Shown here: piece by piece, positions 1 through 64,000 of the stretch
Position numbering within the stretch: the first letter of the stretch is position 1
Layout: each line of letters begins with the position of its first letter
DNA from: Planctomycetota bacterium
GTDB taxonomy: Bacteria; Planctomycetota; Planctomycetia; Pirellulales; Pirellulaceae
Reading direction: 5' to 3'
Assembly (NCBI GenBank): GCA_016872725.1
Contig: VGZC01000002.1
Span: 1 to 64,000 of the forward strand
DNA: 64,000 bases
Translations under genes and position numbers: made by a program
Notes under the pieces: generated by a model
The model's database searches: none
What the model saw: the letters and a program-made list of their open reading frames with translations, nothing else
What the model was told of the DNA's origin: nothing

Positions 1-69
1 AACGCGGATATCATATGTTGAATACGCGGCGTCGCTCATCGTGAGCGACTTTTCCCAGAAACTCAACAA

Positions 70-1278
70 CTACGCAATATCAGTGTTGCAGAACTTTTGG
101 TCCGGGCCATATTCGGGCAACGAGGGGCGGACGCTCATCGGCTCCCCATCCGACGCGGCTCCGTGCGCGAAGCGATCCGACACCGGCGGCGATTCGGGTT
201 TATCCTCGCGCGCGCTTGGCCGCGATTCCACGACCTCGCTCTTACCCCGCACGCGGCTCATCAATCGACTCATGTAGACTTCGATCGCGTCGTCCGCGTC
301 ATCCGACCCACGAGGGGATCCGAGGCCGATCGACATCGGGTCCTTCGCCCGCGCCGCGCCGCGGCCGGACGGCGCGTTCCGTGTCGAATCACCCAGCGGG
401 CGATACGAGTCGTGTCCCACGCGTTCGGTCGTCGGTCCACCGCCCACCGGCGATGGCGAAGCCCGCTCAACGCTTGAATCGGCCGCCGTCGGTTCGGCAT
501 CGTCCGATTCCGGCCCGAGCTCAAAATCCCTCCAACTGGTCACTTCATTCCGCCAAACGCCCGCATTGCGAAGGCGCGACAAGACGTCACGCTCCGTCGC
601 CGCCGCGGATTCAGCGGTGGGTTCCGGATGGGAAGGCGATTCGGAGCCGGGGGGCTCGCAAGGAACCCGGTTCGGTTCATTCCGCCCGTGTTCGCTGGGC
701 TCAAGCGGATCGAGATCGGCCTCCGGTTCGCGCGTGGCCGACCGCTCGGCGTTCGCCGCGCGGCGTTCGAGCTCGGCGCGCTCCGCGTCCCACGCAAGGC
801 TGCGATCGGCCCATTCGGCGTTCGCCGTTTCGAGTTCGCGTCGAGCCTCCTGGTCTTGGCCGAGCCGATCTTCGAGCATGCTGAGTGACGCCTGGAGTTC
901 GTCGAGCCGTTCGAGCAGGCGTTCGATCCGATGGTCCGCCGATTCGGGACCTTCAAGGCATGCGATGTCGATTTCGTACGGCCCGAGGGAAAGGCGATCG
1001 CCGTCGACGAGTGGAGCGTCGCGGAATACGAATCCGTTCAACCGGCCGTCACGCGACCAGCGCCGGGCGACGACCCGTTCGCTCCCGCGCAGGATCAGGC
1101 AGTGGAGCGGATCCAGTTCGGGCAGCCGGATCCCACACTGATCGGAGGATCCGATCGCGAGTTTGGACGCCGGGACGCGGTACTCGCGTCCGCGGAGTTC
1201 GGTATTGGCGACGCGCAGAACGAGCGTTCCCGTCGGGCAGCCCAGCAGGCTCATCGTGGATGGTTCGTCGGTGATCAT
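70..1278 (-). CDS. FHA-domain protein with coiled coil
   Basis: A 402-residue protein. Roughly residues 15-110 resemble an FHA phosphothreonine-binding domain: IGSSDQCGIRLP followed by DPLHCLI matches the usual IGR/RH core, although the conserved Arg and Ser are replaced. A charged, probably coiled-coil stretch follows at about 115-195, then a low-complexity Pro/Ser/Glu region. Near the C-terminus is DDAIEVYMSRLMSRVRG, a short motif I associate from memory with planctomycete FHA proteins. FHA proteins normally read Ser/Thr-kinase signals, and a kinase fragment and a PP2C phosphatase occur elsewhere in the window. An alternative start is Met9 at 1254. The precise role is unknown. Confidence 0.7.
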   Translation of the reverse strand: MITDEPSTMSLLGCPTGTLVLRVANTELRGREYRVPASKLAIGSSDQCGIRLPELDPLHCLILRGSERVVARRWSRDGRLNGFVFRDAPLVDGDRLSLGPYEIDIACLEGPESADHRIERLLERLDELQASLSMLEDRLGQDQEARRELETANAEWADRSLAWDAERAELERRAANAERSATREPEADLDPLEPSEHGRNEPNRVPCEPPGSESPSHPEPTAESAAATERDVLSRLRNAGVWRNEVTSWRDFELGPESDDAEPTAADSSVERASPSPVGGGPTTERVGHDSYRPLGDSTRNAPSGRGAARAKDPMSIGLGSPRGSDDADDAIEVYMSRLMSRVRGKSEVVESRPSAREDKPESPPVSDRFAHGAASDGEPMSVRPSLPEYGPDQKFCNTDIA

Positions 1279-1883
1279 CGGAGAGCATCGGCCCCGGATG
1301 GCGGCAACGGTCGATGGAACGGTACTAAGGCGCAGTCGGCCAAAGAGATGTAGCTTGCCGTTTCCTCTCCGTCAAAACGGTCGCTGGGAATGCCTCCCGA
1401 TCGGCGGGGAACGAGCGATCTGGCAGGATTTGCCGAAAATCGGGGAAAATCGGCTGCATCCACCGGCAAGATCTGTCGATTATCGAAAGGCGATCGAGAC
1501 AGGCACGGTGGGAGCGGCCTGCCGGAATGCGCGCGGAGGGACCCAAATGTCCCGCCCACGCACCGGCAAGAAATCCGCCGAACCTTTCCGGAGACATGTC
1601 GCTGGAAACCGTTGGGAATCCACAACTTCCAACCCGAAGCCGGAAATCGACCACGTCGTTCGCGGCGGGTTGGCGGCGGAGGACTCTTCCATCGGCGTCG
1701 GCGCACTATAGTTGTTGTGCTCCGCGGAAGGAGCGGGCCCCCATGGCCCGCGGAGTTCGGCCTCCCCGATCGCCATACGTGTTGGATTGGACTGGGCGAT
1801 CGGTCGGGAACGAGGGAGCGACCTCGCATCGCGGGTCGTGACGGATGGTCGAGCGGCGTCGGGACGAAGAAGGTGAAGAGACA
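1279..1883. other. 605-bp intergenic region between divergent genes
   Basis: No coding region is supported here. It lies between the divergent FHA and DksA-like genes and probably carries promoters for both. A TATAGT hexamer at 1707-1712 on the plus strand could be a -10 box for the DksA-like gene, but no good -35 box sits 16-18 bases upstream. The long minus-strand open frame crossing it is out of phase with the DksA-like gene and looks like a GC-rich shadow. Confidence 0.4.
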
Positions 1884-2357
1884 ATGACCAACAGCAAGCG
1901 CAAAGAGGCCGTTTTGAAGCTCCGCCAGATCCTCATTCGCCGGCGCGACGCGCTGCGGAAGGCGCTCGCCGGCGATCTCAGTTCCCTGAAGGAGCTGAGG
2001 GAACAAACGGGCGGTGACCTGATCGACTTCGCCCTCGATTCGGCGCAGGACGAGATCAGCTCGCAGTTGGCCGAGGTCGAAAGCCGCGAACTGGCTCAAA
2101 TCGAAGGCGCGCTCGAGCGCATGCGACTGGGTACGTACGGCATGTGCGAGATGACGGGGCGCCCCATTCCCCTGGCCCGCCTTCAGGCGTTGCCCTATGC
2201 GACGATGTGCATCGAAGCCCAGCGGGAAGCCGAGAAACAGGGCAAGTTCGGCCGCAACTCGACCGATTGGAGCCGCATCGAGGTGGAAACGGACGCGGAC
2301 GACAGCGACAGCGACAGCGACGCGGTGCTCAACGATATCGATCTGGACGTCGGATAA
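1884..2357 (+). CDS. DksA/TraR-family protein with half-lost zinc finger
   Basis: A 157-residue protein with the DksA/TraR layout: basic coiled-coil N-terminus, ERMRLGTYGMCE, then RPIPLARLQALPYATMCIEAQ. The family usually has four zinc-binding cysteines (CxxC-x17-CxxC). Here only C88 and C109 remain; T91 and A112 replace their partners, so zinc binding in the usual way is doubtful. The C-terminus is very acidic with Asp-Ser repeats. The ATG at 1884 is preferred over the upstream 1845 start because GAAGGTGAAGAG lies just before it. Family members bind RNA polymerase through the secondary channel; that role is inferred. Confidence 0.8.
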   Translation: MTNSKRKEAVLKLRQILIRRRDALRKALAGDLSSLKELREQTGGDLIDFALDSAQDEISSQLAEVESRELAQIEGALERMRLGTYGMCEMTGRPIPLARLQALPYATMCIEAQREAEKQGKFGRNSTDWSRIEVETDADDSDSDSDAVLNDIDLDVG

Positions 2358-2467
2358 GCGCGCCGCGCGCCGGTGACTCGTCCCCCAACGTCGGCCCTCG
2401 CGTCGCCTTCGGATCGCGATGGACGAAGGGTGTACCCCGGTCAAGGTTCCTTCGCAGCGAGGACCCG

Positions 2468-3703
2468 ATGGTGCCATCAACGTCCTTGGTCTTGGAATGG
2501 AATGGGCCGACGGCCGCGCGGCGTGTGGGGTCACGGAGTGCGTGCCACGCGCCCGTCGGATGGCCGGCCGTCGCGGGCCTGCTCGCCGTGCTCGCCCTGT
2601 CCTGGCCCCATGCGCGAACGCTCGACGCGCAGGATACGATTCCGACGGCCAGCGTATCCGACTCGCCGGATGACGCCGATTTCCGCAATCGGTCGCTCGC
2701 CGACCCGTCGGCCGATATTGAATTCCTCGAGCGGAAAGCGAACATCCTCAAGCATGTCGTGCGGCTCGTGCAGCCGACCGTCGTGCACATCGAGGCCGAA
2801 CGCGAATCCCGCACGGCCCGTTACGATCATCGCACGGTCGAGGAAGCCGGATCGGGCGTCGTCGTTCGGCTCAAGAGCCGTTGGTGCGTCGTCACGAACT
2901 GGCACGTCATCAAGGAATCATCGCTCGACAAGATCACGTTGCGCATGGCCGACGGATCGCGGCTCGAACCAATCCAGCTTTGGTCGGACCGAGGCACGGA
3001 TATCGCCGTGATCGAGGTGCGCGACGGGTCGCTCGCCGGCGCTCGGCTCGGAGACAGCGACCGCGTGGAAATCGGCGATTTCGTGCTGGCCGTAGGAAGC
3101 CCGTTCGGACTGAGCCACTCGGTGACATTCGGCATCATCAGCGCCAAGGGACGGCGCGATCTGGAATTGGGTGACGACGGAGTCCGGTTCCAGGATTTCC
3201 TGCAGACCGATGCCGCGATCAATCCCGGAAACAGCGGCGGCCCCCTTCTGAACCTGCGGGGCGAGGTGATCGGTATCAACACGGCGATCGCGAGCTCCTC
3301 GGGCGGCAGCGAAGGCATCGGTTTCGCGATCCCGATCAAGATGGCGATCGAAGTGGCTCGGCAATTGATCGAGACGGGCAAGGTGACCCGGGCGTACATG
3401 GGAGTCCATCTCGATTCGCAGTTCACGGCGGAAAAAGCCGTCGAATTCGGCCTTCCGCGGCGCATGGGCGCCCATGTCTCGGGAATTACGCCCCGAAGCC
3501 CTGCCGAGGACGCCCAATTGCGAATCGACGACGTCATCCTCGAATTCGACGGAACGCCGATCGAGGACGACAATCACCTGATCAACCGCGTCAGTCTCAC
3601 TCCGATCGGCAAGGAAGTGCGGTTGCTCGTCAAACGGGGCGGCGAGACGATCGAAACCCGCATGAAGGTCTCGGCTCGACAACAGTTCGAGAACGACGAG
3701 TAG
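2468..3703 (+). CDS. HtrA/Deg-type serine protease, one PDZ domain
   Basis: A 411-residue S1C protease. After an N-terminal hydrophobic stretch (about 30-46, a signal peptide or anchor) and a linker comes the trypsin fold with a full triad: H146 in TNWHV, D178 in GTDIAVI and S256 in NPGNSGGPL. One PDZ domain covers about 300-400. Such proteins act outside the cytoplasm, degrading or refolding damaged proteins. The ATG at 2468 was chosen because it directly precedes the hydrophobic segment; the frame is open further upstream, but that part overlaps the DksA-like gene. It is one of three trypsin-fold genes in this window. Confidence 0.9.
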   Translation: MVPSTSLVLEWNGPTAARRVGSRSACHAPVGWPAVAGLLAVLALSWPHARTLDAQDTIPTASVSDSPDDADFRNRSLADPSADIEFLERKANILKHVVRLVQPTVVHIEAERESRTARYDHRTVEEAGSGVVVRLKSRWCVVTNWHVIKESSLDKITLRMADGSRLEPIQLWSDRGTDIAVIEVRDGSLAGARLGDSDRVEIGDFVLAVGSPFGLSHSVTFGIISAKGRRDLELGDDGVRFQDFLQTDAAINPGNSGGPLLNLRGEVIGINTAIASSSGGSEGIGFAIPIKMAIEVARQLIETGKVTRAYMGVHLDSQFTAEKAVEFGLPRRMGAHVSGITPRSPAEDAQLRIDDVILEFDGTPIEDDNHLINRVSLTPIGKEVRLLVKRGGETIETRMKVSARQQFENDE

Positions 3704-3778
3704 GCTTGAAGACGCGGTCCGCGGGAAGCGATGGTCCGCGCGGCGGCGAACGGAATGCGCGGGTCCATTCGCGTGGGC

Positions 3779-4711
3779 TCAGCCCATGCGATGGAATGTC
3801 GCATAGAGAAAATCGCGGACGGACGGGGCGCGCACGTCGACGACGACTTCCATGTTCGCGCGCCATGCCGCGGCCTGCCTCCGATCGAAGATTGTCGCGC
3901 CCGTCGTCAACTCGCCGCATGGCTCGACATCTCCCGCCATTTCGCGCGTCCCAAACCAGTCGGGATGCAACACGGCGACGATCGTGAGGGCGCGATGCAG
4001 GAGCAGATGTTCCAAGCCGTGGTGTTGCCGGAACGCGCGGAAAAAGGCGGGAATGAGATGCCGGACGAGACGCCCGGCGGGCGTCGAATCGTTGGGCAAA
4101 TGGTTCAGGACGTCGGGGGGCAACGGGACCTTCCTCGCCGCGCACAAGGGTAACAGGGTCTTCGTCGTCGGAGACCGAAACACGGTGCGGGCCGCGTCCG
4201 GATCGTAGTACATATTGAGCTCGGAGACCGGCGCGACGTCGCCGATTCCGTCCAGTGTGCCTCCGGCAATCACGATCCGGTGGACGAGCCGCGCCAGATC
4301 GGGCTCCCTTTTCAGGGCCCCCGCGAGATTGGTGAGCGGGCCCAGGCAGACGACGGTCACTTCCCCCGGCGCCGCCCGGATCTCGTCGCACAGGATCTTC
4401 TCGGACGGATGCTCCTGATGGAGCCGGGCGACGGGAATTCCCGCGTTGCCCAGCCCATCGTCCCCGTAGATCCTCCGGAGATCCAAATGAGGACGGTCTT
4501 CGAGGGTCGACGCCGTGCCGATTCGGGGGAGCCGCAACGGATCGACCGTTTCAATGATCGCCCGCACGTTCCGGTTGGCCGTTTCGGCCGGAACGGAACC
4601 CTCGGTCGCCGTGACCGCCACGACATCCAGTTCGGGCTCCAACAAGGCGATCATCAGCGCCAGGGCGTCGTCGATGCCCGGAGCGCAGTCGATAACGAGC
4701 TTCCGTGTCAT
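3779..4711 (-). CDS. Nucleoside hydrolase-like protein lacking metal ligands
   Basis: A 310-residue protein of the inosine-uridine nucleoside hydrolase family, which splits the N-glycosidic bond of ribonucleosides using a calcium ion. The N-terminal signature, normally DxDPGxDD, reads DCAPGIDD at 8-15, so the calcium ligand Asp10 is Ala. GPLTNLA (124-130) and SELNMYYDPDAA are conserved. The C-terminal HD pair is H239-R240, so the second acidic ligand is Arg. Either it no longer hydrolyses nucleosides or it uses other chemistry. The ATG at 4711 follows a TAGAAT box by seven bases. It is divergent from the next gene. Confidence 0.8.
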   Translation of the reverse strand: MTRKLVIDCAPGIDDALALMIALLEPELDVVAVTATEGSVPAETANRNVRAIIETVDPLRLPRIGTASTLEDRPHLDLRRIYGDDGLGNAGIPVARLHQEHPSEKILCDEIRAAPGEVTVVCLGPLTNLAGALKREPDLARLVHRIVIAGGTLDGIGDVAPVSELNMYYDPDAARTVFRSPTTKTLLPLCAARKVPLPPDVLNHLPNDSTPAGRLVRHLIPAFFRAFRQHHGLEHLLLHRALTIVAVLHPDWFGTREMAGDVEPCGELTTGATIFDRRQAAAWRANMEVVVDVRAPSVRDFLYATFHRMG

Positions 4712-4718
4712 GCGTTCG

Positions 4719-4724
4719 ATTCTA
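4719..4724 (-). promoter_or_regulatory. TAGAAT -10 box, possible leaderless start
   Basis: TAGAAT on the minus strand ends seven bases before the ATG of the nucleoside hydrolase-like gene. Transcription would begin at or next to the start codon, giving an mRNA with almost no leader. No strong -35 element is visible. Confidence 0.4.
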
Positions 4725-4845
4725 GCCCGTCGCGCGCGGACAAAGTAGAGGACGCGGGCGCGGAGTCGGATACCGTCCTGTTGCGTTGAACGGAGGGGCG
4801 GCATACAGTGCGGAGGCGCCTTCCAACCGCCCATGGGAGTCTCCG

Positions 4846-5451
4846 ATGAACACACCGATTCGAACGCGCCCTCCGCTCGGCTTGCCCGAAGGCAGTGTTC
4901 GCGCCCTCTTGTCGCTCATGATCGTCAGCGTTGTGGTCCTCGAAACGGCGCGCGGGCAACGTGAATTGGCACTGTCGATGATGGAGTGCCTGATGATGGT
5001 GCTGGCGCTCTATTTTTCGAATCGCCGCTTCGTTCGTCTTCCAAAGTCGACCATGGAGCAACTGGAGAAAGACGCATCGATTCCCTCGGACCGCCATCCT
5101 CTCTTCTTGCCGCGGTACTCGATCCGCATCCTGATCCTCGCCTCGTTCATCGGGCTCGCCGTGTATCTCCATCGGGAAGAGCGTCTTTTCACGGACAAGA
5201 CGCTGCTCAATCTCGGATTGGTCGCCTCCTATTTGCTCGGCGCGCTGCTGCGGCCGATCGGAGTCCTCCTAAGACACTGGGAGTTCCCGGCCGCGTTGCT
5301 CGAACGGTTCGCCGACGCGCGGGCGCTCGTTATCCTCGTCGCGGTCGGCATTGTTTCGGCGGGCTACTGGTTCGACTTCGGGGCGCAGCTCCCGAAGTGG
5401 TTCGAGCCGGCGGCACTCCACCTGCTCCTGTTTTATTTTGGAGCGAGATAG
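4846..5451 (+). CDS. Multi-spanning membrane protein, unknown function
   Basis: A 201-residue hydrophobic protein. It starts with a short polar segment and GLPEGSVRALLSL, then five or six membrane segments at roughly 18-34, 43-58, 92-110, 125-147, 163-180 and possibly 190-199, joined by charged loops. I do not recognise a catalytic motif or transporter family. The ATG at 4846 is preceded by GGGAG at suitable spacing, which favours it over the upstream in-frame ATG at 4786. trpD begins 83 bp downstream on the same strand, so the two may be co-transcribed, but there is no functional link. Confidence 0.7.
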   Translation: MNTPIRTRPPLGLPEGSVRALLSLMIVSVVVLETARGQRELALSMMECLMMVLALYFSNRRFVRLPKSTMEQLEKDASIPSDRHPLFLPRYSIRILILASFIGLAVYLHREERLFTDKTLLNLGLVASYLLGALLRPIGVLLRHWEFPAALLERFADARALVILVAVGIVSAGYWFDFGAQLPKWFEPAALHLLLFYFGAR

Positions 5452-5534
5452 GCGATCGGACCGACGGAAGTCGATCGCCGCCGAGCGATCCGCGGCCGTC
5501 CGGCCCGCCACCCGGCCCGCCGAAATCCACGTCC

Positions 5535-6545
5535 ATGCAGCTCAACGATCTCATCGCACGCATCCGAGTCGGCCGCAATCTGTCGTTCGACGAATCGCGT
5601 GCGGCCATCGATGCGATGCTCGACGGTACCTGCTCCGAACTCGAAATGGGCGAATTCCTACTCGCCTTGCGCGCGAAGGGAGAGACGGTCGACGAGATTG
5701 CCGGAGCCGCCTCCGCGCTTCGGGCGCACATGACGCCGATCCGCACGTCGCGCCCCGGGCTGGTCGATACGTGCGGCACCGGGGGCGACGGATCCCGGAC
5801 CTTCAATATCAGCACGGCCGCGGCGCTCGTCGCGGCCGCGGCCGGAGTGCCCGTCGCCAAGCACGGCAACCGCAAGATCACGAGCGCGACGGGTTCCGCC
5901 GATGTGCTCGCCGCGCTCGGCGTCAACATCGACGCCGACGTGACGGTTGTCGAACGTTGTCTCGACGCATTGGGGATCGGCTTCTGTTTCGCGCCGCGAC
6001 TGCATCCCGCGATGAAACGCGTCGCGCCGGTTCGAAGCAAGCTGGGCGTCCCGACGATCTTCAACCTGCTCGGGCCGCTCAGCAACCCGGCGGGAGCGCC
6101 GTACCAGCTCTTGGGCACGGGCCGGCGCGCCGTCCACGATCGGTTGGCTCGCGCCCTGCGACGGCTCGGCACCCTCCGCTCGGCCGTCGTGTCCGGTCAG
6201 GACGGACTCGATGAAGTCACGTTGGCGACGAACACGGAAGTGACGCTGGTCGCAGATCCGGTCCGCGAGTTTTGGTGGCATCCCCGCGACTTCGGGCTGA
6301 CCTCGGCCCCCATCGGTTCGCTCACCGCGGAAACACCCTCGGAAAGCGCGGCGATCATCCGCCGCGTCCTGGCAAACGAGCCGGGCCCCGCACGCGACAT
6401 CGTCGTTCTGAACGCCGCCGCCGCGATCTGGGTGGCGGGCGCCGAATCGACGACCACCGCGGCGGCCGAGCGGGCGGCGGAAGCGATCGCCTCACGCCGC
6501 GCGCTCCAATTGCTCGAACGACTCGCGGACCTCAGCAGGCAATAA
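5535..6545 (+). CDS. trpD: Anthranilate phosphoribosyltransferase
   Basis: A 336-residue enzyme of tryptophan synthesis that joins anthranilate to PRPP to give phosphoribosylanthranilate. Family motifs are intact: DTCGTGGDG around residue 79, NISTAAALVAAAAG, KHGNRKITSATGSADVL, FAPRLHPAMK and the GPLSNPAG segment. Length is typical for TrpD (about 330-345). No other trp gene is visible nearby, so it appears as a stand-alone gene, perhaps sharing a transcript with the membrane protein upstream. It converges on the first precursor gene with only six bases between the stops. Confidence 0.96.
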   Translation: MQLNDLIARIRVGRNLSFDESRAAIDAMLDGTCSELEMGEFLLALRAKGETVDEIAGAASALRAHMTPIRTSRPGLVDTCGTGGDGSRTFNISTAAALVAAAAGVPVAKHGNRKITSATGSADVLAALGVNIDADVTVVERCLDALGIGFCFAPRLHPAMKRVAPVRSKLGVPTIFNLLGPLSNPAGAPYQLLGTGRRAVHDRLARALRRLGTLRSAVVSGQDGLDEVTLATNTEVTLVADPVREFWWHPRDFGLTSAPIGSLTAETPSESAAIIRRVLANEPGPARDIVVLNAAAAIWVAGAESTTTAAAERAAEAIASRRALQLLERLADLSRQ

Positions 6546-6551
6546 GGGGAT

Positions 6552-6851
6552 CTAACCCCCCAAGAGTCCGCCCATTCCCATACCCATCGCGCCCCCGATC
6601 CCACCTCCGAACGCCATGCCGGCGGCCGCGCCGACGTTCTTTCCGGCGGTCACCAGTTCGAGTTCCAGATCGGAGAGGCCCTGGTCACTGGACTGCCAGT
6701 TCTCGGGGATTTCAACCCCGTTCCGACGCGCCGCTTGGACGGCCGCGTCAAGACCACCCGTCGCCAGCGCCTGCTCCAGCTCAAAACGCAGCGCTGCGTC
6801 CACCGTCACGCGATCACTCAAGATCCGAAGGGCATTCTGAACCGACGACAT
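6552..6851 (-). CDS. Nif11/NHLP-like RiPP precursor peptide 1
   Basis: A 99-residue precursor. Residues 1-70 form a helical, acidic leader containing GGLDAAVQAARRNGVEIPENW and ending LSDLELELVTAG. This matches the LSDxELExVxGG end of Nif11-like and nitrile-hydratase-like leader peptides. The remaining 29 residues are almost only Gly, Ala, Met and hydrophobics after an initial Lys-Asn, and end GGLLGG: the predicted core. A Gly-type peptidase would cut after A69-G70. The start has AGGAG seven bases upstream. It aligns without gaps to precursor 2 over the leader. The export cassette at 9852-15738 is the likely secretion route. No Cys, and no Ser or Thr, occurs in the core. Confidence 0.8.
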   Translation of the reverse strand: MSSVQNALRILSDRVTVDAALRFELEQALATGGLDAAVQAARRNGVEIPENWQSSDQGLSDLELELVTAGKNVGAAAGMAFGGGIGGAMGMGMGGLLGG

Positions 6852-7223
6852 CGTGTAACTCCTGCCGACAGAGAAAAGGGAACCCATCCCGCCACGCGGC
6901 GGGAATCCACCTGCGATCGAGGCTCGACCGATCGCGATCCGCGGCGTGACGGCAAGGCCCGTCGCCAACCGCCCTTTTTCGATCGTCGATGCCGACAGAC
7001 TATTCAACGAAGGCGCACTTCGGACCGGACACCTTTTCTTGGGATTCACGGAACCGAGGCTCGTACGCGTGTCATGTTTCGCGCGTTTTCCGCGGACTAC
7101 GACTGAAGTCCTCACGCGGACCCAGTCGAACTACGCAAGCAGCAGTCGCTCCGCGCCAAGCCCGGCCGGTCATCGGAGCGACGATGGATGTCTCGATCTT
7201 GACTGGTTCAACCACCCCGCGCC
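6852..7223. other. 372-bp intergenic region between divergent genes
   Basis: It separates the minus-strand precursor 1 from the plus-strand papain-like gene and should hold both promoters. I see no convincing -35/-10 pair. A TTGACT at 7199-7204 lacks a good -10 partner. Confidence 0.4.
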
Positions 7224-8054
7224 ATGCTCCGAATCCACCCATCCCGCGCGTTCCCGCCAAATCGACGTCGCGACCGTCGAGGTTTGGCTCGCGGGAGCGG
7301 CTCGAGTCGTTTGGGATGCGTCGCGGCCGTGTGGTTCGCCGCGTGCCTGATCGTCGGCCCTCCGACGGTCCTCGGCCAGCCGCCCGTGACCGACCCGGGG
7401 CCTGTAGGGTGGATCTGGCACCGCGAATCGGTTCGGCAAGCGCCGACCCCGTATGTTCCCCAGGAAGGCGACCTTCTGTTCTTCAGCGCGCGCGCGCCGC
7501 TGCAGACGGCCGGCTATGTGCTGATCGGGAGCGGCCATCCGCTCCACTGCGGCGTGGTCCTGCGGCAATCGGACGGCGAACTGGGCATCCTGGAATCCGG
7601 CGGCGGCGACGACATGCGAGTCATCATCCGCCCCGTCGACTGGCGGCTCTTGCAATACAACCGGGAGTTCAAGGGATCGGTGATTTGGGTCCGCCCCATC
7701 CGGCGCAGGCTGGACGCCGACGAATCATTCCGGCTGACGCAATTCGCTGAGTCTCAGATCGGGAAACCGTTCGTTTCCAACCTGCGATTCGCGCTGTTCG
7801 CCCTGCCCGGCCGTCCCTTGCCTCCGACAAGGACCGATCAATCGAAGTGGTTCTGTTCCGAAATCGTGGCGGCCACGCTGCGCGAGGCGGGCATTCTGGC
7901 ACCGGGTACGCGAACGAGCGCTCTTGTGCCGACCGATTTGTTCGAGGATAAAACGCTGGACCTGAGCGATCAGTGGCAATCGCCGCATGAATGGACGGCG
8001 GGCCCCGAGCTGCCCGAGAAGCGGCCCTGGTTGGCTCCGAAGCGACCGCGTTGA
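7224..8054 (+). CDS. YiiX-like permuted papain-fold (NlpC/P60) enzyme
   Basis: A 276-residue exported protein. A basic N-terminus is followed by a hydrophobic signal segment (about 31-50). The body fits the permuted NlpC/P60 (YiiX/YebB) pattern: EGDLLFF, then HCGVVLR carrying the catalytic His, and much later KWFCSEIVAATLREAG carrying the catalytic Cys. Members cleave or transfer acyl/amide groups on lipids or peptides; the substrate here is unknown. It lies between the two precursor genes and just before the GNAT gene. A role in peptide maturation or immunity is possible but not shown; it could equally be a cell-envelope housekeeping enzyme. Confidence 0.7.
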   Translation: MLRIHPSRAFPPNRRRDRRGLARGSGSSRLGCVAAVWFAACLIVGPPTVLGQPPVTDPGPVGWIWHRESVRQAPTPYVPQEGDLLFFSARAPLQTAGYVLIGSGHPLHCGVVLRQSDGELGILESGGGDDMRVIIRPVDWRLLQYNREFKGSVIWVRPIRRRLDADESFRLTQFAESQIGKPFVSNLRFALFALPGRPLPPTRTDQSKWFCSEIVAATLREAGILAPGTRTSALVPTDLFEDKTLDLSDQWQSPHEWTAGPELPEKRPWLAPKRPR

Positions 8055-8091
8055 TCCTTCCGAACGGCATCGGCCCCGAACGGCATCGGTC

Positions 8092-9015
8092 ATGAACGAC
8101 GGCGACCTCCACGTGCGACGCCTCGCGTCGGCCGCCGACGCGCTCCCCTTCGCGCCGCTCACCTTCCCCACATTCCACCGCACGCTGTTCGCGTTGGGAC
8201 ACGAGTCGGGCCCGGTCATGCTCGGCGCGTCGCGACGCGGCGAACCGGTGGGGCTCGCCCTCGCGATCGTGAAGTCGGATACGGCTCAACTGCTGTCGTT
8301 GGCCGTCGCGACGCATGCCCGAGGAACGGGCATTGGCGGGAAACTGATGGTCGAGTTGGAGTCGATCCTGCGCGGCGAGGGCGTCGCGCGCATGGAGCTC
8401 AACTTCACCGATCCCAACGCCACATCGGAGGCGTGGCGCCGGCTGTTGCGTCGCGCGGGCTGGAGTGAACCGACGCCCCGCATGCGGTTGTTTACGCTTG
8501 GACGAGGCTCGCTCGAAACGGTCGCCCGGGCTCGGTGGATGAGCCGCCAAGAGCCGCCGGTCGATTGCGCGCTATTTCCGTGGACGGATCTGACATCGGC
8601 GGAGGAAGGTGAACTTCGGGCCGAGGTCGGACCCGATTCCTGGTTTCCGCCCGTGCTCTCCCCGTTCGCGATGGCCGATCCGATCGACGCGCGTCTCAGC
8701 GTGGGATTGCGCTATCAGGGGCGCGTCGCCGGTTGGTTGATCGCGCACCGGATTGCCGAGGGCACCGTGCGCTACACGAGCCTCTTCGTACGTCAAGTGT
8801 CCGGACTGCGCGGCGCGGGACTCGTACTGCTCGCCGAGAGCATACGCCGGCAACTGTCCGATCCGGGCCGCGATGTGGCGGCGACGTTCGGCATCGAGAT
8901 CCAGAATCCTCTTCTGGCGTTCGCCGAACGGCGTCTGATTCCGCACGTCGAGGTCGTGGCGCTGCGGACGTCGTTCACGAGCGGGAAGTGGATCGAGCCC
9001 GGACATGCGTCATGA
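8092..9015 (+). CDS. Tandem-domain GNAT acyltransferase
   Basis: A 307-residue protein with two GNAT-like halves. The first (about 6-140) carries the acyl-CoA pyrophosphate-binding loop as HARGTGIGG (75-83), followed by the alpha-helix KLMVELESIL. The second half (about 150-305) keeps the fold pattern (RYTSLFVRQVSGLRGAG) but lacks a clean RxxGxG loop and may serve substrate binding. The ATG at 8092 is 37 bases after the previous stop. It sits between two RiPP precursor genes and upstream of their export cassette. GNAT enzymes are known to N-acylate lysine or ornithine side chains in some RiPPs of this leader class, so a maturation role is plausible, but this is inference. Confidence 0.75.
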   Translation: MNDGDLHVRRLASAADALPFAPLTFPTFHRTLFALGHESGPVMLGASRRGEPVGLALAIVKSDTAQLLSLAVATHARGTGIGGKLMVELESILRGEGVARMELNFTDPNATSEAWRRLLRRAGWSEPTPRMRLFTLGRGSLETVARARWMSRQEPPVDCALFPWTDLTSAEEGELRAEVGPDSWFPPVLSPFAMADPIDARLSVGLRYQGRVAGWLIAHRIAEGTVRYTSLFVRQVSGLRGAGLVLLAESIRRQLSDPGRDVAATFGIEIQNPLLAFAERRLIPHVEVVALRTSFTSGKWIEPGHAS

Positions 9016-9164
9016 CGGCGTGACGGCGCGACGCCCCCGCATCACCCAGTGCACGGTGCCTCGTCAAGAAACGAACACGCCGCCGAACCAAGGCGGCCCG
9101 GCGGCGCGTCGCTGTTTGCCATTCCCTCGGGAGAAGCGCCCGGCGCCCCGTAACGGATGGACGG

Positions 9165-9437
9165 CTAACCTCCCAAGAGTCCGCCGATTCCCGTGCCGAT
9201 CGCGCCTGCGAGCCCGTAGAACGCCTTGCCGGCCGTCACCAGTTCGAGCTCGGTGTCGGACAATTCGTTCGAATGCGATCTCCAATCGTTGGGGACTTCG
9301 ATTCCGTTTCGGCGAGCGACTTCGACCGCCGCGTCGATACCGCCGCTCGACAGCGCGGATTCGATCTCACAGCGGAAACCGGGTTCCACATCCATCCGAG
9401 CGCGAACCGAACACAGACAATCTTGAACCGTTGCCAT
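9165..9437 (-). CDS. Nif11/NHLP-like RiPP precursor peptide 2
   Basis: A 90-residue paralogue of precursor 1. The leader is again exactly 70 residues, with GGIDAAVEVARRNGIEVPNDW and the end LSDTELELVTAG. The predicted core is 20 residues, beginning Lys-Ala-Phe-Tyr, rich in Gly and hydrophobics, and ending GGLLGG. GAGGAG precedes the ATG at 9437 by nine bases. A minus-strand promoter (9622-9650) lies upstream. Leader similarity with divergent cores is the usual sign of ribosomal peptide natural-product precursors. Leader Cys residues at 7, 9 and 23 are not shared with precursor 1. Confidence 0.82.
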   Translation of the reverse strand: MATVQDCLCSVRARMDVEPGFRCEIESALSSGGIDAAVEVARRNGIEVPNDWRSHSNELSDTELELVTAGKAFYGLAGAIGTGIGGLLGG

Positions 9438-9621
9438 GCGATGCAACTCCTCGACTAGGCACGCCCTCCCTCGCGACGCGCGGCGGTCGCCGAGATCGGG
9501 CGTCGAAAACCGGTTACGATCCACTTCGCAGGTCCCGATGCCGCAACGACGCAACGTCTCCGCCGAACTCGGGCGCCTCCACCACCTCGAACCCGATCCG
9601 GGCGCGCGGTAGTCGTACGCC

Positions 9622-9650
9622 AGTATAGGCCGATTCTGTCGGCGACGCAA
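9622..9650 (-). promoter_or_regulatory. Promoter for precursor 2
   Basis: On the minus strand TTGCGT (9650-9645) and TATACT (9627-9622) are separated by exactly 17 bases. Transcription would start near 9615, giving a leader of about 180 bases before the precursor 2 ATG at 9437. Confidence 0.5.
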
Positions 9651-9700
9651 ATTGCGACGGCGACAGGCGCGAACCGGCGTGGGGCCGGACGGCCCGTTCG

Positions 9701-9729
9701 TTGATCGGCAAGGACCCCAAAGCTAGACT
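9701..9729 (+). promoter_or_regulatory. Promoter for the HlyD-ABC-ABC export operon
   Basis: TTGATC (9701-9706) and TAGACT (9724-9729) are 17 bases apart on the plus strand. Transcription would start near 9736, about 115 bases before the HlyD-type ATG. It is back to back with the precursor 2 promoter, so the 50 bp between the two -35 boxes may hold shared control sites. Confidence 0.5.
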
Positions 9730-9851
9730 TGACCGCCCGCCGCGCGACGAGGACCGCCGCGGCGGCGCGCGGCCATGCACGCGCGCGAACGGCCCGGCTT
9801 CGACCGTGGGTGCGGATCCTCTTGGAGAATGCGGCTCGAGCCGAGCGTTCC

Positions 9852-11354
9852 ATGAGTACCAATCGTAGCGACCGCGCTATGTTTCGCAGGACGGCCCTGA
9901 TGGACGTCGCGGGCGCGGCGCGCGAGGACGCGCCGCTCGCGTTGATGGCCGGCCGCGCCTGGATCGCGCTCGGAGCCCTTCTCCTTCTGTGCGGCACCGC
10001 CGTTGTCTGGTCGCTGATTGGAGCCGTTCCCGTCACGGTCCGGGGCTCCGCCCTATTGTCGCATCCCGGTTCGATCGTCGCGATCGAATCGGCGACGGCC
10101 GGCCCGGTCACGTCGGTCCATGCGCGGCCGGGTGACACGGTCGCGTCAGGCGACCTGCTCGCGCGCGTCGATCAACCGGCTCTCCGCGAGGAACGAAACC
10201 AGGCCCGGATTGTGCTCGACGAATTGCGATCCGCCGACGCGAACCACGCGAAACTCGAAGACGAACAGCTCGACGGCGAAACGCGTTGGCGCGATAGTCA
10301 AACGGCCCTGCTGCTTTCGAGCTCGACGGAGATGGAACGGCTCGCGGACGACTCCGCGGCGCGGAGCGCCGACTGGGCGGCGCGGCAACGTGAACGATTC
10401 GGCCGCATCGAGGAAATGACGAACCGGCTCGTCGCCTCGCTCGATGCGCGTCTTGACGAACTGCGGCGGCTCGCCGATCGCGGGTTGGCGACGCGCGAGC
10501 AGATCGTCGCGGCCGAGTCCGCCGCGATCGACGCGGACCGTTCCCGTTCCGCGTACGAATCGCAAGCCTCGGATACGGCGATCCAGGAACAGGAATCCCG
10601 GCAATTCGTATTCGACCGAAGGAACCGGGCCGCCGAATTGCGTCTGGAATCAAGCCAGGTGGAACTGCGTTGGAAGAAACTCCAACAGGAGATCGTTCTC
10701 GCGCGGAATGAACGCTCGCGGCAAATCGAACTGCGGCGGGAACGCGTCGCGTCGCTCGACCGGAGGCTCGCCGAATCGTCCGAGATCCGCGCCGCGCACT
10801 CGGGACGCGTGCTCGAATGGCATGTGGAAGTCGGCCGAACAGTCGGGCCGGGCATGGCGCTTGGCTCGCTGGCCCGCGACCGCGGCCCGGCGGCCGAGTC
10901 GGAACGCCTTCGCGCGCTTGCCTATTTCCCATTGAGCGATGGAAAGCGGATCGCGCCGGGAATGGACGTGCTCGTGACGCCGAGCACGGAGAAGCGCGAA
11001 CGGTACGGCGGCATTCGAGGAACGGTATGGAAGGTCGCCGAGTTCCCGACGACGCGGGCCGCCGCGTCCGCCGCGCTGGGCAGCGACGACGTCGTCCAGG
11101 GGCTCGCCGCGCCCGGCGGCATGCTCGAAGTGGAAATCGCATTGCGGACGGCCTCCACCCAAAGCGGCTACGACTGGACGACGAGCGGGCCTCCCGCGCC
11201 GCCAACCGCCGGTACGATGGCGTCGGCCCGCGTGGTGGTCGAACGCCGGACTCCGTTGTCGTTCCTGGTGCCGCATGTCCGCGCGTGGTTGCTCGGTCCC
11301 GATCCCGACGCGGCGCGCGACGAAAACGCCCGTTCGAGCGGAACCTCTTACTGA
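9852..11354 (+). CDS. NHLM-type HlyD membrane fusion protein
   Basis: A 500-residue periplasmic adaptor. It opens with MFRRTALMDVAG and one membrane segment (about 45-65, ending WSLIGAVPVTVRG), the pattern of NHLM bacteriocin secretion proteins. A lipoyl-like half-motif (AGPVTSVHARPGDTVASGDLLARV), a long coiled-coil hairpin (about 115-325) and the second lipoyl half (AHSGRVLEWHVEVGRTV) follow, then a C-terminal beta domain. It should link the inner-membrane ABC transporters to an outer-membrane channel. The downstream transporter starts 15 bp later. The frame stays open upstream, but the ATG at 9852 best fits the family N-terminus. Confidence 0.88.
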   Translation: MSTNRSDRAMFRRTALMDVAGAAREDAPLALMAGRAWIALGALLLLCGTAVVWSLIGAVPVTVRGSALLSHPGSIVAIESATAGPVTSVHARPGDTVASGDLLARVDQPALREERNQARIVLDELRSADANHAKLEDEQLDGETRWRDSQTALLLSSSTEMERLADDSAARSADWAARQRERFGRIEEMTNRLVASLDARLDELRRLADRGLATREQIVAAESAAIDADRSRSAYESQASDTAIQEQESRQFVFDRRNRAAELRLESSQVELRWKKLQQEIVLARNERSRQIELRRERVASLDRRLAESSEIRAAHSGRVLEWHVEVGRTVGPGMALGSLARDRGPAAESERLRALAYFPLSDGKRIAPGMDVLVTPSTEKRERYGGIRGTVWKVAEFPTTRAAASAALGSDDVVQGLAAPGGMLEVEIALRTASTQSGYDWTTSGPPAPPTAGTMASARVVVERRTPLSFLVPHVRAWLLGPDPDAARDENARSSGTSY

Positions 11355-11369
11355 AGGCGGACGAACGCG

Positions 11370-13577
11370 ATGCGGACCCGTCGGAACGTCCGAACGCCGA
11401 CCCTCCTGCAGCTCGACGCCGCCGAATGCGGCGCCGCGTGCCTCGGGATCGTCCTCGCGCATTACGGGCGCCATGTACCACTCGCCGAACTGCGCCGCGA
11501 CTGCGGCGTATCGCGGGACGGAAGCCGCGCGAGCAATGTCGTGCGCGCCGCTCGCTTGCACGGGCTCGACGCGCGCGGCATGAAACGCGATGTGGACGAA
11601 CTGCGGGGCGTCCACAAACCGCTCATCGCGCACTGGCAATTCAATCATTTCGTCGTCGTCGAATCGATCGGGGGGCGCCATGTTCGATTGAATGACCCGC
11701 GATTCGGCCATGTGCGGGTGTCGCGGGACGAGTTCGATCGGTCGTTTACCGGCGTGGCGCTCGAATTCGCGCCGAACGCCGCATTCGAACGCCGCGGGAA
11801 GCCGGTCCGCCTGCTCCGATCGCTCGCCCCGCGCATCTGGACGCATCGACGATCGCTCGCCTTCGGCACACTCGCCGGATGGCTGCTCGTCATCCCCTCG
11901 CTCGTCCTTTCGGGGTGCGCGGGCGCGTTCATCGACGGCGTCTTGATCGAAGGCCAACGAAGCTGGATGCGGCCCCTGGTCTGGATTCTGCTCGCGGCGG
12001 CGGCCGTCCAATGGGTCGTTCTCGGCCTGCAGCGCCGCGGCCTTCGGCTCGCCTATCGCTCGGCGATCCGAACCGAAACGGCCGAACTCGTCGATCGTCT
12101 GCTCCGGTTGCCGCTCGCCTTTTTCACGCAGCGGCAATCCGGCGAGATCGCCAACCGGATCCAGTACGCGGAACATGTCGGCGAGTTGTTGACGCACCGG
12201 GTCGCCGACTCGGGGATCGAGTTCGGTTCGATGGTGGCCTACTTCGCGGCCATGTCATGGATCGCGCCGCCGCTCGCGGCCGCCACCGGCGTTCTGGCCG
12301 CGTTCAACGCCCTCGCGCTGCTCGTCGCGTTCCGGAAACGCACCGAGGTCAGTCAGCGCATCGCGCGCGCGGAGGGCCGCTGGGTCGGCGCGTCGCTGAT
12401 CGGTGTTCAGATGATCGAACCGATGAAGGCGGGCGGCATGGAGTCGGGCTATGTCGCCAAGTGGAGCGGCTACCAGCGGGAATCCGCCGGCGCGAGGCAG
12501 GAGCTCGAACGGTCCGTCATCGGATTGGAAACGCTGCCCGGATTGACCGAACGGCTCGCCCTCACGACGCTGCTGTGCCTTGGCGGCTATTTCGTCATGC
12601 GGGGTTCGATGACGGTCGGATCGCTCGTCGCCTTCCAGATCCTCCTCGCGCGGTTCTCGGCTCCCCTCCAGTCGCTCGTCGCGCTCGCCGCGGAGTGGCA
12701 GACAGCGCACGCCGACTTCCTGCGCCTCGACGATGTCCGGAACAGCGCGACGGACCCGCTTTCCGAGGACGATCGACGGGAATCGCGGTCCGACGCGGCG
12801 GCATCAACGGCCGCATCCGCCGACTCGTTCGGCTCGCCCGGGCACGCGGTCGCGCTGTCCGACGTGACGTTCGGCTACGGGCCCCTCGATCCACCCCTTC
12901 TCGACGGCATCCAACTTGCCCTTCGACCGGGCGAGTGCCTTGCGGTCGTGGGGGGCAGCGGTTCGGGCAAATCGACCCTCGCGCGGCTCGTGTGCGGGCT
13001 GCACGCGCCATGGAAAGGCAAGATCCTCCACGACGGACGGGCGCTGTCCGACATGGCGAGGTCCGAGCGCGTCCGGCGCATCGCGTACGTCGATCAGGAC
13101 GTGATGCTGTTCGCCGGTTCGATCCGCGACAATCTCTCGCTTTGGAACGGCGGGTTTTCGGACGAGGCTCTCTGGGAGGCGTGCGACGACGCGTGCATCG
13201 GCGACGTCGTGCGCGGCGTTCCCGGCCAACTCGATGCGCCGCTCCGCGAGAACGGCGCCAATCTCAGCGGAGGCGAACGGCAGCGGATCGAGCTCGCCCG
13301 CGCGTTCGCGTGCCGACCGTCGCTGCTGGTGCTGGATGAAGCCATGAGCGCGCTCGACGGGCCCACCGAGGCGCGCGTGATCGAGTCGATCCGGCGCCGC
13401 GGCTGCACGACGATCCTGATCACGCACCGCATCGAAGCCGCGCAAACATGCGACGCGATCCTCGTACTGGAGCAAGGCCGCATCCGAGGCCTGGGCACGC
13501 ACGACCGGTTGCGGGCGGCGTGCGCCGAGTACGGGCGGCTTCTCGGAACCGCGTCTCCCTCCCCTCGCACGGACTGA
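11370..13577 (+). CDS. NHLM-type ABC transporter with C39 leader peptidase
   Basis: A 735-residue transporter-peptidase. Residues 1-135 are a C39 peptidase with Q14, C20 (LDAAECGAAC), H93 (WQFNHF) and D109 (LNDP), which cuts leaders after a double-glycine-type site. A six-helix membrane domain spans about 150-450. The ATPase carries GGSGSGKST, LSGGERQR and LLVLDEAMSALD. It resembles the peptidase/ATP-binding transporter of NHLM bacteriocin systems. All key residues are present, so it should be able to cleave the two VTAG-ending leaders encoded at 6.5 and 9.2 kb and export the cores. The next transporter starts seven bases downstream. Confidence 0.92.
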   Translation: MRTRRNVRTPTLLQLDAAECGAACLGIVLAHYGRHVPLAELRRDCGVSRDGSRASNVVRAARLHGLDARGMKRDVDELRGVHKPLIAHWQFNHFVVVESIGGRHVRLNDPRFGHVRVSRDEFDRSFTGVALEFAPNAAFERRGKPVRLLRSLAPRIWTHRRSLAFGTLAGWLLVIPSLVLSGCAGAFIDGVLIEGQRSWMRPLVWILLAAAAVQWVVLGLQRRGLRLAYRSAIRTETAELVDRLLRLPLAFFTQRQSGEIANRIQYAEHVGELLTHRVADSGIEFGSMVAYFAAMSWIAPPLAAATGVLAAFNALALLVAFRKRTEVSQRIARAEGRWVGASLIGVQMIEPMKAGGMESGYVAKWSGYQRESAGARQELERSVIGLETLPGLTERLALTTLLCLGGYFVMRGSMTVGSLVAFQILLARFSAPLQSLVALAAEWQTAHADFLRLDDVRNSATDPLSEDDRRESRSDAAASTAASADSFGSPGHAVALSDVTFGYGPLDPPLLDGIQLALRPGECLAVVGGSGSGKSTLARLVCGLHAPWKGKILHDGRALSDMARSERVRRIAYVDQDVMLFAGSIRDNLSLWNGGFSDEALWEACDDACIGDVVRGVPGQLDAPLRENGANLSGGERQRIELARAFACRPSLLVLDEAMSALDGPTEARVIESIRRRGCTTILITHRIEAAQTCDAILVLEQGRIRGLGTHDRLRAACAEYGRLLGTASPSPRTD

Positions 13578-13584
13578 CCGTTTT

Positions 13585-15738
13585 ATGTCATCCCATTCCG
13601 AACCGACGCCCGAGATGCCCGCGAGTTTGCGGGCGCGAGCCGCGCCGACGGAAGGCGATGCGCCCGCGGCGCGCGATTGGAACCGGGTCACGAACGACGA
13701 TCTCGCGGGCGCCCTCGCGGGGCTTTCCAGGCCACTCGGCGTTCCGGTCCGGCGCCCCCGCGCGGCGCCCGGCCCGGTCGACGTCGATCCGGTCTCGCTC
13801 GCCGAATCGATCGGCCTGATCGCGCGGCGCGTCGAGCTACCCGATCGCTGGTGGCGAGCGGACCGCGGACCACTCGTCGTGCTCGCGGGCGACTCCGATC
13901 CGCCGCGGCCCGTTGCCTTGATTCGGAGGGGCGGGCGGTACCGGATCGTCGGTCCCGACGGTCGCCCGTCGCGCGCGATCCGCGGGCGCGAGGCGCGGAG
14001 CGTACGGGCGAGCGCGCTGAGCCTCGCGGCGCCGCTTCCCGAATCGCCGGTCACCCTCGTTCGGGCCGCACGGTTCGCGATTCGGCCTTGGCGGGCCGAC
14101 ACCGCGCGGCTCGCCCTGTTCCTCGCCATCTTCGGCGCGCTCGGATTGTCGGTTCCGATCGCCAATCGGCGGATCATCGATCAGGCGATACCCGACGCCG
14201 ACTGGGCGCTTGTCGTTCAAATCGCCGGATTGCTGGTCGCCGTGAATCTCGCGCAGGCCGCGTGCCATCTCGTCGCGCGGCGCCACCACGTTCGAGTCAT
14301 CACGGGCGCGATCGTCCGGTTGCAACTGGCCACGTGGCACCGATTGATCCAGTTGCCCGGCGGTTTTTTCCGCGATCAAAGCGGCGGGGATCTCGTCCAT
14401 CGGGGTCTCGCGGTCACCGCGATGGGCCAGCAGCTCGGCTCCGTCGTCATCCACTCGGCGGTCGCCGCCGCGATCGGATTCGGCGCGGCCGCCATGCTCG
14501 TCTGGATCCAGCCCATGCTCGCTCTCGTGGCGTTCGCATTCGGCGCGCTCGAGGCGGGAATCACCGCGCTCGTTTCATGGCGCGTGCATGGCGCGACGAT
14601 GCGGCTGGAGCGATTGCGGGCCGAGCTGCTTGGCACGCTCGTTCCGATTGTGCAAGGCATCGCCAAACTGCGGGTCGCGGGCGCGGAGTCCCGCGCCGCG
14701 TCGCAGTGGTGGCCGACCTTCGAACGGCACTTGGCCCTGCTCGACAATCGCCAGTGGTGGCTCGACCAGCTTCGCATCGCGGCGTCGACGGTTCCCGCGG
14801 TGGCGAGCGTCGCGATCTACAGCGCGGTCCACCGACGGTCGAACGCCGGACCCGATCCGGCCATGTCGCTCGGAGGTCTGATGGCGTTCTTGACCACGTA
14901 TGGACTCTTCGCGCACGGCCTGGCGTCAATCGGCAAATTGGCGACGACCGCGACCCAGGCCCTTTCGCTCGAACGGCTCGTCCGACCCATCTGGCATGGC
15001 GAACCGGAAGTCACGGCCGGCAGCGCGGCGCCGGGTCGATTGCGGGGCCGAGTCCGACTCCACGACGTTGCGTTCCGATATCACGACGAGGGGCCGCGGG
15101 TACTTGAGAACGTGTCATTCGAGATCGCGCCGGGCGAGTTTGTGGCCATCACCGGCCCGTCCGGCGGCGGCAAGTCGTCACTGATCCGCCTCCTGCTCGG
15201 CCTCGCGCGGCCCGTCGAGGGGATCGTCTCGTACGACGGCCATGACTTGTCGCGGCTTGACGCGCGGGCCGTGCGCCGCCAGATCGGAAGCGTGCTGCAA
15301 CAGTCGGCCGTGTTCGCCGGCACGCTTTTCGACAACATCGCGGGAGGCCGCGCGATCACGATGGATGAGGCATGGGCGGCCTGCGTTGAAGCGGAACTCG
15401 CCGACGATATCGCGGCGTTCCCCATGGGGATGTACACGCTGGTGGCCGATCGCGGAGCCAACCTATCGGGCGGGCAGCGCCAGCGCCTGCTCATCGCCAG
15501 GGCCTTGGTCGGAGCTCCCGCCGTCGTCGTGTTTGACGAGGCGACCAGCGCGCTCAGCCCCGATGCGCAGCAACGCATCATGGACCGGCTCGCGCGCCGC
15601 AACGTGACGCGAGTCGTCGTCGCCCATCGTATGGACGCCGTCCGCGACGCCGACCGAATGCTCGTCGTGGACCATGGCCGAGTCGTCGAATCGAAGGAGC
15701 ACCCAGCACCCTTTGGCCGAAGGCCAAATTCACCGTAG
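13585..15738 (+). CDS. NHLM-type second ABC transporter, tail replaced by REP
   Basis: A 717-residue ABC protein with no peptidase. Residues 1-150 form the variable N-terminal region seen in the second NHLM transporter (DRWWRADRGPLVVL, SPVTLVRAARFAIRPW). A membrane domain (about 165-445) and an ATPase with GPSGGGKSS, LSGGQRQR and VVVFDEATSAL follow. After DHGRVVESKEH the last codons are read from a REP palindrome (APFGRRPNSP), so roughly the last 20 residues expected for the family are missing. The ATPase core is complete, so function may survive. Likely partner of the C39 transporter. Confidence 0.9.
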   Translation: MSSHSEPTPEMPASLRARAAPTEGDAPAARDWNRVTNDDLAGALAGLSRPLGVPVRRPRAAPGPVDVDPVSLAESIGLIARRVELPDRWWRADRGPLVVLAGDSDPPRPVALIRRGGRYRIVGPDGRPSRAIRGREARSVRASALSLAAPLPESPVTLVRAARFAIRPWRADTARLALFLAIFGALGLSVPIANRRIIDQAIPDADWALVVQIAGLLVAVNLAQAACHLVARRHHVRVITGAIVRLQLATWHRLIQLPGGFFRDQSGGDLVHRGLAVTAMGQQLGSVVIHSAVAAAIGFGAAAMLVWIQPMLALVAFAFGALEAGITALVSWRVHGATMRLERLRAELLGTLVPIVQGIAKLRVAGAESRAASQWWPTFERHLALLDNRQWWLDQLRIAASTVPAVASVAIYSAVHRRSNAGPDPAMSLGGLMAFLTTYGLFAHGLASIGKLATTATQALSLERLVRPIWHGEPEVTAGSAAPGRLRGRVRLHDVAFRYHDEGPRVLENVSFEIAPGEFVAITGPSGGGKSSLIRLLLGLARPVEGIVSYDGHDLSRLDARAVRRQIGSVLQQSAVFAGTLFDNIAGGRAITMDEAWAACVEAELADDIAAFPMGMYTLVADRGANLSGGQRQRLLIARALVGAPAVVVFDEATSALSPDAQQRIMDRLARRNVTRVVVAHRMDAVRDADRMLVVDHGRVVESKEHPAPFGRRPNSP

Positions 15739-15826
15739 CCAGGGGCAACGCCCCAGGAATCGTTTGGCCCCACGGCACCCTTTGGCCGAAGGCCAAATTC
15801 ACCGTAGCCTGGGGCAACGCCCCAGG
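15706..15826. repeat. Two direct REP-like elements left of the RAYT gene
   Basis: Two near-identical 52-bp copies (15706-15757 and 15775-15826) differ at one base. Each holds two perfect hairpins: TTTGGCC-GAA-GGCCAAA, and a GGGGC-AAC-GCCCC hairpin, extended to CCTGGGGC in the second copy. They lie next to a REP-associated transposase gene. The first copy overlaps the 3-prime end of the second ABC transporter gene. Confidence 0.85.
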
Positions 15827-15868
15827 CGGCGCTCATGCCCACGGACTACCTCGGGAGCCGATTGACCC

Positions 15869-16321
15869 ATGCCACAGTCCCTGACGAAACTCTATGCCCA
15901 TTTGGTTTTCAGCACGAAGTACCGCGAACCATTTCTGGATGAGAGAATTCGGTCTCGTGTCCATGGCTATCTCGCGACCGTGATCCGCGACTTGGATTCA
16001 CCCTGGGTCGTCGTCGGTGGCGTGGTCGATCACGTTCCTATCTTGTTTGACATGGGCAAAATGGTGGCACCCGTCAAGTTCGTTGAGCAAGTGAAACGCG
16101 AGTCGTCCAAGTTCGTCAAGACGCTTGGCACCCCGTACACGAAGTTCTACTGGCAACGTGGTTACGGGATGTTTTCGGTTGGCCCCATGGATCGCGACCA
16201 AGCAGAACATTATGTTCGCAATCAGGAGGAGCACCATCGACGAACGACCTTTCAGGACGAATATCGGTCGATGCTGACGCGCTACGGCATTGAGTTCGAC
16301 GAACAGTACGTCTGGGATTAG
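15869..16321 (+). mobile_element. REP-associated (IS200-like) Y1 transposase, altered HUH
   Basis: A 150-residue Y1/HUH transposase of the IS200/RAYT type. It shows LYAHLVFSTKYRE at the start, YWQRGYGMFSV in the middle, the catalytic Tyr candidate Y115 in HYVRNQEEHH, and the ending YGIEFDEQYVWD. The metal-binding HUH motif, normally DHVHILF, reads DHVPILF: H55 is kept but the second His is P57, a change explicable by one base (CAT/CAC to CCT/CCC). Catalysis is therefore doubtful. REP-like hairpins flank it in opposite orientations. It interrupts the 3-prime end of the peptide-export operon. Confidence 0.9.
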
Positions 16322-16344
16322 TCGCGCTGGACGGCAGCGGTTGA

Positions 16345-16432
16345 ATATGGCCTTCGGCCAAACCATCGCTTATCGCGTTACCAGCCTGGGGCGAGGCCCC
16401 AGGCTACGGTGATGATTGGCCTTCGGCCAATT
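16345..16432. repeat. Inverted REP-like elements right of the RAYT gene
   Basis: TGGCCTTCGGCCA at 16348-16360, a GCCTGGGGC-GAG-GCCCCAGGC hairpin at about 16384-16404, then CTACGGTGATGATTGGCCTTCGGCCAA in two parts to 16431. Read on the other strand this has the same order as the left-hand REP elements, so the transposase gene is bracketed by REPs in inverted orientation. Confidence 0.8.
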
Positions 16433-16622
16433 GCGCGCCCGATCGCGCTCCACGTCTGGGCTTGCCCGATCCGGCCGATTGGCATAGCATTGAATGAGCA
16501 TCGAATTCAGTCGGTCGTGATCCTGCGCGTCTGGCACGGGTCGCGTGATTCGATCACACGCGAAGACCTGTCCCGTTGAGTGTTCCGTCATTCGCCTTGA
16601 GGCGGCGTTCGTCGATGCGGAG
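16433..16622. other. Unassigned sequence between REP and kinase fragment
   Basis: No supported gene. Short open frames on both strands show no recognisable family. It adjoins the broken 3-prime end of the kinase fragment and may be debris from rearrangement. Confidence 0.3.
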
Positions 16623-17048
16623 TTACGTCTCATCGTCGACGCGCAGATTCAGAACCGTCCTCGCCATTTCCGCCGTGAACGCGTCCGTTACCTCGGCTTT
16701 GGCCGGCCGTTGATCGTCTTGAGCGTCGGAATCGCGCGCAGGATAGGGAGATTGACTTGACGTTACCGCTCGTGGGGATAGGTGAGCGATTCCAATGGAA
16801 GATTGTTCCACCTGGTAAATGGGAACGACGTGGTCATGTTCGATCGCGGCGGCGACCCGGGCCTCGCGCAAGAAGCGATTCTTGGCCTGTGTATTGGCGG
16901 CGACGCTCGGCAGCATGACCTTGAGCGCCACTTTGCGGCGGAGTTTTGTGTCTTCGGCCTCGAACGCCATGCCCATGCCGCCGTGTCCCAACACGCGCAG
17001 GATGCGGTAATCGCCAAGCTGGACGACGTGTCGGGCATGGGCGTCCAT
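16623..17048 (-). pseudogene. Truncated Hanks-type Ser/Thr kinase (N-lobe only)
   Basis: A 141-codon frame whose first ~80 residues are a kinase N-lobe: LGDYRILRVLGHGGMGMAFEAED (glycine-rich loop), VALKVML with the ATP-binding Lys, FLREARVAAAIEHDHVVPIYQVEQ (helix C). After this the kinase similarity stops; the HRD and DFG regions are absent, and the remaining ~60 residues are unrelated. No continuation is seen within the window. It is a 5-prime remnant, probably cut by rearrangement near the REP/RAYT locus about 200 bp away. A TAGAAT box overlaps the ATG, so the start is uncertain. Confidence 0.75.
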
Positions 17049-17193
17049 TCTAGGCTGCCCGAACGGGGCATACCGCTCGCCCCACCTTCAGAATCCGAAT
17101 TCCCGCTTTGTACGCGTATTCGGGTTTCGCACGAAGCCGGACGCCGATTTCATCGCGACCTGAGGGGACCGGACCTCCGGAGTCGGCGGAAGC

Positions 17194-18615
17194 TCAATTC
17201 GTCGGCGTATCCTCGCTCGCGGGTGGGCTCAGCGGCGTTACCGTCGGTTCGGTCGGCCCGGACGGTATCGTTTCGCCCGGCTCGGCGCCGGGCGGTGCGA
17301 TCGGTTCCGCGGCAATTGGCTCCATTTCAACGCTCTTGGGACCAAACCGCATTTCGATCGGCGTGGTGTCGAGCACGATGGCGGGCGCGTTGATTTCGTT
17401 ATAGAGGACGATGCCGGCGCTGATCAAACCGGTTCCCTTTCGCCATTCGTATTCCGCGATCGCGATCTGATGTTCGTCCCGCGCGATGCGGTGTTCATAC
17501 GTTGCCTGGTGGACCTTCTTGTTCGCCTCGATCACCTGATCGTCGTCGGCCCATCGTTCGGACTTCGCATCGATCACAGCCTGAAGCGCGCGGCTCGCCG
17601 TATCGAGCGACCGCTCGGTGATCCGCACGACGTCGAGGGTCGTGTTCACTCGGCGGCGAACCTCATACAACTCGATCCGCGCGCGTTCCTCACCGCGGCG
17701 CACGGCATCGACGGTCTCGATGACGTTCGGTTCGGGAGCCGCCGTCCGCCGCGCGGCGTTTTCCAATAGCGTTCGCCAAGCTCCGGTTCGCTCGATCATC
17801 GGCCGTTCGAATACAAGGCCGGGTGTCCGATCGGCCAGCAGGTCGGGTTTGGAGCGGCACGCGGTCGCGAGGTCCGACTCCCACGATTCCGGGCCCAATT
17901 GGAGTTCGTGCGAGGGATCGGCGGGGCGGAGCGTGTGCGTGCTGTCGGGTGGCCAAGCGCACGCGGCGCGTAGGACGAGGTTCGCCTGCAGGAGGCCGGG
18001 CGTATTGGCCGACCCGACTCGAGCGAGCGCCACGCGCTGGTTCCACGACTCCCATTCAGCCTCTTTCGCCGCGACATCCGGATCGGTCGCCGCGCCGACA
18101 GCTCGCCGCGCGCGCGTGTTATCGAGTTGTCTCTTGGCGGAATCCCGCATCGCTTCGGACCACGCCACGGCCGCACGCGCCTTGTCGAGGGACCAGTAGG
18201 CGGTCTCGACTTCACGGGCTCGATCGGCGATTTGATCCTGGTAGCGCCAGTGTTTTTCCGTCGGCAGTCCGGCGGGGAGAACGACGAGACATCCGATCCA
18301 CGGACGATACTCGGGCCCCGCGCAGCGCGCGGCCAGTTCCGGCGACATACCGAACGTCAATCGCGCATTGCCCTCGGGAAACTGCAGATCGGCCAGTGCG
18401 TGGATGAGACAATCGACTCGAGAAACGGAAACCTCGTCGCCCTCAACGACCAGCTCGCCGCGCTGTTCGACGTCGGACCAGGGCCGCTTGAGATGGGCGG
18501 CGGGCTTCCGCCACGCGGGATCGACCGTCGTCGATTCGGGGCCATGGAACGAGGCGCACCCCGCGAGGAGGGTCCAGACGATCCAGCAAACGGCTCGGAT
18601 CCGTCGGCGGCGCAC
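17194..18615 (-). CDS. TolC-like outer-membrane lipoprotein
   Basis: A 473-residue protein from a GTG at 18615, preceded by GGAGAAAGG at eight bases. The first 20 residues end in the lipobox LLAGC. Two repeats of the TolC-type helical pattern are visible: REVETAYWSLDKARAAV...RRAVGAATDPDVAAKEAEW, then VNTTLDVVRITERSLDTASRALQAV...QATYEHRIARDEHQIAIAEYEW. The tail is Pro/Glu-rich. It probably forms an outer-membrane export channel and could complete the HlyD-ABC machine 2 kb away, although it lies on the opposite strand across the REP locus. Sequence match is moderate. Confidence 0.7.
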   Translation of the reverse strand: MRRRRIRAVCWIVWTLLAGCASFHGPESTTVDPAWRKPAAHLKRPWSDVEQRGELVVEGDEVSVSRVDCLIHALADLQFPEGNARLTFGMSPELAARCAGPEYRPWIGCLVVLPAGLPTEKHWRYQDQIADRAREVETAYWSLDKARAAVAWSEAMRDSAKRQLDNTRARRAVGAATDPDVAAKEAEWESWNQRVALARVGSANTPGLLQANLVLRAACAWPPDSTHTLRPADPSHELQLGPESWESDLATACRSKPDLLADRTPGLVFERPMIERTGAWRTLLENAARRTAAPEPNVIETVDAVRRGEERARIELYEVRRRVNTTLDVVRITERSLDTASRALQAVIDAKSERWADDDQVIEANKKVHQATYEHRIARDEHQIAIAEYEWRKGTGLISAGIVLYNEINAPAIVLDTTPIEMRFGPKSVEMEPIAAEPIAPPGAEPGETIPSGPTEPTVTPLSPPASEDTPTN

Positions 18616-18957
18616 GCGGATGGCCTTTCTCCGCGATTGGCAAAGCGCGCGGCGGCGAGCGGCCGGCGCGGCGGCGGGCCGCGGATACCCGGAAAAGGCC
18701 GTCGGAGGAACGGGCCCTGTCCACACCATCGACGCCGGGCGGGGAGACCTTGAGAAGAAATAGGGATTCCGTCGAGTTTTCCGATCGAAACGGGTGGATC
18801 GGCCATGCCGAGTCCGACGGGGGCCGATGTCCGCCCGTTTGCCGCGCGGCGCGGCACGAGCTACGTTTCAGTTGGCCGACGGATCGCGTCGCGCGGGACA
18901 CCCATGTTGGAACACACGAGAATCCGAGGTGCCCCGCTCGTTCCAGGAGTCCCCACC

Positions 18958-19152
18958 ATGCGCGCGACGATGACGACGTGGCGAGAGGCCCGTTTGAACG
19001 ACCAGGGCGCGACATCGGTCGAATACGCCGTGATGCTGGCGATGATCCTGCTCGCGTGCTTCGCGACGGTGCAGGCGTTTGGGATCGTGGTCGGCGACAG
19101 CTTCGACCAGACGTCGGACCAGATCGAGACGTACGTGACGGCGGGATCGTAG
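18958..19152 (+). CDS. Flp/Fap-type (type IVb) pilin
   Basis: A 64-residue pilin precursor. The N-terminus is short and polar (RLNDQG), followed by ATSVEYAVMLAMILLACFA: a prepilin-peptidase site after G17, with the required Glu at +5 (E22) and a single hydrophobic helix. This is the Flp pilin layout for Tad pili. CAGGAG lies before the ATG at 18958. No other Tad assembly gene is nearby, so this is an orphan pilin whose assembly proteins must be encoded elsewhere, or it has another surface role. Confidence 0.8.
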   Translation: MRATMTTWREARLNDQGATSVEYAVMLAMILLACFATVQAFGIVVGDSFDQTSDQIETYVTAGS

Positions 19153-19183
19153 GTCGCCGGCCCGTTCCCGCCTCGACGGACCG

Positions 19184-21091
19184 TCAGATAGGGACGCCGT
19201 CCCAGCGCACGAACGCCTCCATCGCGAAATACTCGGGCAGGCCGATCTGATTGAACCGATCGGCCGTCGCCTTGTTGCGGTCCTCGGCTCGCTGCCAGAA
19301 CTCGCGGGGATCGTTACCGGGAAAGAGGGCTTCGTCTTTCTGGCTTTCGTGCATGAAGATCGCCTCGCGTTTCAGCAGGATATCGCTCGGGCTGAGCGGA
19401 ACGGCGATTTCAAGTTCGTGAAGTTCGTATTCCTGCCATGCGCCCCGATAGAGGAGGACCTCGGGCGTCGGACCGGATTGCGCGCGGAGTTGTTCGAGCG
19501 CGCCGAAGACGGCCTCGGCGCACATGCGGTGCGTTCCGTGCGGATCGGAGAGATCGCCGGCGACATACACCTGGTGGGGTGACACGCGGCGAATCAAATC
19601 GGCGATGATCTCGATATCGGCCTGGCTGACCGGCCGCTTGGCGACGGTGCCCGTCCGGTAGAACGGCAGATTGAGGAAATGCAGGTGGTCCTCGCGGCAG
19701 CCGACCGTGATCGCCGCGGCTTTCGCCTCGCTCCAACGGATCAGGCCTTTGATTCGCAGAACGGCATCGACATCCGGCTGGCCGGGAGACTTGCGCGACA
19801 TCCAGGCGTCGACCTCCTCGCACACTTTCCGCGACTTGTCCTGATCGATGCCGAAGAGCCGATTGTATTCGGTGACCAGATCGGCGACGCGCCGCGCATC
19901 GTGATCGAAGACGGCGATGTTGCCGCTGGTCATGTAGGCGACGTGGACCTCGTGGCCGTCCTCGACGAGTCGGATCAATGTCCCGCCCATGCTGATCACG
20001 TCGTCATCGGGGTGCGGGCTGCAGCAAACGACGCGTTTCCGGTTCCTTCCCGCCGGATGGTACTCGATGGTGTTCATCATCAAGCGGAAGACGCGGTGGG
20101 CCAGTTTCTGCGCGGGTCCGCGATGGCGGAGCAGTTGGTGCAGATTGTGATTGCGGAAGTCGTCGTCGTCGAGTTTGAGCAGGGCTTTGCCGGTCTGTTC
20201 GCAGAGCCAGAGGACGGCCCGTTTGACGAGCGGTTCGGTCCACTCGACGTTTTCGAGGATCCACGGCGTGGCCCATCCGGTCAGTTCGCGCGCGGAGGCG
20301 GCGTCGAGCAGAACGGCCGCGTCGCCGTGTTCCTGGAGGTAGGAGGCGGGGACCCGCGGCGTGATCGGCCCTTCACACGTTTGACGGACGATCGACGCCT
20401 TGTGTTCGCCGAGCGCCATCAAGACGATCTTGCGCGATTCGAGGATGGTCGCGAGCCCCATCGTGATCGCTTGGGCGGGCACGTTCTCCTCGGAAAAAAA
20501 CGAACTCGCCGCCGCGCGGCGCGTGACGGGATCGAGCGTGCAGAGCCGCGTGCGAGCGCGCCGGTTGCTGAACGGCTCGTTGAATCCGATATGCCCGTTG
20601 CCGCCGATCCCGAGCAACATGACGTCGATTCCGCCCGCCTGCTGCAATTGCACCTCGTATTCGCGGCAATAGGCTTCGAGCCGATCGATGGGCACCGTTC
20701 CGTCGGGAATATGGATGTTCCCGGTCGGAATGTTGACGTGTCGAAAGAAGTGCTCGCGCATCCACCCCGCATAGCTCTGCAGCGATTCCGGGGAGAGGCC
20801 GTAGTATTCGTCGAGGTTGAACGTGATCACGCGCGAGAAATCGAGTCCCTCCTCGCCGTGCATGCGGATCAGCTCGCGGTAGACGCCGACGGGCGTCGAG
20901 CCGGTGGGAAGGCCGAGCACGGCGTGCTGGCCGAGCGCGTTCCGGTCGCGGACGACCTGCGCGACGATTTGCGCGACGTGCCGCGCCAGGTCCTTGCCGT
21001 TTTCGAAAACCCAAGTCGGCAACGTCGTACCGCGGACCGAGTGAGGCCCAGCCGGCGTTTTCCCGTTCATTCCCATCATCCCAGCGTCCAT
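19184..21091 (-). CDS. nagB: Glucosamine-6-phosphate deaminase fused to PIG-L domain
   Basis: A 635-residue fusion. Residues ~30-290 are a NagB-type deaminase/isomerase converting glucosamine-6-phosphate to fructose-6-phosphate plus ammonia: GLPTGSTPVGVY, TFNLDEYYGL, LLGIGGNGHIGFNEP. The C-terminal ~280 residues resemble PIG-L/LmbE deacetylases, with the zinc motif SPHPDDD and a later DPHGTH. In this class the second domain may remove N-acetyl groups before deamination; that is inference. The fusion is larger than normal NagB (about 260 residues). In-frame ATGs a few codons in (for example MNGK) are alternative starts. Confidence 0.9.
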   Translation of the reverse strand: MDAGMMGMNGKTPAGPHSVRGTTLPTWVFENGKDLARHVAQIVAQVVRDRNALGQHAVLGLPTGSTPVGVYRELIRMHGEEGLDFSRVITFNLDEYYGLSPESLQSYAGWMREHFFRHVNIPTGNIHIPDGTVPIDRLEAYCREYEVQLQQAGGIDVMLLGIGGNGHIGFNEPFSNRRARTRLCTLDPVTRRAAASSFFSEENVPAQAITMGLATILESRKIVLMALGEHKASIVRQTCEGPITPRVPASYLQEHGDAAVLLDAASARELTGWATPWILENVEWTEPLVKRAVLWLCEQTGKALLKLDDDDFRNHNLHQLLRHRGPAQKLAHRVFRLMMNTIEYHPAGRNRKRVVCCSPHPDDDVISMGGTLIRLVEDGHEVHVAYMTSGNIAVFDHDARRVADLVTEYNRLFGIDQDKSRKVCEEVDAWMSRKSPGQPDVDAVLRIKGLIRWSEAKAAAITVGCREDHLHFLNLPFYRTGTVAKRPVSQADIEIIADLIRRVSPHQVYVAGDLSDPHGTHRMCAEAVFGALEQLRAQSGPTPEVLLYRGAWQEYELHELEIAVPLSPSDILLKREAIFMHESQKDEALFPGNDPREFWQRAEDRNKATADRFNQIGLPEYFAMEAFVRWDGVPI

Positions 21092-21107
21092 CGGGCGTAT
21101 CCGCCCG

Positions 21108-22274
21108 TCAATTCGGCTCCTGGCCCGTCAGCAACACCAGATTATCACGGTGGATGAGTTCTTCGTAGGGACGGTGCCCCAGAACGTCGCCGATGCGCCG
21201 CGATTGAACGCCTTGAATGCGTCGGACATCCTCGGCCGCGTAGTTGGTCAATCCCCGCGCGATCTCGACGCCTTCGGGATCACGGACGGACACGACGTCC
21301 CCTTTGCGGAACTCGCCTTCGGACGCGACGACGCCGATCGCGAGCAGACTGCGTCCGCGCTCGACGATCGCGTCGCACGCGCCGCGGTCCGCGACGATGC
21401 GCCCGCGCGGCCGGGCGGAGAACCCGATCCACCGTTTCCACGGGCTGATGACTCGGCCGCTCGCCGCGAAGAGCGTTCCGACCGTTTCACCCCTCAGGAT
21501 GGCGGCCAGCGCGTCGGACCGCCGACCGCTCGCGATGATCAGGTTCTCGCCCGCCGCGGTCACCGCCTTCGCCGCCCTCAGTTTGCCGACCATGCCTCCC
21601 TTGCTGAGCCCCGACTTCCGGTCGCGCACGTAGGCTTCGATCCGCGAGTCGATTCGAGCGACGCGCGACACGAGCCGGGACTCGGGGGATGATGGGTCCC
21701 CGTCGTAGAGCCCCTCGATATCGGAGAGGATGACGAGCAGCGGCGCCCGGATCAGATGGGTCACACGCGCGGCGAGCGCGTCGTTGTCGCCGAAGGTGAG
21801 CATGAGCTCGTCGACGGCGACCGTGTCGTTCTCGTTGATGATCGGAATCGCGCCGTATTCGAGCAGACAGCGCAGCGTGTTGCGGACATTGAGATACCGC
21901 GTTCGATGATCGAGATCGTCGGCGGTCAAGAGGACCTGCGCGGCGCATTGGCCGAGTCGCCGGAGGGTCCTGTCGTACGCCTCGATCAGACGAGCCTGTC
22001 CGATGGCGGCGACCGCCTGGAGGCGGGCAATATCGGCGGGCCGCTTGGTCAGACCCAACTGACTCATGCCCGCGCCGACGGCGCCGGAGCTCACGAGCAG
22101 GACGCGTCGTCCCGACTCGCGCACGGCGTGCAATTCCCGCGAGAGCCGCTCGATCCGATCGTGATTGAGCCCGCCGTCGGCGTGGGTCAGGACGCGAGTG
22201 CCCACTTTGACCACGACGGTGTGGGCCGATGCCGCGATCTCCTTCCGGACCGATTCCTCTTCCCCGTTCGTCAT
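21108..22274 (-). CDS. proB: Glutamate 5-kinase with PUA domain
   Basis: A 388-residue enzyme for the first step of proline synthesis: glutamate plus ATP to glutamyl-5-phosphate. The amino-acid kinase domain (about 10-260) shows VVVKVGTRVLT, LLVSSGAVGAGM, INENDTVAVDEL and GGMVGKLRAAK. A PUA domain fills about 285-370 (GACDAIVERGRSLLAIGV). The ATG at 22274 is preferred over an upstream TTG. proC lies far away at 54.3 kb and proA is not in the window. It ends 17 bp before the nagB start, so the two probably share a transcript. Confidence 0.95.
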   Translation of the reverse strand: MTNGEEESVRKEIAASAHTVVVKVGTRVLTHADGGLNHDRIERLSRELHAVRESGRRVLLVSSGAVGAGMSQLGLTKRPADIARLQAVAAIGQARLIEAYDRTLRRLGQCAAQVLLTADDLDHRTRYLNVRNTLRCLLEYGAIPIINENDTVAVDELMLTFGDNDALAARVTHLIRAPLLVILSDIEGLYDGDPSSPESRLVSRVARIDSRIEAYVRDRKSGLSKGGMVGKLRAAKAVTAAGENLIIASGRRSDALAAILRGETVGTLFAASGRVISPWKRWIGFSARPRGRIVADRGACDAIVERGRSLLAIGVVASEGEFRKGDVVSVRDPEGVEIARGLTNYAAEDVRRIQGVQSRRIGDVLGHRPYEELIHRDNLVLLTGQEPN

Positions 22275-22334
22275 CGCTGGGCGTCCCAACCCCCTCTCGT
22301 GAAGGAATCCTCAAGCGCCGGGTCCGATCCCCGT

Positions 22335-22345
22335 CCCCCCCCCCC
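22335..22345. repeat. Eleven-base poly-C tract
   Basis: A run of 11 cytosines lies in the spacer between the divergent proB (start 22274) and purF (start 22433) genes. It is outside both coding regions, where length changes could alter promoter spacing. It may also be a sequencing or assembly uncertainty. Confidence 0.7.
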
Positions 22346-22432
22346 AGCGCCGCGCCTCGACCTCGCGTCGGCGACGACGTACCATGGTCTCGGTGCGAAT
22401 GGACGAGCCATCCCCGGGGGGAATGATCGGCG

Positions 22433-24019
22433 ATGAGTGAACTTCACCATGAATGCGGCATCGCGGCAGTGTATCATCTGGCCGGTCCGGACGTCAGTCC
22501 GCTCTGTCCCAACGGCGATCCGGATCAGGCGAGTCGTCTGCTTCCCCGCATGCTGCTCGACATCCAGAATCGCGGCCAACTGGCCGCCGGGCTCACATCG
22601 TACCACCCGCACCGCGAGCAGTTGATCGACACGCACAAGGACATCGGCACGGTGACCGAGGTATTCCGATTGTCGCATCGCGGCAAGTGCGAGAGTCTGA
22701 TGCGGGAATACTCGGGATGCGCCGGGATCGGGCACGTCCGGTACGCGACCTGCGGACTTGACGACCGCAGCTACGCGCAGCCGTTCGAGCGTCATCACAT
22801 CGAGAAACGCAAGTGGTTCAGCTTCGCGTTCAACGGGCAACTGGCGAACTACCAGGACCTTCGCCACCGGATCCTGAGCGACGACGACCACCATCTGGCT
22901 CGGGAGAACGACACCGAGATCATCATGCACGAGTTGAGTCGGGAGATGTCGGGCGACCGCCGACCGAGCCTGGTGGAGGTGATGCGTTCGCTTTCCGCGC
23001 GATTCGACGGCGCCTACAGCCTCGTTCTGCTCAACGCGCAAGGCCAGATGCTGGTCGCCCGCGATCCGCTCGGCATCAAGCCGCTTTGTTTCGCTGTGGA
23101 GGGGCCGTTGTTCGCGGCGGCGAGCGAGAGCGTCGCCTTGCTCAATCTCGGATTCCAGCCCGAGAACATCCGATCGCTCGAACCGGGGACGGCGATCACG
23201 GTTTCACCCGATCGGATCGCCCTCGAACGGTTCGCGGCGGCGGACCGCCGCGCGCATTGTTTCTTCGAGTGGGTCTATTTCGCAAACGTCGCGAGCACGC
23301 TCGACGGGCGCAGCGTCTACCTTTCGCGCACGGCGCTCGGCTGTGAATTGGCCCGCCGCGAGGCGGCGGAGGGTCTCGTCCCGATCGACGGCGACACGAT
23401 CGTCGTTCCCGTGCCAGACACGAGCAAGGCGGCCGCCGACGCGATGGCCTACGAATTGGGGATTCCGTCGAGGGAAGGCCTGATCCGGAATCGGTACACG
23501 GGCCGCACGTTCATCGAGAGCGGAGCCGGCCGGCGCCAGAAAGCGGCGGCCAAATACACGCCGCTCCGCGAAGTCCTTGAGGGCAAGCGCGTGTTCCTCG
23601 TCGAGGACTCGATCGTGCGTTCGACTACGATGGCCGTTCTCCTCGACCGCATCCGCGGTCTGGGCGGGGCCCGCGAAATCCATGTGCGCGTCGCCTGTCC
23701 GCCGATCATCGCCCCCTGTTTTTACGGCATCGACATGTCGACGGTCGATGAACTGTTCGCGCCCCAGTTCCTGAAGGGCCGCTCCCTTTCGACCGAAGTG
23801 CAGGACGAGATGGCCCGCGCGCTCGGAGCCAACTCGCTCCGGTATCTTTCCGTCTCGGCCGTGGCCCGCGCCATCGGTTTTCCGCGCGAGGAGCTATGCG
23901 AGGCTTGCATTACGGGCGAGTATCCGACGGCCCGCGGGCAGGAACTGTATCGGATCGCCGTCGAGAACCACGGCCGCACGGCGACCGCGCGCACCTACGA
24001 ACAATCGTCCGCGCGCTGA
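22433..24019 (+). CDS. purF: Amidophosphoribosyltransferase
   Basis: A 528-residue class II glutamine amidotransferase making phosphoribosylamine from PRPP and glutamine, the first step of purine synthesis. The N-terminal nucleophile is C8 after a seven-residue propeptide (MSELHHE). The glutaminase half has GIGHVRYAT and AFNGQLAN. The phosphoribosyl half has [19 protein letters not shown] and the PRPP loop [12 protein letters not shown]. It overlaps the convergent trmB gene by 25 bp at its end. Confidence 0.95.
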
Positions 24020-24699
24020 TCGGCCGACGCGTCCGGACCGTCGCCCGCCTTGCCGTACCAACATCGATGGACACGTTGTCCGCCGAGTCGCGTTCGCCGC
24101 TCGAAGTGCGTTCGGTAATCCAGGTCGTGCTCCGCCGGACGCTCGTCGACCGGATGCGGACCTTCGAGGCCCGTTTCGAGCCTCACCAGATCGAGTGTGG
24201 AATCGAAGTATTCACGGACATCGGTCCAGAAATGGAATCGTCCGCGCGGGGCGAGCACGCGTTCGACATCGCGAAGGAAGGCGACATCGAGCACGCGACG
24301 TTTCTTGTGGCGTTTCTTCCACCATGGATCGGGAAAGTAGACATGCACGGCGGCGATCGTATCGCTCGGCACGCAATCGCGCAGGAACCGTTTTGCGTCG
24401 CCCTGCACGATCCGGCCGTTGTCGAGACCGGCGGCCGCCAGGCGGCCCGCCGCATGCCGAGCGTAACGGGCGGCAAGCTCGATGCCCAGGAACTGCCCGT
24501 GCGGCGCCCTCCGCGCCGCCGACACGAGGAACAGACCCTTCCCGCTGCCGACTTCGATTTCCAGCGGCGCGGGACCCGAAATCCAGTCCGTTACCGAACA
24601 CGGCCGGTCCCCGTCGACTGGAGCCCATTCGTCCAAGACGCGAAGGTGGTGGCTGAGATCGAGCGTTGGGTCGGGCGAACGGACCGATCGGCGTCCCAT
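23995..24699 (-). CDS. trmB: tRNA (guanine-N7-)-methyltransferase
   Basis: A 234-residue SAM-dependent enzyme that methylates G46 of tRNA. Motifs: [17 protein letters not shown] (SAM site), [31 protein letters not shown] (the TrmB signature) and [14 protein letters not shown]-terminal tail of about 20 polar residues follows the family's usual WY end. The 3-prime end overlaps purF on the opposite strand by 25 bp. Confidence 0.93.
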
Positions 24700-24724
24700 G
24701 GTGATTCGCGATTTCCAATAACGG

Positions 24725-25261
24725 TCACCGCGGGGCGGACGACGTCGGCGCGTCCTCGCTCGGACGCAACGCGTCGACGGGGATCGGGATCCCCTTCAAT
24801 TCGCCCTCGACGACCAGCGCTTGCCCTACCCAACCCGCGAACCGGCTGAAAATGATCCGGCCCCTCCGAACCTTGAGGAGCCGGCACGCGAGAACCAGCC
24901 GATCGCCCGGAATGACCGGATCCCGGAACCGAACGGAGTCCAAACCGCCGAACCCCACCATGTCGGCGCCGAGCAGATCGTATTTCTGAGTAAAGTAGCT
25001 GCAAAGCTGGGCGGCGCATTCGAGCATGATCACGCCGGGCATCAAGGGCATGCCCGGCATGTGACCCCGCGTCCAGAATTCGTCCCGCGTCACGTCCTTG
25101 TAGCCGACGCAAACATGCCGGTCGAGGTCGACATGCACGATCGCGGTGAGCTGTTCCATTTCGAACCGTTGCGGATTGCAACGGCGGATCGCGTCGATAT
25201 CCGCGATGACATGATTCAGGTCGACCTGCGTGATGTCGATAATCGCGTCGTGAACCCGCAC
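24725..25261 (-). CDS. FabZ-like beta-hydroxyacyl-ACP dehydratase
   Basis: A 178-residue hot-dog-fold protein. The active-site helix reads RGHMPGMPLMPGVIMLECAAQL, with the catalytic His and Glu at the usual spacing. GLDSVRFRDPVIPGDRL is the second conserved block. FabZ dehydrates 3-hydroxyacyl-ACP in fatty-acid synthesis. At 178 residues it is longer than standard FabZ (about 145), with ~40 extra N-terminal residues, so it could be a paralogue for another acyl chain. The GTG at 25261 has GGAGG eight bases upstream, which favours it over the earlier TTG. Confidence 0.85.
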   Translation of the reverse strand: MRVHDAIIDITQVDLNHVIADIDAIRRCNPQRFEMEQLTAIVHVDLDRHVCVGYKDVTRDEFWTRGHMPGMPLMPGVIMLECAAQLCSYFTQKYDLLGADMVGFGGLDSVRFRDPVIPGDRLVLACRLLKVRRGRIIFSRFAGWVGQALVVEGELKGIPIPVDALRPSEDAPTSSAPR

Positions 25262-25318
25262 CGACTCAACCTCCGAGACGCCATTCCTTGCACGCGAACG
25301 GGCCGCGTCCCGCAAGGT

Positions 25319-25417
25319 TCAGGTCTTCACCTTCCATCGCTTGATGCGACGGGCCTTCGAATTGGCCGGCCGTTTTCCGTGATTGGCCTTCTTCAAATTG
25401 CGATGCGGCTTTGCCAT
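25319..25417 (-). CDS. 32-residue Lys/Arg-rich small protein
   Basis: A 32-residue protein starting MAKPHRNLKKANHG and ending KRWKVKT, about half Lys, Arg, His or Asn. The initiation region carries GGGAAGGGGA at a suitable distance, and a TTGGCC/TAGAAT promoter lies about 125 bp upstream. Size, composition and rRNA-like charge suggest a ribosome- or nucleic-acid-binding protein. I do not recognise the family with certainty. It is read just before the FabZ-like gene, 57 bp away, and may share its transcript. Confidence 0.65.
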   Translation of the reverse strand: MAKPHRNLKKANHGKRPANSKARRIKRWKVKT

Positions 25418-25544
25418 CGGTCCCGGTCCCCTTCCCGCTCCCAAAAGTCACTCGGCGAACGCATCCCAAGGGTAACACGCCGTTCGCGGATTGAGAAGGC
25501 GTCCCGATAGGGCGCCGCTCTCCCGTCCCGCGTTCCCGTCGCGT

Positions 25545-25574
25545 ATTCTAGCGAGTCGGCGGATGCGGGGCCAA
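25545..25574 (-). promoter_or_regulatory. Promoter for the 32-residue protein
   Basis: Minus-strand TTGGCC (25574-25569) and TAGAAT (25550-25545) are 18 bases apart. It would drive the small basic protein gene and possibly the FabZ-like gene. Confidence 0.45.
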
Positions 25575-25600
25575 CGGCGAAAACCGAGCTCGGCGGCCGA

Positions 25601-25629
25601 TTGTCCCACCCATGCCGGATGGATAGAAT
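25601..25629 (+). promoter_or_regulatory. Promoter for the beta-propeller protein
   Basis: TTGTCC (25601-25606) and TAGAAT (25624-25629) are separated by 17 bases, with the start about 83 bases downstream at 25712. Confidence 0.55.
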
Positions 25630-25711
25630 CCGGCATCGATCGGTCGGGAACCTGGCGTTGGTCGCCGTTGCCGGAATGCCCGGCGGACCCCGTGATTCGA
25701 GCGGCACAGAA

Positions 25712-26587
25712 ATGCGACTCATCCCGTTGGCCCTCGTTGCGTGTTCCTTGGTCTCGACAGGTTTCCGGCCCGGATCGCCGTCCGCGTCGGGCGCCGACAG
25801 CGTTCAGTATCCGCTCGCGGTCGCCGTTTCGCCCCAGGGCGACGTCTTTCTCGCCGATCGCAACCTACCCGGCATCTGGAGACTGAGGGACGGGGTGCCG
25901 GAGATCTTCTTTCGCGGCGACAAGAAGTTCCGAACGCCGCTCAACGCCGTCCGCTGCCTGGCCGTTGAACTCGACGGATCGGTGCTTGCCGGCGACAGTG
26001 CCACGCGTCAAGTGTACCGACTCAAGGCCGACGGCCCTCCCGTTCCCCTCGCGCTGCCCGTCGACGGACCGTCGGGTTTGGGACCGCTTGGCATTCCGAT
26101 GGGGATCGCGATCAACAGCAAGCGCGAGATTTTCGTTTCGGATCTCGAATTCCATTGCGTTTGGATGATCCCGCCCGAGGGTGGACCGCCTCGAAAATTC
26201 GCCGAGTTCCAGGCTCCGATCGGTTTGGCGTGCGGAAAGGATGACACGCTCTTGGCCGTGTCGCGCGTCGAAGGCCCCGTGCGACGGATTCGCGGGGACG
26301 GACAGGTCGAGACGGTCGTGGAAGGCCGTCCATTCGAGTTCCCTCACAACCTCGCGATCGACGACGACGGCGCGATCTACGTCGTCGACGGGTACAAGAA
26401 GGCCGTCTGGCGCATCGCGGCGGGCAAGCCGCCCGAGGTGTGGTTCACGCACGATCGGTTCGTCAATCCGGTCGATATCAAGCGATGGGGTGACGCGTGG
26501 GCCGTGATCGATCCCCGGGCCAAAGCCCTCTTCCGCGTCGGAGCCGATCGATCGGTCGAAATCACCGACCTCGCCAAACGACCTTGA
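25712..26587 (+). CDS. Exported NHL/SMP-30-like beta-propeller protein
   Basis: A 291-residue protein with an N-terminal signal peptide (about 1-29, LIPLALVACSLVSTGFRPG). The rest is made of repeats of the type GDVFLADRNLPGIWRL, GSVLAGDSATRQVYRL, REIFVSDLEFHCVWMI and GAIYVVDGYKKAVWRI, at roughly 45-residue spacing, as in NHL and SMP-30 propellers. No catalytic residues can be assigned. It probably acts outside the cytoplasm as a binding module or gluconolactonase-like enzyme. A good promoter precedes it. Confidence 0.75.
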   Translation: MRLIPLALVACSLVSTGFRPGSPSASGADSVQYPLAVAVSPQGDVFLADRNLPGIWRLRDGVPEIFFRGDKKFRTPLNAVRCLAVELDGSVLAGDSATRQVYRLKADGPPVPLALPVDGPSGLGPLGIPMGIAINSKREIFVSDLEFHCVWMIPPEGGPPRKFAEFQAPIGLACGKDDTLLAVSRVEGPVRRIRGDGQVETVVEGRPFEFPHNLAIDDDGAIYVVDGYKKAVWRIAAGKPPEVWFTHDRFVNPVDIKRWGDAWAVIDPRAKALFRVGADRSVEITDLAKRP

Positions 26588-26611
26588 CTCTGTACGCCCG
26601 TATATTATAGT
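26584..26611 (+). promoter_or_regulatory. lexA promoter
   Basis: TTGACT (26584-26589, overlapping the upstream stop codon) and TATAGT (26606-26611) are 16 bases apart, inside an AT-rich island unusual for this GC-rich DNA. lexA starts at 26733. I could not identify a LexA operator with confidence. Confidence 0.5.
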
Positions 26612-26732
26612 GAACGCCCGGTGACATCCGCTTGACACGCGGCGCGGACCCCGACGGACGGGCCCGCCGCGCCATGAGGCCGGCGGCGTGAGGCACCGGT
26701 CGTGCGGAACGGGCATTCGAAGGGGGTCGACT

Positions 26733-27335
26733 ATGGGCCTGGATCAATTGACCGAGCGACAACACGCGGTCTTCGCATTCATTCGGGACAAGATCCAGAA
26801 TCGCGGATATGGCCCCACGGTACGTGAGATCGGCGAAGCGTTCGGGATCCAATCCCCCAACGGCGTCATGTGCCACCTCCGCGCACTCGAAAAGAAAGGA
26901 CTCATCCATCGGAGCCCCAACAAGTCCCGCGCGATCGAGCTCACCCGCGAGGCGATTGACGCCGAGCGGGGCCTCCCGATGGTCGGCGTGGTCGCGGCGG
27001 GCTCCACGACACTCGCCTTCGAACAAGCGGAGCGGATCGACTTCGACGAACTCTTCGCGCGGCCCGATCTGTTCGTGCTTCGGGTGAGCGGCGAGTCGAT
27101 GATCGAGGCGCAGATCGCGGACGGCGACTACGTCGTCGTCCGGAAACAGGACACGGCGAGGCCAGGCCAGATCGTCGTCGCGCAAACGGGCGAGGGCGAA
27201 GCGACGCTGAAATATTGGTTTCCCGAAACCAATCGGATTCGGTTGCAACCGGCCAACGCGTCGATGGCGCCGATCTATGTGCGGAACGCCGCCGTCCTGG
27301 GCGTCGTCGTCGGCTTGGTTCGCGATCTGAAATGA
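26733..27335 (+). CDS. lexA: LexA repressor
   Basis: A 200-residue SOS repressor. The N-terminal winged helix (LTERQHAVFAFIRDKI, PTVREIGEAFGI, SPNGVMCHLRALEKKG) binds operators. The C-terminal S24 domain has the self-cleavage bond A89-G90, Ser122 (GESMIEAQI) and Lys160 (EATLKYWF). RecA-stimulated cleavage would relieve repression of DNA-repair genes. AGGGGG precedes the ATG at 26733. The gene is monocistronic between a propeller protein and a convergent regulator. Confidence 0.95.
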   Translation: MGLDQLTERQHAVFAFIRDKIQNRGYGPTVREIGEAFGIQSPNGVMCHLRALEKKGLIHRSPNKSRAIELTREAIDAERGLPMVGVVAAGSTTLAFEQAERIDFDELFARPDLFVLRVSGESMIEAQIADGDYVVVRKQDTARPGQIVVAQTGEGEATLKYWFPETNRIRLQPANASMAPIYVRNAAVLGVVVGLVRDLK

Positions 27336-27439
27336 AGCCGACGCGACGGGCCGCCCTATGCCGAGATCGCATCGGCTGCCGTCACATTCCCGTCTCGAAC
27401 AAGACCCATCCGCGCCGGCCTCCCCATGCCGACTTCGCC

Positions 27440-28834
27440 CTATGCCGACTTATCGAGTGTTCCGATCTGGTTGAGCCGGTTATAGAGCGTCTTGAGGCTG
27501 ATGCCGAGCTCTTCGGCGGCGGCGGGCTTGTTGCCGTTATGCCGTTCGATCGCCTCGTGAATCGCCTGAAGCTCCAGGTCGCGGAGCGTGGTCGGCCCGA
27601 TCGACCTGAGCCGGAGGCGGAGCCGGTTGCTGCCGAAATTCCCCGGCAGATGCTCGGGCGTGATCGGCGGCCCATCGCACAGGATGGTCGCATGCTCGAT
27701 CACGTTCGCCAATTCCCTCACGTTGCCGGGCCATACGTGGGACTGCAGGAGTTCGATCGCCTCGTCGGTGAAGAGCCGATCATCGCCGCGCGCGGCGGGC
27801 CGAAAGCGCCGGACCAGGTGTTTGGCGAGTTCGGGGATGTCGTCGATCCGGGATCGGAGGGGCGGCAACCAGATTTCGAACGTATTGACGCGGAATATGA
27901 GGTCCTCGCGGAAGTCGCCTTCCTCGACCATCTCCTGCAGATTGCGGTGCGTGGCGCAAACGACGCGCACGTCGACCTGAAACGACGCGTTATCGCCGAC
28001 GCGGCGGATTTCGCCGCTTTCCAGGACGCGGAGCAGTTTCGCCTGCAGGCCCCGCGGAAGCTCGCCGATCTCGTCGAGAAAAAGGGTGCCGCCGTCCGCG
28101 ACCTCGAACAGGCCGACTCGATGTTCGTCGGCTCCCGTGAACGCGCCCTTGCGGTGCCCGAACAACTCGCTTTCGATGAGCGTCTCGGGGAGGGCTCCGG
28201 CGTTCACCGCGACGAATGGTCCGTCGCAACGCGGGCTCTGTTCGTGGAGCGAGCGGGCGACTAGTTCCTTTCCGGTGCCCGTTTCGCCGCGGATGAGCAC
28301 GGTGGAACCGGTGGGAGCGACCTTGGCGATCCGTTCCCGGACGTGTTCCATGGCCGGGCTGGACCCGACGAGTTGCGTCTTGCCTTCGACGCGTTCGAGC
28401 TGGCGTTTGACGGCGTGGTATTTCTTGGCGAACGCCCGTTTTTCCGCGACGCGTTCGAGGAGCGATTTGATTTCGATCAGCCGGCAAGGTTTCGTGAGAT
28501 AGTCGAACGCGCCGTGCCTCAGGGCGGCGACGGCCGTATCGAGCGATGACTTGCCGGTGAGCACGACCGCGTCGGTGTCGGGACTGACCTCCCGCGCCCG
28601 CGCGATCAGTTCGATGCCCGACATGCCGGGCATGTCGAGATCGGCGATCAGGCAATCGTACGCGTTGATTTCGAGCGCGGCCGACGCGGTCAGGCCATCG
28701 GGGCAGACGGTCACCTCGTGCCCCATGCGAGGCAACTCGTGGCTCATCAGTTCCTGCAACGAGCCTTCATCGTCGGCGAACAGGATTTTCAGCCGGCTAC
28801 GCGGCTTGCAGTCGTCTTTCGGATTTCGCTTCAT
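27440..28834 (-). CDS. NtrC-family sigma-54 response regulator
   Basis: A 464-residue regulator: receiver domain (about 15-130) with acidic pocket ADDE and phosphoacceptor D65 (ADLDMPGMSG); AAA+ domain (about 155-390) with GETGTGKE, the sigma-54 contact loop GAFTGA and GTLFLDEIGEL; C-terminal Fis-type helix-turn-helix (NKPAAAEELGISLKTLYNRL). It should activate sigma-54 promoters when phosphorylated by the kinase encoded just upstream, whose gene it overlaps by 38 bp. Targets are not evident from the window. Confidence 0.93.
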   Translation of the reverse strand: MKRNPKDDCKPRSRLKILFADDEGSLQELMSHELPRMGHEVTVCPDGLTASAALEINAYDCLIADLDMPGMSGIELIARAREVSPDTDAVVLTGKSSLDTAVAALRHGAFDYLTKPCRLIEIKSLLERVAEKRAFAKKYHAVKRQLERVEGKTQLVGSSPAMEHVRERIAKVAPTGSTVLIRGETGTGKELVARSLHEQSPRCDGPFVAVNAGALPETLIESELFGHRKGAFTGADEHRVGLFEVADGGTLFLDEIGELPRGLQAKLLRVLESGEIRRVGDNASFQVDVRVVCATHRNLQEMVEEGDFREDLIFRVNTFEIWLPPLRSRIDDIPELAKHLVRRFRPAARGDDRLFTDEAIELLQSHVWPGNVRELANVIEHATILCDGPPITPEHLPGNFGSNRLRLRLRSIGPTTLRDLELQAIHEAIERHNGNKPAAAEELGISLKTLYNRLNQIGTLDKSA

Positions 28835-30386
28835 ACTGCACCAAGGGAAGACTGACCTGGAATTCCGATCCATGACCGGGGCCGTCGCTTCGCGCCGAGA
28901 TGGCGCCGCCGTGGTCCTGGATGATACGGTAGGTGATCGACAGTCCGAGTCCGGTGCCCTGCCCATCGCGCCGACGCGTGAAGAACGGCTCGAACAGGTG
29001 CTGTTTGACCTCGTCGGTCATGCCGCACCCGTGGTCCCGCACCATGAGGACCGCTTGGTCCCCTCGACGTTGGACCCGCACCTCGACACGCCCGCCCGCG
29101 TCGACGCTATCGAGCGCGTTGGTGAGCAGATTGAGCACGACCTGTTTCATTTCCTGGGCATTGACCGATGCGACGACCGACGCCTCGCAATCCCGCTCGA
29201 TCGTCTTGTTCTTGTTGCCGCCCACGTGCTGGACGATGTCGACGACCGCCTCGACGATGTCCCGGAGATCGACCGGCCGCCGTTCGGAGTGGCCGAGGCG
29301 CGAGAAGTCGAGCAGACCCTCGGTGATTTCCTTGCATCGGAACGCCTCGTCCTGAATCCGCCGCACGTACTGAAGGGCCACGCGTCCCGATTCGGAACCG
29401 GCCGTCTCGTCGTCGAGCAGTTCGTCGAGTCGCGATTCAAGACCTTCGGCCGACCAGGCGATCGACGCCAGCGGATTGTTGATCTCGTGCGCGACGCCGG
29501 CCGCGAGGAATCCGACGCTGGCGAGTTGTTCGCCGCGCACAACCTCCTTGGTCCGCTCGCGAACCTGCCGATTCAGGTCGTCGCGAATCTGAACGAACCG
29601 ATCGGTCATCGCGTTCAAAGCGTGCGCCAATTCGGCCATCTCGTCGCGCGTGCTCGCGGGTATCCGATAGGCGAAATCGCCGGAGGCGACCCGGCGCGAT
29701 CCGTTGATCAGGACCTTCAGCGGCCGAAAAACCCACGCGTGGAATGCATGGACGAGCAGCGCGAGGAGGACGACGCCGGCGATCGAGCTCCCCCATGCCA
29801 GCACGATGAACGTCCGGTACTCGATCCGCACGACGCTCTGCAGGTCCCGCATCCGCGAATACATCTCGGCGAGCAGTTTCGTTGTTGACTCGTGGATCCG
29901 CTCGACCTCGGGCGCGAGGCCTTCGAGGTGCGCCTGGCGGCGAAGATGCCATTCGGCACTCGAGTCGGCGATCGAGATCCGGTCGAGCGATTCGGCGATC
30001 CCCGTCAACATGTCCGCCTCGTGCGCCCGGTCCCCGATCGGACCTCCGAAGTCGTCGACCGCCCTCGCAAGCTCCTGGTAGGCGCGCAGCGAACCGATCG
30101 CTTCGTTGAGATGGAATCGGAATTCGAGTGGAAGCGACTCCGAACCGACGACGCCGGGCAGGTACGGCAGGATCAGGCCTTGGGATACGACGAACCGCAT
30201 GCCCTCGATATGGTGGGCCAATTCGCCGATCTTGGGGAGTTCCGCCGCGCGATGGCTGATGCTCCGCGCCAACTGCCGGTATTGATACCCTCCCCAGAAA
30301 CCGCTGATCGACAGAAGGGCCACGATCGCCAGGAGCAACAGCGTGCCGATACACAGTTTGTAACGGATCGGCCAATGGTCCAACAT
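28797..30386 (-). CDS. Membrane sensor histidine kinase
   Basis: A 529-residue kinase. Two membrane helices (about 8-28 and 190-212) enclose an extracytoplasmic sensor of about 160 residues. HAMP (FRPLKVLINGSRRVASGDF) and a coiled coil follow, then the H-box GVAHEINNPLASIAW with its phospho-His, the N-box LLTNALDS, and ATP-binding motifs MVRDHGCGM and GQGTGLGLS. It ends inside the start of the regulator gene, so the pair is translated as a unit. The ATG at 30386 directly precedes the first helix. The signal sensed is unknown. Confidence 0.92.
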   Translation of the reverse strand: MLDHWPIRYKLCIGTLLLLAIVALLSISGFWGGYQYRQLARSISHRAAELPKIGELAHHIEGMRFVVSQGLILPYLPGVVGSESLPLEFRFHLNEAIGSLRAYQELARAVDDFGGPIGDRAHEADMLTGIAESLDRISIADSSAEWHLRRQAHLEGLAPEVERIHESTTKLLAEMYSRMRDLQSVVRIEYRTFIVLAWGSSIAGVVLLALLVHAFHAWVFRPLKVLINGSRRVASGDFAYRIPASTRDEMAELAHALNAMTDRFVQIRDDLNRQVRERTKEVVRGEQLASVGFLAAGVAHEINNPLASIAWSAEGLESRLDELLDDETAGSESGRVALQYVRRIQDEAFRCKEITEGLLDFSRLGHSERRPVDLRDIVEAVVDIVQHVGGNKNKTIERDCEASVVASVNAQEMKQVVLNLLTNALDSVDAGGRVEVRVQRRGDQAVLMVRDHGCGMTDEVKQHLFEPFFTRRRDGQGTGLGLSITYRIIQDHGGAISARSDGPGHGSEFQVSLPLVQYEAKSERRLQAA

Positions 30387-30631
30387 GAGCGACCTCCTGT
30401 CGCGACGTCCGGAATCCTCCCGATTCCGGCTCCCTCCAGGGCGACGGGCGGCAGTGTAGCCCGGTTGGCCCGGTCGGGACAAGAGCGATCCGTGTTCCCT
30501 GTTTTGGGAAAACGTGTTAGATTCCCGCCCTCGAACGGGAAGGATGGGAGGCGCCCGGTGACGCGAGATCCCGGTGACGTTGCGAGCGTCGACCGTTTCC
30601 GCCCGCGTCCCGCATGCACACGGTACCCGCA

Positions 30632-31819
30632 ATGATCCGGATCACGCGATACGTCGTGAGCGAGCTCATGAAGGTTTTTGTGGCGACGCTGTTCGCCATG
30701 ACGGCGTTCGTGATCCTGGCGGTGGTGGGCGCCGAGGCGGTCCGGGAGGGGTTGGGCGTCGAGGCCGTCGCGCGACTCCTGCCCTATTCACTGCCGATGG
30801 CCCTTCGGTTCACCGTGCCGGGGACCATCCTGTTCGCGTGTTGCAGCGTTTTTGGTCGGATGTCCGCGTCGAACGAGATCGTCGCCATCAAATCGCTCGG
30901 CGTTTCCCCGATGGCCGTCATCCGCCCCGCCCTCATACTCGCCATCATCGTGAGCTGCCTTGCCGTGTGGGTCAATGACGTGGCCGTCTCGTGGGGAACG
31001 GCGGGCGTCCATCGCGTGATCCTCCAATCGATCGAACAGATCGTCTATGGGCGGCTGCGAACGCAGCGGTCCTACAGCAACCAGCGCGGCTTGGCGATTC
31101 AAGTGAAGGACGTCGACGGGGACCGTCTGATCCGTCCGACGCTCTCGTATCAACCCAACGACGGATCGCGGCCGGTCAGCATCACGGCCGACGAAGCGCA
31201 AATGAAGCTCAACGCCGACAACTCGGCGCTCGTCGTCGTCTTCGACAACATGCGGATCGACGGGGACAAGCTGCGGGGCGACATGCCGGGCCGGTTCGAA
31301 TACGAGATCCCCCTATCGATCGCCGCCCGGAAGGGTCGGGATATGGCCAGTCCGTCGGACATTCCGATGAGCGACCTGCGCCGCACGGTCGAGGAAACTC
31401 GGCGCGACATCGACGACCGCACCACGCGGCTCGCCGTCGACGCCGCCTACCAGATGGCGTCCGGGAATTTCGATCGGCTCCGCGCGCCGCACTGGCGACC
31501 GGAGTACCAGGCGATCGAGAACCAGCACGGCCGTCTGAATCGGCTCCACATGGAGCCGTGGCGTCGATGGGCGGCGGGCTTCAGTTGCCTGTTCTTCGCC
31601 ATGGTGGGCGTTCCTCTCGCCATCCTGCTGCGAAACGCCGATTTCTGGACCAGTTTCGGAGCCTGCTTCCTGCCGATCCTCATCCTGTACTACCCGCTCT
31701 TCATGGCGGGGATGGACCGCGCGAAGGCGGGCGCCGTTCCTCCGTTCGCCGTCTGGGCGGGCAACATCGTCCTCTTGGTCGTCGGGACGTTCCTTCTGAG
31801 GCGCGTCCTTCGCCACTGA
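30632..31819 (+). CDS. LptF/LptG-family permease
   Basis: A 395-residue YjgP/YjgQ (LptF/G) protein: N-terminal amphipathic and membrane helices (about 10-120, including RYVVSELMKVF and SNEIVAIKSLGVS), a periplasmic beta-jellyroll (about 120-260), and a C-terminal set of three helices (RRWAAGFSCLFFAMVGVPLAILLR onward). LptF/G with LptB extracts LPS from the inner membrane, which points to a double-membrane cell. Only one of the usual pair is present here. It is divergent from the histidine kinase gene. Confidence 0.88.
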   Translation: MIRITRYVVSELMKVFVATLFAMTAFVILAVVGAEAVREGLGVEAVARLLPYSLPMALRFTVPGTILFACCSVFGRMSASNEIVAIKSLGVSPMAVIRPALILAIIVSCLAVWVNDVAVSWGTAGVHRVILQSIEQIVYGRLRTQRSYSNQRGLAIQVKDVDGDRLIRPTLSYQPNDGSRPVSITADEAQMKLNADNSALVVVFDNMRIDGDKLRGDMPGRFEYEIPLSIAARKGRDMASPSDIPMSDLRRTVEETRRDIDDRTTRLAVDAAYQMASGNFDRLRAPHWRPEYQAIENQHGRLNRLHMEPWRRWAAGFSCLFFAMVGVPLAILLRNADFWTSFGACFLPILILYYPLFMAGMDRAKAGAVPPFAVWAGNIVLLVVGTFLLRRVLRH

Positions 31820-31950
31820 GGCGCGGAACGGAAGCCGACGGTTCCGCTCGGAGTCGGAACGCGCGCACGGAGCCGCCGCGCGATGCGGACGAGGCACGGA
31901 CGGGGCTTGCCCCCATGCCCGGATCGCGGCCCGCCGCCGGTTGCCGCATC

Positions 31951-33258
31951 TCATGCGCGCCGCGCATGCTGGATCCGAAGACGCTCGGAAAGCTCCCGCG
32001 CCAGTTGATAGTGGAGATCGAGCGATTCGCGCAGAGCCCTTTTTCGCGATGCCGATTCGGCGGCGACGAGCATTTCGTCGAGCGACTCGATGTCGCCTTC
32101 CCACCCGTTGACTCGGGCCGCTTCACGGACCTGCGCCAGGGCGATCGTCAGCATGCGGGCCGTCTCGGCGGCCGTCTTCACGTGGACCGTGACGTAAGGC
32201 CCCTTCCCCGCGCGGATGCCGTCCCCCCGCACGCGTTCCGAGGTTCGGTATCGGCGGAAGAAGCCGGCAACCGCCGTTCCGAGGGCCGCGATGGCGACCG
32301 CGAGCGCGGCGAGGTTCTGGTCGACGATGAGGAGGACGGCCGAGGCAAGTGCCAACACGCTCGCCATCAGCCATGCGACTGGCAAGCGACCGGGTTGGGT
32401 CCCCAGGGGCCGCCCCTCCGGCTTTCCCCTGGCGGTCGGCGAGCCTCCGGCGTCTCGACCGGTTTCGTTCGCCTTAGGCCAGTCCGCCTGAACCCGCGCC
32501 ACGACGATCGACGTGTTGTCCGGACCGCCTCGCATGTTCGCGAGGTCGAGCAACAACTGGACGGCCGAAGCGGGCGGATAGTGGGCGAGGACCGCCGCGA
32601 TTTCCTCATCGGTGACCCGCGCCACCAAACCGTCCGTGCAAAGCATGTACAGATCGCCCGCCTCGATCGGCAAGGGGCCTTCGATATCCGGATCGACTTC
32701 GGGGTAGGGTCCGATGGAACGCGTGATCACGTTCTTGGGAATCGCGTTCGTGCGTTCCTGTTCCTTCGTGAGCCCGCCGAGGCGCCGCAAATCCCAAAGC
32801 AGGCTGTGGTCGCACGTCCACTGTTCGCACGTTCCGCCCCGCAGGCGATAGATCCGGCTGTCCCCGATATGGCCGATGACCGCTCCGATCGGCGCGAACA
32901 CTAGCACGCTCGCCGTCGTGCCCATGTTGTTGAATTCGAGATTGGCCTGGCCGCGCCGATGGACTTCGGCGTTCGTTTCGCGCATGGAACGGGTGATCGC
33001 GTCGGCCGCCGGCAGCGCGGCGTACTTGTAGAACAAGTGCGGGATGTTTTCCACGGCGAGCCGGCTCGCCAACTCACCGGCCGCGTGCGCGCCCATCCCG
33101 TCCGCCACCATCAGCACATGGCCGCCTTGCCTCCATGCGTCCCGGTCGGAAGCGAGATTCACGGCGATCGAATCCTGATTGGACTCGCGCCGCATCCCGA
33201 CGTCCGTGACCGAGGCGTACTCGATGCGGTTTTCCCAGACGCCCTTCTTGACTGCCAT
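31951..33258 (-). CDS. PP2C-type protein phosphatase with membrane tail
   Basis: A 435-residue protein. Residues ~10-255 are a PP2C Ser/Thr phosphatase with metal-ligand motifs ESNQDS, VADGMGAHAAGE, GHIGDSRIYR, CTDGL and GGPDNTSIVV. A linker leads to two hydrophobic segments (about 290-335), then a cytoplasmic helical region (about 350-435) of unknown function. It would reverse Hanks-type kinase phosphorylation. A TAGAAT box lies 48 bases before the ATG on the minus strand. Confidence 0.93.
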   Translation of the reverse strand: MAVKKGVWENRIEYASVTDVGMRRESNQDSIAVNLASDRDAWRQGGHVLMVADGMGAHAAGELASRLAVENIPHLFYKYAALPAADAITRSMRETNAEVHRRGQANLEFNNMGTTASVLVFAPIGAVIGHIGDSRIYRLRGGTCEQWTCDHSLLWDLRRLGGLTKEQERTNAIPKNVITRSIGPYPEVDPDIEGPLPIEAGDLYMLCTDGLVARVTDEEIAAVLAHYPPASAVQLLLDLANMRGGPDNTSIVVARVQADWPKANETGRDAGGSPTARGKPEGRPLGTQPGRLPVAWLMASVLALASAVLLIVDQNLAALAVAIAALGTAVAGFFRRYRTSERVRGDGIRAGKGPYVTVHVKTAAETARMLTIALAQVREAARVNGWEGDIESLDEMLVAAESASRKRALRESLDLHYQLARELSERLRIQHARRA

Positions 33259-33305
33259 GGGCTTCGACTACCGGCGACCTCCCGCGGAATCTCGACGCGA
33301 TTCTC

Positions 33306-33311
33306 ATTCTA
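33306..33311 (-). promoter_or_regulatory. TAGAAT -10 box upstream of the PP2C gene
   Basis: A minus-strand TAGAAT would place the transcript start about 40 bases before the PP2C ATG at 33258. No clear -35 element is visible. Confidence 0.35.
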
Positions 33312-33517
33312 GCCCACGGGATTCCCGGACCGATAGCCCGGGGGGCGCATGTCGCGAGTCGCGCATTGATCTCGGCCTTGTTGGAATCGAGCCCTGTGGC
33401 GTGAGCTCCAGCTTGCGGTCCCGAAGATCGTTCGGGTGACGGGCGTGTAACCGGCGTTCCGCAGGCCCGGCGGCGGGAGGCTGGGGGTCGCCCTCTTGCA
33501 GGGCCATCGGTGATTAG

Positions 33518-34042
33518 GGCGAATCGACCACGACGGAGATCCTGGACATCGTGCACGTCTCGGGCTACGTCTGGGAGGCTTCCAACCTCTTGTGCGACAC
33601 CCAGACTGAACGGGAAGCGTTCACCCGGGCGCGATTGCTCGCGATTCTCCGGGGTGGAGCCAACTCGGTCATCCGGGGCCTGCGACGCGTATCCACCGTC
33701 CGGAAACGACGCGGCGAGCGTCGCAAGAGGATTTCCACGATCGCCAAATACCTTGAGGCTCACGCGGCACGGATGCGTTACGACGAATACCTCGCCGCGG
33801 GATTCCCGATCGCCACGGGCGTCATCGAAGGCGCTTGCCGCCATTGGGTCAAGGACCGGATGGAGCGTAGCGGCATGCGTTGGAACCTGGCCGGCGCCAA
33901 AGCGATGCTCAACGTTCGCGCCATCCACGAATCGGACTGCTGGAAAACCTCCCAAGAGCATCGACGCGAGGACAAATCGAAACGGTACCATCCCCACCGG
34001 GGGCCGCTGGCCGACTATCAGCCACTCGCCCTGGCCATCTAG
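33518..34042 (+). pseudogene. ISKra4-like transposase, C-terminal remnant
   Basis: An open frame of about 174 codons with no proper start. It encodes the C-terminal part of an ISKra4-type transposase: EILDIVHVSGYVWEASNLL, RYDEYLAAGFPIATGVIEGACRHWVKDRMERSGMRW in conserved order, then a basic end. Full-length members are more than twice as long, and the catalytic N-terminal region is missing; a stop codon ends the frame at 33515-33517. It is a degraded insertion-sequence fragment. Confidence 0.75.
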
Positions 34043-34870
34043 GCGTGCCGAACTCCGGTTACACCCCTGCTGGACGACGAACTGCTGCCCGAGCAATTCA
34101 TGATCCGACTTCCAGGTCCATCCGATCCGCCCCTGAATTCACGAAGGATGTCGGAGGAGAGTCCCTGGCATGACAACATCGCCATTCCCACTCCCCTTCT
34201 TCATTCGAGTGATTCGTGTCATTCGTGGTTGGTTCCTATGCGCCCCGCCGGACGCAAGTCAACCACGAATTACACGAATTACACGAATTACACGAATCCG
34301 ACGAAGAGAGAGGAGGCCGGGACGGAAGTGTCGTCGGGATCCGAGTTCCCGGTAGCTGTCCAATCTACAAGAACGGGCGTTGGTGGAAATCGACGGGTCG
34401 GTTATCAAGTGGGGCATGGATGAGAAGGCACTGGACAATCTGCGGGAGGAGATTCGGCAAGGTCGGCTTGACGCCGAGCACCTTCTGTCGGTGATTGGTT
34501 CATTGAATCGGCGGCTCTTGGCGGCCCTGCGACGGATCGAGGATCGTCCTATTCGGCGCGCCGCTCACGGCCGGCCGTCGTCCATGCTGCCTCTTGGCGT
34601 GGGAAGTCCTGCAATTGCTGCTGCGGCGCGCATCGGCGGCGGTCACGATCCCGGACCCATGGGACGGCGCGTGGGCGGCACGAGACCCGCCTTGCCGTCG
34701 TTGACCTCCGCCGTTGAGATCCCGAGGATCGGGCGGGCGTGCCGATGGAGTGGGCGTTGCGGCAGTAGCTGTCCCAGCGGGAGCCGAAAAGACAATGGTC
34801 TGGCGGTGATTCCTGATCGTCCCTATACTCCGCACCCCGCGTGTCCGCTACCCGATGCACGTCTCGAATC
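34043..34870. other. 828-bp region of repeat and insertion-sequence debris
   Basis: It contains the CACGAATTA inverted/tandem repeat at 34203-34297 and a short frame from about 34413 (MDEKALDNLREEIRQGRLD and LLAALRRIED) that vaguely resembles the N-terminus of a transposase. That frame then runs into sequence without recognisable features. No intact gene is supported. The region separates the transposase remnant from the PEGA lipoprotein gene. Confidence 0.4.
34203..34297. repeat. Inverted repeat built of 9-bp CACGAATTA units
   Basis: The right arm (34260-34297) has three and a half tandem CACGAATTA units. The left arm (34203-34231) is its diverged inverse (ATTCGAGTG, ATTCGTGTC, ATTCGTGG). 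About 28 bases separate the arms, so a long hairpin can form. Confidence 0.8.
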
Positions 34871-35494
34871 ATGCGAAATGCCCCTTTCCCTGGTCGTCCT
34901 TTCCAACCACGATCGCCCGTACCGCGGGGGGGTCGGTGGTTTTTCGTCGCCATCGTGCTGCTCGGGGCGGCGACAGGATGCGTACGTCGCCGCATGACGA
35001 TCCGTAGCGATCCCCCCGGCGCGATGATCGCCGTCGATCAGCGCGAACTGGGGACCACTCCCCTTTCGGTTCCGTTCACCTACTACGGCACGCGGAATTT
35101 CGTCGTGACGAAGGACGACCACGAAACGGTGATGGCGAGCCGCACATTCCGGCCGCCTTGGTACGAATACCCCCCGCTCGATTTCATCGCCGAGAATCTA
35201 TGGCCGTTTGAGATTCGCGACGAGCGGCTCATCGAATTCCAGCTCACCCCTAAGGCGAACGTCGCTCCCGAGCCGTTGATTGGCCGAGCCCAGGACCTTC
35301 GAGCGGGCTCGCGGAGCGGGCTCGTCACACCCCTGCCCTCGGTCGCCGTACCCGGCGACGCTCCAGGACCGGCCAACGCGTCGGTCCCCCTTTCCCGCCC
35401 ATTCCCGCCGTCGCCCTTGCCCTCGGTCACGCCACGCGGTTCGGCCGAAACGCGCGGACCGATTCGCCCCCCTGGACCGCCGACAGGCCCCTAG
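34871..35494 (+). CDS. PEGA-domain lipoprotein
   Basis: A 207-residue protein. The signal peptide ends in a lipobox (LLGAATGC, Cys at about 37). Residues ~40-90 match a PEGA domain: RMTIRSDPPGAMIAVDQRELGTTPLSVPFTYYGTRNF (shown in parts). PEGA domains are beta modules tied to surface-layer or carbohydrate binding. A Pro/Ser-rich low-complexity tail of about 80 residues follows. It converges on the mla genes with nine bases between the stops. The ATG at 34871 fits the signal peptide best. Confidence 0.8.
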   Translation: MRNAPFPGRPFQPRSPVPRGGRWFFVAIVLLGAATGCVRRRMTIRSDPPGAMIAVDQRELGTTPLSVPFTYYGTRNFVVTKDDHETVMASRTFRPPWYEYPPLDFIAENLWPFEIRDERLIEFQLTPKANVAPEPLIGRAQDLRAGSRSGLVTPLPSVAVPGDAPGPANASVPLSRPFPPSPLPSVTPRGSAETRGPIRPPGPPTGP

Positions 35495-35503
35495 CGGGGA
35501 CCC

Positions 35504-36616
35504 CTAGTAGGGCAGGGTGGCTTTCAGACCGGTTGGTTGGCGGTCGATCGCGCCGCGGACCCCAAGACGGCTCGGATCCCGCGCGATCTTGTCGGTGAAG
35601 ACGCGAACATCATTGAGAATGGGTTCGAGCTTGCGCGTCATGGCGTCGATGTTACCGACCGCCGAGTTGAGCTTGCGGTACAGGTCGTCCTCGTAAACGA
35701 GTTTGCCCAAGGATCCCTGACGCTCGTTGATCCCCTCGCTCAGATGGACGAGTTGTTTGAGCAGTTCGTCGAGACTCTGGGCGCTGCCTTCGATGCTCGC
35801 GATGATCCGCTCGCCCCGTTCTCCGAGCGGTTGGGTGAATTTTTCGAGGTGGGCGAGATTAGCATCGGCGCGGCGAGTGACCTCGTCGAATCCGTTCAGC
35901 GTCTTTCGCGTATCCTCGAGCGTCGCTTTCGCCTGTTCGAAAACACGAGGCAGTTCGCCGAGCGTTTCGCGGAGTTGCGTCCGAAGTTGCTCGTCGCCGA
36001 GCACCTGATCGATCGAGTGCATCGCCTTGTCGAAACTCGTGATGGCCGATTCCGTCTTCGTCAGGAGGGCGTCGAAACGGGAACGGTCCGACCCGAGCCA
36101 CCGCAGATTCTCGAGGATATTCGACGCCTTGGTCGCGGCGTCCTCGATCGACAGGAAGGCGCTTGCCATCTTGTCTTCGAGGCCGACCATCACCTCGAAC
36201 GGATCATGGACGACGACGCCGTTGGGCAGGAAGTCGCCCTCCTTGAGCAGGTCCATTTTCGGGTCGTTCTCGTTCCGGACGAATTCGATGACCGCGTCCC
36301 CCGTCACGAGTGAGCCCGTACTGATCCGAGGGTATTCGCTCATCCGAATCGGTTTGTCCTCGTCGAGGCGCAAGGTCAAGAGGACTCCGCCTTCCGGAAG
36401 GAGTTCGACACGCGACACGCGGCCGATCGGCACGCCGCTCTTGCGGACCGGTGTGTTGACCGCCACTCCCGGCGCGCGGGGGAATCGGATGCGGACCGAG
36501 TAGGTCGGAACGAGCAGTTGGGGCGCCGCGCCGAACAGGATCACCAGGATCACGGTGATCGTCGCGGCGGCGACCACGACGACTCCAACCCGAAAACTCA
36601 GGACTCTCTCGTCCAT
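35504..36616 (-). CDS. mlaD: MlaD-type MCE-domain lipid-transport protein
   Basis: A 370-residue protein: one N-terminal membrane helix (about 9-31), an MCE domain (about 38-115) with RFPRAPGVAVNTPVRKSGVPIGRV, then a long helical region (about 140-340). Such proteins form hexameric rings that pass phospholipids between the membranes, fed by the permease and ATPase encoded upstream. It is longer than enterobacterial MlaD (about 180) and closer in layout to tunnel-forming relatives. It overlaps the ATPase gene by 19 bp. Confidence 0.9.
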   Translation of the reverse strand: MDERVLSFRVGVVVVAAATITVILVILFGAAPQLLVPTYSVRIRFPRAPGVAVNTPVRKSGVPIGRVSRVELLPEGGVLLTLRLDEDKPIRMSEYPRISTGSLVTGDAVIEFVRNENDPKMDLLKEGDFLPNGVVVHDPFEVMVGLEDKMASAFLSIEDAATKASNILENLRWLGSDRSRFDALLTKTESAITSFDKAMHSIDQVLGDEQLRTQLRETLGELPRVFEQAKATLEDTRKTLNGFDEVTRRADANLAHLEKFTQPLGERGERIIASIEGSAQSLDELLKQLVHLSEGINERQGSLGKLVYEDDLYRKLNSAVGNIDAMTRKLEPILNDVRVFTDKIARDPSRLGVRGAIDRQPTGLKATLPY

Positions 36617-37449
36617 GACACCGCTCCGCTGCCCATCTCGCGCAGCTCCATCAGCCGTTCACCGGCTTCCCCGCGCACAAACTGGCGGACGCGCCGATCG
36701 TCGGCACGGTCCAATTGACTTGGCGGCCCGTCGAAGATGATCTGCCGTTCGTTCTCCCGCAGCCGCTGTACCGGATAGAGCATGATGACGCGGTCAGCGA
36801 CCTTGCGGGCGGTGAGCATGTCGTGGGTCACGATCACGCTGGTCACTCCGTGCCGCATCCGGGTCCGCATCATGAGCTCATTGATCACGTCGCTCATGAT
36901 CGGATCGAGGCCGGTCGTCGGCTCGTCGTAAAGGAGCAACTCGGGATCCATCACCAGGGCGCGGGCGAGCCCGACTCGTTTTCGCATTCCGCCGGACAGT
37001 TCGGCTGGTTTCTTTCCCGCGACCGCGTCGGGGAGGCCGACATCGGCGAGGCTCGACAGCACGAGTTCGCGGATCCGTTTGAGACTGTGGTTGGTATGTT
37101 CGGCGAGCGGAAACGCGATGTTCTGACCAACGGTCAAACTGTCGAAGAGGGCGGCGTTCTGGAAGACGAATCCGAATCGGATGCGTTGGCGAGTCAGTTC
37201 GCGATCGTTCAGCGCGGTCAAGTCGGCGCCGTCGAACCGGACCGAGCCGGCGGCGGGTTGCACAAGACCGATCAGGCATTTGAGCATCACGGTCTTGCCG
37301 CAGCCGCTTTCGCCGATGATCGCCACCGTTTCCCCGCGTTCGATCCGGAACGACAGATCGCGGAGCACAAGTTGTTTTCCGAATCGAACGCTCAACCCGT
37401 CGACGTCCACGAGCGGTGGGGCGGGCGTTGCCATGTCGTCGGCGGTCAT
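36598..37449 (-). CDS. mlaF: MlaF-type ABC ATPase
   Basis: A 283-residue ATPase of the lipid-asymmetry transporter. Walker A is GESGCGKTVM, Q-loop FGFVFQNAALFDS, signature LSGGMRKRVGLARAL and Walker B LLLYDEPTTGLDP; the extra Met/Lys in the signature is typical of the MlaF group. It powers the MlaE permease. Two starts are possible (37449 and 37434). It lies between mlaE and mlaD in one minus-strand operon. Confidence 0.93.
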   Translation of the reverse strand: MTADDMATPAPPLVDVDGLSVRFGKQLVLRDLSFRIERGETVAIIGESGCGKTVMLKCLIGLVQPAAGSVRFDGADLTALNDRELTRQRIRFGFVFQNAALFDSLTVGQNIAFPLAEHTNHSLKRIRELVLSSLADVGLPDAVAGKKPAELSGGMRKRVGLARALVMDPELLLYDEPTTGLDPIMSDVINELMMRTRMRHGVTSVIVTHDMLTARKVADRVIMLYPVQRLRENERQIIFDGPPSQLDRADDRRVRQFVRGEAGERLMELREMGSGAVSWTRES

Positions 37450-37531
37450 GGGTCGAACTCCTCCATCATGGTCCCCTCCCCTTTTCCGCGGAGCGTGTCC
37501 CACGCGTCTTTTCCGCGGGAAGCCGAACGCG

Positions 37532-38404
37532 TCAGAACAGTTTGGCGCCCTCGGGCCACAGGGCGTAGTAAACGGCGTCGGACAGGATGTTGAGCACGAG
37601 GTCGAGGATCAGGATGATTACGAAGGAATAGACGAATGCGGCGGTCGCCGCGCGGCCCACGCCTTCGGCGCCCGGCGCGCAGTGGAAGCCCCGATAGCAA
37701 CTCACGAGCGAAATGGTGCCTCCAAAGAAGAGGCTCTTGAAGAGCCCCATGAGCAGGTCGAAGACCCCGACGAACTGCTCGCTGTTGTATCGGTAATGGT
37801 GGAAGTCGATTCCCAGGATGATGACGCTGTAGAAATACCCGCCGACAACGCCCATGAAATCCGCCATGACGGTGAGTGCCGGAATCAGGAAGACGCTCGC
37901 CAGGAAGCGAGGAACAACGAGATGGAAAACGGGATTCGCGCCCATCGACGCAAGCGCGTCGATCTGCTCGGTCACGCGCATCGTGCCCAATTCGGCGGCC
38001 ATTGCGCTCCCGACGCGACCGGCCAGCATGGTCGCCGCGAGAACCGGCCCGAGCTCGCGCACCAGGGACATGTTGATCACGGCCCCCAATCGGGTTTCGA
38101 GGCCCAGTTGTTTGAATTGGAAGTAGCTCTGGACAGACAGGACCATTCCGATGAACGTGCCGGTCAGTGCGATGACGGGAAGGCTGCGGACCCCAACCTG
38201 GTAGAAGTTCGGCAAGAGAACGGATCGGCGAGGAAACCGGACAAGCAGCCACATCCAGGTGCGCGCCACGAAGAACGTGAAATCGCCGACGGCGACGAGC
38301 CCATCGATGACGAACTCGCCCCACTCGCGGAACCACTGCGCGATCCACGCGCGGAATCGGTCCCACGAACCGGATGATCGAATGGCTTCAATAGTCGCCG
38401 GCAC
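37532..38404 (-). CDS. mlaE: MlaE-type permease
   Basis: A 290-residue integral membrane protein. Family blocks are GTFIGMVLSVQSYFQF, LVRELGPVLAATMLAGRVGSAMAAELGTMRVTEQIDAL (in parts) and the C-terminal helices ending LNILSDAVYYALWP. Five or so membrane helices are visible. It is the first gene of the mlaE-mlaF-mlaD set that moves phospholipids between inner and outer membranes. Gap to mlaF is 82 bp. Confidence 0.93.
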   Translation of the reverse strand: MPATIEAIRSSGSWDRFRAWIAQWFREWGEFVIDGLVAVGDFTFFVARTWMWLLVRFPRRSVLLPNFYQVGVRSLPVIALTGTFIGMVLSVQSYFQFKQLGLETRLGAVINMSLVRELGPVLAATMLAGRVGSAMAAELGTMRVTEQIDALASMGANPVFHLVVPRFLASVFLIPALTVMADFMGVVGGYFYSVIILGIDFHHYRYNSEQFVGVFDLLMGLFKSLFFGGTISLVSCYRGFHCAPGAEGVGRAATAAFVYSFVIILILDLVLNILSDAVYYALWPEGAKLF

Positions 38405-38564
38405 GTCGCGGTTTCCTCGACGGGTTCCGAAGCGCAGCCCGGACCCTGCGCGGCCCGGGAGCGCCGCGTTCCCACTTTTCGGCGCGGGAAGGCGGTGAAC
38501 TTGAGCGAGGTTTGCTGGTTGCGACGAATCTTCGGCCCGCCCACCGAATCGGGGGCGGCTCGCA

Positions 38565-41123
38565 TCAGACGGGCGGCAGCGCGGGAGGCGATTCCGGGGG
38601 TACGGTCACGGCGTGGCCGGGAGCCGGCGCGCCGGACGAACCCCGGAAATTGAGACGCACGACCTTGTCGGTGTCGTCCTTGATGCCCTCGATCACGATC
38701 GTGTCAAAACCCTGGAACTCGCCGCGGAGCAATTCCTCGGACAACGGGTCCTCGACGAAATTCTCGATGGCCCTCCGAAGGGGTCGCGCGCCGTAGTCCG
38801 TATTCGATCCCTTGCGGATCAGGAATTCCTTGGCCTCGTCCGACAGCACCAACGTGAAACCGCGTTCGGACAACCGCTCGCGGACCTTCGCCAGTTCGAG
38901 GTCGATCACGGCCTTGAGGTCGTCCTTGTTCAGGTGCCGGAAGACGATCACGTCGTCGAGCCGGTTCAGGAACTCGGGTCGGAAGACCTTTTCGATGACG
39001 TCGGTGACGCGTTGCTTCATCGATTCGTAGGACGAATCCGCGTCCTGCACCTGAAAACCGAAATGGGCCTCATTCTTGATCGCTTCGGCCCCGGCGTTCG
39101 TCGTCATGATGATGATCGTATTGCGGAAGTCGACCTTTCGTCCGAAGCTGTCGGTCAGCCGACCCTCTTCCATGACCTGCAGAAGCATGTTGAAGACGTC
39201 GGGGTGCGCCTTTTCGATTTCATCGAGCAGGACCACAGCGTAGGGGCGTCGACGGATCTTTTCGGTGAGCTGTCCGCCTTCCTCATAGCCGACATAGCCC
39301 GGCGGAGCTCCGATCAGGCGGCTGACGTTGTGCTTCTCCATGTACTCGCTCATGTCGATATGCACGAGCGCGTCGGAATCCCCGAACATGAACTCGGCGA
39401 GCGCTTTGGCCAGGAGCGTCTTTCCGACACCGGTGGGTCCGGCGAAGATAAAACACCCCGTGGGCCGCCTGGGGTCCTTCAACCCGCTCCGGCTCCGGCG
39501 AACGGCCTTGGCGATCGCTTTCACCGCTTGATCCTGACTGACGACCCGCTTATGGAGATCGTCCTCCATCTTCATCAACCGCAAGCTGTCCTCGGTCGAC
39601 ATGCGGGTGAGCGGAATGCCGGTCATCTTGGAAACGACCTCGGCGATCACCTCCTCGTCGACGACACCATCGCTCACGCGCGACTTTTCCCGCCATTCCC
39701 GGGTGATCGTCTCCTTCTTCCGTTTCAACTTGTCGGCCTGATCCCGGAGCGCGGCGGCCTTCTCGAAATCCTGGTTGGCAACCGCTTCCTCCTTCTCGCG
39801 ATTGAGTCGTTCGACTTCGTCGTCGATATCCTTGAGGTCGGGCGGCCGGGTCATCGCCCGAAGCCGCACGCGGGCTCCCGATTCGTCGATCACGTCGATG
39901 GCCTTATCCGGCAGGCACCGGGCCGTGATGTACCGTTCGGAGAATTCGACGGCGGCCCGGATCGCGTCGTCGGTGATCTGGACGCGGTGATGCTCCTCGT
40001 ACCGTTCCCTCAACCCCTTGAGAATCTCGACCGTCTCCTCCTTCGACGTGGGTTCGACGATGATCTCTTGGAACCGACGGGCCAGCGCGCTGTCCTTCTC
40101 GATGTATTTGCGATACTCGTCGAGCGTCGTCGCGCCGATGCACTGGATCTCACCCCGAGCGAGGGCCGGCTTGAGCACATTGGCCGCATCGATGGCGCCT
40201 TCCGCGCCACCCGCGCCGACGAGCGTATGGAGTTCATCGATGAAGAGGATCGTGTTTCGAGCTCGGCGGACCTCGTTCATCACGGCCTTGATCCGTTCCT
40301 CGAACTGACCGCGGTATTTCGTTCCGGCGACCATCATCGCCAGGTCCAGGACCACGATCCGCTTATCCGCGAGCAGCTCGGGCACGTTGCCGTTCACCAC
40401 GCGCTGCGCGAAGCCCTCGACGATCGCCGTCTTGCCGACACCGGCCTCGCCGAGCAACACGGGGTTGTTCTTCGTCCTGCGGCAAAGGACCTGGATGGCC
40501 CGCTCGATCTCGCGCTCGCGGCCGATGACCGGATCGAGCTTGCCCTGTCGGGCGAGTTCGGTGAGGTCACGACCGAAACTGTCGAGTGCGGGAGTCTTGG
40601 ACTTGCTCGCCTTCGCCGATCCCTGCCCTTCCCCAGCCGCGCCCAGGTCGCGCCCGCCCCGCCCACTCGTTTCATCGCCTTCCAGTCCGTGCCCGAGGAG
40701 ATTGAGCACTTCCTCGCGGACGTCGTCGAGCTTGAGTCCGAGGTTCATGAGCACCTGAGCGGCGACGCCCTCCTGTTCCCGGAGCAACCCCAACAGGATG
40801 TGCTCGGTGCCGACATAATTATGGTTGAGGTTGCGGGCCTCCTCCATCGAGTATTCGATTACCTTCTTCGCGCGCGGTGTTTGAGGGAGCTTTCCCATCG
40901 TCACCATTTCAGGCCCGCTCTGCACGAGCTTTTCCACCTCGAGCCGGATCTTTCGCAGATCGACATCGAGGTTCTTGAGCACATTGGCGGCGACACCACT
41001 GCCTTCCTTGACCAACCCGAGGAGGATATGCTCCGTGCCGATGTACTCGTGGTTGAATCGCTGGGCTTCCTGATTCGCCAGTTGCATGACTTTCCGAGCG
41101 CGGTCCGTGAATCGTTCGTACAT
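38565..41123 (-). CDS. clpC: ClpC AAA+ unfoldase
   Basis: An 852-residue Hsp100 protein. Two Clp-N repeats (about 3-140) are followed by AAA-1 with [13 protein letters not shown] and [14 protein letters not shown], a UVR motif in the middle region ([22 protein letters not shown]), AAA-2 with [14 protein letters not shown] and [14 protein letters not shown], and a D2-small domain with [17 protein letters not shown]. It unfolds proteins for the ClpP protease. The ATG at 41123 gives the standard [13 protein letters not shown] start. The long antisense frame across it is a shadow. Confidence 0.97.
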
Positions 41124-41282
41124 GGATCTTACCTCTTCGGCTGCCGGCTTCTGACCGACCACTCGTCGAATATACGCTGGCAATCGCGCGACACCCCGGT
41201 CCGTCTCGGCTTCCCCGCTCCCCCGCGCGCCTCCGGGCCGGCGACGCGTCGGACTTTCGCGATTATTCGGAGAAGAACAGGT

Positions 41283-42023
41283 CTACGCGGCCCACGGTCG
41301 GCCCCCGCACTCGCCCTCGGTTCCAACCGTGCGCCGGCCCGTTTCTCCTCCGACCGAGCCGTCGTCCGACCGAGCCGAGCCGTTCCGAGGTCGGTCGGCG
41401 ACGTCGGGATTCGACGGGGCGTCGGTCGGCCGAACGGAGCGGATCCGCTCTCGTTCCCGCTCGATCTCCCAAGCCCAGTGTTTGGCACCCGGCTGGTTTC
41501 TTAACCGGTCCAGCTCGACCTCAGCGTCCCGCGCCCGCCCCGCCCGTCTCAGCACGGAAACGAGCAGCAATCGGCTCTCGAGGTCCTCGGAACGCGCGTC
41601 GAGCGCGGATCGGATCAGGGTCTCGGCCTTATTCCAACGACCCCTTAAGTATTCCGCTTGCGCTTGAAGAAACAACCCCTCGTCCCGATCGGCCACGGGA
41701 TCGGCCACGGGATCGGCCACGGGATCGGCCACGGGATCGGCCACGGGATCGGCCATTCGAGGGTCGATGGGGGGGCGGCCCGCCGCGTCCGGTTCGGCCG
41801 ATCTCGCGCGCCATGCCGCACCAGCCCAAAACGCGAATACCGCGATGACGGCACCGGACCGCGCGGAGGTGGAAAAACGACCGGGTTGAATGACGGTCGC
41901 GAAGACGGCGACATTCAGGACCAGTGCGAAACCGAATGCGATTCCCAGCGCGCGCCACGATCCGCGCCGCCAAACCGACGGCAAACCGGGCCAAACCAGC
42001 AGCACACGGGACCCACGTCGCAT
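41283..42023 (-). CDS. Membrane protein with VADP repeat and TPR-like region
   Basis: A 246-residue protein with two membrane helices (about 23-45 and 55-70). Then comes a run of five ADPV units encoded by a 12-bp tandem repeat, and a helical segment with tetratricopeptide character (LFLQAQAEYLRGRWNKAETLIRSAL and SRLLLVSVLRRAGRARDAEVEL, in parts). The tail is polar. A well-formed promoter lies 100 bp upstream. Function is unknown. The repeat is a linker and may vary in length between strains. Confidence 0.65.
   Translation of the reverse strand: MRRGSRVLLVWPGLPSVWRRGSWRALGIAFGFALVLNVAVFATVIQPGRFSTSARSGAVIAVFAFWAGAAWRARSAEPDAAGRPPIDPRMADPVADPVADPVADPVADPVADRDEGLFLQAQAEYLRGRWNKAETLIRSALDARSEDLESRLLLVSVLRRAGRARDAEVELDRLRNQPGAKHWAWEIERERERIRSVRPTDAPSNPDVADRPRNGSARSDDGSVGGETGRRTVGTEGECGGRPWAA
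41688..41756. repeat. 12-bp tandem repeat, about 5.75 copies
   Basis: Five perfect copies of ATCGGCCACGGG and part of a sixth. The unit is a multiple of three, so it adds or removes four residues (ADPV) in the membrane protein without changing frame. Confidence 0.9.
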
Positions 42024-42345
42024 TTCGCCTCGACTCCGGTATCCGTACCCAGGCGCGGCACGACCGACCCAACGACTCCCCAGACGTGGCCGGGCCGCAA
42101 CGGCGAAAATCGCCTCGGCATTCTAGCTCGTCTTCGACTTGGCTTCAAGGCAAGTAAATATGCGGACAGGGTTTAGATCCGACCGCGTACTTCGCGACCC
42201 GCCGAGCCTATCCAACCCGTCGGCGACCACTCCCCACGGCCGCCCCTCAGCATCTAAGATGCGATGGTCGGACCGTCGCGACGTCAACGTACGTGGATCC
42301 GACGCCCTTTCCGATCCAAACCCACCATGAGCAAAGGAGCCGCAT
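42024..42345. other. 322-bp divergent intergenic region
   Basis: It lies between the minus-strand membrane protein and the plus-strand thiamine gene. It holds the minus-strand promoter at 42120-42148 and, at 42333-42339, the AAAGGAG ribosome site for the thiamine gene. I see nothing else. Confidence 0.5.
42120..42148 (-). promoter_or_regulatory. Promoter for the VADP-repeat membrane protein
   Basis: Minus-strand TTGAAG (42148-42143) and TAGAAT (42125-42120) are separated by exactly 17 bases. Transcription would begin near 42112. Confidence 0.55.
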
Positions 42346-43500
42346 GTGGACCCATCGGAACGGACATCCGATCCGTCGAGCGCATCCCACGCCCATGACC
42401 CGAGTCCCGTCACGCATGGGTCGCCGCTCGACCCGATGGAACGCCGGCGCATCGTCCGACTACTCGACGCCAACGCGAACCGAGTCGGCGAGGGCCTTCG
42501 GGTGCTCGAAGACCACGCGCGATTTGTTCTCGATGATGGGGTCGGTGTCGCGGCGATCAAGGCCCTTCGCCACGCATTGGTGGGCGCGCTCGGTGTCGTC
42601 TCCGTCGCCGAACGGATCGGCGCGCGCGACACGAACGGCGATGTCGGCACGGATGCGGTGGGATCGGCGGAATTCGACCGCGCCGGTCTCGATTCGGTGG
42701 TCACGGCCAATTGGAAGCGCGTGCAGCAGGCGATGCGTTCGATCGAGGAATTCCTGAAGTTGATCGACGCCGAGTCGGCGGTCCGGATCGAGCGACTGCG
42801 GTACGATTCCTACACGCTCGAGGCCCGCACAACGCGTTCCGAATCCCGCCTCGCGCGGCTGGCCCGCGCCTCGCTCTATCTGCTCGCCGACGGTGGCGGG
42901 AGCGCCGCCGATTTCGAGCGTCGTGTACTGGGTCTGCTCGCATGCGAAGCGACCGTCGACGTGATCCAACTCCGCGATAAACAACTCGACGACCGCCAAC
43001 TCCTTGACCGCGCGCGGCGCTTGCGTTCGCTGACGCGGGGCCATCCGGTACTTGTGATGGTGAACGACCGAGCCGATATCGCGGTCGCATCGGACGCGGA
43101 CGGCGTCCATGTGGGGCAAACCGAATTGCCGGTCCGCGACGCGCGGCGCGTGATCGGGCCCGGCGCGCTGGTTGGCGTCTCAACGCATGACGTGGCCCAG
43201 CTTCGGCGGGCGATCGACGACGGGGCCGACTACGTGGGCTGCGGTCCGGTGTTCCCTTCGGAAACCAAGACCTTCGATTCGTTCGGGGGAACCGAGTACC
43301 TTATCGCGGCCGCACCGATCGCGACACTACCCGCGTTCGCGATCGGCGGGATCCGCGAGGAAGCGATCGGTCGCGTGCGTTCGGCCGGTTTCACGCGAGT
43401 GGCCGTTCGCGACGCGGTTTGGAACGCACCCGATCCGGCCGCCGCGCTCCGGCGCATCCGAGCGGCCCTCGTTGCGAACACCGACCGGGCGCCGCGCTAG
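42346..43500 (+). CDS. thiE: Thiamine-phosphate synthase with ThiD2 N-domain
   Basis: A 384-residue fusion. Residues ~30-155 match the ThiD2-type domain (RLLDANANRVGEGLRVLEDHARFVLDD, in parts), found fused to ThiE in several phyla and linked to pyrimidine-precursor phosphorylation. Residues ~175-375 are ThiE, joining the pyrimidine and thiazole phosphates to thiamine phosphate: VIQLRDKQLDDRQLL, VNDRADIAVASDADGVHVGQTELP and VGCGPVFPSETK. GTG at 42346 is the start, with AAAGGAG six bases before it; an overlapping ATG is out of frame. Confidence 0.88.
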   Translation: MDPSERTSDPSSASHAHDPSPVTHGSPLDPMERRRIVRLLDANANRVGEGLRVLEDHARFVLDDGVGVAAIKALRHALVGALGVVSVAERIGARDTNGDVGTDAVGSAEFDRAGLDSVVTANWKRVQQAMRSIEEFLKLIDAESAVRIERLRYDSYTLEARTTRSESRLARLARASLYLLADGGGSAADFERRVLGLLACEATVDVIQLRDKQLDDRQLLDRARRLRSLTRGHPVLVMVNDRADIAVASDADGVHVGQTELPVRDARRVIGPGALVGVSTHDVAQLRRAIDDGADYVGCGPVFPSETKTFDSFGGTEYLIAAAPIATLPAFAIGGIREEAIGRVRSAGFTRVAVRDAVWNAPDPAAALRRIRAALVANTDRAPR

Positions 43501-43528
43501 CCGCCTGGAATGGGCCGCGGGGAACACC

Positions 43529-44812
43529 CTAATTCTTGTCGGTCCTCGGTGTCCCACCCGATGTCGCGGCGGAGGTGTCCGGAACGGGCGCCGAGCCGTC
43601 CGGCACGGCCACGACGTTGATCTCGCCACCGTTCCCGGCGCGCGCGGCGTTCACCGGAGTCCTGCCGGGAATTCCGTAGCGGCCTTCTCGGATTCCGTCG
43701 AGGACCGGTTTGAGCGCTCCGACCGGAATCGCGTAACTCTCGACGCGTCCCGCTCGCGCGATGTTGATCCCGACAACACGCCCCTCAAGATCCACGATCG
43801 GGCCTCCGCAGTCGTTGGGTCTCAGGACCGTGTCGTGCTGCAGGACGCTCGGAAACCCCCAGCGCCGTTCGCTGAGGGGACCGCCGAGCGAATTCTGAAA
43901 GTCGACTCGACGACCCTGCGCGAGGCTATGGACGTCGGCAAGCCGAGCTTCGACGTCGATCGTCGACTGGCCCCGTTTGACCACGAGCGCGACGCGATCT
44001 CCAGGCCGCATCGTGCGGATCCGCTGGACGAGCGACTCCTGATCTCCGACGTCGTTTCCGTTGACCCGAACCACGACATCGTTGACTTCGATACCCGCGT
44101 CCTGCGCGGGGCTGTCGGGCACGACACTCGTCACGCGGGCGCCCCCTTCGGCCGTTTCGAGCATGACGCCGAGGACGGGTCGGGGAGTCGGGATTTCCCG
44201 CGGCTCCACACTGACAACGCCGACCGACGTTGGGATTTCACCGGATCCGACCGACGCCAACCAACTTCCGGCCGACGGCGCGTCGCCTTCGCGCCACGAT
44301 ACGGGAGTCAGATCGGTCGCTTCGACATGGAGCACGGCGACGTCGAGTTTTTCATCGGTTGTGACGAGTGTCGCCGCGAGGTTCCTGCCGTCGGCGAGCC
44401 GGCATTCCATGGGTTCTTCGAGTTCACTGGCCTTGGTGAGCACGAAGCCATTGGCGTCCACGACGGTCCCGTAGGCGACCCTCCGCTTGCCGCTCATGAC
44501 CTGAACCGTGCTCAAGCGCGCTCCGCTCACAACCGACCGAAAGGCCTCGCGCACGCTCGCGTGATTGCGTTCGTTTTCGCCGACCGCCCGCCACCGGGGC
44601 CAGAACCGGCGAAACATGCCCCGCGTGCCGGCGTCGTCGCTTTCCGCATTCCCCGGAACGCTCGGCGGACCTTCCTGCCACGCGATCATCGCTTGCCCGT
44701 TCGATCGTGGCCGCTCCCCCGCGCGGCTCAAAGGGCCGTTCCACGCGACGGCGATCACGACGAACGTTCCTAGCAACCCGATTCCCATCCGGCGTGCGGT
44801 CCGAATGCCCAT
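43529..44812 (-). CDS. Catalytically altered HtrA-like protein, PDZ inserted
   Basis: A 427-residue exported protein (signal segment about 10-30). The trypsin-like fold begins at about 95, but the motif TNAHVV reads TKASEL, so Ser129 replaces the catalytic His. Asp157 (LDVAVL) remains. The nucleophile region GNSGGP reads NDCGGP, so C335 replaces Ser. A PDZ domain (about 211-292) sits between the two halves of the protease fold, before the nucleophile motif. It is probably a scaffold or chaperone rather than a protease. It is followed, upstream on the same strand, by an S1C protease with an intact triad. Confidence 0.8.
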   Translation of the reverse strand: MGIRTARRMGIGLLGTFVVIAVAWNGPLSRAGERPRSNGQAMIAWQEGPPSVPGNAESDDAGTRGMFRRFWPRWRAVGENERNHASVREAFRSVVSGARLSTVQVMSGKRRVAYGTVVDANGFVLTKASELEEPMECRLADGRNLAATLVTTDEKLDVAVLHVEATDLTPVSWREGDAPSAGSWLASVGSGEIPTSVGVVSVEPREIPTPRPVLGVMLETAEGGARVTSVVPDSPAQDAGIEVNDVVVRVNGNDVGDQESLVQRIRTMRPGDRVALVVKRGQSTIDVEARLADVHSLAQGRRVDFQNSLGGPLSERRWGFPSVLQHDTVLRPNDCGGPIVDLEGRVVGINIARAGRVESYAIPVGALKPVLDGIREGRYGIPGRTPVNAARAGNGGEINVVAVPDGSAPVPDTSAATSGGTPRTDKN

Positions 44813-44847
44813 GTTGCGGCTCCCGATTCCATCGTCCCGGCATCACC

Positions 44848-46125
44848 CTAGCGGCGCCGGCCAATGACAAGATCCAGCTTCAACGTTTCGTCCCCGCGTT
44901 CCACTTCGAGAACGACCTTCCGGCCGGGCTCGCTGTCGGACACGATCGCGGCCAAACTCGAAAAATCCGTGATGGGCGTGTCGTCGCAACGCGTCACGAC
45001 GTCACCCGCCTTGAGTCCCGCGCGATCGGCGGGTTGGCTCGGCTCAACATACACGATCTTCGCTCGATCGTTGTCCGGATCGCCCTGGACGCCGATATAC
45101 GGCGAGCCTCGCGGCACATCGCCCCACATTTCACCGGCGGCCAATCGATCCCACGCATCCCGAAACGCCTGCGAGGGAACGTGCATATTCGCCGTAAGCG
45201 ATCCGCCGATGCGGCTGTGAATACCGACGACCTTGCCGCTCATGTCGATCAGCGGTCCTCCGCTGTCTCCGCCGACGAGCGGACCGTCCGTGACGACGAG
45301 ATCGCCTTCGAGGGAAAGGATCCGTCCGACGCGCACGACCGGATTGCGCCCGCGCTGGTAACCGCCGGGATGCCCCAGGGTCACGATCCACTGTCCGACC
45401 GCCAGTTTTTCGGAACCGCCGACTTCCAGGAACGGCCAGCCGCCCGGCTTCGGTTCGGCGCCGTTGGCTCCACCGCCGCCACCGTCGCTCGGCGGCGGCC
45501 CGTTGATCCTCACCATGCCGGCGTCGCTGGCCCGATCGAGGCCCAGGGTCCGTCCGCGGACGATCGTGCCGTCGGGAAAGATGACGTTCACCGACTGGTT
45601 CGGGCGCTGGACGACGTGCGCGGCGGTGAGGATCAAGCCGTTGGCGTCCACGATCACGCCGCTTCCCTGCGCCTGGCCGATCTGAAGACCGACGATGCAC
45701 GGCATGGCCTTGGCGACCAGTTGTCTTTGGTGGGCTTCCATCTCGCGAAGCTGCTCGACGGACACAGGCGCCGCGCCGCGGTACACGGCCTCGATTCCGG
45801 GCGGAATCGGATCGATCCGCGCCGTGACCGACGTCGCCGACTCGGAGGCGGCCGCGGCCGGAGCCGGATCGTCGGCTCGCGCGGCGCCGGGCGCGAAACA
45901 CGCCGCCCAGGCGACGACGACGAGCGGGGCCCACGCGAGCGGGGCCCTTACGAGCGGGGCCCTTACGAGCGGGGCCCTTACGAACGGGGCCCTTACGAAC
46001 GGGGCCCTTACGAACGGGGCCGTGCGCCGGTCGTGGGCGGTCCGACGCGGCGACTCGCGCGGCATCGCGCCTCGCGAATGCCGCGATCGAATCGATGTCT
46101 GATTCCGCGCCACCGTCGTCGTCAT
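44848..46125 (-). CDS. S1C serine protease with PDZ domain
   Basis: A 425-residue HtrA-like protease. Its N-terminus holds six or seven APxxR-type pentads (APFVR, APLVR) encoded by a 15-bp tandem repeat, leading into a hydrophobic segment ending ARADDP, which I read as a signal peptide. The trypsin fold has a full triad: H170 (LTAAHVV), D201 (RASDAGMV) and S288 (GGDSGGPLID). A PDZ domain fills about 335-425. The start is uncertain: ATG at 46065 would remove 20 residues. It is 35 bp upstream of the altered HtrA gene, so the active and altered proteins may work together. Confidence 0.85.
   Translation of the reverse strand: MTTTVARNQTSIRSRHSRGAMPRESPRRTAHDRRTAPFVRAPFVRAPFVRAPLVRAPLVRAPLAWAPLVVVAWAACFAPGAARADDPAPAAAASESATSVTARIDPIPPGIEAVYRGAAPVSVEQLREMEAHQRQLVAKAMPCIVGLQIGQAQGSGVIVDANGLILTAAHVVQRPNQSVNVIFPDGTIVRGRTLGLDRASDAGMVRINGPPPSDGGGGGANGAEPKPGGWPFLEVGGSEKLAVGQWIVTLGHPGGYQRGRNPVVRVGRILSLEGDLVVTDGPLVGGDSGGPLIDMSGKVVGIHSRIGGSLTANMHVPSQAFRDAWDRLAAGEMWGDVPRGSPYIGVQGDPDNDRAKIVYVEPSQPADRAGLKAGDVVTRCDDTPITDFSSLAAIVSDSEPGRKVVLEVERGDETLKLDLVIGRRR
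45920..46024. repeat. 15-bp tandem repeat, seven copies
   Basis: Seven units of ACGA(G/A)CGGGGCCCTT, the outer ones diverged. Being in frame, each adds five residues (APFVR or APLVR) to the N-terminus of the S1C protease, just before its hydrophobic signal segment. Confidence 0.9.
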
Positions 46126-46428
46126 CCGAAAACGCGCTTTCCGTGATTCCGAGTTCCCCGATCGAGCCTGGTCCCGACGCCGTCGGCGGCGCGCCGCGCG
46201 CGGGGTTCGCGGGGCACCTTTATAATAGGGTGGCAACCGGGCCCATGGCAATCATTCGGCGGGCCCTTCGGAGATATTGTCTTTCGAGCCAAGTGCATGA
46301 ACGGTCACCGCGAGCCAAGGCATCGCGTCCGAGGCGGTATTTTTCCGAAACATGAGGATTTCCCGCACAATCGTGCCACAATGGACGGCGCGGGCATCGA
46401 CATGGACCGGTTGTAGGGGGAACACGAC
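46126..46428. other. 303-bp divergent intergenic region
   Basis: It lies between the S1C protease and the epimerase gene. TATAAT at 46221-46226 (plus strand), in an AT-rich patch, could be a -10 box, but no -35 partner is visible. GGGGGAA precedes the epimerase GTG. Nothing else is seen. Confidence 0.4.
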
Positions 46429-47328
46429 GTGCGCGCGTTGATCCTGGGCTGCGGGTATTTGGGGTCGCGAGTCGCCAATCGGTGGCTCGCGGCGGGCGAC
46501 GAGGTCTGGGGCCTCACGCGATCCGACGCGAGAGGCTCGCGGCTCGTCGAACTGGGGATCCGGCCGATCGTCGGAGATGTGACGCGCAGGGAGACGCTCC
46601 CCGCGCTGACCGGGTTCGACGTGGTGTTGTCGTCGTTCGGTTTCGATCGTGCGAGCGGCCATTCGGCACACGATCTCTACGTGGGCGGTCTCCAAAATGT
46701 TCTCGATCGCATCGGCGCGGGCGGCAACGACGGATCGCGTTTCATCCAGATCAGTTCAACGGGCGTTTTTGGAGAGCAGATCGACGCGTGGGTCGACGAA
46801 AACACGCCCTGCTCGCCGCGCCGCGCCGGCGGCGTCGCCTGTCTCGCCGCCGAACGCCTGCTCGCAACCAGCGCCCTCGCCGATCGATCGATTGTCCTTC
46901 GGCTCGCCGGAATCTACGGCCCGGGCCGGCTTCCGCGCCGGCGCGAACTGGCCGCATCGGAACCGATCGCGGCGGATCCGAGCGGCTATCTGAATCTGAT
47001 CCATGTCGACGACGCGACCGACGTGGTCGTGGCCGCCGAGCGTCGAGCGCCGCTTCCCGGTCTTTACGTCGTGTCCGACGGCGCGCCGGCGCGCCGCGCC
47101 GCGTTCTACGCGGAAATCGCCCGTCTGCTGCGTCTGCCCGCGCCAAGATTCCTCGAACCCGGCCGGCCCCCGCCTGGCACCGAACGCGCGTTCGGAAGCA
47201 AACGGATCGACAACAGCAAGCTCCGCGCGGAACTCGGCGTTCGCCTTCGATACCCGTCCTACCGCGAGGGCCTTCAAGCGATCGTCGCGGAGGAGCTGCA
47301 TTCGGGAGGAATCGCGCCGTCATGTTGA
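46429..47328 (+). CDS. NAD(P)-dependent epimerase/dehydratase-like protein
   Basis: A 299-residue extended short-chain dehydrogenase. The N-terminus has a nucleotide-binding loop, ILGCGYLGSRVANRW, followed by an atypical extended-SDR region (FIQISSTGVFG, LRLAGIYGPGR, YLNLIHVDDATDVVVAA). The usual YxxxK is not clear: after the SSTGVFG strand the expected Tyr-Lys region reads GVACLAAERLL. It resembles YeeZ-type proteins; the substrate is unknown. GTG start at 46429 with GGGGGAA upstream. It overlaps the next gene by seven bases. Confidence 0.8.
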   Translation: MRALILGCGYLGSRVANRWLAAGDEVWGLTRSDARGSRLVELGIRPIVGDVTRRETLPALTGFDVVLSSFGFDRASGHSAHDLYVGGLQNVLDRIGAGGNDGSRFIQISSTGVFGEQIDAWVDENTPCSPRRAGGVACLAAERLLATSALADRSIVLRLAGIYGPGRLPRRRELAASEPIAADPSGYLNLIHVDDATDVVVAAERRAPLPGLYVVSDGAPARRAAFYAEIARLLRLPAPRFLEPGRPPPGTERAFGSKRIDNSKLRAELGVRLRYPSYREGLQAIVAEELHSGGIAPSC

Positions 47329-48104
47329 CCCGCAGGCCCATCGTTCCGAACGTGATCGAGATCAACTTCCAGGCGGGCCACCTGCTCGGCTGCAATGTCT
47401 ACCTCGTGTTCGACGATTCGGAGTGGATCTTGATCGACATCGGGTACGAGGAGACGGTGGACGAGATCCTCGAACTCGTCCGGCAACTCGACTTCCCGCT
47501 GGCCAAGTGCAAGATGATCCTGACGACCCACGCCGACGTCGACCATGCCCAGGGTCTGGCCGCCGCGAAACGCAGGCTGCGGACGCGCATCGGCGCCCAT
47601 CCCAAAGCGGCGGACCTGTTGCGCCGAGGCGACGCGCTCCAGACCTTCGCGGAGATCGAGCCGCAGGGGATTCGACTTGCGATGCCGCCGGTCGAGGTCG
47701 ACATCGAGTTATCCGAAGGGGACACGATCGACGTGGGCCGGATGCGGCTCGACGTCTGGCACGCGCCCGGCCACACCGACCATCAGCTCGCATTCCGGCT
47801 CGACAACGTCCTTTTCTGCGCCGACGCGATTTTCCGCGACGGGTGCGTCGGCGCGATCGACGCGCATCACGGCAGCAATCTGGTCGACTGCGCCGCGACG
47901 CTGCGGCGGATCCGCGACAGCGACGTCGAATGGCTCCTTCCGAGCCACGGGCCGATCTTCCGCAAGGACCCCGAGCTGCTCGGCGCGACGATCGGGCGGA
48001 TCGAGCAATACCAACACATGGCCGATTTCGGCACGTGCGCCGTGGATTGGCCGTTGATCGACGAATGGGAACGGGAGATCGCGGAAGGCCGCCTTCCGCC
48101 GTGA
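47322..48104 (+). CDS. Metallo-beta-lactamase-fold hydrolase
   Basis: A 260-residue hydrolase. The metal motif is THADVDHAQG (H70, D72, D74, H75), a variant of HxHxDH with Asp at the second position. Later ligands are APGHTDHQLAF, CADAIFRDG and LPSHGP. It probably cleaves a thioester, lactone or phosphoester; the substrate cannot be told. Its ATG lies within the end of the epimerase gene, so the two are translationally coupled and likely act together. Confidence 0.85.
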   Translation: MLTRRPIVPNVIEINFQAGHLLGCNVYLVFDDSEWILIDIGYEETVDEILELVRQLDFPLAKCKMILTTHADVDHAQGLAAAKRRLRTRIGAHPKAADLLRRGDALQTFAEIEPQGIRLAMPPVEVDIELSEGDTIDVGRMRLDVWHAPGHTDHQLAFRLDNVLFCADAIFRDGCVGAIDAHHGSNLVDCAATLRRIRDSDVEWLLPSHGPIFRKDPELLGATIGRIEQYQHMADFGTCAVDWPLIDEWEREIAEGRLPP

Positions 48105-48182
48105 TCACGGCCACGCACCGGCGCGCCTCGCGTCTTGTGGCGTAGCCGTCGTTCGAAACGTATCGGCGTTCGACCGACCGGC

Positions 48183-49754
48183 TCACTCCCACTCGATGGT
48201 GGCCGGCGGCTTCGAGCTGATATCGTAGCAAACGCGATTGACGCCTTTCACCTCGTTGATGATGCGGGTCGAGATGCGCGCGAGGAGTTCATAGGGGAGC
48301 CGAGTCCAGTCGGCGGTCATGAAGTCGTCGGTATCGACGCATCGCACGGCGATCGCATGGTCGTAGGTTCGCGAATCGCCCATGACCCCGACGCTTCGCA
48401 CGGGGAGCAGAACGGCGAACGCCTGGGCCGTCATGCGGTAGAGTCCCCCGCGCCGAATTTCCTCGACGACGATCGCGTCGGCCGACCTCAGGACGGCGAG
48501 CCGTTCGCGGGTCACTTCGCCGAGGCAGCGGACGGCGAGCCCGGGTCCGGGAAACGGGTGCCGCCAGACGAGTTCCTCGGGGAGGCCGAGTTCGAGGCCG
48601 AGTTTGCGGACCTCGTCCTTGAAGAGATCGCGCAACGGCTCGATCAGCGCGAACCCGAGTTCCTCGGGAAGTCCGCCGACGTTGTGATGGAGCTTGATCG
48701 TGGCCGCCGGGCCGTCCGGCGCGGCGCCGCTCTCGATGACGTCGGGATACAAGGTCCCTTGGGCAAGATACCGCGCGCCGGCAACCTTGGCCGACGCCTC
48801 CTTGAAACACGCGATAAAGGCGTGGCCTATGCGCCTCCGTTTCTCTTGCGGTTCGCGGATGCCGGCGAGCGCGCCCAGGAAACGGTCCTCGGCATCGATC
48901 ACATGCAGATCGGTTCGAAAATGATCGGTGAATTCGCGAATGACCGACGCTTGTTCGTCCCGGCGCAGGAGACCGTTATTGACGAGGATGCAGGTGAGGT
49001 TCGAGCCGATCGCCTGGTAGAGCAACGCGGCGGTGACCGACGAATCGACTCCGCCCGAAAGGCCGCAGATGACGCGGTCGCCGCCGACCCGCTCGCGGAT
49101 CGCTTCGACCGTTTCGCGGGCGAAATCACCCAGCTTCCAGCGGCCATGGCATCCGCAGATCTGTTTCAGGAAGTTCCCCAGCATGGCTCCGCCAAGCGGC
49201 GTGTGCGTGACCTCGGGATGGAACTGCAACCCGAGGACGGGGAGCCGCTGGTGCCGCACGGCCGCGATCGGACAGGTGTCCGTGCCGGCGATCGGAACAA
49301 ACGCGTCGGAGACCCGCGTGACCTGATCGCCGTGGCTCATCCAGACCTCGAAACGATCGGGCAGGCCGTCGAAGAGCGGGTGGTCGGCCGTCCGGCCGCA
49401 GAGGGCCCGGCCGTATTCGCGGGCCGGCGCGTTTTCGACGCGGCCGCCGAGCGCCTGGCAGGCGAGCTGCATCCCGTAGCAGATGCCGAGCACGGGGACG
49501 CCGAGTTCAAAGAGTTTCGGATCGCAGCGCGGCGCGCCGGGATCGTAAACGCTGGACGGCCCGCCCGAGAGAATCAGGCCCATGGGACGCCTCGCCGCGA
49601 TCTGCGCGGCGGGCAGATCGTGCCGCACGATTTCGCAGTACACCTGCTGTTCGCGCACGCGCCGGGCGATGAGCTGCGCGTATTGCGATCCGAAGTCGAG
49701 CACCAGCACGAGTTCCTCCGCGGTGCGCCGCGGAGTCGGCTCGGTCGCGTTCAT
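48183..49754 (-). CDS. guaA: GMP synthase (glutamine-hydrolysing)
   Basis: A 523-residue enzyme converting XMP to GMP with glutamine and ATP. The class I amidotransferase domain has [24 protein letters not shown] (nucleophile Cys) and [10 protein letters not shown]. The ATP-pyrophosphatase domain has [11 protein letters not shown], and the C-terminal dimerisation domain ends KPPATIEWE, the family signature. The ATG at 49754 is preferred over the upstream frame. An intrinsic terminator lies upstream of the gene on the same strand (49806-49839). Confidence 0.96.
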
Positions 49755-49805
49755 GCGGATCGGTCCTTCCTGCCGCCCGCGTCCCGCCGGTGACGGCATG
49801 CGGCG

Positions 49806-49839
49806 AAAAAAAGAAGTCCCCGCCTTCTCAGGGCGGGGA
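49806..49839 (-). terminator. Rho-independent terminator hairpin upstream of guaA
   Basis: Read on the minus strand: TCCCCGCC, a seven-base loop, GGCGGGGA, then CTTCTTTTTTT. This perfect 8-bp GC stem followed by a U-tract is a textbook terminator. It lies 52 bases before the guaA start codon and would stop minus-strand transcripts before they enter guaA, as an attenuator or an insulator. Confidence 0.75.
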
Positions 49840-49900
49840 GGAAACCGCACATTGTAGGAATCGGGGAGATGGAAACCAAGGGACCACCGAGGACCACCGC

Positions 49901-50680
49901 GTGCGGATCCTGCTGACGAACGACGACGGCATCTACGCGCCGGGGCTTGCCGCCCTCGAACACGAACTGGAGTCGCTGGGCGATGTCGATATCGTCGCGC
50001 CCGCCGCGGAACAGAGCGGCGTCGCGCACTCCATTACGTTCCTCAGCCCGCTCATCTGCAAGGAAATCTACGACGGGAACCGGCGGAGAGGCTGGGCCGT
50101 CGAAGGCAGTCCGGCCGACTGCGTGAAGCTCGCCGTCTTCGAATTCGTCCGCCCGATGCCCGATCTGGTCGTCAGCGGCATCAATGGGGGCCTGAACGCG
50201 GGAATCAACGTGCTCTATTCGGGGACGGTCGCGGCGGCGATCGAGGGCGCGTTTTTCGGAATACCCAGCATCGCCGTTTCGCTCGAATACGACGAACAGG
50301 CCGATTTCCGGCGCGCCGCCCGGTTCGCTCGACGGATCATCGATCAGATCCTCGAACGGCAACCGTCGGGCGCGAAACTGTTCAACGTCAACATCCCGCA
50401 ACAAGCGATCCGGGACGCGGCGCCGAGGGGCGTGAAGGTCGTGCCGATGGGGGTCGGCCGCTACGGCGAGCAATTCCTGCGGAGGCAAGACCCGAGGGGC
50501 CGCACCTATTACTGGGCGACAAACGATCCGCCGCCGCACCGGACGGACGTCGAGACCGATCTGTCGGCGCTCGACGAGGGCTGGGCCACCGTCACGCCGC
50601 TGCAGTTCGACATGACGCAATGGCCGACGTTGAGCCAAATGAAGGACTGGACCTGGACGCTCGACGAAGGCCGCGCATGA
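49901..50680 (+). CDS. surE: 5-prime-nucleotidase SurE
   Basis: A 259-residue nucleoside monophosphatase. The start [14 protein letters not shown] carries the metal-binding Asp pair. [36 protein letters not shown] and [10 protein letters not shown] complete the family set. It dephosphorylates nucleotides under stress. The GTG at 49901 begins the family N-terminus; the frame upstream runs through the guaA terminator hairpin. It overlaps ettA by four bases (ATGA). Confidence 0.95.
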
Positions 50681-52350
50681 ACCGCCAGTACATTTTCACG
50701 ATGGAACGGCTCACGCGCAAGCACGGGCCGCGCGAGGTGCTCAGCAACGTCTGGCTCGCCTTCTACCCCGGCGCCAAGATCGGCGTGCTCGGCCGCAACG
50801 GAGCGGGCAAGAGCACGATCCTCAGGATCATGGCCGGACTCGACACGCAGCACGAGGGCGAGGCGCGATTGACGGCCGGATTCACCCGCGGCTATCTCCC
50901 CCAAGAGCCCCGGCTCGATCCGTCGCTCGACGTCTGGGGCAACCTCCAGCAAGCGATCGCCCCGCGGCGCGCGCTCGTCGAACGCTACCACGCCATCAGC
51001 GCGAAGCTCGGCGAGCCGATGGACGATCGTCACATGGAGAGGCTCTGCGACGAAATGGCCCGGCTCCAGGATCAGATCGAAGCGACGCGCGGTTGGGAAC
51101 TCGACCGCGAAATCGAAGTCGCCATGGACGTCATGAACCTGCCTCCGCCCGACGCCGACGTGACGCGGCTCTCCGGCGGCGAACGCCGTCGAGTCGCCTT
51201 GTGCAAACTCCTTCTCGAACGGCCCGACCTGCTCCTGCTCGATGAACCCACCAACCATCTCGACGCCGACGCCGTCGCGTGGCTCGAACGCCATCTGGCC
51301 GAATACGCGGGCACGGTCGTCGCCGTGACGCACGACCGGTATTTCCTCGACAACGTCGCGCAGTGGATCCTTGAACTCGATCGAGGCCAGGGCATCCCCT
51401 GGGAAGGCAACTACTCGTCGTGGCTCGAACAGAAACAACAGCGGCTCGCCCGCGAGGAACGCGCGTCGGCCGCGCGGACCAAGACGCTGGCGCGCGAATT
51501 CGAGTGGGTGCGGATGGCGCCCCGAGCCCGCCAAGCGAAGAACAAGGCGAGGCTCAAGGCGTACGAGTCGCTCTCGCGCGAACCGTTCGAGGACCGCCCG
51601 GACGAACTCGAAATCCAGATCCCGCCCGGAAGGCATCTCGGCGATCTCGTCGTCGAGGCGAAGGGGATCTCGAAGGCGTACGCCGACCAACAGCTCATCG
51701 ATAACCTCTCCTTCCGGTTGCCTCCCGGCGGAATCGTGGGTGTCATCGGTCCCAACGGAGCCGGCAAGACGACCTTGTTCCGCATGATCACCGGCCAGGA
51801 AACGGCCGACTCGGGCGCGATTCGGATCGGCGAAACGGTCGAATGGGGATATGTCGATCAGAATCGCGACGCGCTGGACGACGCGAAGACGGTCTACGAG
51901 GAAATCTCGGGAGGCCATGACCATCTGGAAATGGGCGGCCGCCGCGTCAACGCGCGGGCATACGTGTCGCGGTTCAATTTCCGAGGCCCCGATCAGGAAA
52001 AGAAGGTCGGAACGCTCTCGGGCGGGGAGCGGAACCGCGTGCACCTGGCGAAATTGCTCCGCCGCGGCTCCAACGTCCTGCTGCTCGACGAACCCACGAA
52101 CGACCTCGACGTCGACACGCTGCGCGCGCTCGAGGAGGCGATCCTGGATTTCGCGGGCTGCGTCGTCGTGATCAGCCACGACCGATGGTTCCTCGACCGC
52201 ATCGCGACGCACATCCTGGCGTTCGAGGGGGAAGGCCGCGTGCACTGGTGCGAGGGGAACTACGCCGAGTACGAGGAGCAGCGCCGACAGCGGCTCGGCA
52301 TCGCGGCCGAAACGCCGCGTCGCTTCCGCTACAAACGGCTCGCCACCTGA
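50677..52350 (+). CDS. ettA: ABC-F translational throttle protein EttA
   Basis: A 557-residue soluble ABC-F protein with two ATPase cassettes: GRNGAGKSTILR, LSGGERRRVALCKLLL and LLLLDEPTNHLD; then GPNGAGKTTLFR, LSGGERNRVHLAKLL and LLLDEPTNDLD. The linker between them and the arm region fit EttA, which binds the ribosomal E site and gates early elongation by ATP/ADP ratio. No membrane segments are present. Its ATG overlaps the surE stop. Confidence 0.93.
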   Translation: MNRQYIFTMERLTRKHGPREVLSNVWLAFYPGAKIGVLGRNGAGKSTILRIMAGLDTQHEGEARLTAGFTRGYLPQEPRLDPSLDVWGNLQQAIAPRRALVERYHAISAKLGEPMDDRHMERLCDEMARLQDQIEATRGWELDREIEVAMDVMNLPPPDADVTRLSGGERRRVALCKLLLERPDLLLLDEPTNHLDADAVAWLERHLAEYAGTVVAVTHDRYFLDNVAQWILELDRGQGIPWEGNYSSWLEQKQQRLAREERASAARTKTLAREFEWVRMAPRARQAKNKARLKAYESLSREPFEDRPDELEIQIPPGRHLGDLVVEAKGISKAYADQQLIDNLSFRLPPGGIVGVIGPNGAGKTTLFRMITGQETADSGAIRIGETVEWGYVDQNRDALDDAKTVYEEISGGHDHLEMGGRRVNARAYVSRFNFRGPDQEKKVGTLSGGERNRVHLAKLLRRGSNVLLLDEPTNDLDVDTLRALEEAILDFAGCVVVISHDRWFLDRIATHILAFEGEGRVHWCEGNYAEYEEQRRQRLGIAAETPRRFRYKRLAT

Positions 52351-52552
52351 GTCCCTCGTCCCTTTGGCCCGCGGCGAACGACGGCCGTCACTCCGTCGCG
52401 GCCGTCCTTGACCACTCGGCTGCGCGCCGCTATCACTGAGTGCGCGGACCGTCCGGCGGGTCGAAACACACCGTGTGATGGACGCTTTTCCGCGGGACGC
52501 CGCGCGACCGCGCGGACCGACTGGCATCCGGGGACGTCGAGGAGATACGACC

Positions 52553-52744
52553 GTGGCAATCACGCGTGTGGGTGCGAATTCGAGCTACGCCGATGGTTGG
52601 GATCGCGCGTTCGGAGGAAAAGGCCGAAAGGGCGCGGCAGGCTCCGGCGCGCCGAAAACCGCGCCCGCGAAACGCACCGGCAAGTGCGCGTCCAAGAAAT
52701 GCAAGACGCCCGGCGCCCGGAAAAAAGCGGCGAAGAAGAAATAA
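52553..52744 (+). CDS. 63-residue protein with Lys/Ala-rich tail
   Basis: A 63-residue protein starting at a GTG, with GAGGAGATACGACC before it. The N-terminal block AITRVGANSSYADGWDRAFGGK looks conserved in style (a short folded or binding motif), followed by a tail of repeated Lys, Ala, Arg and Pro with two Cys (GKCASKKCKT) and a histone H1-like end, ARKKAAKKK. It is probably a nucleic-acid-binding protein. From memory, similar short proteins with this N-terminal block occur in planctomycetes; I cannot name a family. Confidence 0.65.
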   Translation: MAITRVGANSSYADGWDRAFGGKGRKGAAGSGAPKTAPAKRTGKCASKKCKTPGARKKAAKKK

Positions 52745-52808
52745 CCGCGCGCTCCAACCCGCGCGAATACGCTCGGCCCCGAAACGCGAATACGCTCGGC
52801 CCGACCGC

Positions 52809-53372
52809 TCACGCCCGCGAGAGGTACTCGCCCGATCGCGTGTCGACCTTGATCCGCTCCCCGGACGACAGGTACTCGGGGACCTGGACGATGAGCCCCG
52901 TCTCGACCGTCGCCGGCTTGGTCCGGCCGGTCGCCGAGTTGCCTTTCACGCCGGGATCGCATTCGGTGACCGTCAGTTCGACGGCGGCCGGCAACTGGAT
53001 TCCGACGCATTCGCCGTTGTAGACCAGGGCGAACATGCCGTCGAGCGATTCGGTCACGTAGGGCCGTTCCTCCTCGACGTCCTCGAGCGCGATCGCGTAG
53101 GCGTTGAAATCGGTCTGATCGAGCAGATGCATGTGCGTCGGGTCGGCGTACATCAGTTTGACGGGCCGCTTTTCGAAGTCGGCGACGGGCAGCGCGTCGG
53201 CGCCCTTCAGCGTGAAATCGGCCTTTTGTCGAGTGACCAGATTGCGGCCGCGGAACTTGTAGAGCGTCGCGGCGCCTCGGGCCGACGGCGTCTGCACGAA
53301 AACGCTCGCGACCATGATCGGGTTCCCGCCGTACACCACGACGACGCCCGGCTTGATCTCCTTCGCCAGCAT
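52809..53372 (-). CDS. efpL: Elongation factor P-like protein EfpL (YeiP)
   Basis: A 187-residue EF-P-family protein: KOW-like N-domain, two OB domains and the ending QVPEYLSSGERIKVDT. The loop tip that carries modified Lys34 in EF-P reads TPSARGAATLYK (28-39), with unmodified Arg32. This is the EfpL/YeiP type, which helps ribosomes through proline-containing stalls. GNSATGRTKPATVETGL is the usual C-terminal block. The start at 53372 (MLAKEIKPG) fits the family. It follows two small genes on the same strand. Confidence 0.92.
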   Translation of the reverse strand: MLAKEIKPGVVVVYGGNPIMVASVFVQTPSARGAATLYKFRGRNLVTRQKADFTLKGADALPVADFEKRPVKLMYADPTHMHLLDQTDFNAYAIALEDVEEERPYVTESLDGMFALVYNGECVGIQLPAAVELTVTECDPGVKGNSATGRTKPATVETGLIVQVPEYLSSGERIKVDTRSGEYLSRA

Positions 53373-53420
53373 TCCGCGAACTCCCCCCATGCGAAAAAAC
53401 GTCAACCGATTCACTCGACA

Positions 53421-53921
53421 CTACAAGAACGCGCCCGACTGCGGATCGACGACGATGCCGTCGCACGATGCGGCGAGTCGTTCGAGGACGAGCAAGAGCC
53501 CGCCGGGATCCAGATAATCGTCGTCGGCCTCGTCCGCCTCCTCGGCGACCTGCTCGAAATGGAACACCTCGAAACGAGCCGTGGCCCGTTTGACGATCGC
53601 CAACTTGCGGCGATCGTCGGCCGTCAACACGCCTCGACCAAGCTCCTCCGTCAGTTCCTCGATCTGAGCGGCCACGTCCTCTCCCGAGTTGAGGATGATG
53701 TCCATGCCCGCGTAGTCGGTGGGGGAAAGGAGCGTGAGCGACTCGAACACGCCGTCCTCATTCGAACCGATCTCCTCGAATTGGTAGCGATCGCCGAGCG
53801 CCCGCAGCGCGCGGCCAAGGTCATCCGCCTTGACGGACTCCCGTTCCTCGAACAGCACGAAATAGGTATCGCGCCATCGGTATCCCGACCGTTCGAAGAG
53901 CGACATGCCTGGGTCCTTCAT
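53421..53921 (-). CDS. Conserved-looking cytoplasmic protein, unknown
   Basis: A 166-residue acidic protein without membrane segments. It starts MKDPGMSLFERSGYRWRDTYFVLF and carries VFESLTLLSPTDYAGMDI and an acidic stretch (EEADEADDDYLDPGG). I recognise no domain. Its ATG overlaps the stop of the 75-residue gene upstream (ATGA), and efpL lies 48 bp downstream, so the three genes probably form one operon. A link to translation is suggested only by this neighbourhood. Confidence 0.7.
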   Translation of the reverse strand: MKDPGMSLFERSGYRWRDTYFVLFEERESVKADDLGRALRALGDRYQFEEIGSNEDGVFESLTLLSPTDYAGMDIILNSGEDVAAQIEELTEELGRGVLTADDRRKLAIVKRATARFEVFHFEQVAEEADEADDDYLDPGGLLLVLERLAASCDGIVVDPQSGAFL

Positions 53922-54145
53922 TGCCAGTCGTCGTCGATTCCGCGTTGCCATGCTTCGAGCGCGGTCAGAACGCGGTCCCGGTCCTCTCGGGTGCCCCACA
54001 CCGACTCGCCCGCTTCGAGACGGACCTCGTATTGCCCCTCGCACAGGCAGTCCTCCTCGCCGCAGTAGTGAGGCACTTCGGAGACCCAGAGGATGCGAAA
54101 GAGGGGCACGTGCTTGTCATCGATCAGGCATAGGTACGGACCCAT
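53918..54145 (-). CDS. 75-residue protein with Cys motif, unknown
   Basis: A small protein starting MGPYLCLIDDKHVPLFRIL. It has a cysteine cluster CGEEDCLCEGQYEV (Cys spacing five and two) that could bind a metal, and ends EAWQRGIDDDWQ. Function is unknown. It overlaps the next gene by four bases and is first in the three-gene group ending in efpL. The start at 54145 is chosen over the longer frame; a TAGAAT box is about 94 bases upstream. Confidence 0.65.
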   Translation of the reverse strand: MGPYLCLIDDKHVPLFRILWVSEVPHYCGEEDCLCEGQYEVRLEAGESVWGTREDRDRVLTALEAWQRGIDDDWQ

Positions 54146-54238
54146 GATCCTACTGCCTCTCAAACAAGATCCCAAAACCAGGAAGTCATTCTCGAAAGAC
54201 CCGCGCGAGGGCGTCCCGCACCGGACCAGGCCCCTGTG

Positions 54239-54244
54239 ATTCTA
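54239..54244 (-). promoter_or_regulatory. TAGAAT -10 box for the small-gene/efpL operon
   Basis: A minus-strand TAGAAT lies between the proC end and the 75-residue gene. A weak -35 candidate (TGACGG) is 17 bases upstream, inside the last proC codons. Confidence 0.35.
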
Positions 54245-54264
54245 GCCGATGAACGGAGGGTCCG

Positions 54265-55083
54265 TCACGGGCGCGGCGGCATCCCCAATTCGGTGGCCCG
54301 ACGCGTCGCTTCCTCGACGGCGGCCAGCACGGCGCCTCGGAACGCGCGAACCTCGAGCGCCTTGAGCCCGGCGATCGTGGTCCCTCCCGGACTCGCCACC
54401 CGATCCTTGATCTCGGCCGGATGGCACCCCGCGCGGGCCATCCACTCGCTCGTGCCCCGAACGGTTTGGACGGCGAGCCGAGTGGCGACGTCGCGGGGCA
54501 GCCCCATGAGCACGCCGCCGTCGATCATCGCTTCGAGGAATGCGGCGACGAAGGCGGGGCCCGAACCCGAGAGGCCGGTGACGGCGTCGAGCTGGCTTTC
54601 GGGGACGCGCTCGCACATTCCGACCGCTTCGAGCATGGACTCGATGCGCCGCGCATCGACGTCGTCGACGTCCGCGCCGCACGCGTAGCCCGCCGCTCCG
54701 AATCCCACCAGACAAGGCGCGTTCGGCATGACCCGCACGATCCGCCGCGTTCCCAGCCGATCGGCCAGATCATCGAGCCGCGCGCCGGCCACGATCGACA
54801 TCACGAGCTTTCCGACGACCGGTGGATCGCAGGCTCGGGTCGCTTCATCGAGATGCGCCGGCTTGACGGCGAGCACCAGTACGTCGGCGTCCCGCGCGAG
54901 GCTTCCATTGTCGGGCACGATGCGGCATCCGGACACCTGGTCTTCGAAAGCGCGCCGCGCTGCGGCGTTCGGATCCGACGCGAGGATTCGATCGGCCGTC
55001 ACGAGGCCCGCCGTCACCAGTCCCCGCGCGAGGGCCGTCGCCATCCGCCCCGATCCGATGAACCCGATCGAAATCCGCTCCAT
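54265..55083 (-). CDS. proC: Pyrroline-5-carboxylate reductase
   Basis: A 272-residue enzyme that makes the last step of proline synthesis (pyrroline-5-carboxylate to proline, NADPH). GFIGSGRMATALARGL is the nucleotide loop, and VRVMPNAPCLVGFGAAGY, AVTGLSGSGPAFV and SPGGTTIAGLKALE are the substrate and family motifs. Length is normal. It is far from proB (22 kb), so the pathway genes are scattered. Confidence 0.95.
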   Translation of the reverse strand: MERISIGFIGSGRMATALARGLVTAGLVTADRILASDPNAAARRAFEDQVSGCRIVPDNGSLARDADVLVLAVKPAHLDEATRACDPPVVGKLVMSIVAGARLDDLADRLGTRRIVRVMPNAPCLVGFGAAGYACGADVDDVDARRIESMLEAVGMCERVPESQLDAVTGLSGSGPAFVAAFLEAMIDGGVLMGLPRDVATRLAVQTVRGTSEWMARAGCHPAEIKDRVASPGGTTIAGLKALEVRAFRGAVLAAVEEATRRATELGMPPRP

Positions 55084-55189
55084 TTTCCGATTCCAACGTG
55101 CAATGCCGGCTCGCTCGCCTCGAGATCGTCAACGCGTCCCTTATAACGTCCCCAACGCGATATTGACTAGGGATCCCGGGAAATTCGTC

Positions 55190-55218
55190 TTGCTCCGTTG
55201 CGCCGAGCCCGCTATGCT
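55190..55218 (+). promoter_or_regulatory. Promoter for the 214-residue lipoprotein
   Basis: TTGCTC (55190-55195) and TATGCT (55213-55218) are 17 bases apart, about 70 bases before the ATG at 55290. Confidence 0.5.
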
Positions 55219-55289
55219 CCGCGACCCATCGGATCGGGGGCAGCGCGGCCGCCCCCGACCGATCGCGGTCGCCTGCACAGGGATGCGCC

Positions 55290-55934
55290 ATGAACGGTCG
55301 ATTGGGTTGGATCCGGGGAGTCTGGTTGATCCTGTTGGCCTTCACCCTGGCCGGTTCGGCGGGCTGCATGGGATTCTCGAACTGGATCCTGTGGGGCATT
55401 TTTGGGCAAAAAGTGCCCGCGGAATACGACGGCCTGGTCAACCAGCGCGTCGCCATCGTCTGCGCGACGAAGAGCACACCGTTCGAACCGGGCGGGATCA
55501 CCGGGTCGATCGCGCGGTCGGTGTCCGATATCCTGCAACGCGAGGTGCGCGGGATCGACGTCGTGAACATGGACGAGGTCGCCGACTGGATTGACCGGAA
55601 CGACTGGTCCGAGATGGACTATCGCGAAGTGGGGCGCGGCGTGCGCGCCGATCAGATCGTGGCGATCGAGTTCCAGCAGCTCTCCTTCCAGGACAACTCG
55701 ACGACCGTTCGAGGCCGCGCCGATTTCACAGTCTCCGTGTACGACCTCAAGACGGGCCAGCGCGTCTTTTTCCGTGAGACGCCCGAGCACGTCTTCCCGA
55801 CGCAAGGCCCCGCATCGGTCTCGCTGCGCAAATTCCAGGTGATCTACGTGAGTCGTCTCGCTTCGCACATCGCCCAGTACTTCTACAATCACGACTTCAC
55901 CGAGGATTTCGGTAGCGACGCGCTGGCGCACTGA
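55290..55934 (+). CDS. Lipoprotein of unknown function
   Basis: A 214-residue protein with a signal peptide ending in the lipobox LAGSAGC (Cys at 26). The mature part has QRVAIVCATKSTPFEPGG, IARSVSDILQREVRGIDVVN, ADQIVAIEFQQLSF and TVSVYDLKTGQRVFF. This layout resembles periplasmic lipoproteins with a TolB-like or CsgG-like nucleotide-free alpha/beta fold, but I cannot assign a family. It is alone on its strand between proC and ymdB. Confidence 0.75.
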   Translation: MNGRLGWIRGVWLILLAFTLAGSAGCMGFSNWILWGIFGQKVPAEYDGLVNQRVAIVCATKSTPFEPGGITGSIARSVSDILQREVRGIDVVNMDEVADWIDRNDWSEMDYREVGRGVRADQIVAIEFQQLSFQDNSTTVRGRADFTVSVYDLKTGQRVFFRETPEHVFPTQGPASVSLRKFQVIYVSRLASHIAQYFYNHDFTEDFGSDALAH

Positions 55935-55976
55935 CTCCCGCGGTCTCCGAAGTCCATCACCGGTGAACGGTCGCGA

Positions 55977-56831
55977 TCAACCGTTCGAATCCGACGGAGC
56001 GTCTGATCGATCGGCCGGTCCGTCCCCATCCGAAGTCGCATCGATGTCCTGGGACGCGTGAAGGGCGAGTCGGCGAATGCCCGTCGCCTTGCCGGATGCC
56101 GGATCGACATCGACGAGCGTGCCGCAGAGACGCACGTCGCCCGAGGCGACATCGAACTTGGTGGGCCGGAACGAGCGGGTGGTTTCGAGCACGCGGTCGA
56201 TGCGGCGCCCGAGGATGCTCTCGTGCGGGCCGGTCATCCCGACATCGCATTGGAATGCCGTTCCCCCGGGCAGAATGCACTCGTCGGCCGTGGCGACGTG
56301 GGTGTGCGTTCCGAGCACGGCCGTGACGCGGCCGTCGAGATACCGCCCCATCAGTTGCTTGTCGCTGGTCGCCTCACCGTGGAAATCAACCACCCGCACG
56401 AGGCAATCGGGCGCCATGGCGTCGAGCGCGACGTCGGCGGCTTCCCAGGGACAATCGACGGGACGCATGAAAACCCGCCCCAGCAGGCTGACGACACCCA
56501 CGCGGACTCCCGATACGGACGATAGGACGGTCCATCCGCGTCCCGGAGCCGAAGCGGGATAGTTCGCCGGCTTGAGGATCCGATCGTCCGATTCGAGTAC
56601 CCCGCAGATCTCGCGGCGACGATAGATGTGGTCGCCCAGCGTGACACAGTCCACGCCCGCGGAACGCAGCGTTTTGTAGAGGGCCGGAGTGATGCCCGAG
56701 CCGCCGGCCGCGTTCTCGCCGTTGGCGATGACGAAATCGATCGACTCCCCGGCGCGCAGCGCCGGCAGTCGCGCCGCGACAATGCCCACTCCCGGGCTCC
56801 CCACGATGTCGCCGATCAGCAGGATACGCAT
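55977..56831 (-). CDS. ymdB: YmdB-type metallophosphoesterase
   Basis: A 284-residue calcineurin-like phosphodiesterase. ILLIGDIVGSPG gives the first metal ligand, IANGENAAGGSGIT and TLGDHIYRRREI the next, VRVVDFHGEATSDK a later one, and AVLGTHTHVATADECILPGGTAFQCDVGMTGPH the C-terminal signature (in parts). The B. subtilis homologue is a cyclic-nucleotide phosphodiesterase affecting biofilm choice. It follows rny by about 93 bp, a common gene pair. An acidic tail of about 20 residues is extra. Confidence 0.9.
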   Translation of the reverse strand: MRILLIGDIVGSPGVGIVAARLPALRAGESIDFVIANGENAAGGSGITPALYKTLRSAGVDCVTLGDHIYRRREICGVLESDDRILKPANYPASAPGRGWTVLSSVSGVRVGVVSLLGRVFMRPVDCPWEAADVALDAMAPDCLVRVVDFHGEATSDKQLMGRYLDGRVTAVLGTHTHVATADECILPGGTAFQCDVGMTGPHESILGRRIDRVLETTRSFRPTKFDVASGDVRLCGTLVDVDPASGKATGIRRLALHASQDIDATSDGDGPADRSDAPSDSNG

Positions 56832-56924
56832 GGAGGATCATGGACGAGGGAATAAGGGGCGTCGCGGACGGTCGTTCAAGGCCGTTCGAACGGGGCGCCG
56901 AGCGGCGACGCGGATCAACGGACC

Positions 56925-58481
56925 TCACCGAGCGACATCCGAGAACCGCGACTCGCGAACCACGGTGACCTTGATTTCACCCGGATAGGTCAACTGCTCC
57001 TCGAACGCGCGGGCGATGTCGTGGCAGATCTTGGCCGCCTTGGTGTCATCGGTTTCCCGCGCGTTGGCGATGACCCGCAGCTCGCGGCCCGCCTGGATCG
57101 CGAACGCCTGATCGACGCCCGGGAATCCGCCGGCGATCGATTCGAGTTCCTCCATCCGTTTGATGTACCGTTCGAGCGATTCGCGCCGAGCTCCGGGGCG
57201 CGACGCGCTGCACGCGTCGGCCGTCGCCACCAACATCGTATAGGGGTACTCCGTCACGATCTCGTCGTGGTGGCCGAGCGCGGCATGAACGACCTCTCGG
57301 TTCTCTCCGTGCCGCTTCAGGATGTCGGCCCCGATCTTGGGGTGTCCTCCTTCGAGTTCATGGTCGGCGGCCTTTCCGATGTCGTGCAACAGTCCGGCCC
57401 GCCGGCCAAGATCGCCGTTGAGCCCGATCATTTCGGCGAGCATGCCGGCGAGGAAAGCGACCTCGACGCTGTGCCGGAGCACGTTCTGGCTGTAGCTGGT
57501 GCGGAAATGGAGTCGGCCCAGCATGTGGAGGACGCGCGCGTGCAGGCCCTGCACGTTCGCCTCCTGGGCCGCCTCCTCTCCCTTCCGCTGGATGAACTTC
57601 TCGATTTCCTTTTGCGTGTCCGCGACCACTTCCTCGATCCGCGAAGGATGGATGCGGCCGTCGGCGATGAGCTTATCGAGCGCCTGCCGAGCGATTTCGC
57701 GCCGCACCGGATCGAACCCGCTCACGATGACGACACCCGGCGTGTCGTCGATGATCACGTCGACGCCCGTCGCCTTCTCGAACGCGCGGATGTTGCGGCC
57801 CTCGCGCCCGATGATGCGCCCCTTCATTTCGTCGCTCGGAATGTCCACCGTGCTCGTCGTCGATTCGGCCGTGTGCGCCGCGGCGAAACGCTGCATGGCG
57901 GTGAGCAGCATCTCGCGCGATTTCTGCTCGCACATCTCCTGCACCCGCTTCTCGTGGCGCAGGATCATCGATCCGATCTCCTTTTGCAGGTCGTCCTCGA
58001 TCCCCTTGAGCAACCGTCGAGTCGCCTCGTCACGGCTGAGCCCGCTCAGCTCGTGCAAGGTCTGCCGTTGGATATCGAGCACCTTCGCGAGCTCCTCGGA
58101 ACGCCGGTTCGTTTCCTCGAGCCGCTCCGTCAACCGCCGCTGCGTGCCCTCGACGATCCTCTCCTGTTTGCGCAGATCGTCGGTCTGCTGTTCGACGACT
58201 TCCTGGCGTTTGTCCAAATGCCGTTCGCGGTCCCGCAATTCATCGCGGACGCGGGCGAGTTCCTTTTCCGTGGACGCCTTGTGCTGTAGGGTCTTTTCCT
58301 TGATTTCGAGTTCGGCCTCCTTGAGTCGGCTGGCCGCATCGCGTTCGGCCCGTTCGCGGATCTCGCGCGCCGCCGTCTCGCCATCCCGCTTGGTACGCCG
58401 ATCCAGCCAACGCACGCCAAGGAATCCGCCGATCACGCCGGCGATCGCCCCCACGAGGGCCGCTACGACAGGGTGGTTCAC
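56925..58481 (-). CDS. rny: Ribonuclease Y
   Basis: A 518-residue endoribonuclease that starts mRNA decay. A single N-terminal membrane helix (about 6-24) is followed by a long coiled coil (about 35-165), a KH domain ([31 protein letters not shown], in parts) and an HD domain ([45 protein letters not shown]). All metal-binding His/Asp are present. It is the first gene of the rny-ymdB pair. Confidence 0.95.
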
Positions 58482-59179
58482 GCGTCAGTCCCTTCAAGCG
58501 CCGCCGGTGTGGGATCCGTGCGAACGACCGATGCGGTGCGCCGAGTCCCATTCGGCGCCATGCGACGCGTTGGTCAATCGTTCAACAGATTGGCGGAACC
58601 GACGGATTCGACGGCATCGACGAGCGATCGCTGAGCCGGGCGAGGGCGGGTTGGCCCGCCCCCCGCGCGACTCGATCCGCCGCTCGCCCCGCCGACCGAT
58701 CCCCATGCCGGTCGCGCGGAAAAAACGCCCGCGACGAACGGCCATCGCCCGCAGGCGCCGTGCATCGGCTGCCCGAGCGTACGCCCATCGGAACGGGCAA
58801 CCAACGCGCACCACCACGGAGGCGTCGTCGCGACGTTCCAAATACGAAGAAGGAGTACCACCGCGTACATGAGGAATCTGTTGCCATTGACCCGGCTCAC
58901 GCCTTCCCCGCCAACGACCCATGCGTCGGAAGGAAACACGTCGTCATGATCCGGATCCGTCGCTTGCGCACCAACCAAATCCCTGGTGGACCGCAGGCGC
59001 GTGTTTCGAAAATGGTCTGAAAAAAAAGAACCCGTTCGACCCAATTGAAAATAGGCGCTCAAATCCAATGCCGCCAAGTGGTATGGTAACAGATCCAACG
59101 TGAACCGCAACTAGCCGAAAACACTCCACGGAAGCGAACGGCGACGCCCGGGCGCGCTTGCCGAACAGGGTCGATTGCC
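58482..59179. other. 698-bp region with no supported gene
   Basis: The gap lies between the divergent rny and tilS genes. Open frames here have no recognisable features. A terminator-like hairpin with a U6 tract is at 58720-58758 and an A8 run sits at about 59020-59027. The stretch between could encode a minus-strand RNA, but I cannot assign a family. A GGAAGGAAACACG stretch on the plus strand only loosely resembles the SRP RNA loop. Confidence 0.4.
58720..58758 (-). terminator. Candidate intrinsic terminator, minus strand
   Basis: On the minus strand GCCTGCGGGCGA can pair, with one mismatch and one bulge, with TCGTCGCGGGC, and this is followed by GTTTTTT. It would end a minus-strand transcript beginning inside the 58.8-59.2 kb gap, before rny. 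Confidence 0.45.
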
Positions 59180-60214
59180 ATGGCGGACGACTTTCTCGAG
59201 TGCCTCTCGCGGGATTGGCCCGCGGCCCGATGGATGCGGCATCGCGTCCTGATCGGCGTATCCGGCGGGCCCGACAGTGTCGCCCTCCTCCGAGGGCTTG
59301 TCGCATTGGCCGACGACGGGGCGCCCCGACGACTGGTGGTCGGGCACTTCAACCACGGCTGGCGCGGCGCTCAATCGGACGACGACGCGTCGTTTGTTCG
59401 GAAACTCGGCGAAGGCATGCGGGTCCCCGTCCACGTCGGTCGAGGAATCCCAACCGGCTCCAGTCGCGGCGAAGGTCCGGAATCGTTGGCCCGACGCGCG
59501 CGGTACGCGTTCCTTCGCGAGGTCGCGCGAACCGTCAACGCCCGCTACATCGCCGTGGCCCACAACCGGGACGATCAAGTCGAAACGATCCTGGCCCAAG
59601 TCGTTCGCGGGACCGGCGCGCGCGGCTTGGCCGGTATTCCCCGCGTACGGCCGGTCTCGCCCCATCTCGCCATCATCCGTCCCATGCTCGGCGTCCCCCG
59701 CAAGACCGTCCTCGATTATCTCACCGCCCTGGGCCAACCGTTTCGCATCGATGCCACGAATAGCGACCCCCGATTCCTCCGAGCACGACTGCGGCATCGC
59801 ATCCTGCCCGTCCTGCGCGAGGAACTTCACGAGTCGATCGACGCGAGCCTCCTGCATCTGGCCGATTCGGCCCGGGACGTTCGGGTGATGACCGACGATC
59901 TGGTCGACCGCTTGCAGACCGAATGCCATTGTTCACCAACCGATCGGGGATATGAACTGCAATGCGGCCCGCTTGCGACGATCTCCGAGCCGTCGGGACG
60001 CGAGCTGCTGCGTCATCTGTGGCGGACGCGCGGTTGGCCCGAACGGAACATGAATCGGAACCAGTGGACTCGGCTCTGGTCGGCCGTCGCCACTCCCTCC
60101 ACACCCAGAACCGTCTTCCCGGGCGGCATCACCGTTTCGCACGCGAACGGCCAAGTCCGCCTCGAACGGCCCCCTCGATTCGGCCAAGGCCTCGATCTTG
60201 GCCAAGTCACCTGA
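59180..60214 (+). CDS. tilS: tRNA(Ile)-lysidine synthase
   Basis: A 344-residue enzyme that modifies C34 of the AUA-reading tRNA-Ile to lysidine. The PP-loop GVSGGPDSVALL (26-37) binds ATP; HFNHGWRG, AHNRDDQVETILAQVVRG and GLAGIPRVRPV follow, then LRHRILPVLRE. A C-terminal domain of about 100 residues completes it. Length fits the shorter TilS forms. The gene is essential in most bacteria. It appears monocistronic. Confidence 0.93.
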   Translation: MADDFLECLSRDWPAARWMRHRVLIGVSGGPDSVALLRGLVALADDGAPRRLVVGHFNHGWRGAQSDDDASFVRKLGEGMRVPVHVGRGIPTGSSRGEGPESLARRARYAFLREVARTVNARYIAVAHNRDDQVETILAQVVRGTGARGLAGIPRVRPVSPHLAIIRPMLGVPRKTVLDYLTALGQPFRIDATNSDPRFLRARLRHRILPVLREELHESIDASLLHLADSARDVRVMTDDLVDRLQTECHCSPTDRGYELQCGPLATISEPSGRELLRHLWRTRGWPERNMNRNQWTRLWSAVATPSTPRTVFPGGITVSHANGQVRLERPPRFGQGLDLGQVT

Positions 60215-60511
60215 AAGCGCGCTTTGGGCAAGAATGCGGGAACTGGCTGGACGGCGCAAACAAAGAAGTATGGGAGGACTTGACTGTGGCCCGGGGGCAC
60301 CGACTGTGGCCCCGGGGGCAACCGGTCACTCGCGTCCGGTCAATCCGCGTCATTCGGGAGCGCATCGTTTTCACCTTGACGCCGTTTTTGGTGTCGGCCT
60401 ACGATGCCCTGGGATGGTGTCGCCTGGCCGGGACCCCGTTTGGGGATGAGGACGGGGTTGCTCGGCCCGTGACGACGCAGGCTAGGTCCCGGGTTGCAAA
60501 GGAGTGCGCGG
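60215..60511. other. 297-bp intergenic region with short duplication
   Basis: A near-exact duplication of GACTGTGGCCCGGGGGCA lies at about 60282-60320. AAAGGAG at 60498-60504 serves the next gene. I see no gene or clear promoter. Confidence 0.4.
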
Positions 60512-61789
60512 GTGGCGAATCGGTGGTGGCCTTGGATCGTATTGCTTGCGGCGGCATTCACCGTGCGATTGGCCGCCGCAGTCTGGTGGCAATCCCGCCT
60601 GCCTGCCGATCGGCCGTTTGTTTTTGGCGATAGTGAGAGCTATTGGTTTTTGGGTCAGGCGATCGCCGAAGGGCGGCCTTTCGCATTCGGTGGGCCGGAC
60701 CTCAAGGTCTTTCGGACACCCGGATATCCGCTGATCTTGGCCGCCGTGATGCGACTCGCGGGAGCCGATCACTCGGCCGTCCTTCCGGCGCGCTGCGTCG
60801 GTGCCGTTCTGGGAACCGTATGCGTCGGGCTCACCGTGTGGTGGGCGCGGTCGCTCTTTGGGCCCTCGATCGCGTGGTGGTCGGGGTGGCTCATAGTGGC
60901 GTATCCGGGCGCGGTCGTGATGAGTGTCCTCGTATTGAGCGAGGCGGCTTTTTGCCCGGCCATGCTGGGACAACTGGCCTGTTGGACGCGCGCCGCCGCG
61001 TCGCGTTCGCGCGCGGAATCCGGCCTTTGGTCGGTTGGAACGGGGATCTGCGCGGGGCTCGCCGCCCTTTGTCGGCCAAGCTGGCTTCTCTTCCTTCCGT
61101 TCGCGGGCGTGGTGAGCCTCATCGGCGGCTCGCGGCGCCGGGGTATTGAATGGGGCCTCGCGTTGGTGGCGTGCGCCGCTGTGATGGCGCCTTGGTGGTG
61201 GCGGAACTACCGCGAGATCGGTCGTTTCGTACCGACGACGCTTCAAGTGGGGGCGAGCTTGTACGACGGTTGGAATCCACGAGCGGACGGCGCGAGTCGT
61301 ATGGATTTTGTGCCGTCGTTCACGCGCGACTTGGCGAACGAACGCGGCGTGCGACCGGACGCGTCGCGAACACCATTCGAGGTTGAGCTGGACCGCCGGA
61401 TGGCGGGCGCCGCGATCGATTGGGCACGCCGCCATCCGCGGCGCGTCGTCGAGCTGGCCTGGATCAAGGCGGGTCGGATGTGGAGCCCTTGGCCCAATGA
61501 CGAGCGGTTCGGATCGTTCGGTCTGCGATCGCTCGTCGCACTCACCTACGTTCCGCTCGTCGCAGGCGCGTGCATCGGCCTATGGCGATTCGCCTCGCGA
61601 GGCTGGCCTGTCACGCTCTGCCTTCTTCCCGCCGTGTACCTGACGCTCCTCCATATCGTCTTCGTCAGCTCGCTGCGTTACCGCGAACCGGCGATGTTCG
61701 GACTTGCGATCCTCGCGACGGCCGGAGCGGCCGGGCGGACCGGACCGGCCGAATCGCGGGAGCCGCCTTGCCCAACGCTGACGTCGTAA
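60512..61789 (+). CDS. ArnT/GT39-like membrane glycosyltransferase
   Basis: A 425-residue integral membrane protein from a GTG with AAAGGAG seven bases upstream. It has about nine or ten hydrophobic helices. The first extracytoplasmic loop contains DSESYWFLGQAIAEG, an acidic motif of the GT-C (DxE-type) fold, and KVFRTPGYPLILAAV follows. This is the layout of dolichyl-phosphate-mannose or ArnT-like transferases that move a sugar from a lipid carrier. Donor and acceptor are unknown. The AsmA-like gene follows 73 bp later. Confidence 0.75.
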   Translation: MANRWWPWIVLLAAAFTVRLAAAVWWQSRLPADRPFVFGDSESYWFLGQAIAEGRPFAFGGPDLKVFRTPGYPLILAAVMRLAGADHSAVLPARCVGAVLGTVCVGLTVWWARSLFGPSIAWWSGWLIVAYPGAVVMSVLVLSEAAFCPAMLGQLACWTRAAASRSRAESGLWSVGTGICAGLAALCRPSWLLFLPFAGVVSLIGGSRRRGIEWGLALVACAAVMAPWWWRNYREIGRFVPTTLQVGASLYDGWNPRADGASRMDFVPSFTRDLANERGVRPDASRTPFEVELDRRMAGAAIDWARRHPRRVVELAWIKAGRMWSPWPNDERFGSFGLRSLVALTYVPLVAGACIGLWRFASRGWPVTLCLLPAVYLTLLHIVFVSSLRYREPAMFGLAILATAGAAGRTGPAESREPPCPTLTS

Positions 61790-61862
61790 AGGGTACGTCG
61801 CGGCCGAACGGACCGCGTCTTATGAACGAACACAACGCGACGCGATACGACACACGCCACCC

Positions 61863-64000
61863 ATGACGACTTTGGTCAACAAGCCGAGCTGGACGAAGAG
61901 GACCCTGCGAAGCGTCCGACGGCTCGCCTGGTTGACGCTCGGCGCCGTCGCGCTCGGGTTCGGCGGATGGCGGATGGCGAATGAATACGTCAACGAACAG
62001 ATCCGCATCCGAGCCCGCGAGCTGCTGGCGCAGCGTTATCCGGGACTCCGAGTCGAAATCCGCGCGGCGCGGCGCGAACCGGGAACGGGTATCGAGCTAT
62101 CGGGGATCACGATTCGGGAGCCGGGCTCCGAGGGCTACTCGGAGCTCATCGACATCGACCGAGCACTGGTGCGGTGCGACGCGGGCCTTGAGTCGATCGG
62201 AACGCGGCCCACGGTTCCCGAGTCGATCCTCATTCAACGTCCCCGCGTACGGATCGCCCGTCGGGCGAATGGGGAATGGAACATCGCCCGGCTCATCGCC
62301 GCGTCCGACCGGCCATGGGGTGGTGGCGGCGTGCCCCCGATCACCATCGAAGGCGGCGCGGTCGAGTTCGTCGAACGGGCCTCGTCGTCGTCCGCGCCGA
62401 TCGAGCTGCGCGAGGTGAACGTGTCGATCGGCGGTCGGGAAAACGCCGTTCGCCGTGAACAGTCCGCGTCGGCCGAAGTGGTGTGGGAGGGTACCTGCAT
62501 CGGCGAGGGGTTTCCCCGCGCGTCGTTCCGCGGCCAATGGAATCCGGAAACGGGCGACTGGGCCCTCGACGGCCGGCTCGACGGACTCCAAGTCGCGCCC
62601 GAACTCGCGGCGAGGCTCCCCGAGTCATGGGTCGGCCGGCTCGAGCCCATCGCGGCGCTCCGCGGCCGATCGGACGTCTCGTTCCGCGCGGGTGTCCGGG
62701 GCGGCGAATCGAGCTATTCGATTCGAGGCTCGCTGCGCGACGGATGGCTCAGCGACGCCGCGCTCCCCTATGCGCTGACCGATTTGAATGCCGACTTCAC
62801 GTTCGACGCCTCGGGCCTTCGGATCGAGAACGCGACGGGCCGTTCCGGCGCCGCCGAATTCGAACTCGACCTGATCCGCGAAGGGTTCGCCGCATCGAGC
62901 CCGCTCGTCCTGCGGGCACGCACTCGCCAATTCCCGCTCGACGGTCGATTGCCCCTCTTGTTGACACCCTCGCTCCGAACGCTCTGGGAGCGATTCGCTC
63001 CGTCGGGAACGGCCGACGTGACGCTCGCCCTGACCTTCGACGGCGCGCGATTCCGGAGCGATGCCCGCATCACATGCCGCGACCTCGCGTTCACCTACGA
63101 AAAATTTCCGTACCGCGTACACGGGGCGGCGGGCACGTTCACTTTGAGGCACGGCGAGCTTGCGATCGATTTGCGCATCCCGACCGGGGGAAGGACCACG
63201 TCGCTGCGCGGCATGCTCGCGGTCGTTGGTGAAAAGCCGACCGGGTGGATCGAGATCGAAACGGACGGATCCGTTCCGATGGACGACGAACTGATCGCGG
63301 CCCTGCCCGACCGCACCGAGGATTTCCTTCGCACGTTGCATCCACAAGGCATGCTCGACTTGTTTGGCCGATTCGAACGGGCGGAGGGAGACACGAAATT
63401 CCATCACCGGCTGGAGCTCCGCGTGCACGGCGGCTCGATGCGCTACGACGGGTTCCCATATCCGCTCGACAAGATCGAAGGCCTGATCCATGTCGCCGAC
63501 GACCGGTGTTGGTTCGATGAATTGACGGGCCGCAATGGAAGCGGCCATATCGTCGCGCGAGGCGACTGGGATCCCGGCTCGACCGACAGCCGCCACCTCA
63601 AGCTTGAATTGCGGTGCGCCGACATCCCGCTCGAAGAGTCGCTGCGCGGCGCGCTGCGCGACGACGCGCGCCAGTTCTGGACGCGACTCCAACCACAAGG
63701 CACGGTCGATCATGTCGAAGTGCGTCTTGGATACGACCGCGCGCGGCGCGACCTCGATGTCGAAGTGACCGGACAGAAATGGCCCCCGACCCAGAACATC
63801 GAAGGTCGATCGATCACCATGCGGCCCATCGCGTTCCCCTACAAGCTCGACAACGTGACCGGCTCGTTCCACTATCATGACGGAGTCGTTTCCATGCGGG
63901 ACGTGCGGGCCGAGCATTCGACCGTGCGTCTCAGAAAGCTCGCGGGCCGCTGCGCGTCGCGGCCCGAAGGCGGATGGAACGTCCGGTTCGACGAATTCGA
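61863..64000 (+). CDS. AsmA/TamB-like membrane-anchored protein (partial)
   Basis: The frame is open from the ATG at 61863 to the right edge (712 codons, no stop). Residues ~20-40 form one hydrophobic N-terminal anchor (LAWLTLGAVALGFGGWRMA). The rest is beta-rich with repeated short blocks such as GITIREPGSEGYSELIDIDRALV, PITIEGGAVEFVER and NLNADFTF-type segments, like AsmA/DUF3971/TamB proteins that span the periplasm and help lipid or protein transfer to the outer membrane. Family assignment is by pattern only; the C-terminus lies outside the window. Confidence 0.75.
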   Translation, partial: MTTLVNKPSWTKRTLRSVRRLAWLTLGAVALGFGGWRMANEYVNEQIRIRARELLAQRYPGLRVEIRAARREPGTGIELSGITIREPGSEGYSELIDIDRALVRCDAGLESIGTRPTVPESILIQRPRVRIARRANGEWNIARLIAASDRPWGGGGVPPITIEGGAVEFVERASSSSAPIELREVNVSIGGRENAVRREQSASAEVVWEGTCIGEGFPRASFRGQWNPETGDWALDGRLDGLQVAPELAARLPESWVGRLEPIAALRGRSDVSFRAGVRGGESSYSIRGSLRDGWLSDAALPYALTDLNADFTFDASGLRIENATGRSGAAEFELDLIREGFAASSPLVLRARTRQFPLDGRLPLLLTPSLRTLWERFAPSGTADVTLALTFDGARFRSDARITCRDLAFTYEKFPYRVHGAAGTFTLRHGELAIDLRIPTGGRTTSLRGMLAVVGEKPTGWIEIETDGSVPMDDELIAALPDRTEDFLRTLHPQGMLDLFGRFERAEGDTKFHHRLELRVHGGSMRYDGFPYPLDKIEGLIHVADDRCWFDELTGRNGSGHIVARGDWDPGSTDSRHLKLELRCADIPLEESLRGALRDDARQFWTRLQPQGTVDHVEVRLGYDRARRDLDVEVTGQKWPPTQNIEGRSITMRPIAFPYKLDNVTGSFHYHDGVVSMRDVRAEHSTVRLRKLAGRCASRPEGGWNVRFDEF

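Follow-up and report, generated by a model that had tools for sequence, protein, structure and literature searches.

A candidate two-peptide Nif11/NHLM locus with a tandem GNAT acyltransferase in a Planctomycetota bacterium

Precursors with NHLP or Nif11 leaders are served by a three-gene NHLM export system composed of an HlyD-type adaptor, a C39-peptidase ABC transporter, and a second ABC transporter (Haft et al. 2010, PMC2887384). The nostolysamides and other selidamides (NpuA–NpuN, phaeornamide, kamptornamide) have the Nif11/NHLP leader and C39 exporter in common with the locus described here (PMC13060382, PMC9505594). In the nostolysamide pathway, the tandem GNAT NpuN acylates Lys1 of a core that follows a Nif11 leader (PMC13060382). 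There are few lipidated ribosomal peptides, and the characterized Nif11/NHLP examples in the cited literature are lanthipeptides. A survey of cyanobacterial double-glycine bacteriocin clusters describes diverse, often Gly-rich cores with N11P leaders and with HlyD and C39-ABC genes nearby (Wang et al. 2011, PMC3140520). The contact-dependent Cdz system of Caulobacter combines two small hydrophobic glycine-zipper peptides with type I export (PMC5380434). Here, we analyzed a 64,000-nt stretch of a Planctomycetota genome (GCA_016872725.1, VGZC01000002.1:1-64000; the window). With moderate confidence, we read the locus that it contains as a two-peptide, ring-free, Lys1-acylated Nif11/NHLM lipopeptide system, probably acquired horizontally. 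Its product would probably be a pair of secreted lipopeptides of this recently described kind.

Precursor genes, leaders, and the NHLM exporter

Two small genes picked out in an earlier note on this DNA are indeed present, with ribosome-binding sites and positive codon-usage (coding) scores. Precursor P1 (6552..6851, minus strand) comprises a 70-aa Nif11-like leader ending LSDLELELVTAG and a 29-aa core, KNVGAAAGMAFGGGIGGAMGMGMGGLLGG. Precursor P2 (9165..9437, minus strand) comprises a 70-aa Nif11-like leader ending LSDTELELVTAG and a 20-aa core, KAFYGLAGAIGTGIGGLLGG. For P2, the ribosome-binding site 5' of the ATG reads GAGGAG. The P1 frame had previously been drawn from a GTG at 7115 and was too long; its true start is most likely the ATG at 6851, shortly 5' of which stands AGGAG. 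A terminator-like hairpin (9074..9110, minus strand; 17 pairs with a T-rich tail) lies 3' of P2, as detected by a pattern scan only, in which the hairpin count did not exceed the shuffled expectation. The genome's own 5.24-Mb assembly yielded no further matches to P1 or P2, and the 59 related genomes, plasmids, and viral contigs searched yielded no relatives. Five loci from a contig scan for precursor relatives were discarded as spurious because all reflect one protein with an LRFELEQAL helix, presumably an M32 carboxypeptidase.

The gap-free 70-residue leader pattern reported for the pair holds. A gap-free BLASTP alignment of the P1 and P2 leaders covers 71 residues at 54% identity (E 1e-27), and both leaders end in LSDxELELVTAG followed by K. 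The Pfam Nif11 family (PF07862) detects neither precursor, and TIGR03798 (leader_Nif11) returns no match to P1 and a sub-threshold match to P2 (14.1 bits over residues 14–70; cut-off, 32.3). Given these outcomes, we turned to profile–profile comparison, using Nif11 precursors gathered within the phylum from genomes that carry NHLM. The leader matched Nif11 leaders with an hhalign probability of 94.4% (E 9.5e-8) over columns 8–70, nearly its whole length, and none of ~10,000 shuffled leaders scored as high as P1 or P2. A leader-profile search, suggested when the locus was first noticed, was therefore negative at the curated TIGR03798 and Pfam cut-offs and positive in the Nif11 profile–profile match.

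C39 transporters such as ComA and LahT recognize Leu-12, Glu-8, and Leu-7 of the leader, with Val-4 as an additional position for LahT (PMC6363468). All four residues are present in both P1 and P2, where the predicted recognition motif for the C39 protease is near-exact. Residues -2/-1 are AG, while the double-Gly criterion comprises GG, GA, or GS; the VTAG terminus also occurs in one Ensifer NHLM-locus precursor.

The exporter operon, with its HlyD, C39-ABC, and second ABC genes and C20, H93, and D109 of the peptidase, was found as first described, at 9852-15738 on the plus strand. The HlyD-type adaptor (9852..11354) scores 252 bits against TIGR03794, above the cut-off of 156.2. ABC1 (11370..13577), which joins a C39 peptidase to a permease and an ATPase, has TIGR03796 as its full-length best match (799 bits; cut-off, 853), and the permease/ATPase ABC2 (13585..15738) best matches TIGR03797 (596 bits; cut-off, 709). 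The transporter profiles thus confirm the adaptor outright, with ABC1 and ABC2 falling below strict cut-offs; the original NHLM/Nif11-type assignment was right, as all three proteins best match NHLM models and the leader matches the Nif11 profile. The C39 domain of ABC1 is recognized by PF03412 (E 1.8e-33), Q14 is intact alongside C20, H93, and D109, and the protein aligns with the solved PCAT1 (4ry2) along nearly its whole length. At 717 aa, ABC2 has a shorter N-terminus than most other NHLM loci would give it (open frames of ~900-1000 aa), a shortfall of ~200-250 residues relative to most relatives as judged from open-frame lengths.

A decayed or chance arrangement, in which the small ORFs have no connection with the exporter or the system has degenerated, would accommodate the sub-threshold scores of ABC1 and ABC2. 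It would also suit a two-copy REP-like repeat that covers part of ABC2 at its 3' end, adjacent to an IS200-type transposase (15869-16321) that follows the operon. We regard this reading as very improbable: no catalytic residue of C39 and no leader recognition position has been lost, each precursor has a ribosome-binding site and an undisturbed frame, and leader conservation lies far above chance. Cleavage and export of P1 and P2 by the NHLM system are predictions well supported by homology.

Six of 396 genomes in the order contain the NHLM HlyD gene, and this genome is the only one within the family to do so. An ABC2 query matched two other genomes among 241 of the family (34–45% identity), and viral contigs contained no relatives of ABC1. 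This patchiness suggests horizontal acquisition, by which the NHLM peptide system probably arrived.

The tandem GNAT gene and its genomic associations

The interval described earlier also contains, between P1 and P2, a gene that went unmentioned there and that changes the interpretation. It encodes a tandem GNAT acyltransferase of 307 aa (8092..9015, plus strand), a candidate Lys1 acyl maturase of P1 and P2. The gene is on the strand opposite to both precursors. Its N-terminal half matches PF00583 (E 2.8e-11), and the protein is designated tandem because its two halves align as profiles (probability 94.6%, E 7e-8). A single-sequence AlphaFold model had a mean pLDDT of 33 and was discarded.

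Homologs of the GNAT are absent from the 59 relatives. At E 1e-8, they occur in 5 of the 392 phylum genomes sampled, this genome included, and all five also possess NHLM, for which a clear ABC2 was found in 30 of the 392 (P 1.9e-6, or 2.5e-5 without this genome). In genome G761, 141 nt separate the GNAT from the HlyD frame downstream of it; in G477 and G554, the GNAT is on the NHLM contigs, and in G539 its neighbor is an NHLM-like ABC gene. The G539 and G554 versions, encoded beside NHLM-type transporters, are fusions of the GNAT with AMP-binding and PP-binding (phosphopantetheine carrier) domains, the architecture one would expect if the enzyme receives activated fatty acids. A transporter encoded at the G554 GNAT locus groups with ABC1 (local support, 0.94). 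On a Shinella plasmid, the GNAT gene and a Nif11 precursor gene overlap, and the NHLM trio lies upstream; on an Ensifer plasmid, two GNAT genes are interspersed with Nif11-type precursors, and an NHLM trio is adjacent. Within this phylum, the link of the GNAT family is specifically to NHLM; in Rhizobiaceae, it is to Nif11.

A Microcoleus plasmid encodes a GNAT together with a C39-ABC, an HlyD, and a GG-motif peptide; the core of this peptide, KGGRGGRGTTLPVAIVVVPLK, begins with Lys and is Gly-rich, like the P1 and P2 cores. The GNAT and ABC frames in this record look interrupted. The GNAT substrate may vary, since some cores of the GNAT-linked precursors in G554 and G761 have neither Lys nor Arg and since the cyanobacterial homologs in Nostoc and Gloeothece are fused to DUF4915/TIGR03032, with cadherin-/Ig-like proteins adjoining two of three.

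Because the cluster holds a RiPP-linked tandem GNAT, a lipidated product is likelier than a plain peptide. We infer acylation of Lys1 by analogy, likening the enzyme by description to the nostolysamide NpuN, which acts on core Lys1.

Just upstream of the GNAT gene is one for a putative secreted, permuted papain-like (YaeF-type) protein (7224..8054, plus strand). The match is weak, with an E value of 0.044 at best to the YaeF model NF008552, and the H-x-G and CSEIV motifs were spotted by eye. The gene is patchy (2 of 100 family genomes) and was rejected as a general NHLM component, as other NHLM loci have no homolog. Its position next to a likewise patchy GNAT gene could indicate that acylation or acetylation of the peptide by the GNAT serves self-protection or processing rather than the active product, with the papain-like protein as an extracellular deacylase or amidase. 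GNATs of natural-product clusters can indeed confer self-resistance (PMC13060382). However, the activity of nostolysamides is not appreciably changed by NpuN acylation (PMC13060382), and the papain-like gene is missing from those other NHLM loci; a self-protective role therefore appears improbable.

Core peptides and the proposed lipopeptides

Although the cores had been called unrelated, their last 16 residues (GIGGAMGMGMGGLLGG and GLAGAIGTGIGGLLGG) align, with 0 of 20,000 shuffles as good. A block of 8-9 residues close to their start sets them apart. DNA identity reaches 84% over the 51 nt under the aligned core ends versus 62% in the leader (Fisher P 0.0017). Conservation of the P1/P2 core DNA above that of the leader reverses the usual pattern of a conserved leader and a variable core.

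Both cores start with Lys, and neither has an amine side chain other than that of Lys1. Core 1 has no Cys, Ser, or Thr; core 2 has no Cys or Ser and a single Thr. Lanthionine rings are impossible in cores without Cys and Ser, and no LanM domain was detected among the neighboring genes scanned. Lanthipeptide or other Cys- or Ser-based chemistry was accordingly excluded, the needed residues being absent, and the earlier depiction of secreted Gly-rich peptides unlike such lanthipeptides fits the sequence. Core 2 contains FYG, a candidate spliceotide-type XYG motif; this reading was rejected, as P1 is without the motif and the neighboring genes scanned include none for a radical SAM enzyme.

Glycine accounts for 40-45% of the cores, which contain GxxxG runs. 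Core 1 has eight GxxxG motifs (P 0.02 versus shuffles), while the three in core 2 are at chance; class IIb-like enrichment was set aside because core 1 alone exceeds its composition, and modestly. The main alternative to a lipidated product is an unmodified two-peptide glycine-zipper bacteriocin (class IIb-/Cdz-like) exported by NHLM, with the GNAT serving in immunity or detoxification, or having no part in the system. The presence of a paralogous pair of small precursors at a single C39 exporter would suit such a bacteriocin, as would the Gly content and GxxxG runs of the cores, those of core 1 exceeding shuffles. There is also precedent: CdzC and CdzD of Caulobacter, a glycine-zipper bacteriocin made up of two proteins, use type I export and are reported as probably unmodified (PMC5380434), and one NHLM locus (L110) has Gly/Ala-rich bacteriocin-like cores behind Nif11 leaders. 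Against the bacteriocin reading stands the Lys at the start of both cores, and GxxxG in core 2 is no more frequent than composition predicts. It is weakened further by the linkage of the GNAT family to NHLM in the phylum and to Nif11 in Rhizobiaceae, and by the lack of an evident immunity gene, as no small membrane immunity protein was found next to the precursors. Overall, we judge an unmodified pair unlikely.

In the lipopeptide system that we favor, P1 and P2 would be synthesized as precursors with a Nif11-like leader, and the tandem GNAT would transfer a fatty-acyl group to the Lys1 side chain, presumably in the cytosol before cleavage. The NHLM C39 transporter would bind the leader helix via Leu-12, Glu-8, Leu-7, and Val-4, and its C39 domain would cut after Ala-Gly, whereupon the mature peptide would leave with the HlyD adaptor and ABC2. 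The predicted products are linear, ring-free, very hydrophobic, Gly-rich lipopeptides of 29 and 20 residues. The Gly-rich hydrophobic composition of the cores suggests membrane action. Any function is speculative; the lipopeptides would most likely act at the membranes of competitor cells, alone or paired, with surface-active or signaling roles as speculative alternatives.

Comparison with described systems

The locus shares its HlyD, C39-ABC, and second ABC genes and its Nif11-type leader with the NHLM systems of Haft et al. 2010 (PMC2887384). It differs from them in that ABC1, ABC2, and the leaders score below cut-offs, ABC2 is short, and the cleavage motif is AG. The Cdz system differs by CdzI, a small membrane immunity protein, where no immunity gene was identified here; the available part of its report shows no GNAT (PMC5380434). 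Some of the cyanobacterial clusters have LanM or other tailoring domains, and the accessible sections of that study show no GNAT linkage (Wang et al. 2011, PMC3140520).

If correct, the proposed system would mean that the GNAT-acylation module can operate on simple, ring-free, Gly-rich cores, and it would yield two compact, genetically encoded lipopeptides of 29 and 20 residues. It would also extend GNAT acylation to a phylum for which we found no such report in the open-licence literature; nor did our searches of that literature return a GNAT-lipidated, ring-free, Gly-rich Nif11/NHLM pair. More tentatively, the locus may belong to a lanthionine-free, GNAT-lipidated branch of Nif11/NHLM systems that makes paired Lys1-acylated Gly-rich peptides, with sister systems in which GNAT-AMP ligase-carrier fusions stand by NHLM exporters. 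Such fusions in relatives also open the acyl source to experiment.

The characterized selidamides are lanthipeptides with LanM and with cores containing Cys, Ser, and Thr, whereas the present locus encodes two short, Gly-rich, Cys- and Ser-free cores and showed no LanM among the neighboring genes scanned. The kinds of exporter and leader found here are already known, as is GNAT lipidation of Nif11 cores; what is new is their combination with two ring-free, Gly-rich cores.

Fusions of the GNAT family

Fusions of a tandem GNAT to an AMP-binding domain of the acyl-activating type and a phosphopantetheine carrier are encoded once in genome G539 (locus L131, 1961-4951) and twice in genome G554 (locus L132, 5205-8525 and 9031-13506), with a partial condensation-domain match in one of these copies. 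NHLM-type transporters adjoin the fusions in both genomes, and Nif11 precursors also lie beside them in G554. The fusion looks like a self-contained module for loading acyl groups onto ribosomal peptides. On cyanobacterial plasmids, GNATs of the window GNAT's family are fused to a DUF4915/TIGR03032 domain (L125, 8717-10828; L126, 8858-10852; L130, 8717-10828). The gene for a large cadherin- or Ig-like protein directly follows the fusion at two of these three loci, which suggests that the family acylates other secreted substrates there.

Sequences flanking the GNAT and transporter genes

Just 5' of the window GNAT, positions 7224-8054 encode a putative secreted papain-like protein that matches the YaeF family only weakly; the gene is patchy, occurring in 2 of 100 family genomes. 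Two tandem 69-nt copies of a REP-like repeat (15688-15825) overlap the 3' end of the second ABC transporter gene (ABC2) and adjoin an IS200-type (Y1) transposase gene (15869-16321). The final ABC2 residues may derive from this repeat.

Leader resemblances and other peptide loci

A local LRFELEQALxTGxLD helix is common to the precursor leader and to proteins resembling M32 carboxypeptidases (L030-L034), a likeness that is probably due to chance, picked out by the search pattern.

The window's own genome (G000) carries a second C39-ABC and HlyD-like pair on contig C20 (L088, 6516-10329). Directly upstream is a microcin-like 62-aa peptide with a short, classic GG leader (leader, MNDVREVSANEAMEIQGG; core, TWLEWLLDHMVGGATGGAVGYNSHDGFTYEGGGHSVPKKKKNDP). 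In genome G411, two neighboring Nif11 precursors (L110, ORFs from 1362 and 1878) lie next to an NHLM trio, and their long, Gly/Ala-rich cores (SHPACTAGGGIQGAICAATGF... and ...GIGGGVMIACGIGAVFTMGAAVAASG...) are bacteriocin-like.

Follow-up and report, generated by a model that had tools for sequence, protein, structure and literature searches.

A tandem GNAT between two glycine-rich precursors with putative Nif11-type leaders as a probable selidamide-type lysine N-acyltransferase in a Planctomycetota bacterium

The closest described system is that of Nostoc punctiforme, in which the tandem GNAT NpuN transfers a C16 (hexadecenoyl-type) acyl group onto Lys1 of the Nif11-leader precursor NpuA, and neither Lys3 nor Lys24 of NpuA substitutes for Lys1 as the acceptor (PMC13060382). 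NpuN has a clear P-loop in its N-terminal domain and used acetyl-, C12, C14 and C18:1 CoA as donors in vitro, and acylation did not change the activity of nostolysamide; some gene clusters of the NpuN cluster had already been noted to be without lanthionine synthetases (PMC13060382). In the selidamides phaeornamide and kamptornamide, the GNATs acylate (hydroxy)ornithine (PMC9505594). The original prediction for the DNA analyzed here stated that GNATs fatty-acylate Lys or Orn in RiPPs of this leader class, which is borne out by NpuN (PMC13060382) and by the phaeornamide and kamptornamide GNATs (PMC9505594).

The window, a stretch of 64,000 nucleotides from a Planctomycetota bacterium, contains a tandem GNAT gene flanked by two precursor genes, both on the opposite strand. 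Judging from the sequence features described below, we consider it likely that this GNAT is a selidamide-type (NpuN-like) N-acyltransferase for Lys1 of two glycine-zipper peptides, with no lanthionine chemistry, and the locus probably makes fatty-acylated, glycine-rich peptides. The features, with the evidence for each, are as follows.

6552-6851, minus strand: precursor peptide 1, 99 aa, with a putative Nif11-type leader ending ELELVTAG and the Gly-rich core KNVGAAAGMAFGGGIGGAMGMGMGGLLGG (ORF, ribosome site AGGAG, similarity to precursor 2)
6639-6641, minus strand: Lys71 codon of precursor 1, first core residue and sole Lys, the proposed acylation site (direct reading; Lys count)
7224-8054, plus strand: possible permuted papain-like (YaeF/YiiX-type) hydrolase (PRK11479, E 0.044 in NCBIfam, very weak; HCG and FCSEIV motifs by direct reading)
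8092-9015, plus strand: tandem GNAT, proposed peptide Lys N-acyltransferase (Pfam, NpuN-like profile, fold, neighborhood conservation)
8320-8337, plus strand: acyl-CoA P-loop RGTGIG (R/QxxGxG) of the N-terminal GNAT domain, residues 77-82 (conservation among 14 homologs)
9165-9437, minus strand: precursor peptide 2, 90 aa, core KAFYGLAGAIGTGIGGLLGG (ORF, ribosome site GAGGAG, paralog of precursor 1)
9225-9227, minus strand: Lys71 codon of precursor 2, first core residue and sole Lys (direct reading; Lys count)
9852-11354, plus strand: NHLM HlyD-type secretion protein (TIGR03794, 252.7 bits, above the cut-off of 156.2)
11370-13577, plus strand: NHLM ABC transporter with an N-terminal C39 leader peptidase (TIGR03796, 798.6 bits, cut-off 853.3; Peptidase_C39, E 2e-33)
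13585-15738, plus strand: NHLM ABC transporter, second subunit (TIGR03797, 596.3 bits, cut-off 709.4)
17194-18729, minus strand: TolC-like outer membrane protein, possible exporter partner (OEP, E 4e-7)

The GNAT open reading frame (8092-9015, plus strand) encodes 307 aa. Pfam assigned the N-terminal domain to Acetyltransf_1 (residues 34-113, E = 2e-11), and the C-terminal domain fell below threshold by sequence (PanZ, residues 222-255, E = 0.01). An AF2 model built with 10 sequences (pLDDT 74.8) matched tandem GNATs along the whole chain (5kga: Z 17.8, 269 residues; 2wpw: Z 17.5, 278 residues), with a Foldseek E value of 1e-13 against 2wpw. Judged by this model, the window GNAT is of tandem-domain architecture, and the two-domain GNAT of the earlier annotation is confirmed by Pfam for the N-terminal domain and by the whole-chain fold match. 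Among 14 homologs, the P-loop residues R77, G80 and G82 were conserved at 90% or more, and G214 and W215 of the C-terminal domain were two of the few positions with no or almost no variation, suggesting that the C-terminal domain is likely functional. No paralog of the GNAT was found in its own genome.

We compared the window GNAT with a profile of 19 Nostocaceae GNATs (the NpuN-like profile), including those of loci L096 and L102. NpuN orthologs in this profile were recognized via the NpuA core pattern/synteny: the L096 and L102 GNATs adjoin 25-aa cores matching NpuA at K1, S4, C5, T9, T12, C14, S18, C20, S23 and C25, and they were taken as NpuN orthologs because the adjoining cores match these published positions. 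Against this profile, the window GNAT scored 208.9 bits (residues 15-300), more than any other of the 12 non-cyanobacterial RiPP-linked GNATs tested; generic GNATs with a single domain from the same phylum did not exceed 38 bits, and these matches covered one domain only. Identity to NpuN-type proteins was about 31-35%. The NCBIfam RimI model gave 27.8 bits against a cut-off of 86.4, likewise over one domain only, and the window GNAT lay far under the cut-off of every other NCBIfam equivalog. A general acetyltransferase reading of the GNAT was rejected on these scores, and the grouping with general acetyltransferases that the original prediction had named as a point against itself was not observed. 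In a tree, the window GNAT was placed with alphaproteobacterial Nif11/NHLP-linked GNATs and the homolog of L067 with moderate support (89/80 and 85/84); its own placement (89/80) is not strongly supported.

No full-length GNAT match was found in 39 relatives from the same family and order. Across 392 genomes of the phylum, full-length matches (E < 1e-17) were present in four others, and a profile search revealed two more genomes with a GNAT homolog, one of which (L068) was much more distant. These queries used the GNAT sequence alone and were blind to gene context; NHLM-type RiPP transporters lay beside the full-length homolog in all 6 of the 6 other genomes. The contents of the loci were as follows.

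L016: NHLM-type ABC transporters
L017: NHLP precursors, HlyD and two ABC genes
L016:2051-4954, plus strand: a GNAT-ligase-carrier fusion
L018: several Nif11 precursors
L018:5202-8315 and 9028-13497, minus strand: GNAT-ligase-carrier fusions, two genes
L019: LanM (TIGR03897, 590.7 bits), NHLP precursors and two ABC genes
L067 (same class as the window genome): HlyD, two ABC genes and five NHLP precursors
L068: HlyD and two ABC genes, then a RiPP radical SAM C-methyltransferase (TIGR03975, 498.8 bits)

Such leaders are rare in the phylum (Nif11 in 10/265 genomes, NHLP in 8/265). A GNAT not conserved beside such precursors in relatives, the other outcome named in advance as adverse, was not what the six neighborhoods showed. 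In L019 (G110:C62:16000-35999), related NHLP precursors whose leaders are duplicated lie in an array, accompanied by one LanM and one GNAT; immediately behind a precursor, a small part of the GNAT gene occurs a second time (L019:11249-11368).

GNAT homologs also adjoin Nif11/NHLP precursors in Shinella, Mesorhizobium and Azospirillum, and the Shinella homolog gene overlaps a Nif11 gene. The closest complete homologs in Nostoc (33%, E = 3e-48), found with a cyanobacteria-weighted alignment, lie between a precursor ending ...ETVSGG/KGSS... and a C39-ABC gene, and 42 of 217 genomes of the Nostoc family carry GNAT homologs. Not every member of the GNAT family is linked to RiPPs: cyanobacterial TIGR03032-GNAT fusions adjoin cadherin-/Ig-like giant proteins, not RiPP precursors; in these TIGR03032 proteins (L071:8717-10828 and L073:6858-8852), a GNAT of the window GNAT's family forms the C-terminus. 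On a Microcoleus plasmid (L072:7778-8684), a GNAT of the same family is apparently split by a frameshift and adjoins a C39-ABC gene.

The L016 and L018 homologs are long proteins in which the tandem GNAT comes first, followed by an AMP-binding ligase (its C-terminal domain of DIP2/FAAL type) and a carrier-protein domain, and one of the two L018 fusion genes is extended by a partial condensation domain. Because of these fusions, fatty acyl rather than acetyl transfer is supported for the GNAT family. The fusion is possibly an undescribed lipid-loading RiPP enzyme; a 2025 FAAL review makes no mention of GNATs, and the nostolysamide paper (PMC13060382) makes no mention of FAALs. The window GNAT itself has no fused ligase or carrier and would take its acyl groups from primary metabolism, like NpuN in E. 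coli. The same fusions, together with the C10-C16 chains delivered by characterized RiPP GNATs of the NpuN kind, make it unlikely that the window GNAT acylates its peptide with a short chain (acetyl) for masking or self-protection instead of lipidation, although acetyl-CoA is also used by NpuN in vitro (PMC13060382), the nearest solved tandem GNATs are acetyltransferases, and self-resistance GNATs exist.

The two precursors are 54% identical. They share 51 of 90 aligned residues, with different codons at 19 of the shared residues, and their nucleotide differences by codon position (29/17/47) fall mostly at third positions. The Shine-Dalgarno sites and this synonymous divergence indicate that both are real genes, and the genome contains no others of the kind. 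The Nif11 model TIGR03798 was marginal, giving 14.1 bits for precursor 2 against a cut-off of 32.3 and no match for precursor 1, while the junction LSD.ELELV..G, the size of the precursors and the NHLM exporter are consistent with an NHLP/Nif11 leader. The predicted cut site, taken from the leader family, lies between AG and K and reads AG, not GG. K71 directly follows ELELVTAG as core residue 1 and is the sole Lys of each whole precursor, so that the earlier statement that both cores start with Lys right after VTAG holds, given this presumed cut; neighboring proteins (correctly framed) contain 0.6-2.8% Lys. The cores are 29 residues (precursor 1) and 20 residues (precursor 2) long. Core 1 has a GRAVY of 0.80 and 13 Gly among its 29 residues, and both cores show repeated GxxxG and contain no Cys, Ser, Arg, Asp or Glu and a single Thr in all (core 2). 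By this composition, Lys71 is the only acylatable core amine besides the N-terminal amine freed by cleavage.

Lys as the first core residue was found in at least one core in 8 of 19 GNAT-linked loci compared to 0 of 9 unlinked loci of the phylum (Fisher p = 0.03), a comparison confounded by taxon, since linked and unlinked loci come from differing taxa. The enrichment rests on small numbers, because a larger background of unlinked Nif11 cores sought in plasmids yielded no matches. In L067, 4 of 5 cores begin with Lys, and four further GNAT-linked Nostocaceae cores have Lys at +3. More than half of the GNAT-linked loci elsewhere have no Lys at +1, suggesting that the GNAT family follows no single acceptor rule.

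The Nif11 precursors near the L018 fusions have cores without Lys. Such cores beside AMP-ligase-fused homologs (TPMCCNCHEGGPS, IPTDCGQSGTHC) imply that acceptors in the wider GNAT family are not always a core Lys, and lipolanthines and goadvionins are acylated at the N-terminus (PMC13060382), which would agree with acylation of the core alpha-amine after leader removal, or of a residue elsewhere, rather than of the Lys71 side chain. We regard this as quite unlikely for the window GNAT: in each paralog the only Lys is core residue 1, NpuN modifies Lys1 of a co-expressed precursor, and the leader is presumably removed together with export, which would put the peptide out of reach of a cytosolic GNAT. 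Strongly disfavored, and in our judgment very unlikely, is that a general acetyltransferase lies here by chance beside unmodified class II-type bacteriocins, for although the GNAT is on the strand opposite the precursors and the core composition resembles that which we take to be typical of unmodified glycine-zipper bacteriocins, the NpuN-like profile separates it from generic GNATs, RimI is far under cut-off, all six phylum homologs are RiPP-linked, and the GNAT is absent from the 39 relatives.

The GNAT had been described as the only obvious tailoring enzyme among the precursor genes; its position between the precursors was confirmed, but it is not the sole intervening gene. The papain-like gene (7224-8054) ends 37 bases upstream of the GNAT gene, and its product could be a peptidase, lipid hydrolase or immunity factor; an AF2 model made without homologs reached pLDDT 34, and no homologs were found in plasmids. 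Downstream of the GNAT, the HlyD, C39-ABC and second ABC genes form an operon that, as read from their sequences, supplies every component of an NHLM exporter. The two ABC genes match TIGR03796 and TIGR03797 best, with scores 6% and 16% under the equivalog cut-offs, and the catalytic C, H and D of the C39 domain are visible. An IS200-type transposase gene (15869-16321, plus strand; PF01797, E 1e-19) separates the exporter from the TolC-like gene, and an ORF at 19184-21091 (minus strand) fuses glucosamine-6-phosphate isomerase and PIG-L de-N-acetylase domains.

We identified no lanthionine synthetase in the genes examined between 5,500 and 21,100. A class II lanthipeptide reading was rejected, with cores lacking Cys and Ser and holding one Thr, and no LanM-type synthetase identified in that interval; an azole RiPP reading was rejected as well, the acceptor residues being absent and no synthetase identified.

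In the preferred reading, the GNAT as a selidamide-type N-acyltransferase, either precursor would be delivered to the tandem GNAT by its Nif11-type leader; with acyl-CoA or acyl-ACP from primary metabolism as donor, the enzyme would then fatty-acylate the Lys71 side-chain amine before export. Here the acylation site is predicted from sequence and the acyl identity from relatives. The C39 domain, a member of its family by sequence match, would then cut after ELELVTAG, and the HlyD/ABC/ABC system, perhaps with TolC, would export the peptide. The exported peptide would be a hydrophobic glycine zipper, lipidated at residue 1 and probably active on membranes. Apart from Lys acylation there may be no side-chain modification, because no lanthionine synthetase was identified and the cores are without Cys and Ser. 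The acylated, Gly-rich lipopeptide originally proposed is thus supported by the NpuN-like profile, the six RiPP-linked neighborhoods and the sole Lys at core +1, and its chemistry we infer.

More tentatively, as a possibility that we would not yet expect to hold, the locus may encode a ribosomal lipopeptide of minimal form, a glycine zipper without rings in which a stand-alone tandem GNAT adds one fatty acyl to the single Lys and no other side chain is modified. Members of this GNAT lineage in other genomes of the phylum have a loading module of their own (FAAL-like ligase plus carrier protein) and would then be a ribosomal counterpart of fatty-acid-started nonribosomal lipopeptides. The system would extend side-chain-lipidated RiPPs beyond the characterized cyanobacterial and proteobacterial lanthipeptides to another bacterial lineage. 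Since each precursor has a single Lys and ring formation would not compete, the locus would be the simplest test system and would allow the role of the lipid, which the nostolysamide work could not settle, to be asked directly, and the relatives with GNAT-FAAL-like ligase-carrier fusions could reveal how chain length is set.

By fold, the window GNAT shares the whole chain with C. acetobutylicum glucosamine NAT (5kga), ORF14 (2wpw), MshD and VipF (Z 14-18), but these are only 12-18% identical, acetylate small molecules or protein, and are not known to be RiPP-linked. Lipolanthines and goadvionins are likewise GNAT-lipidated RiPPs, but they are N-terminally acylated class III lanthipeptides, hybrid with polyketide-type chains (PMC13060382; PMC9505594), and no such genes were seen here. 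The selidamides phaeornamide and kamptornamide share with the window a GNAT that fatty-acylates a side-chain amine (as proposed here), a RiPP with an NHLP/Nif11 leader (putative for the window) and a dedicated peptidase-transporter; in phaeornamide, the acceptor is made by an arginase and a hydroxylase and a lanthionine ring is present, whereas the window acceptor would be an encoded Lys. The NpuN/nostolysamide system and the window have in common a tandem GNAT with an N-domain P-loop, Lys at core position 1, a C39 ABC exporter and, putatively for the window, a Nif11-type precursor. The npu locus has a LanM and a Cys/Ser/Thr-rich core, whereas no LanM was identified among the genes examined around the window precursors and the window cores are glycine zippers; the window further differs in its two precursors and NHLM two-ABC export. 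Since NpuN-cluster gene clusters without lanthionine synthetases have already been noted (PMC13060382), the window locus is no new category, and its system is best filed as an apparently lanthionine-free member of the selidamide kind.
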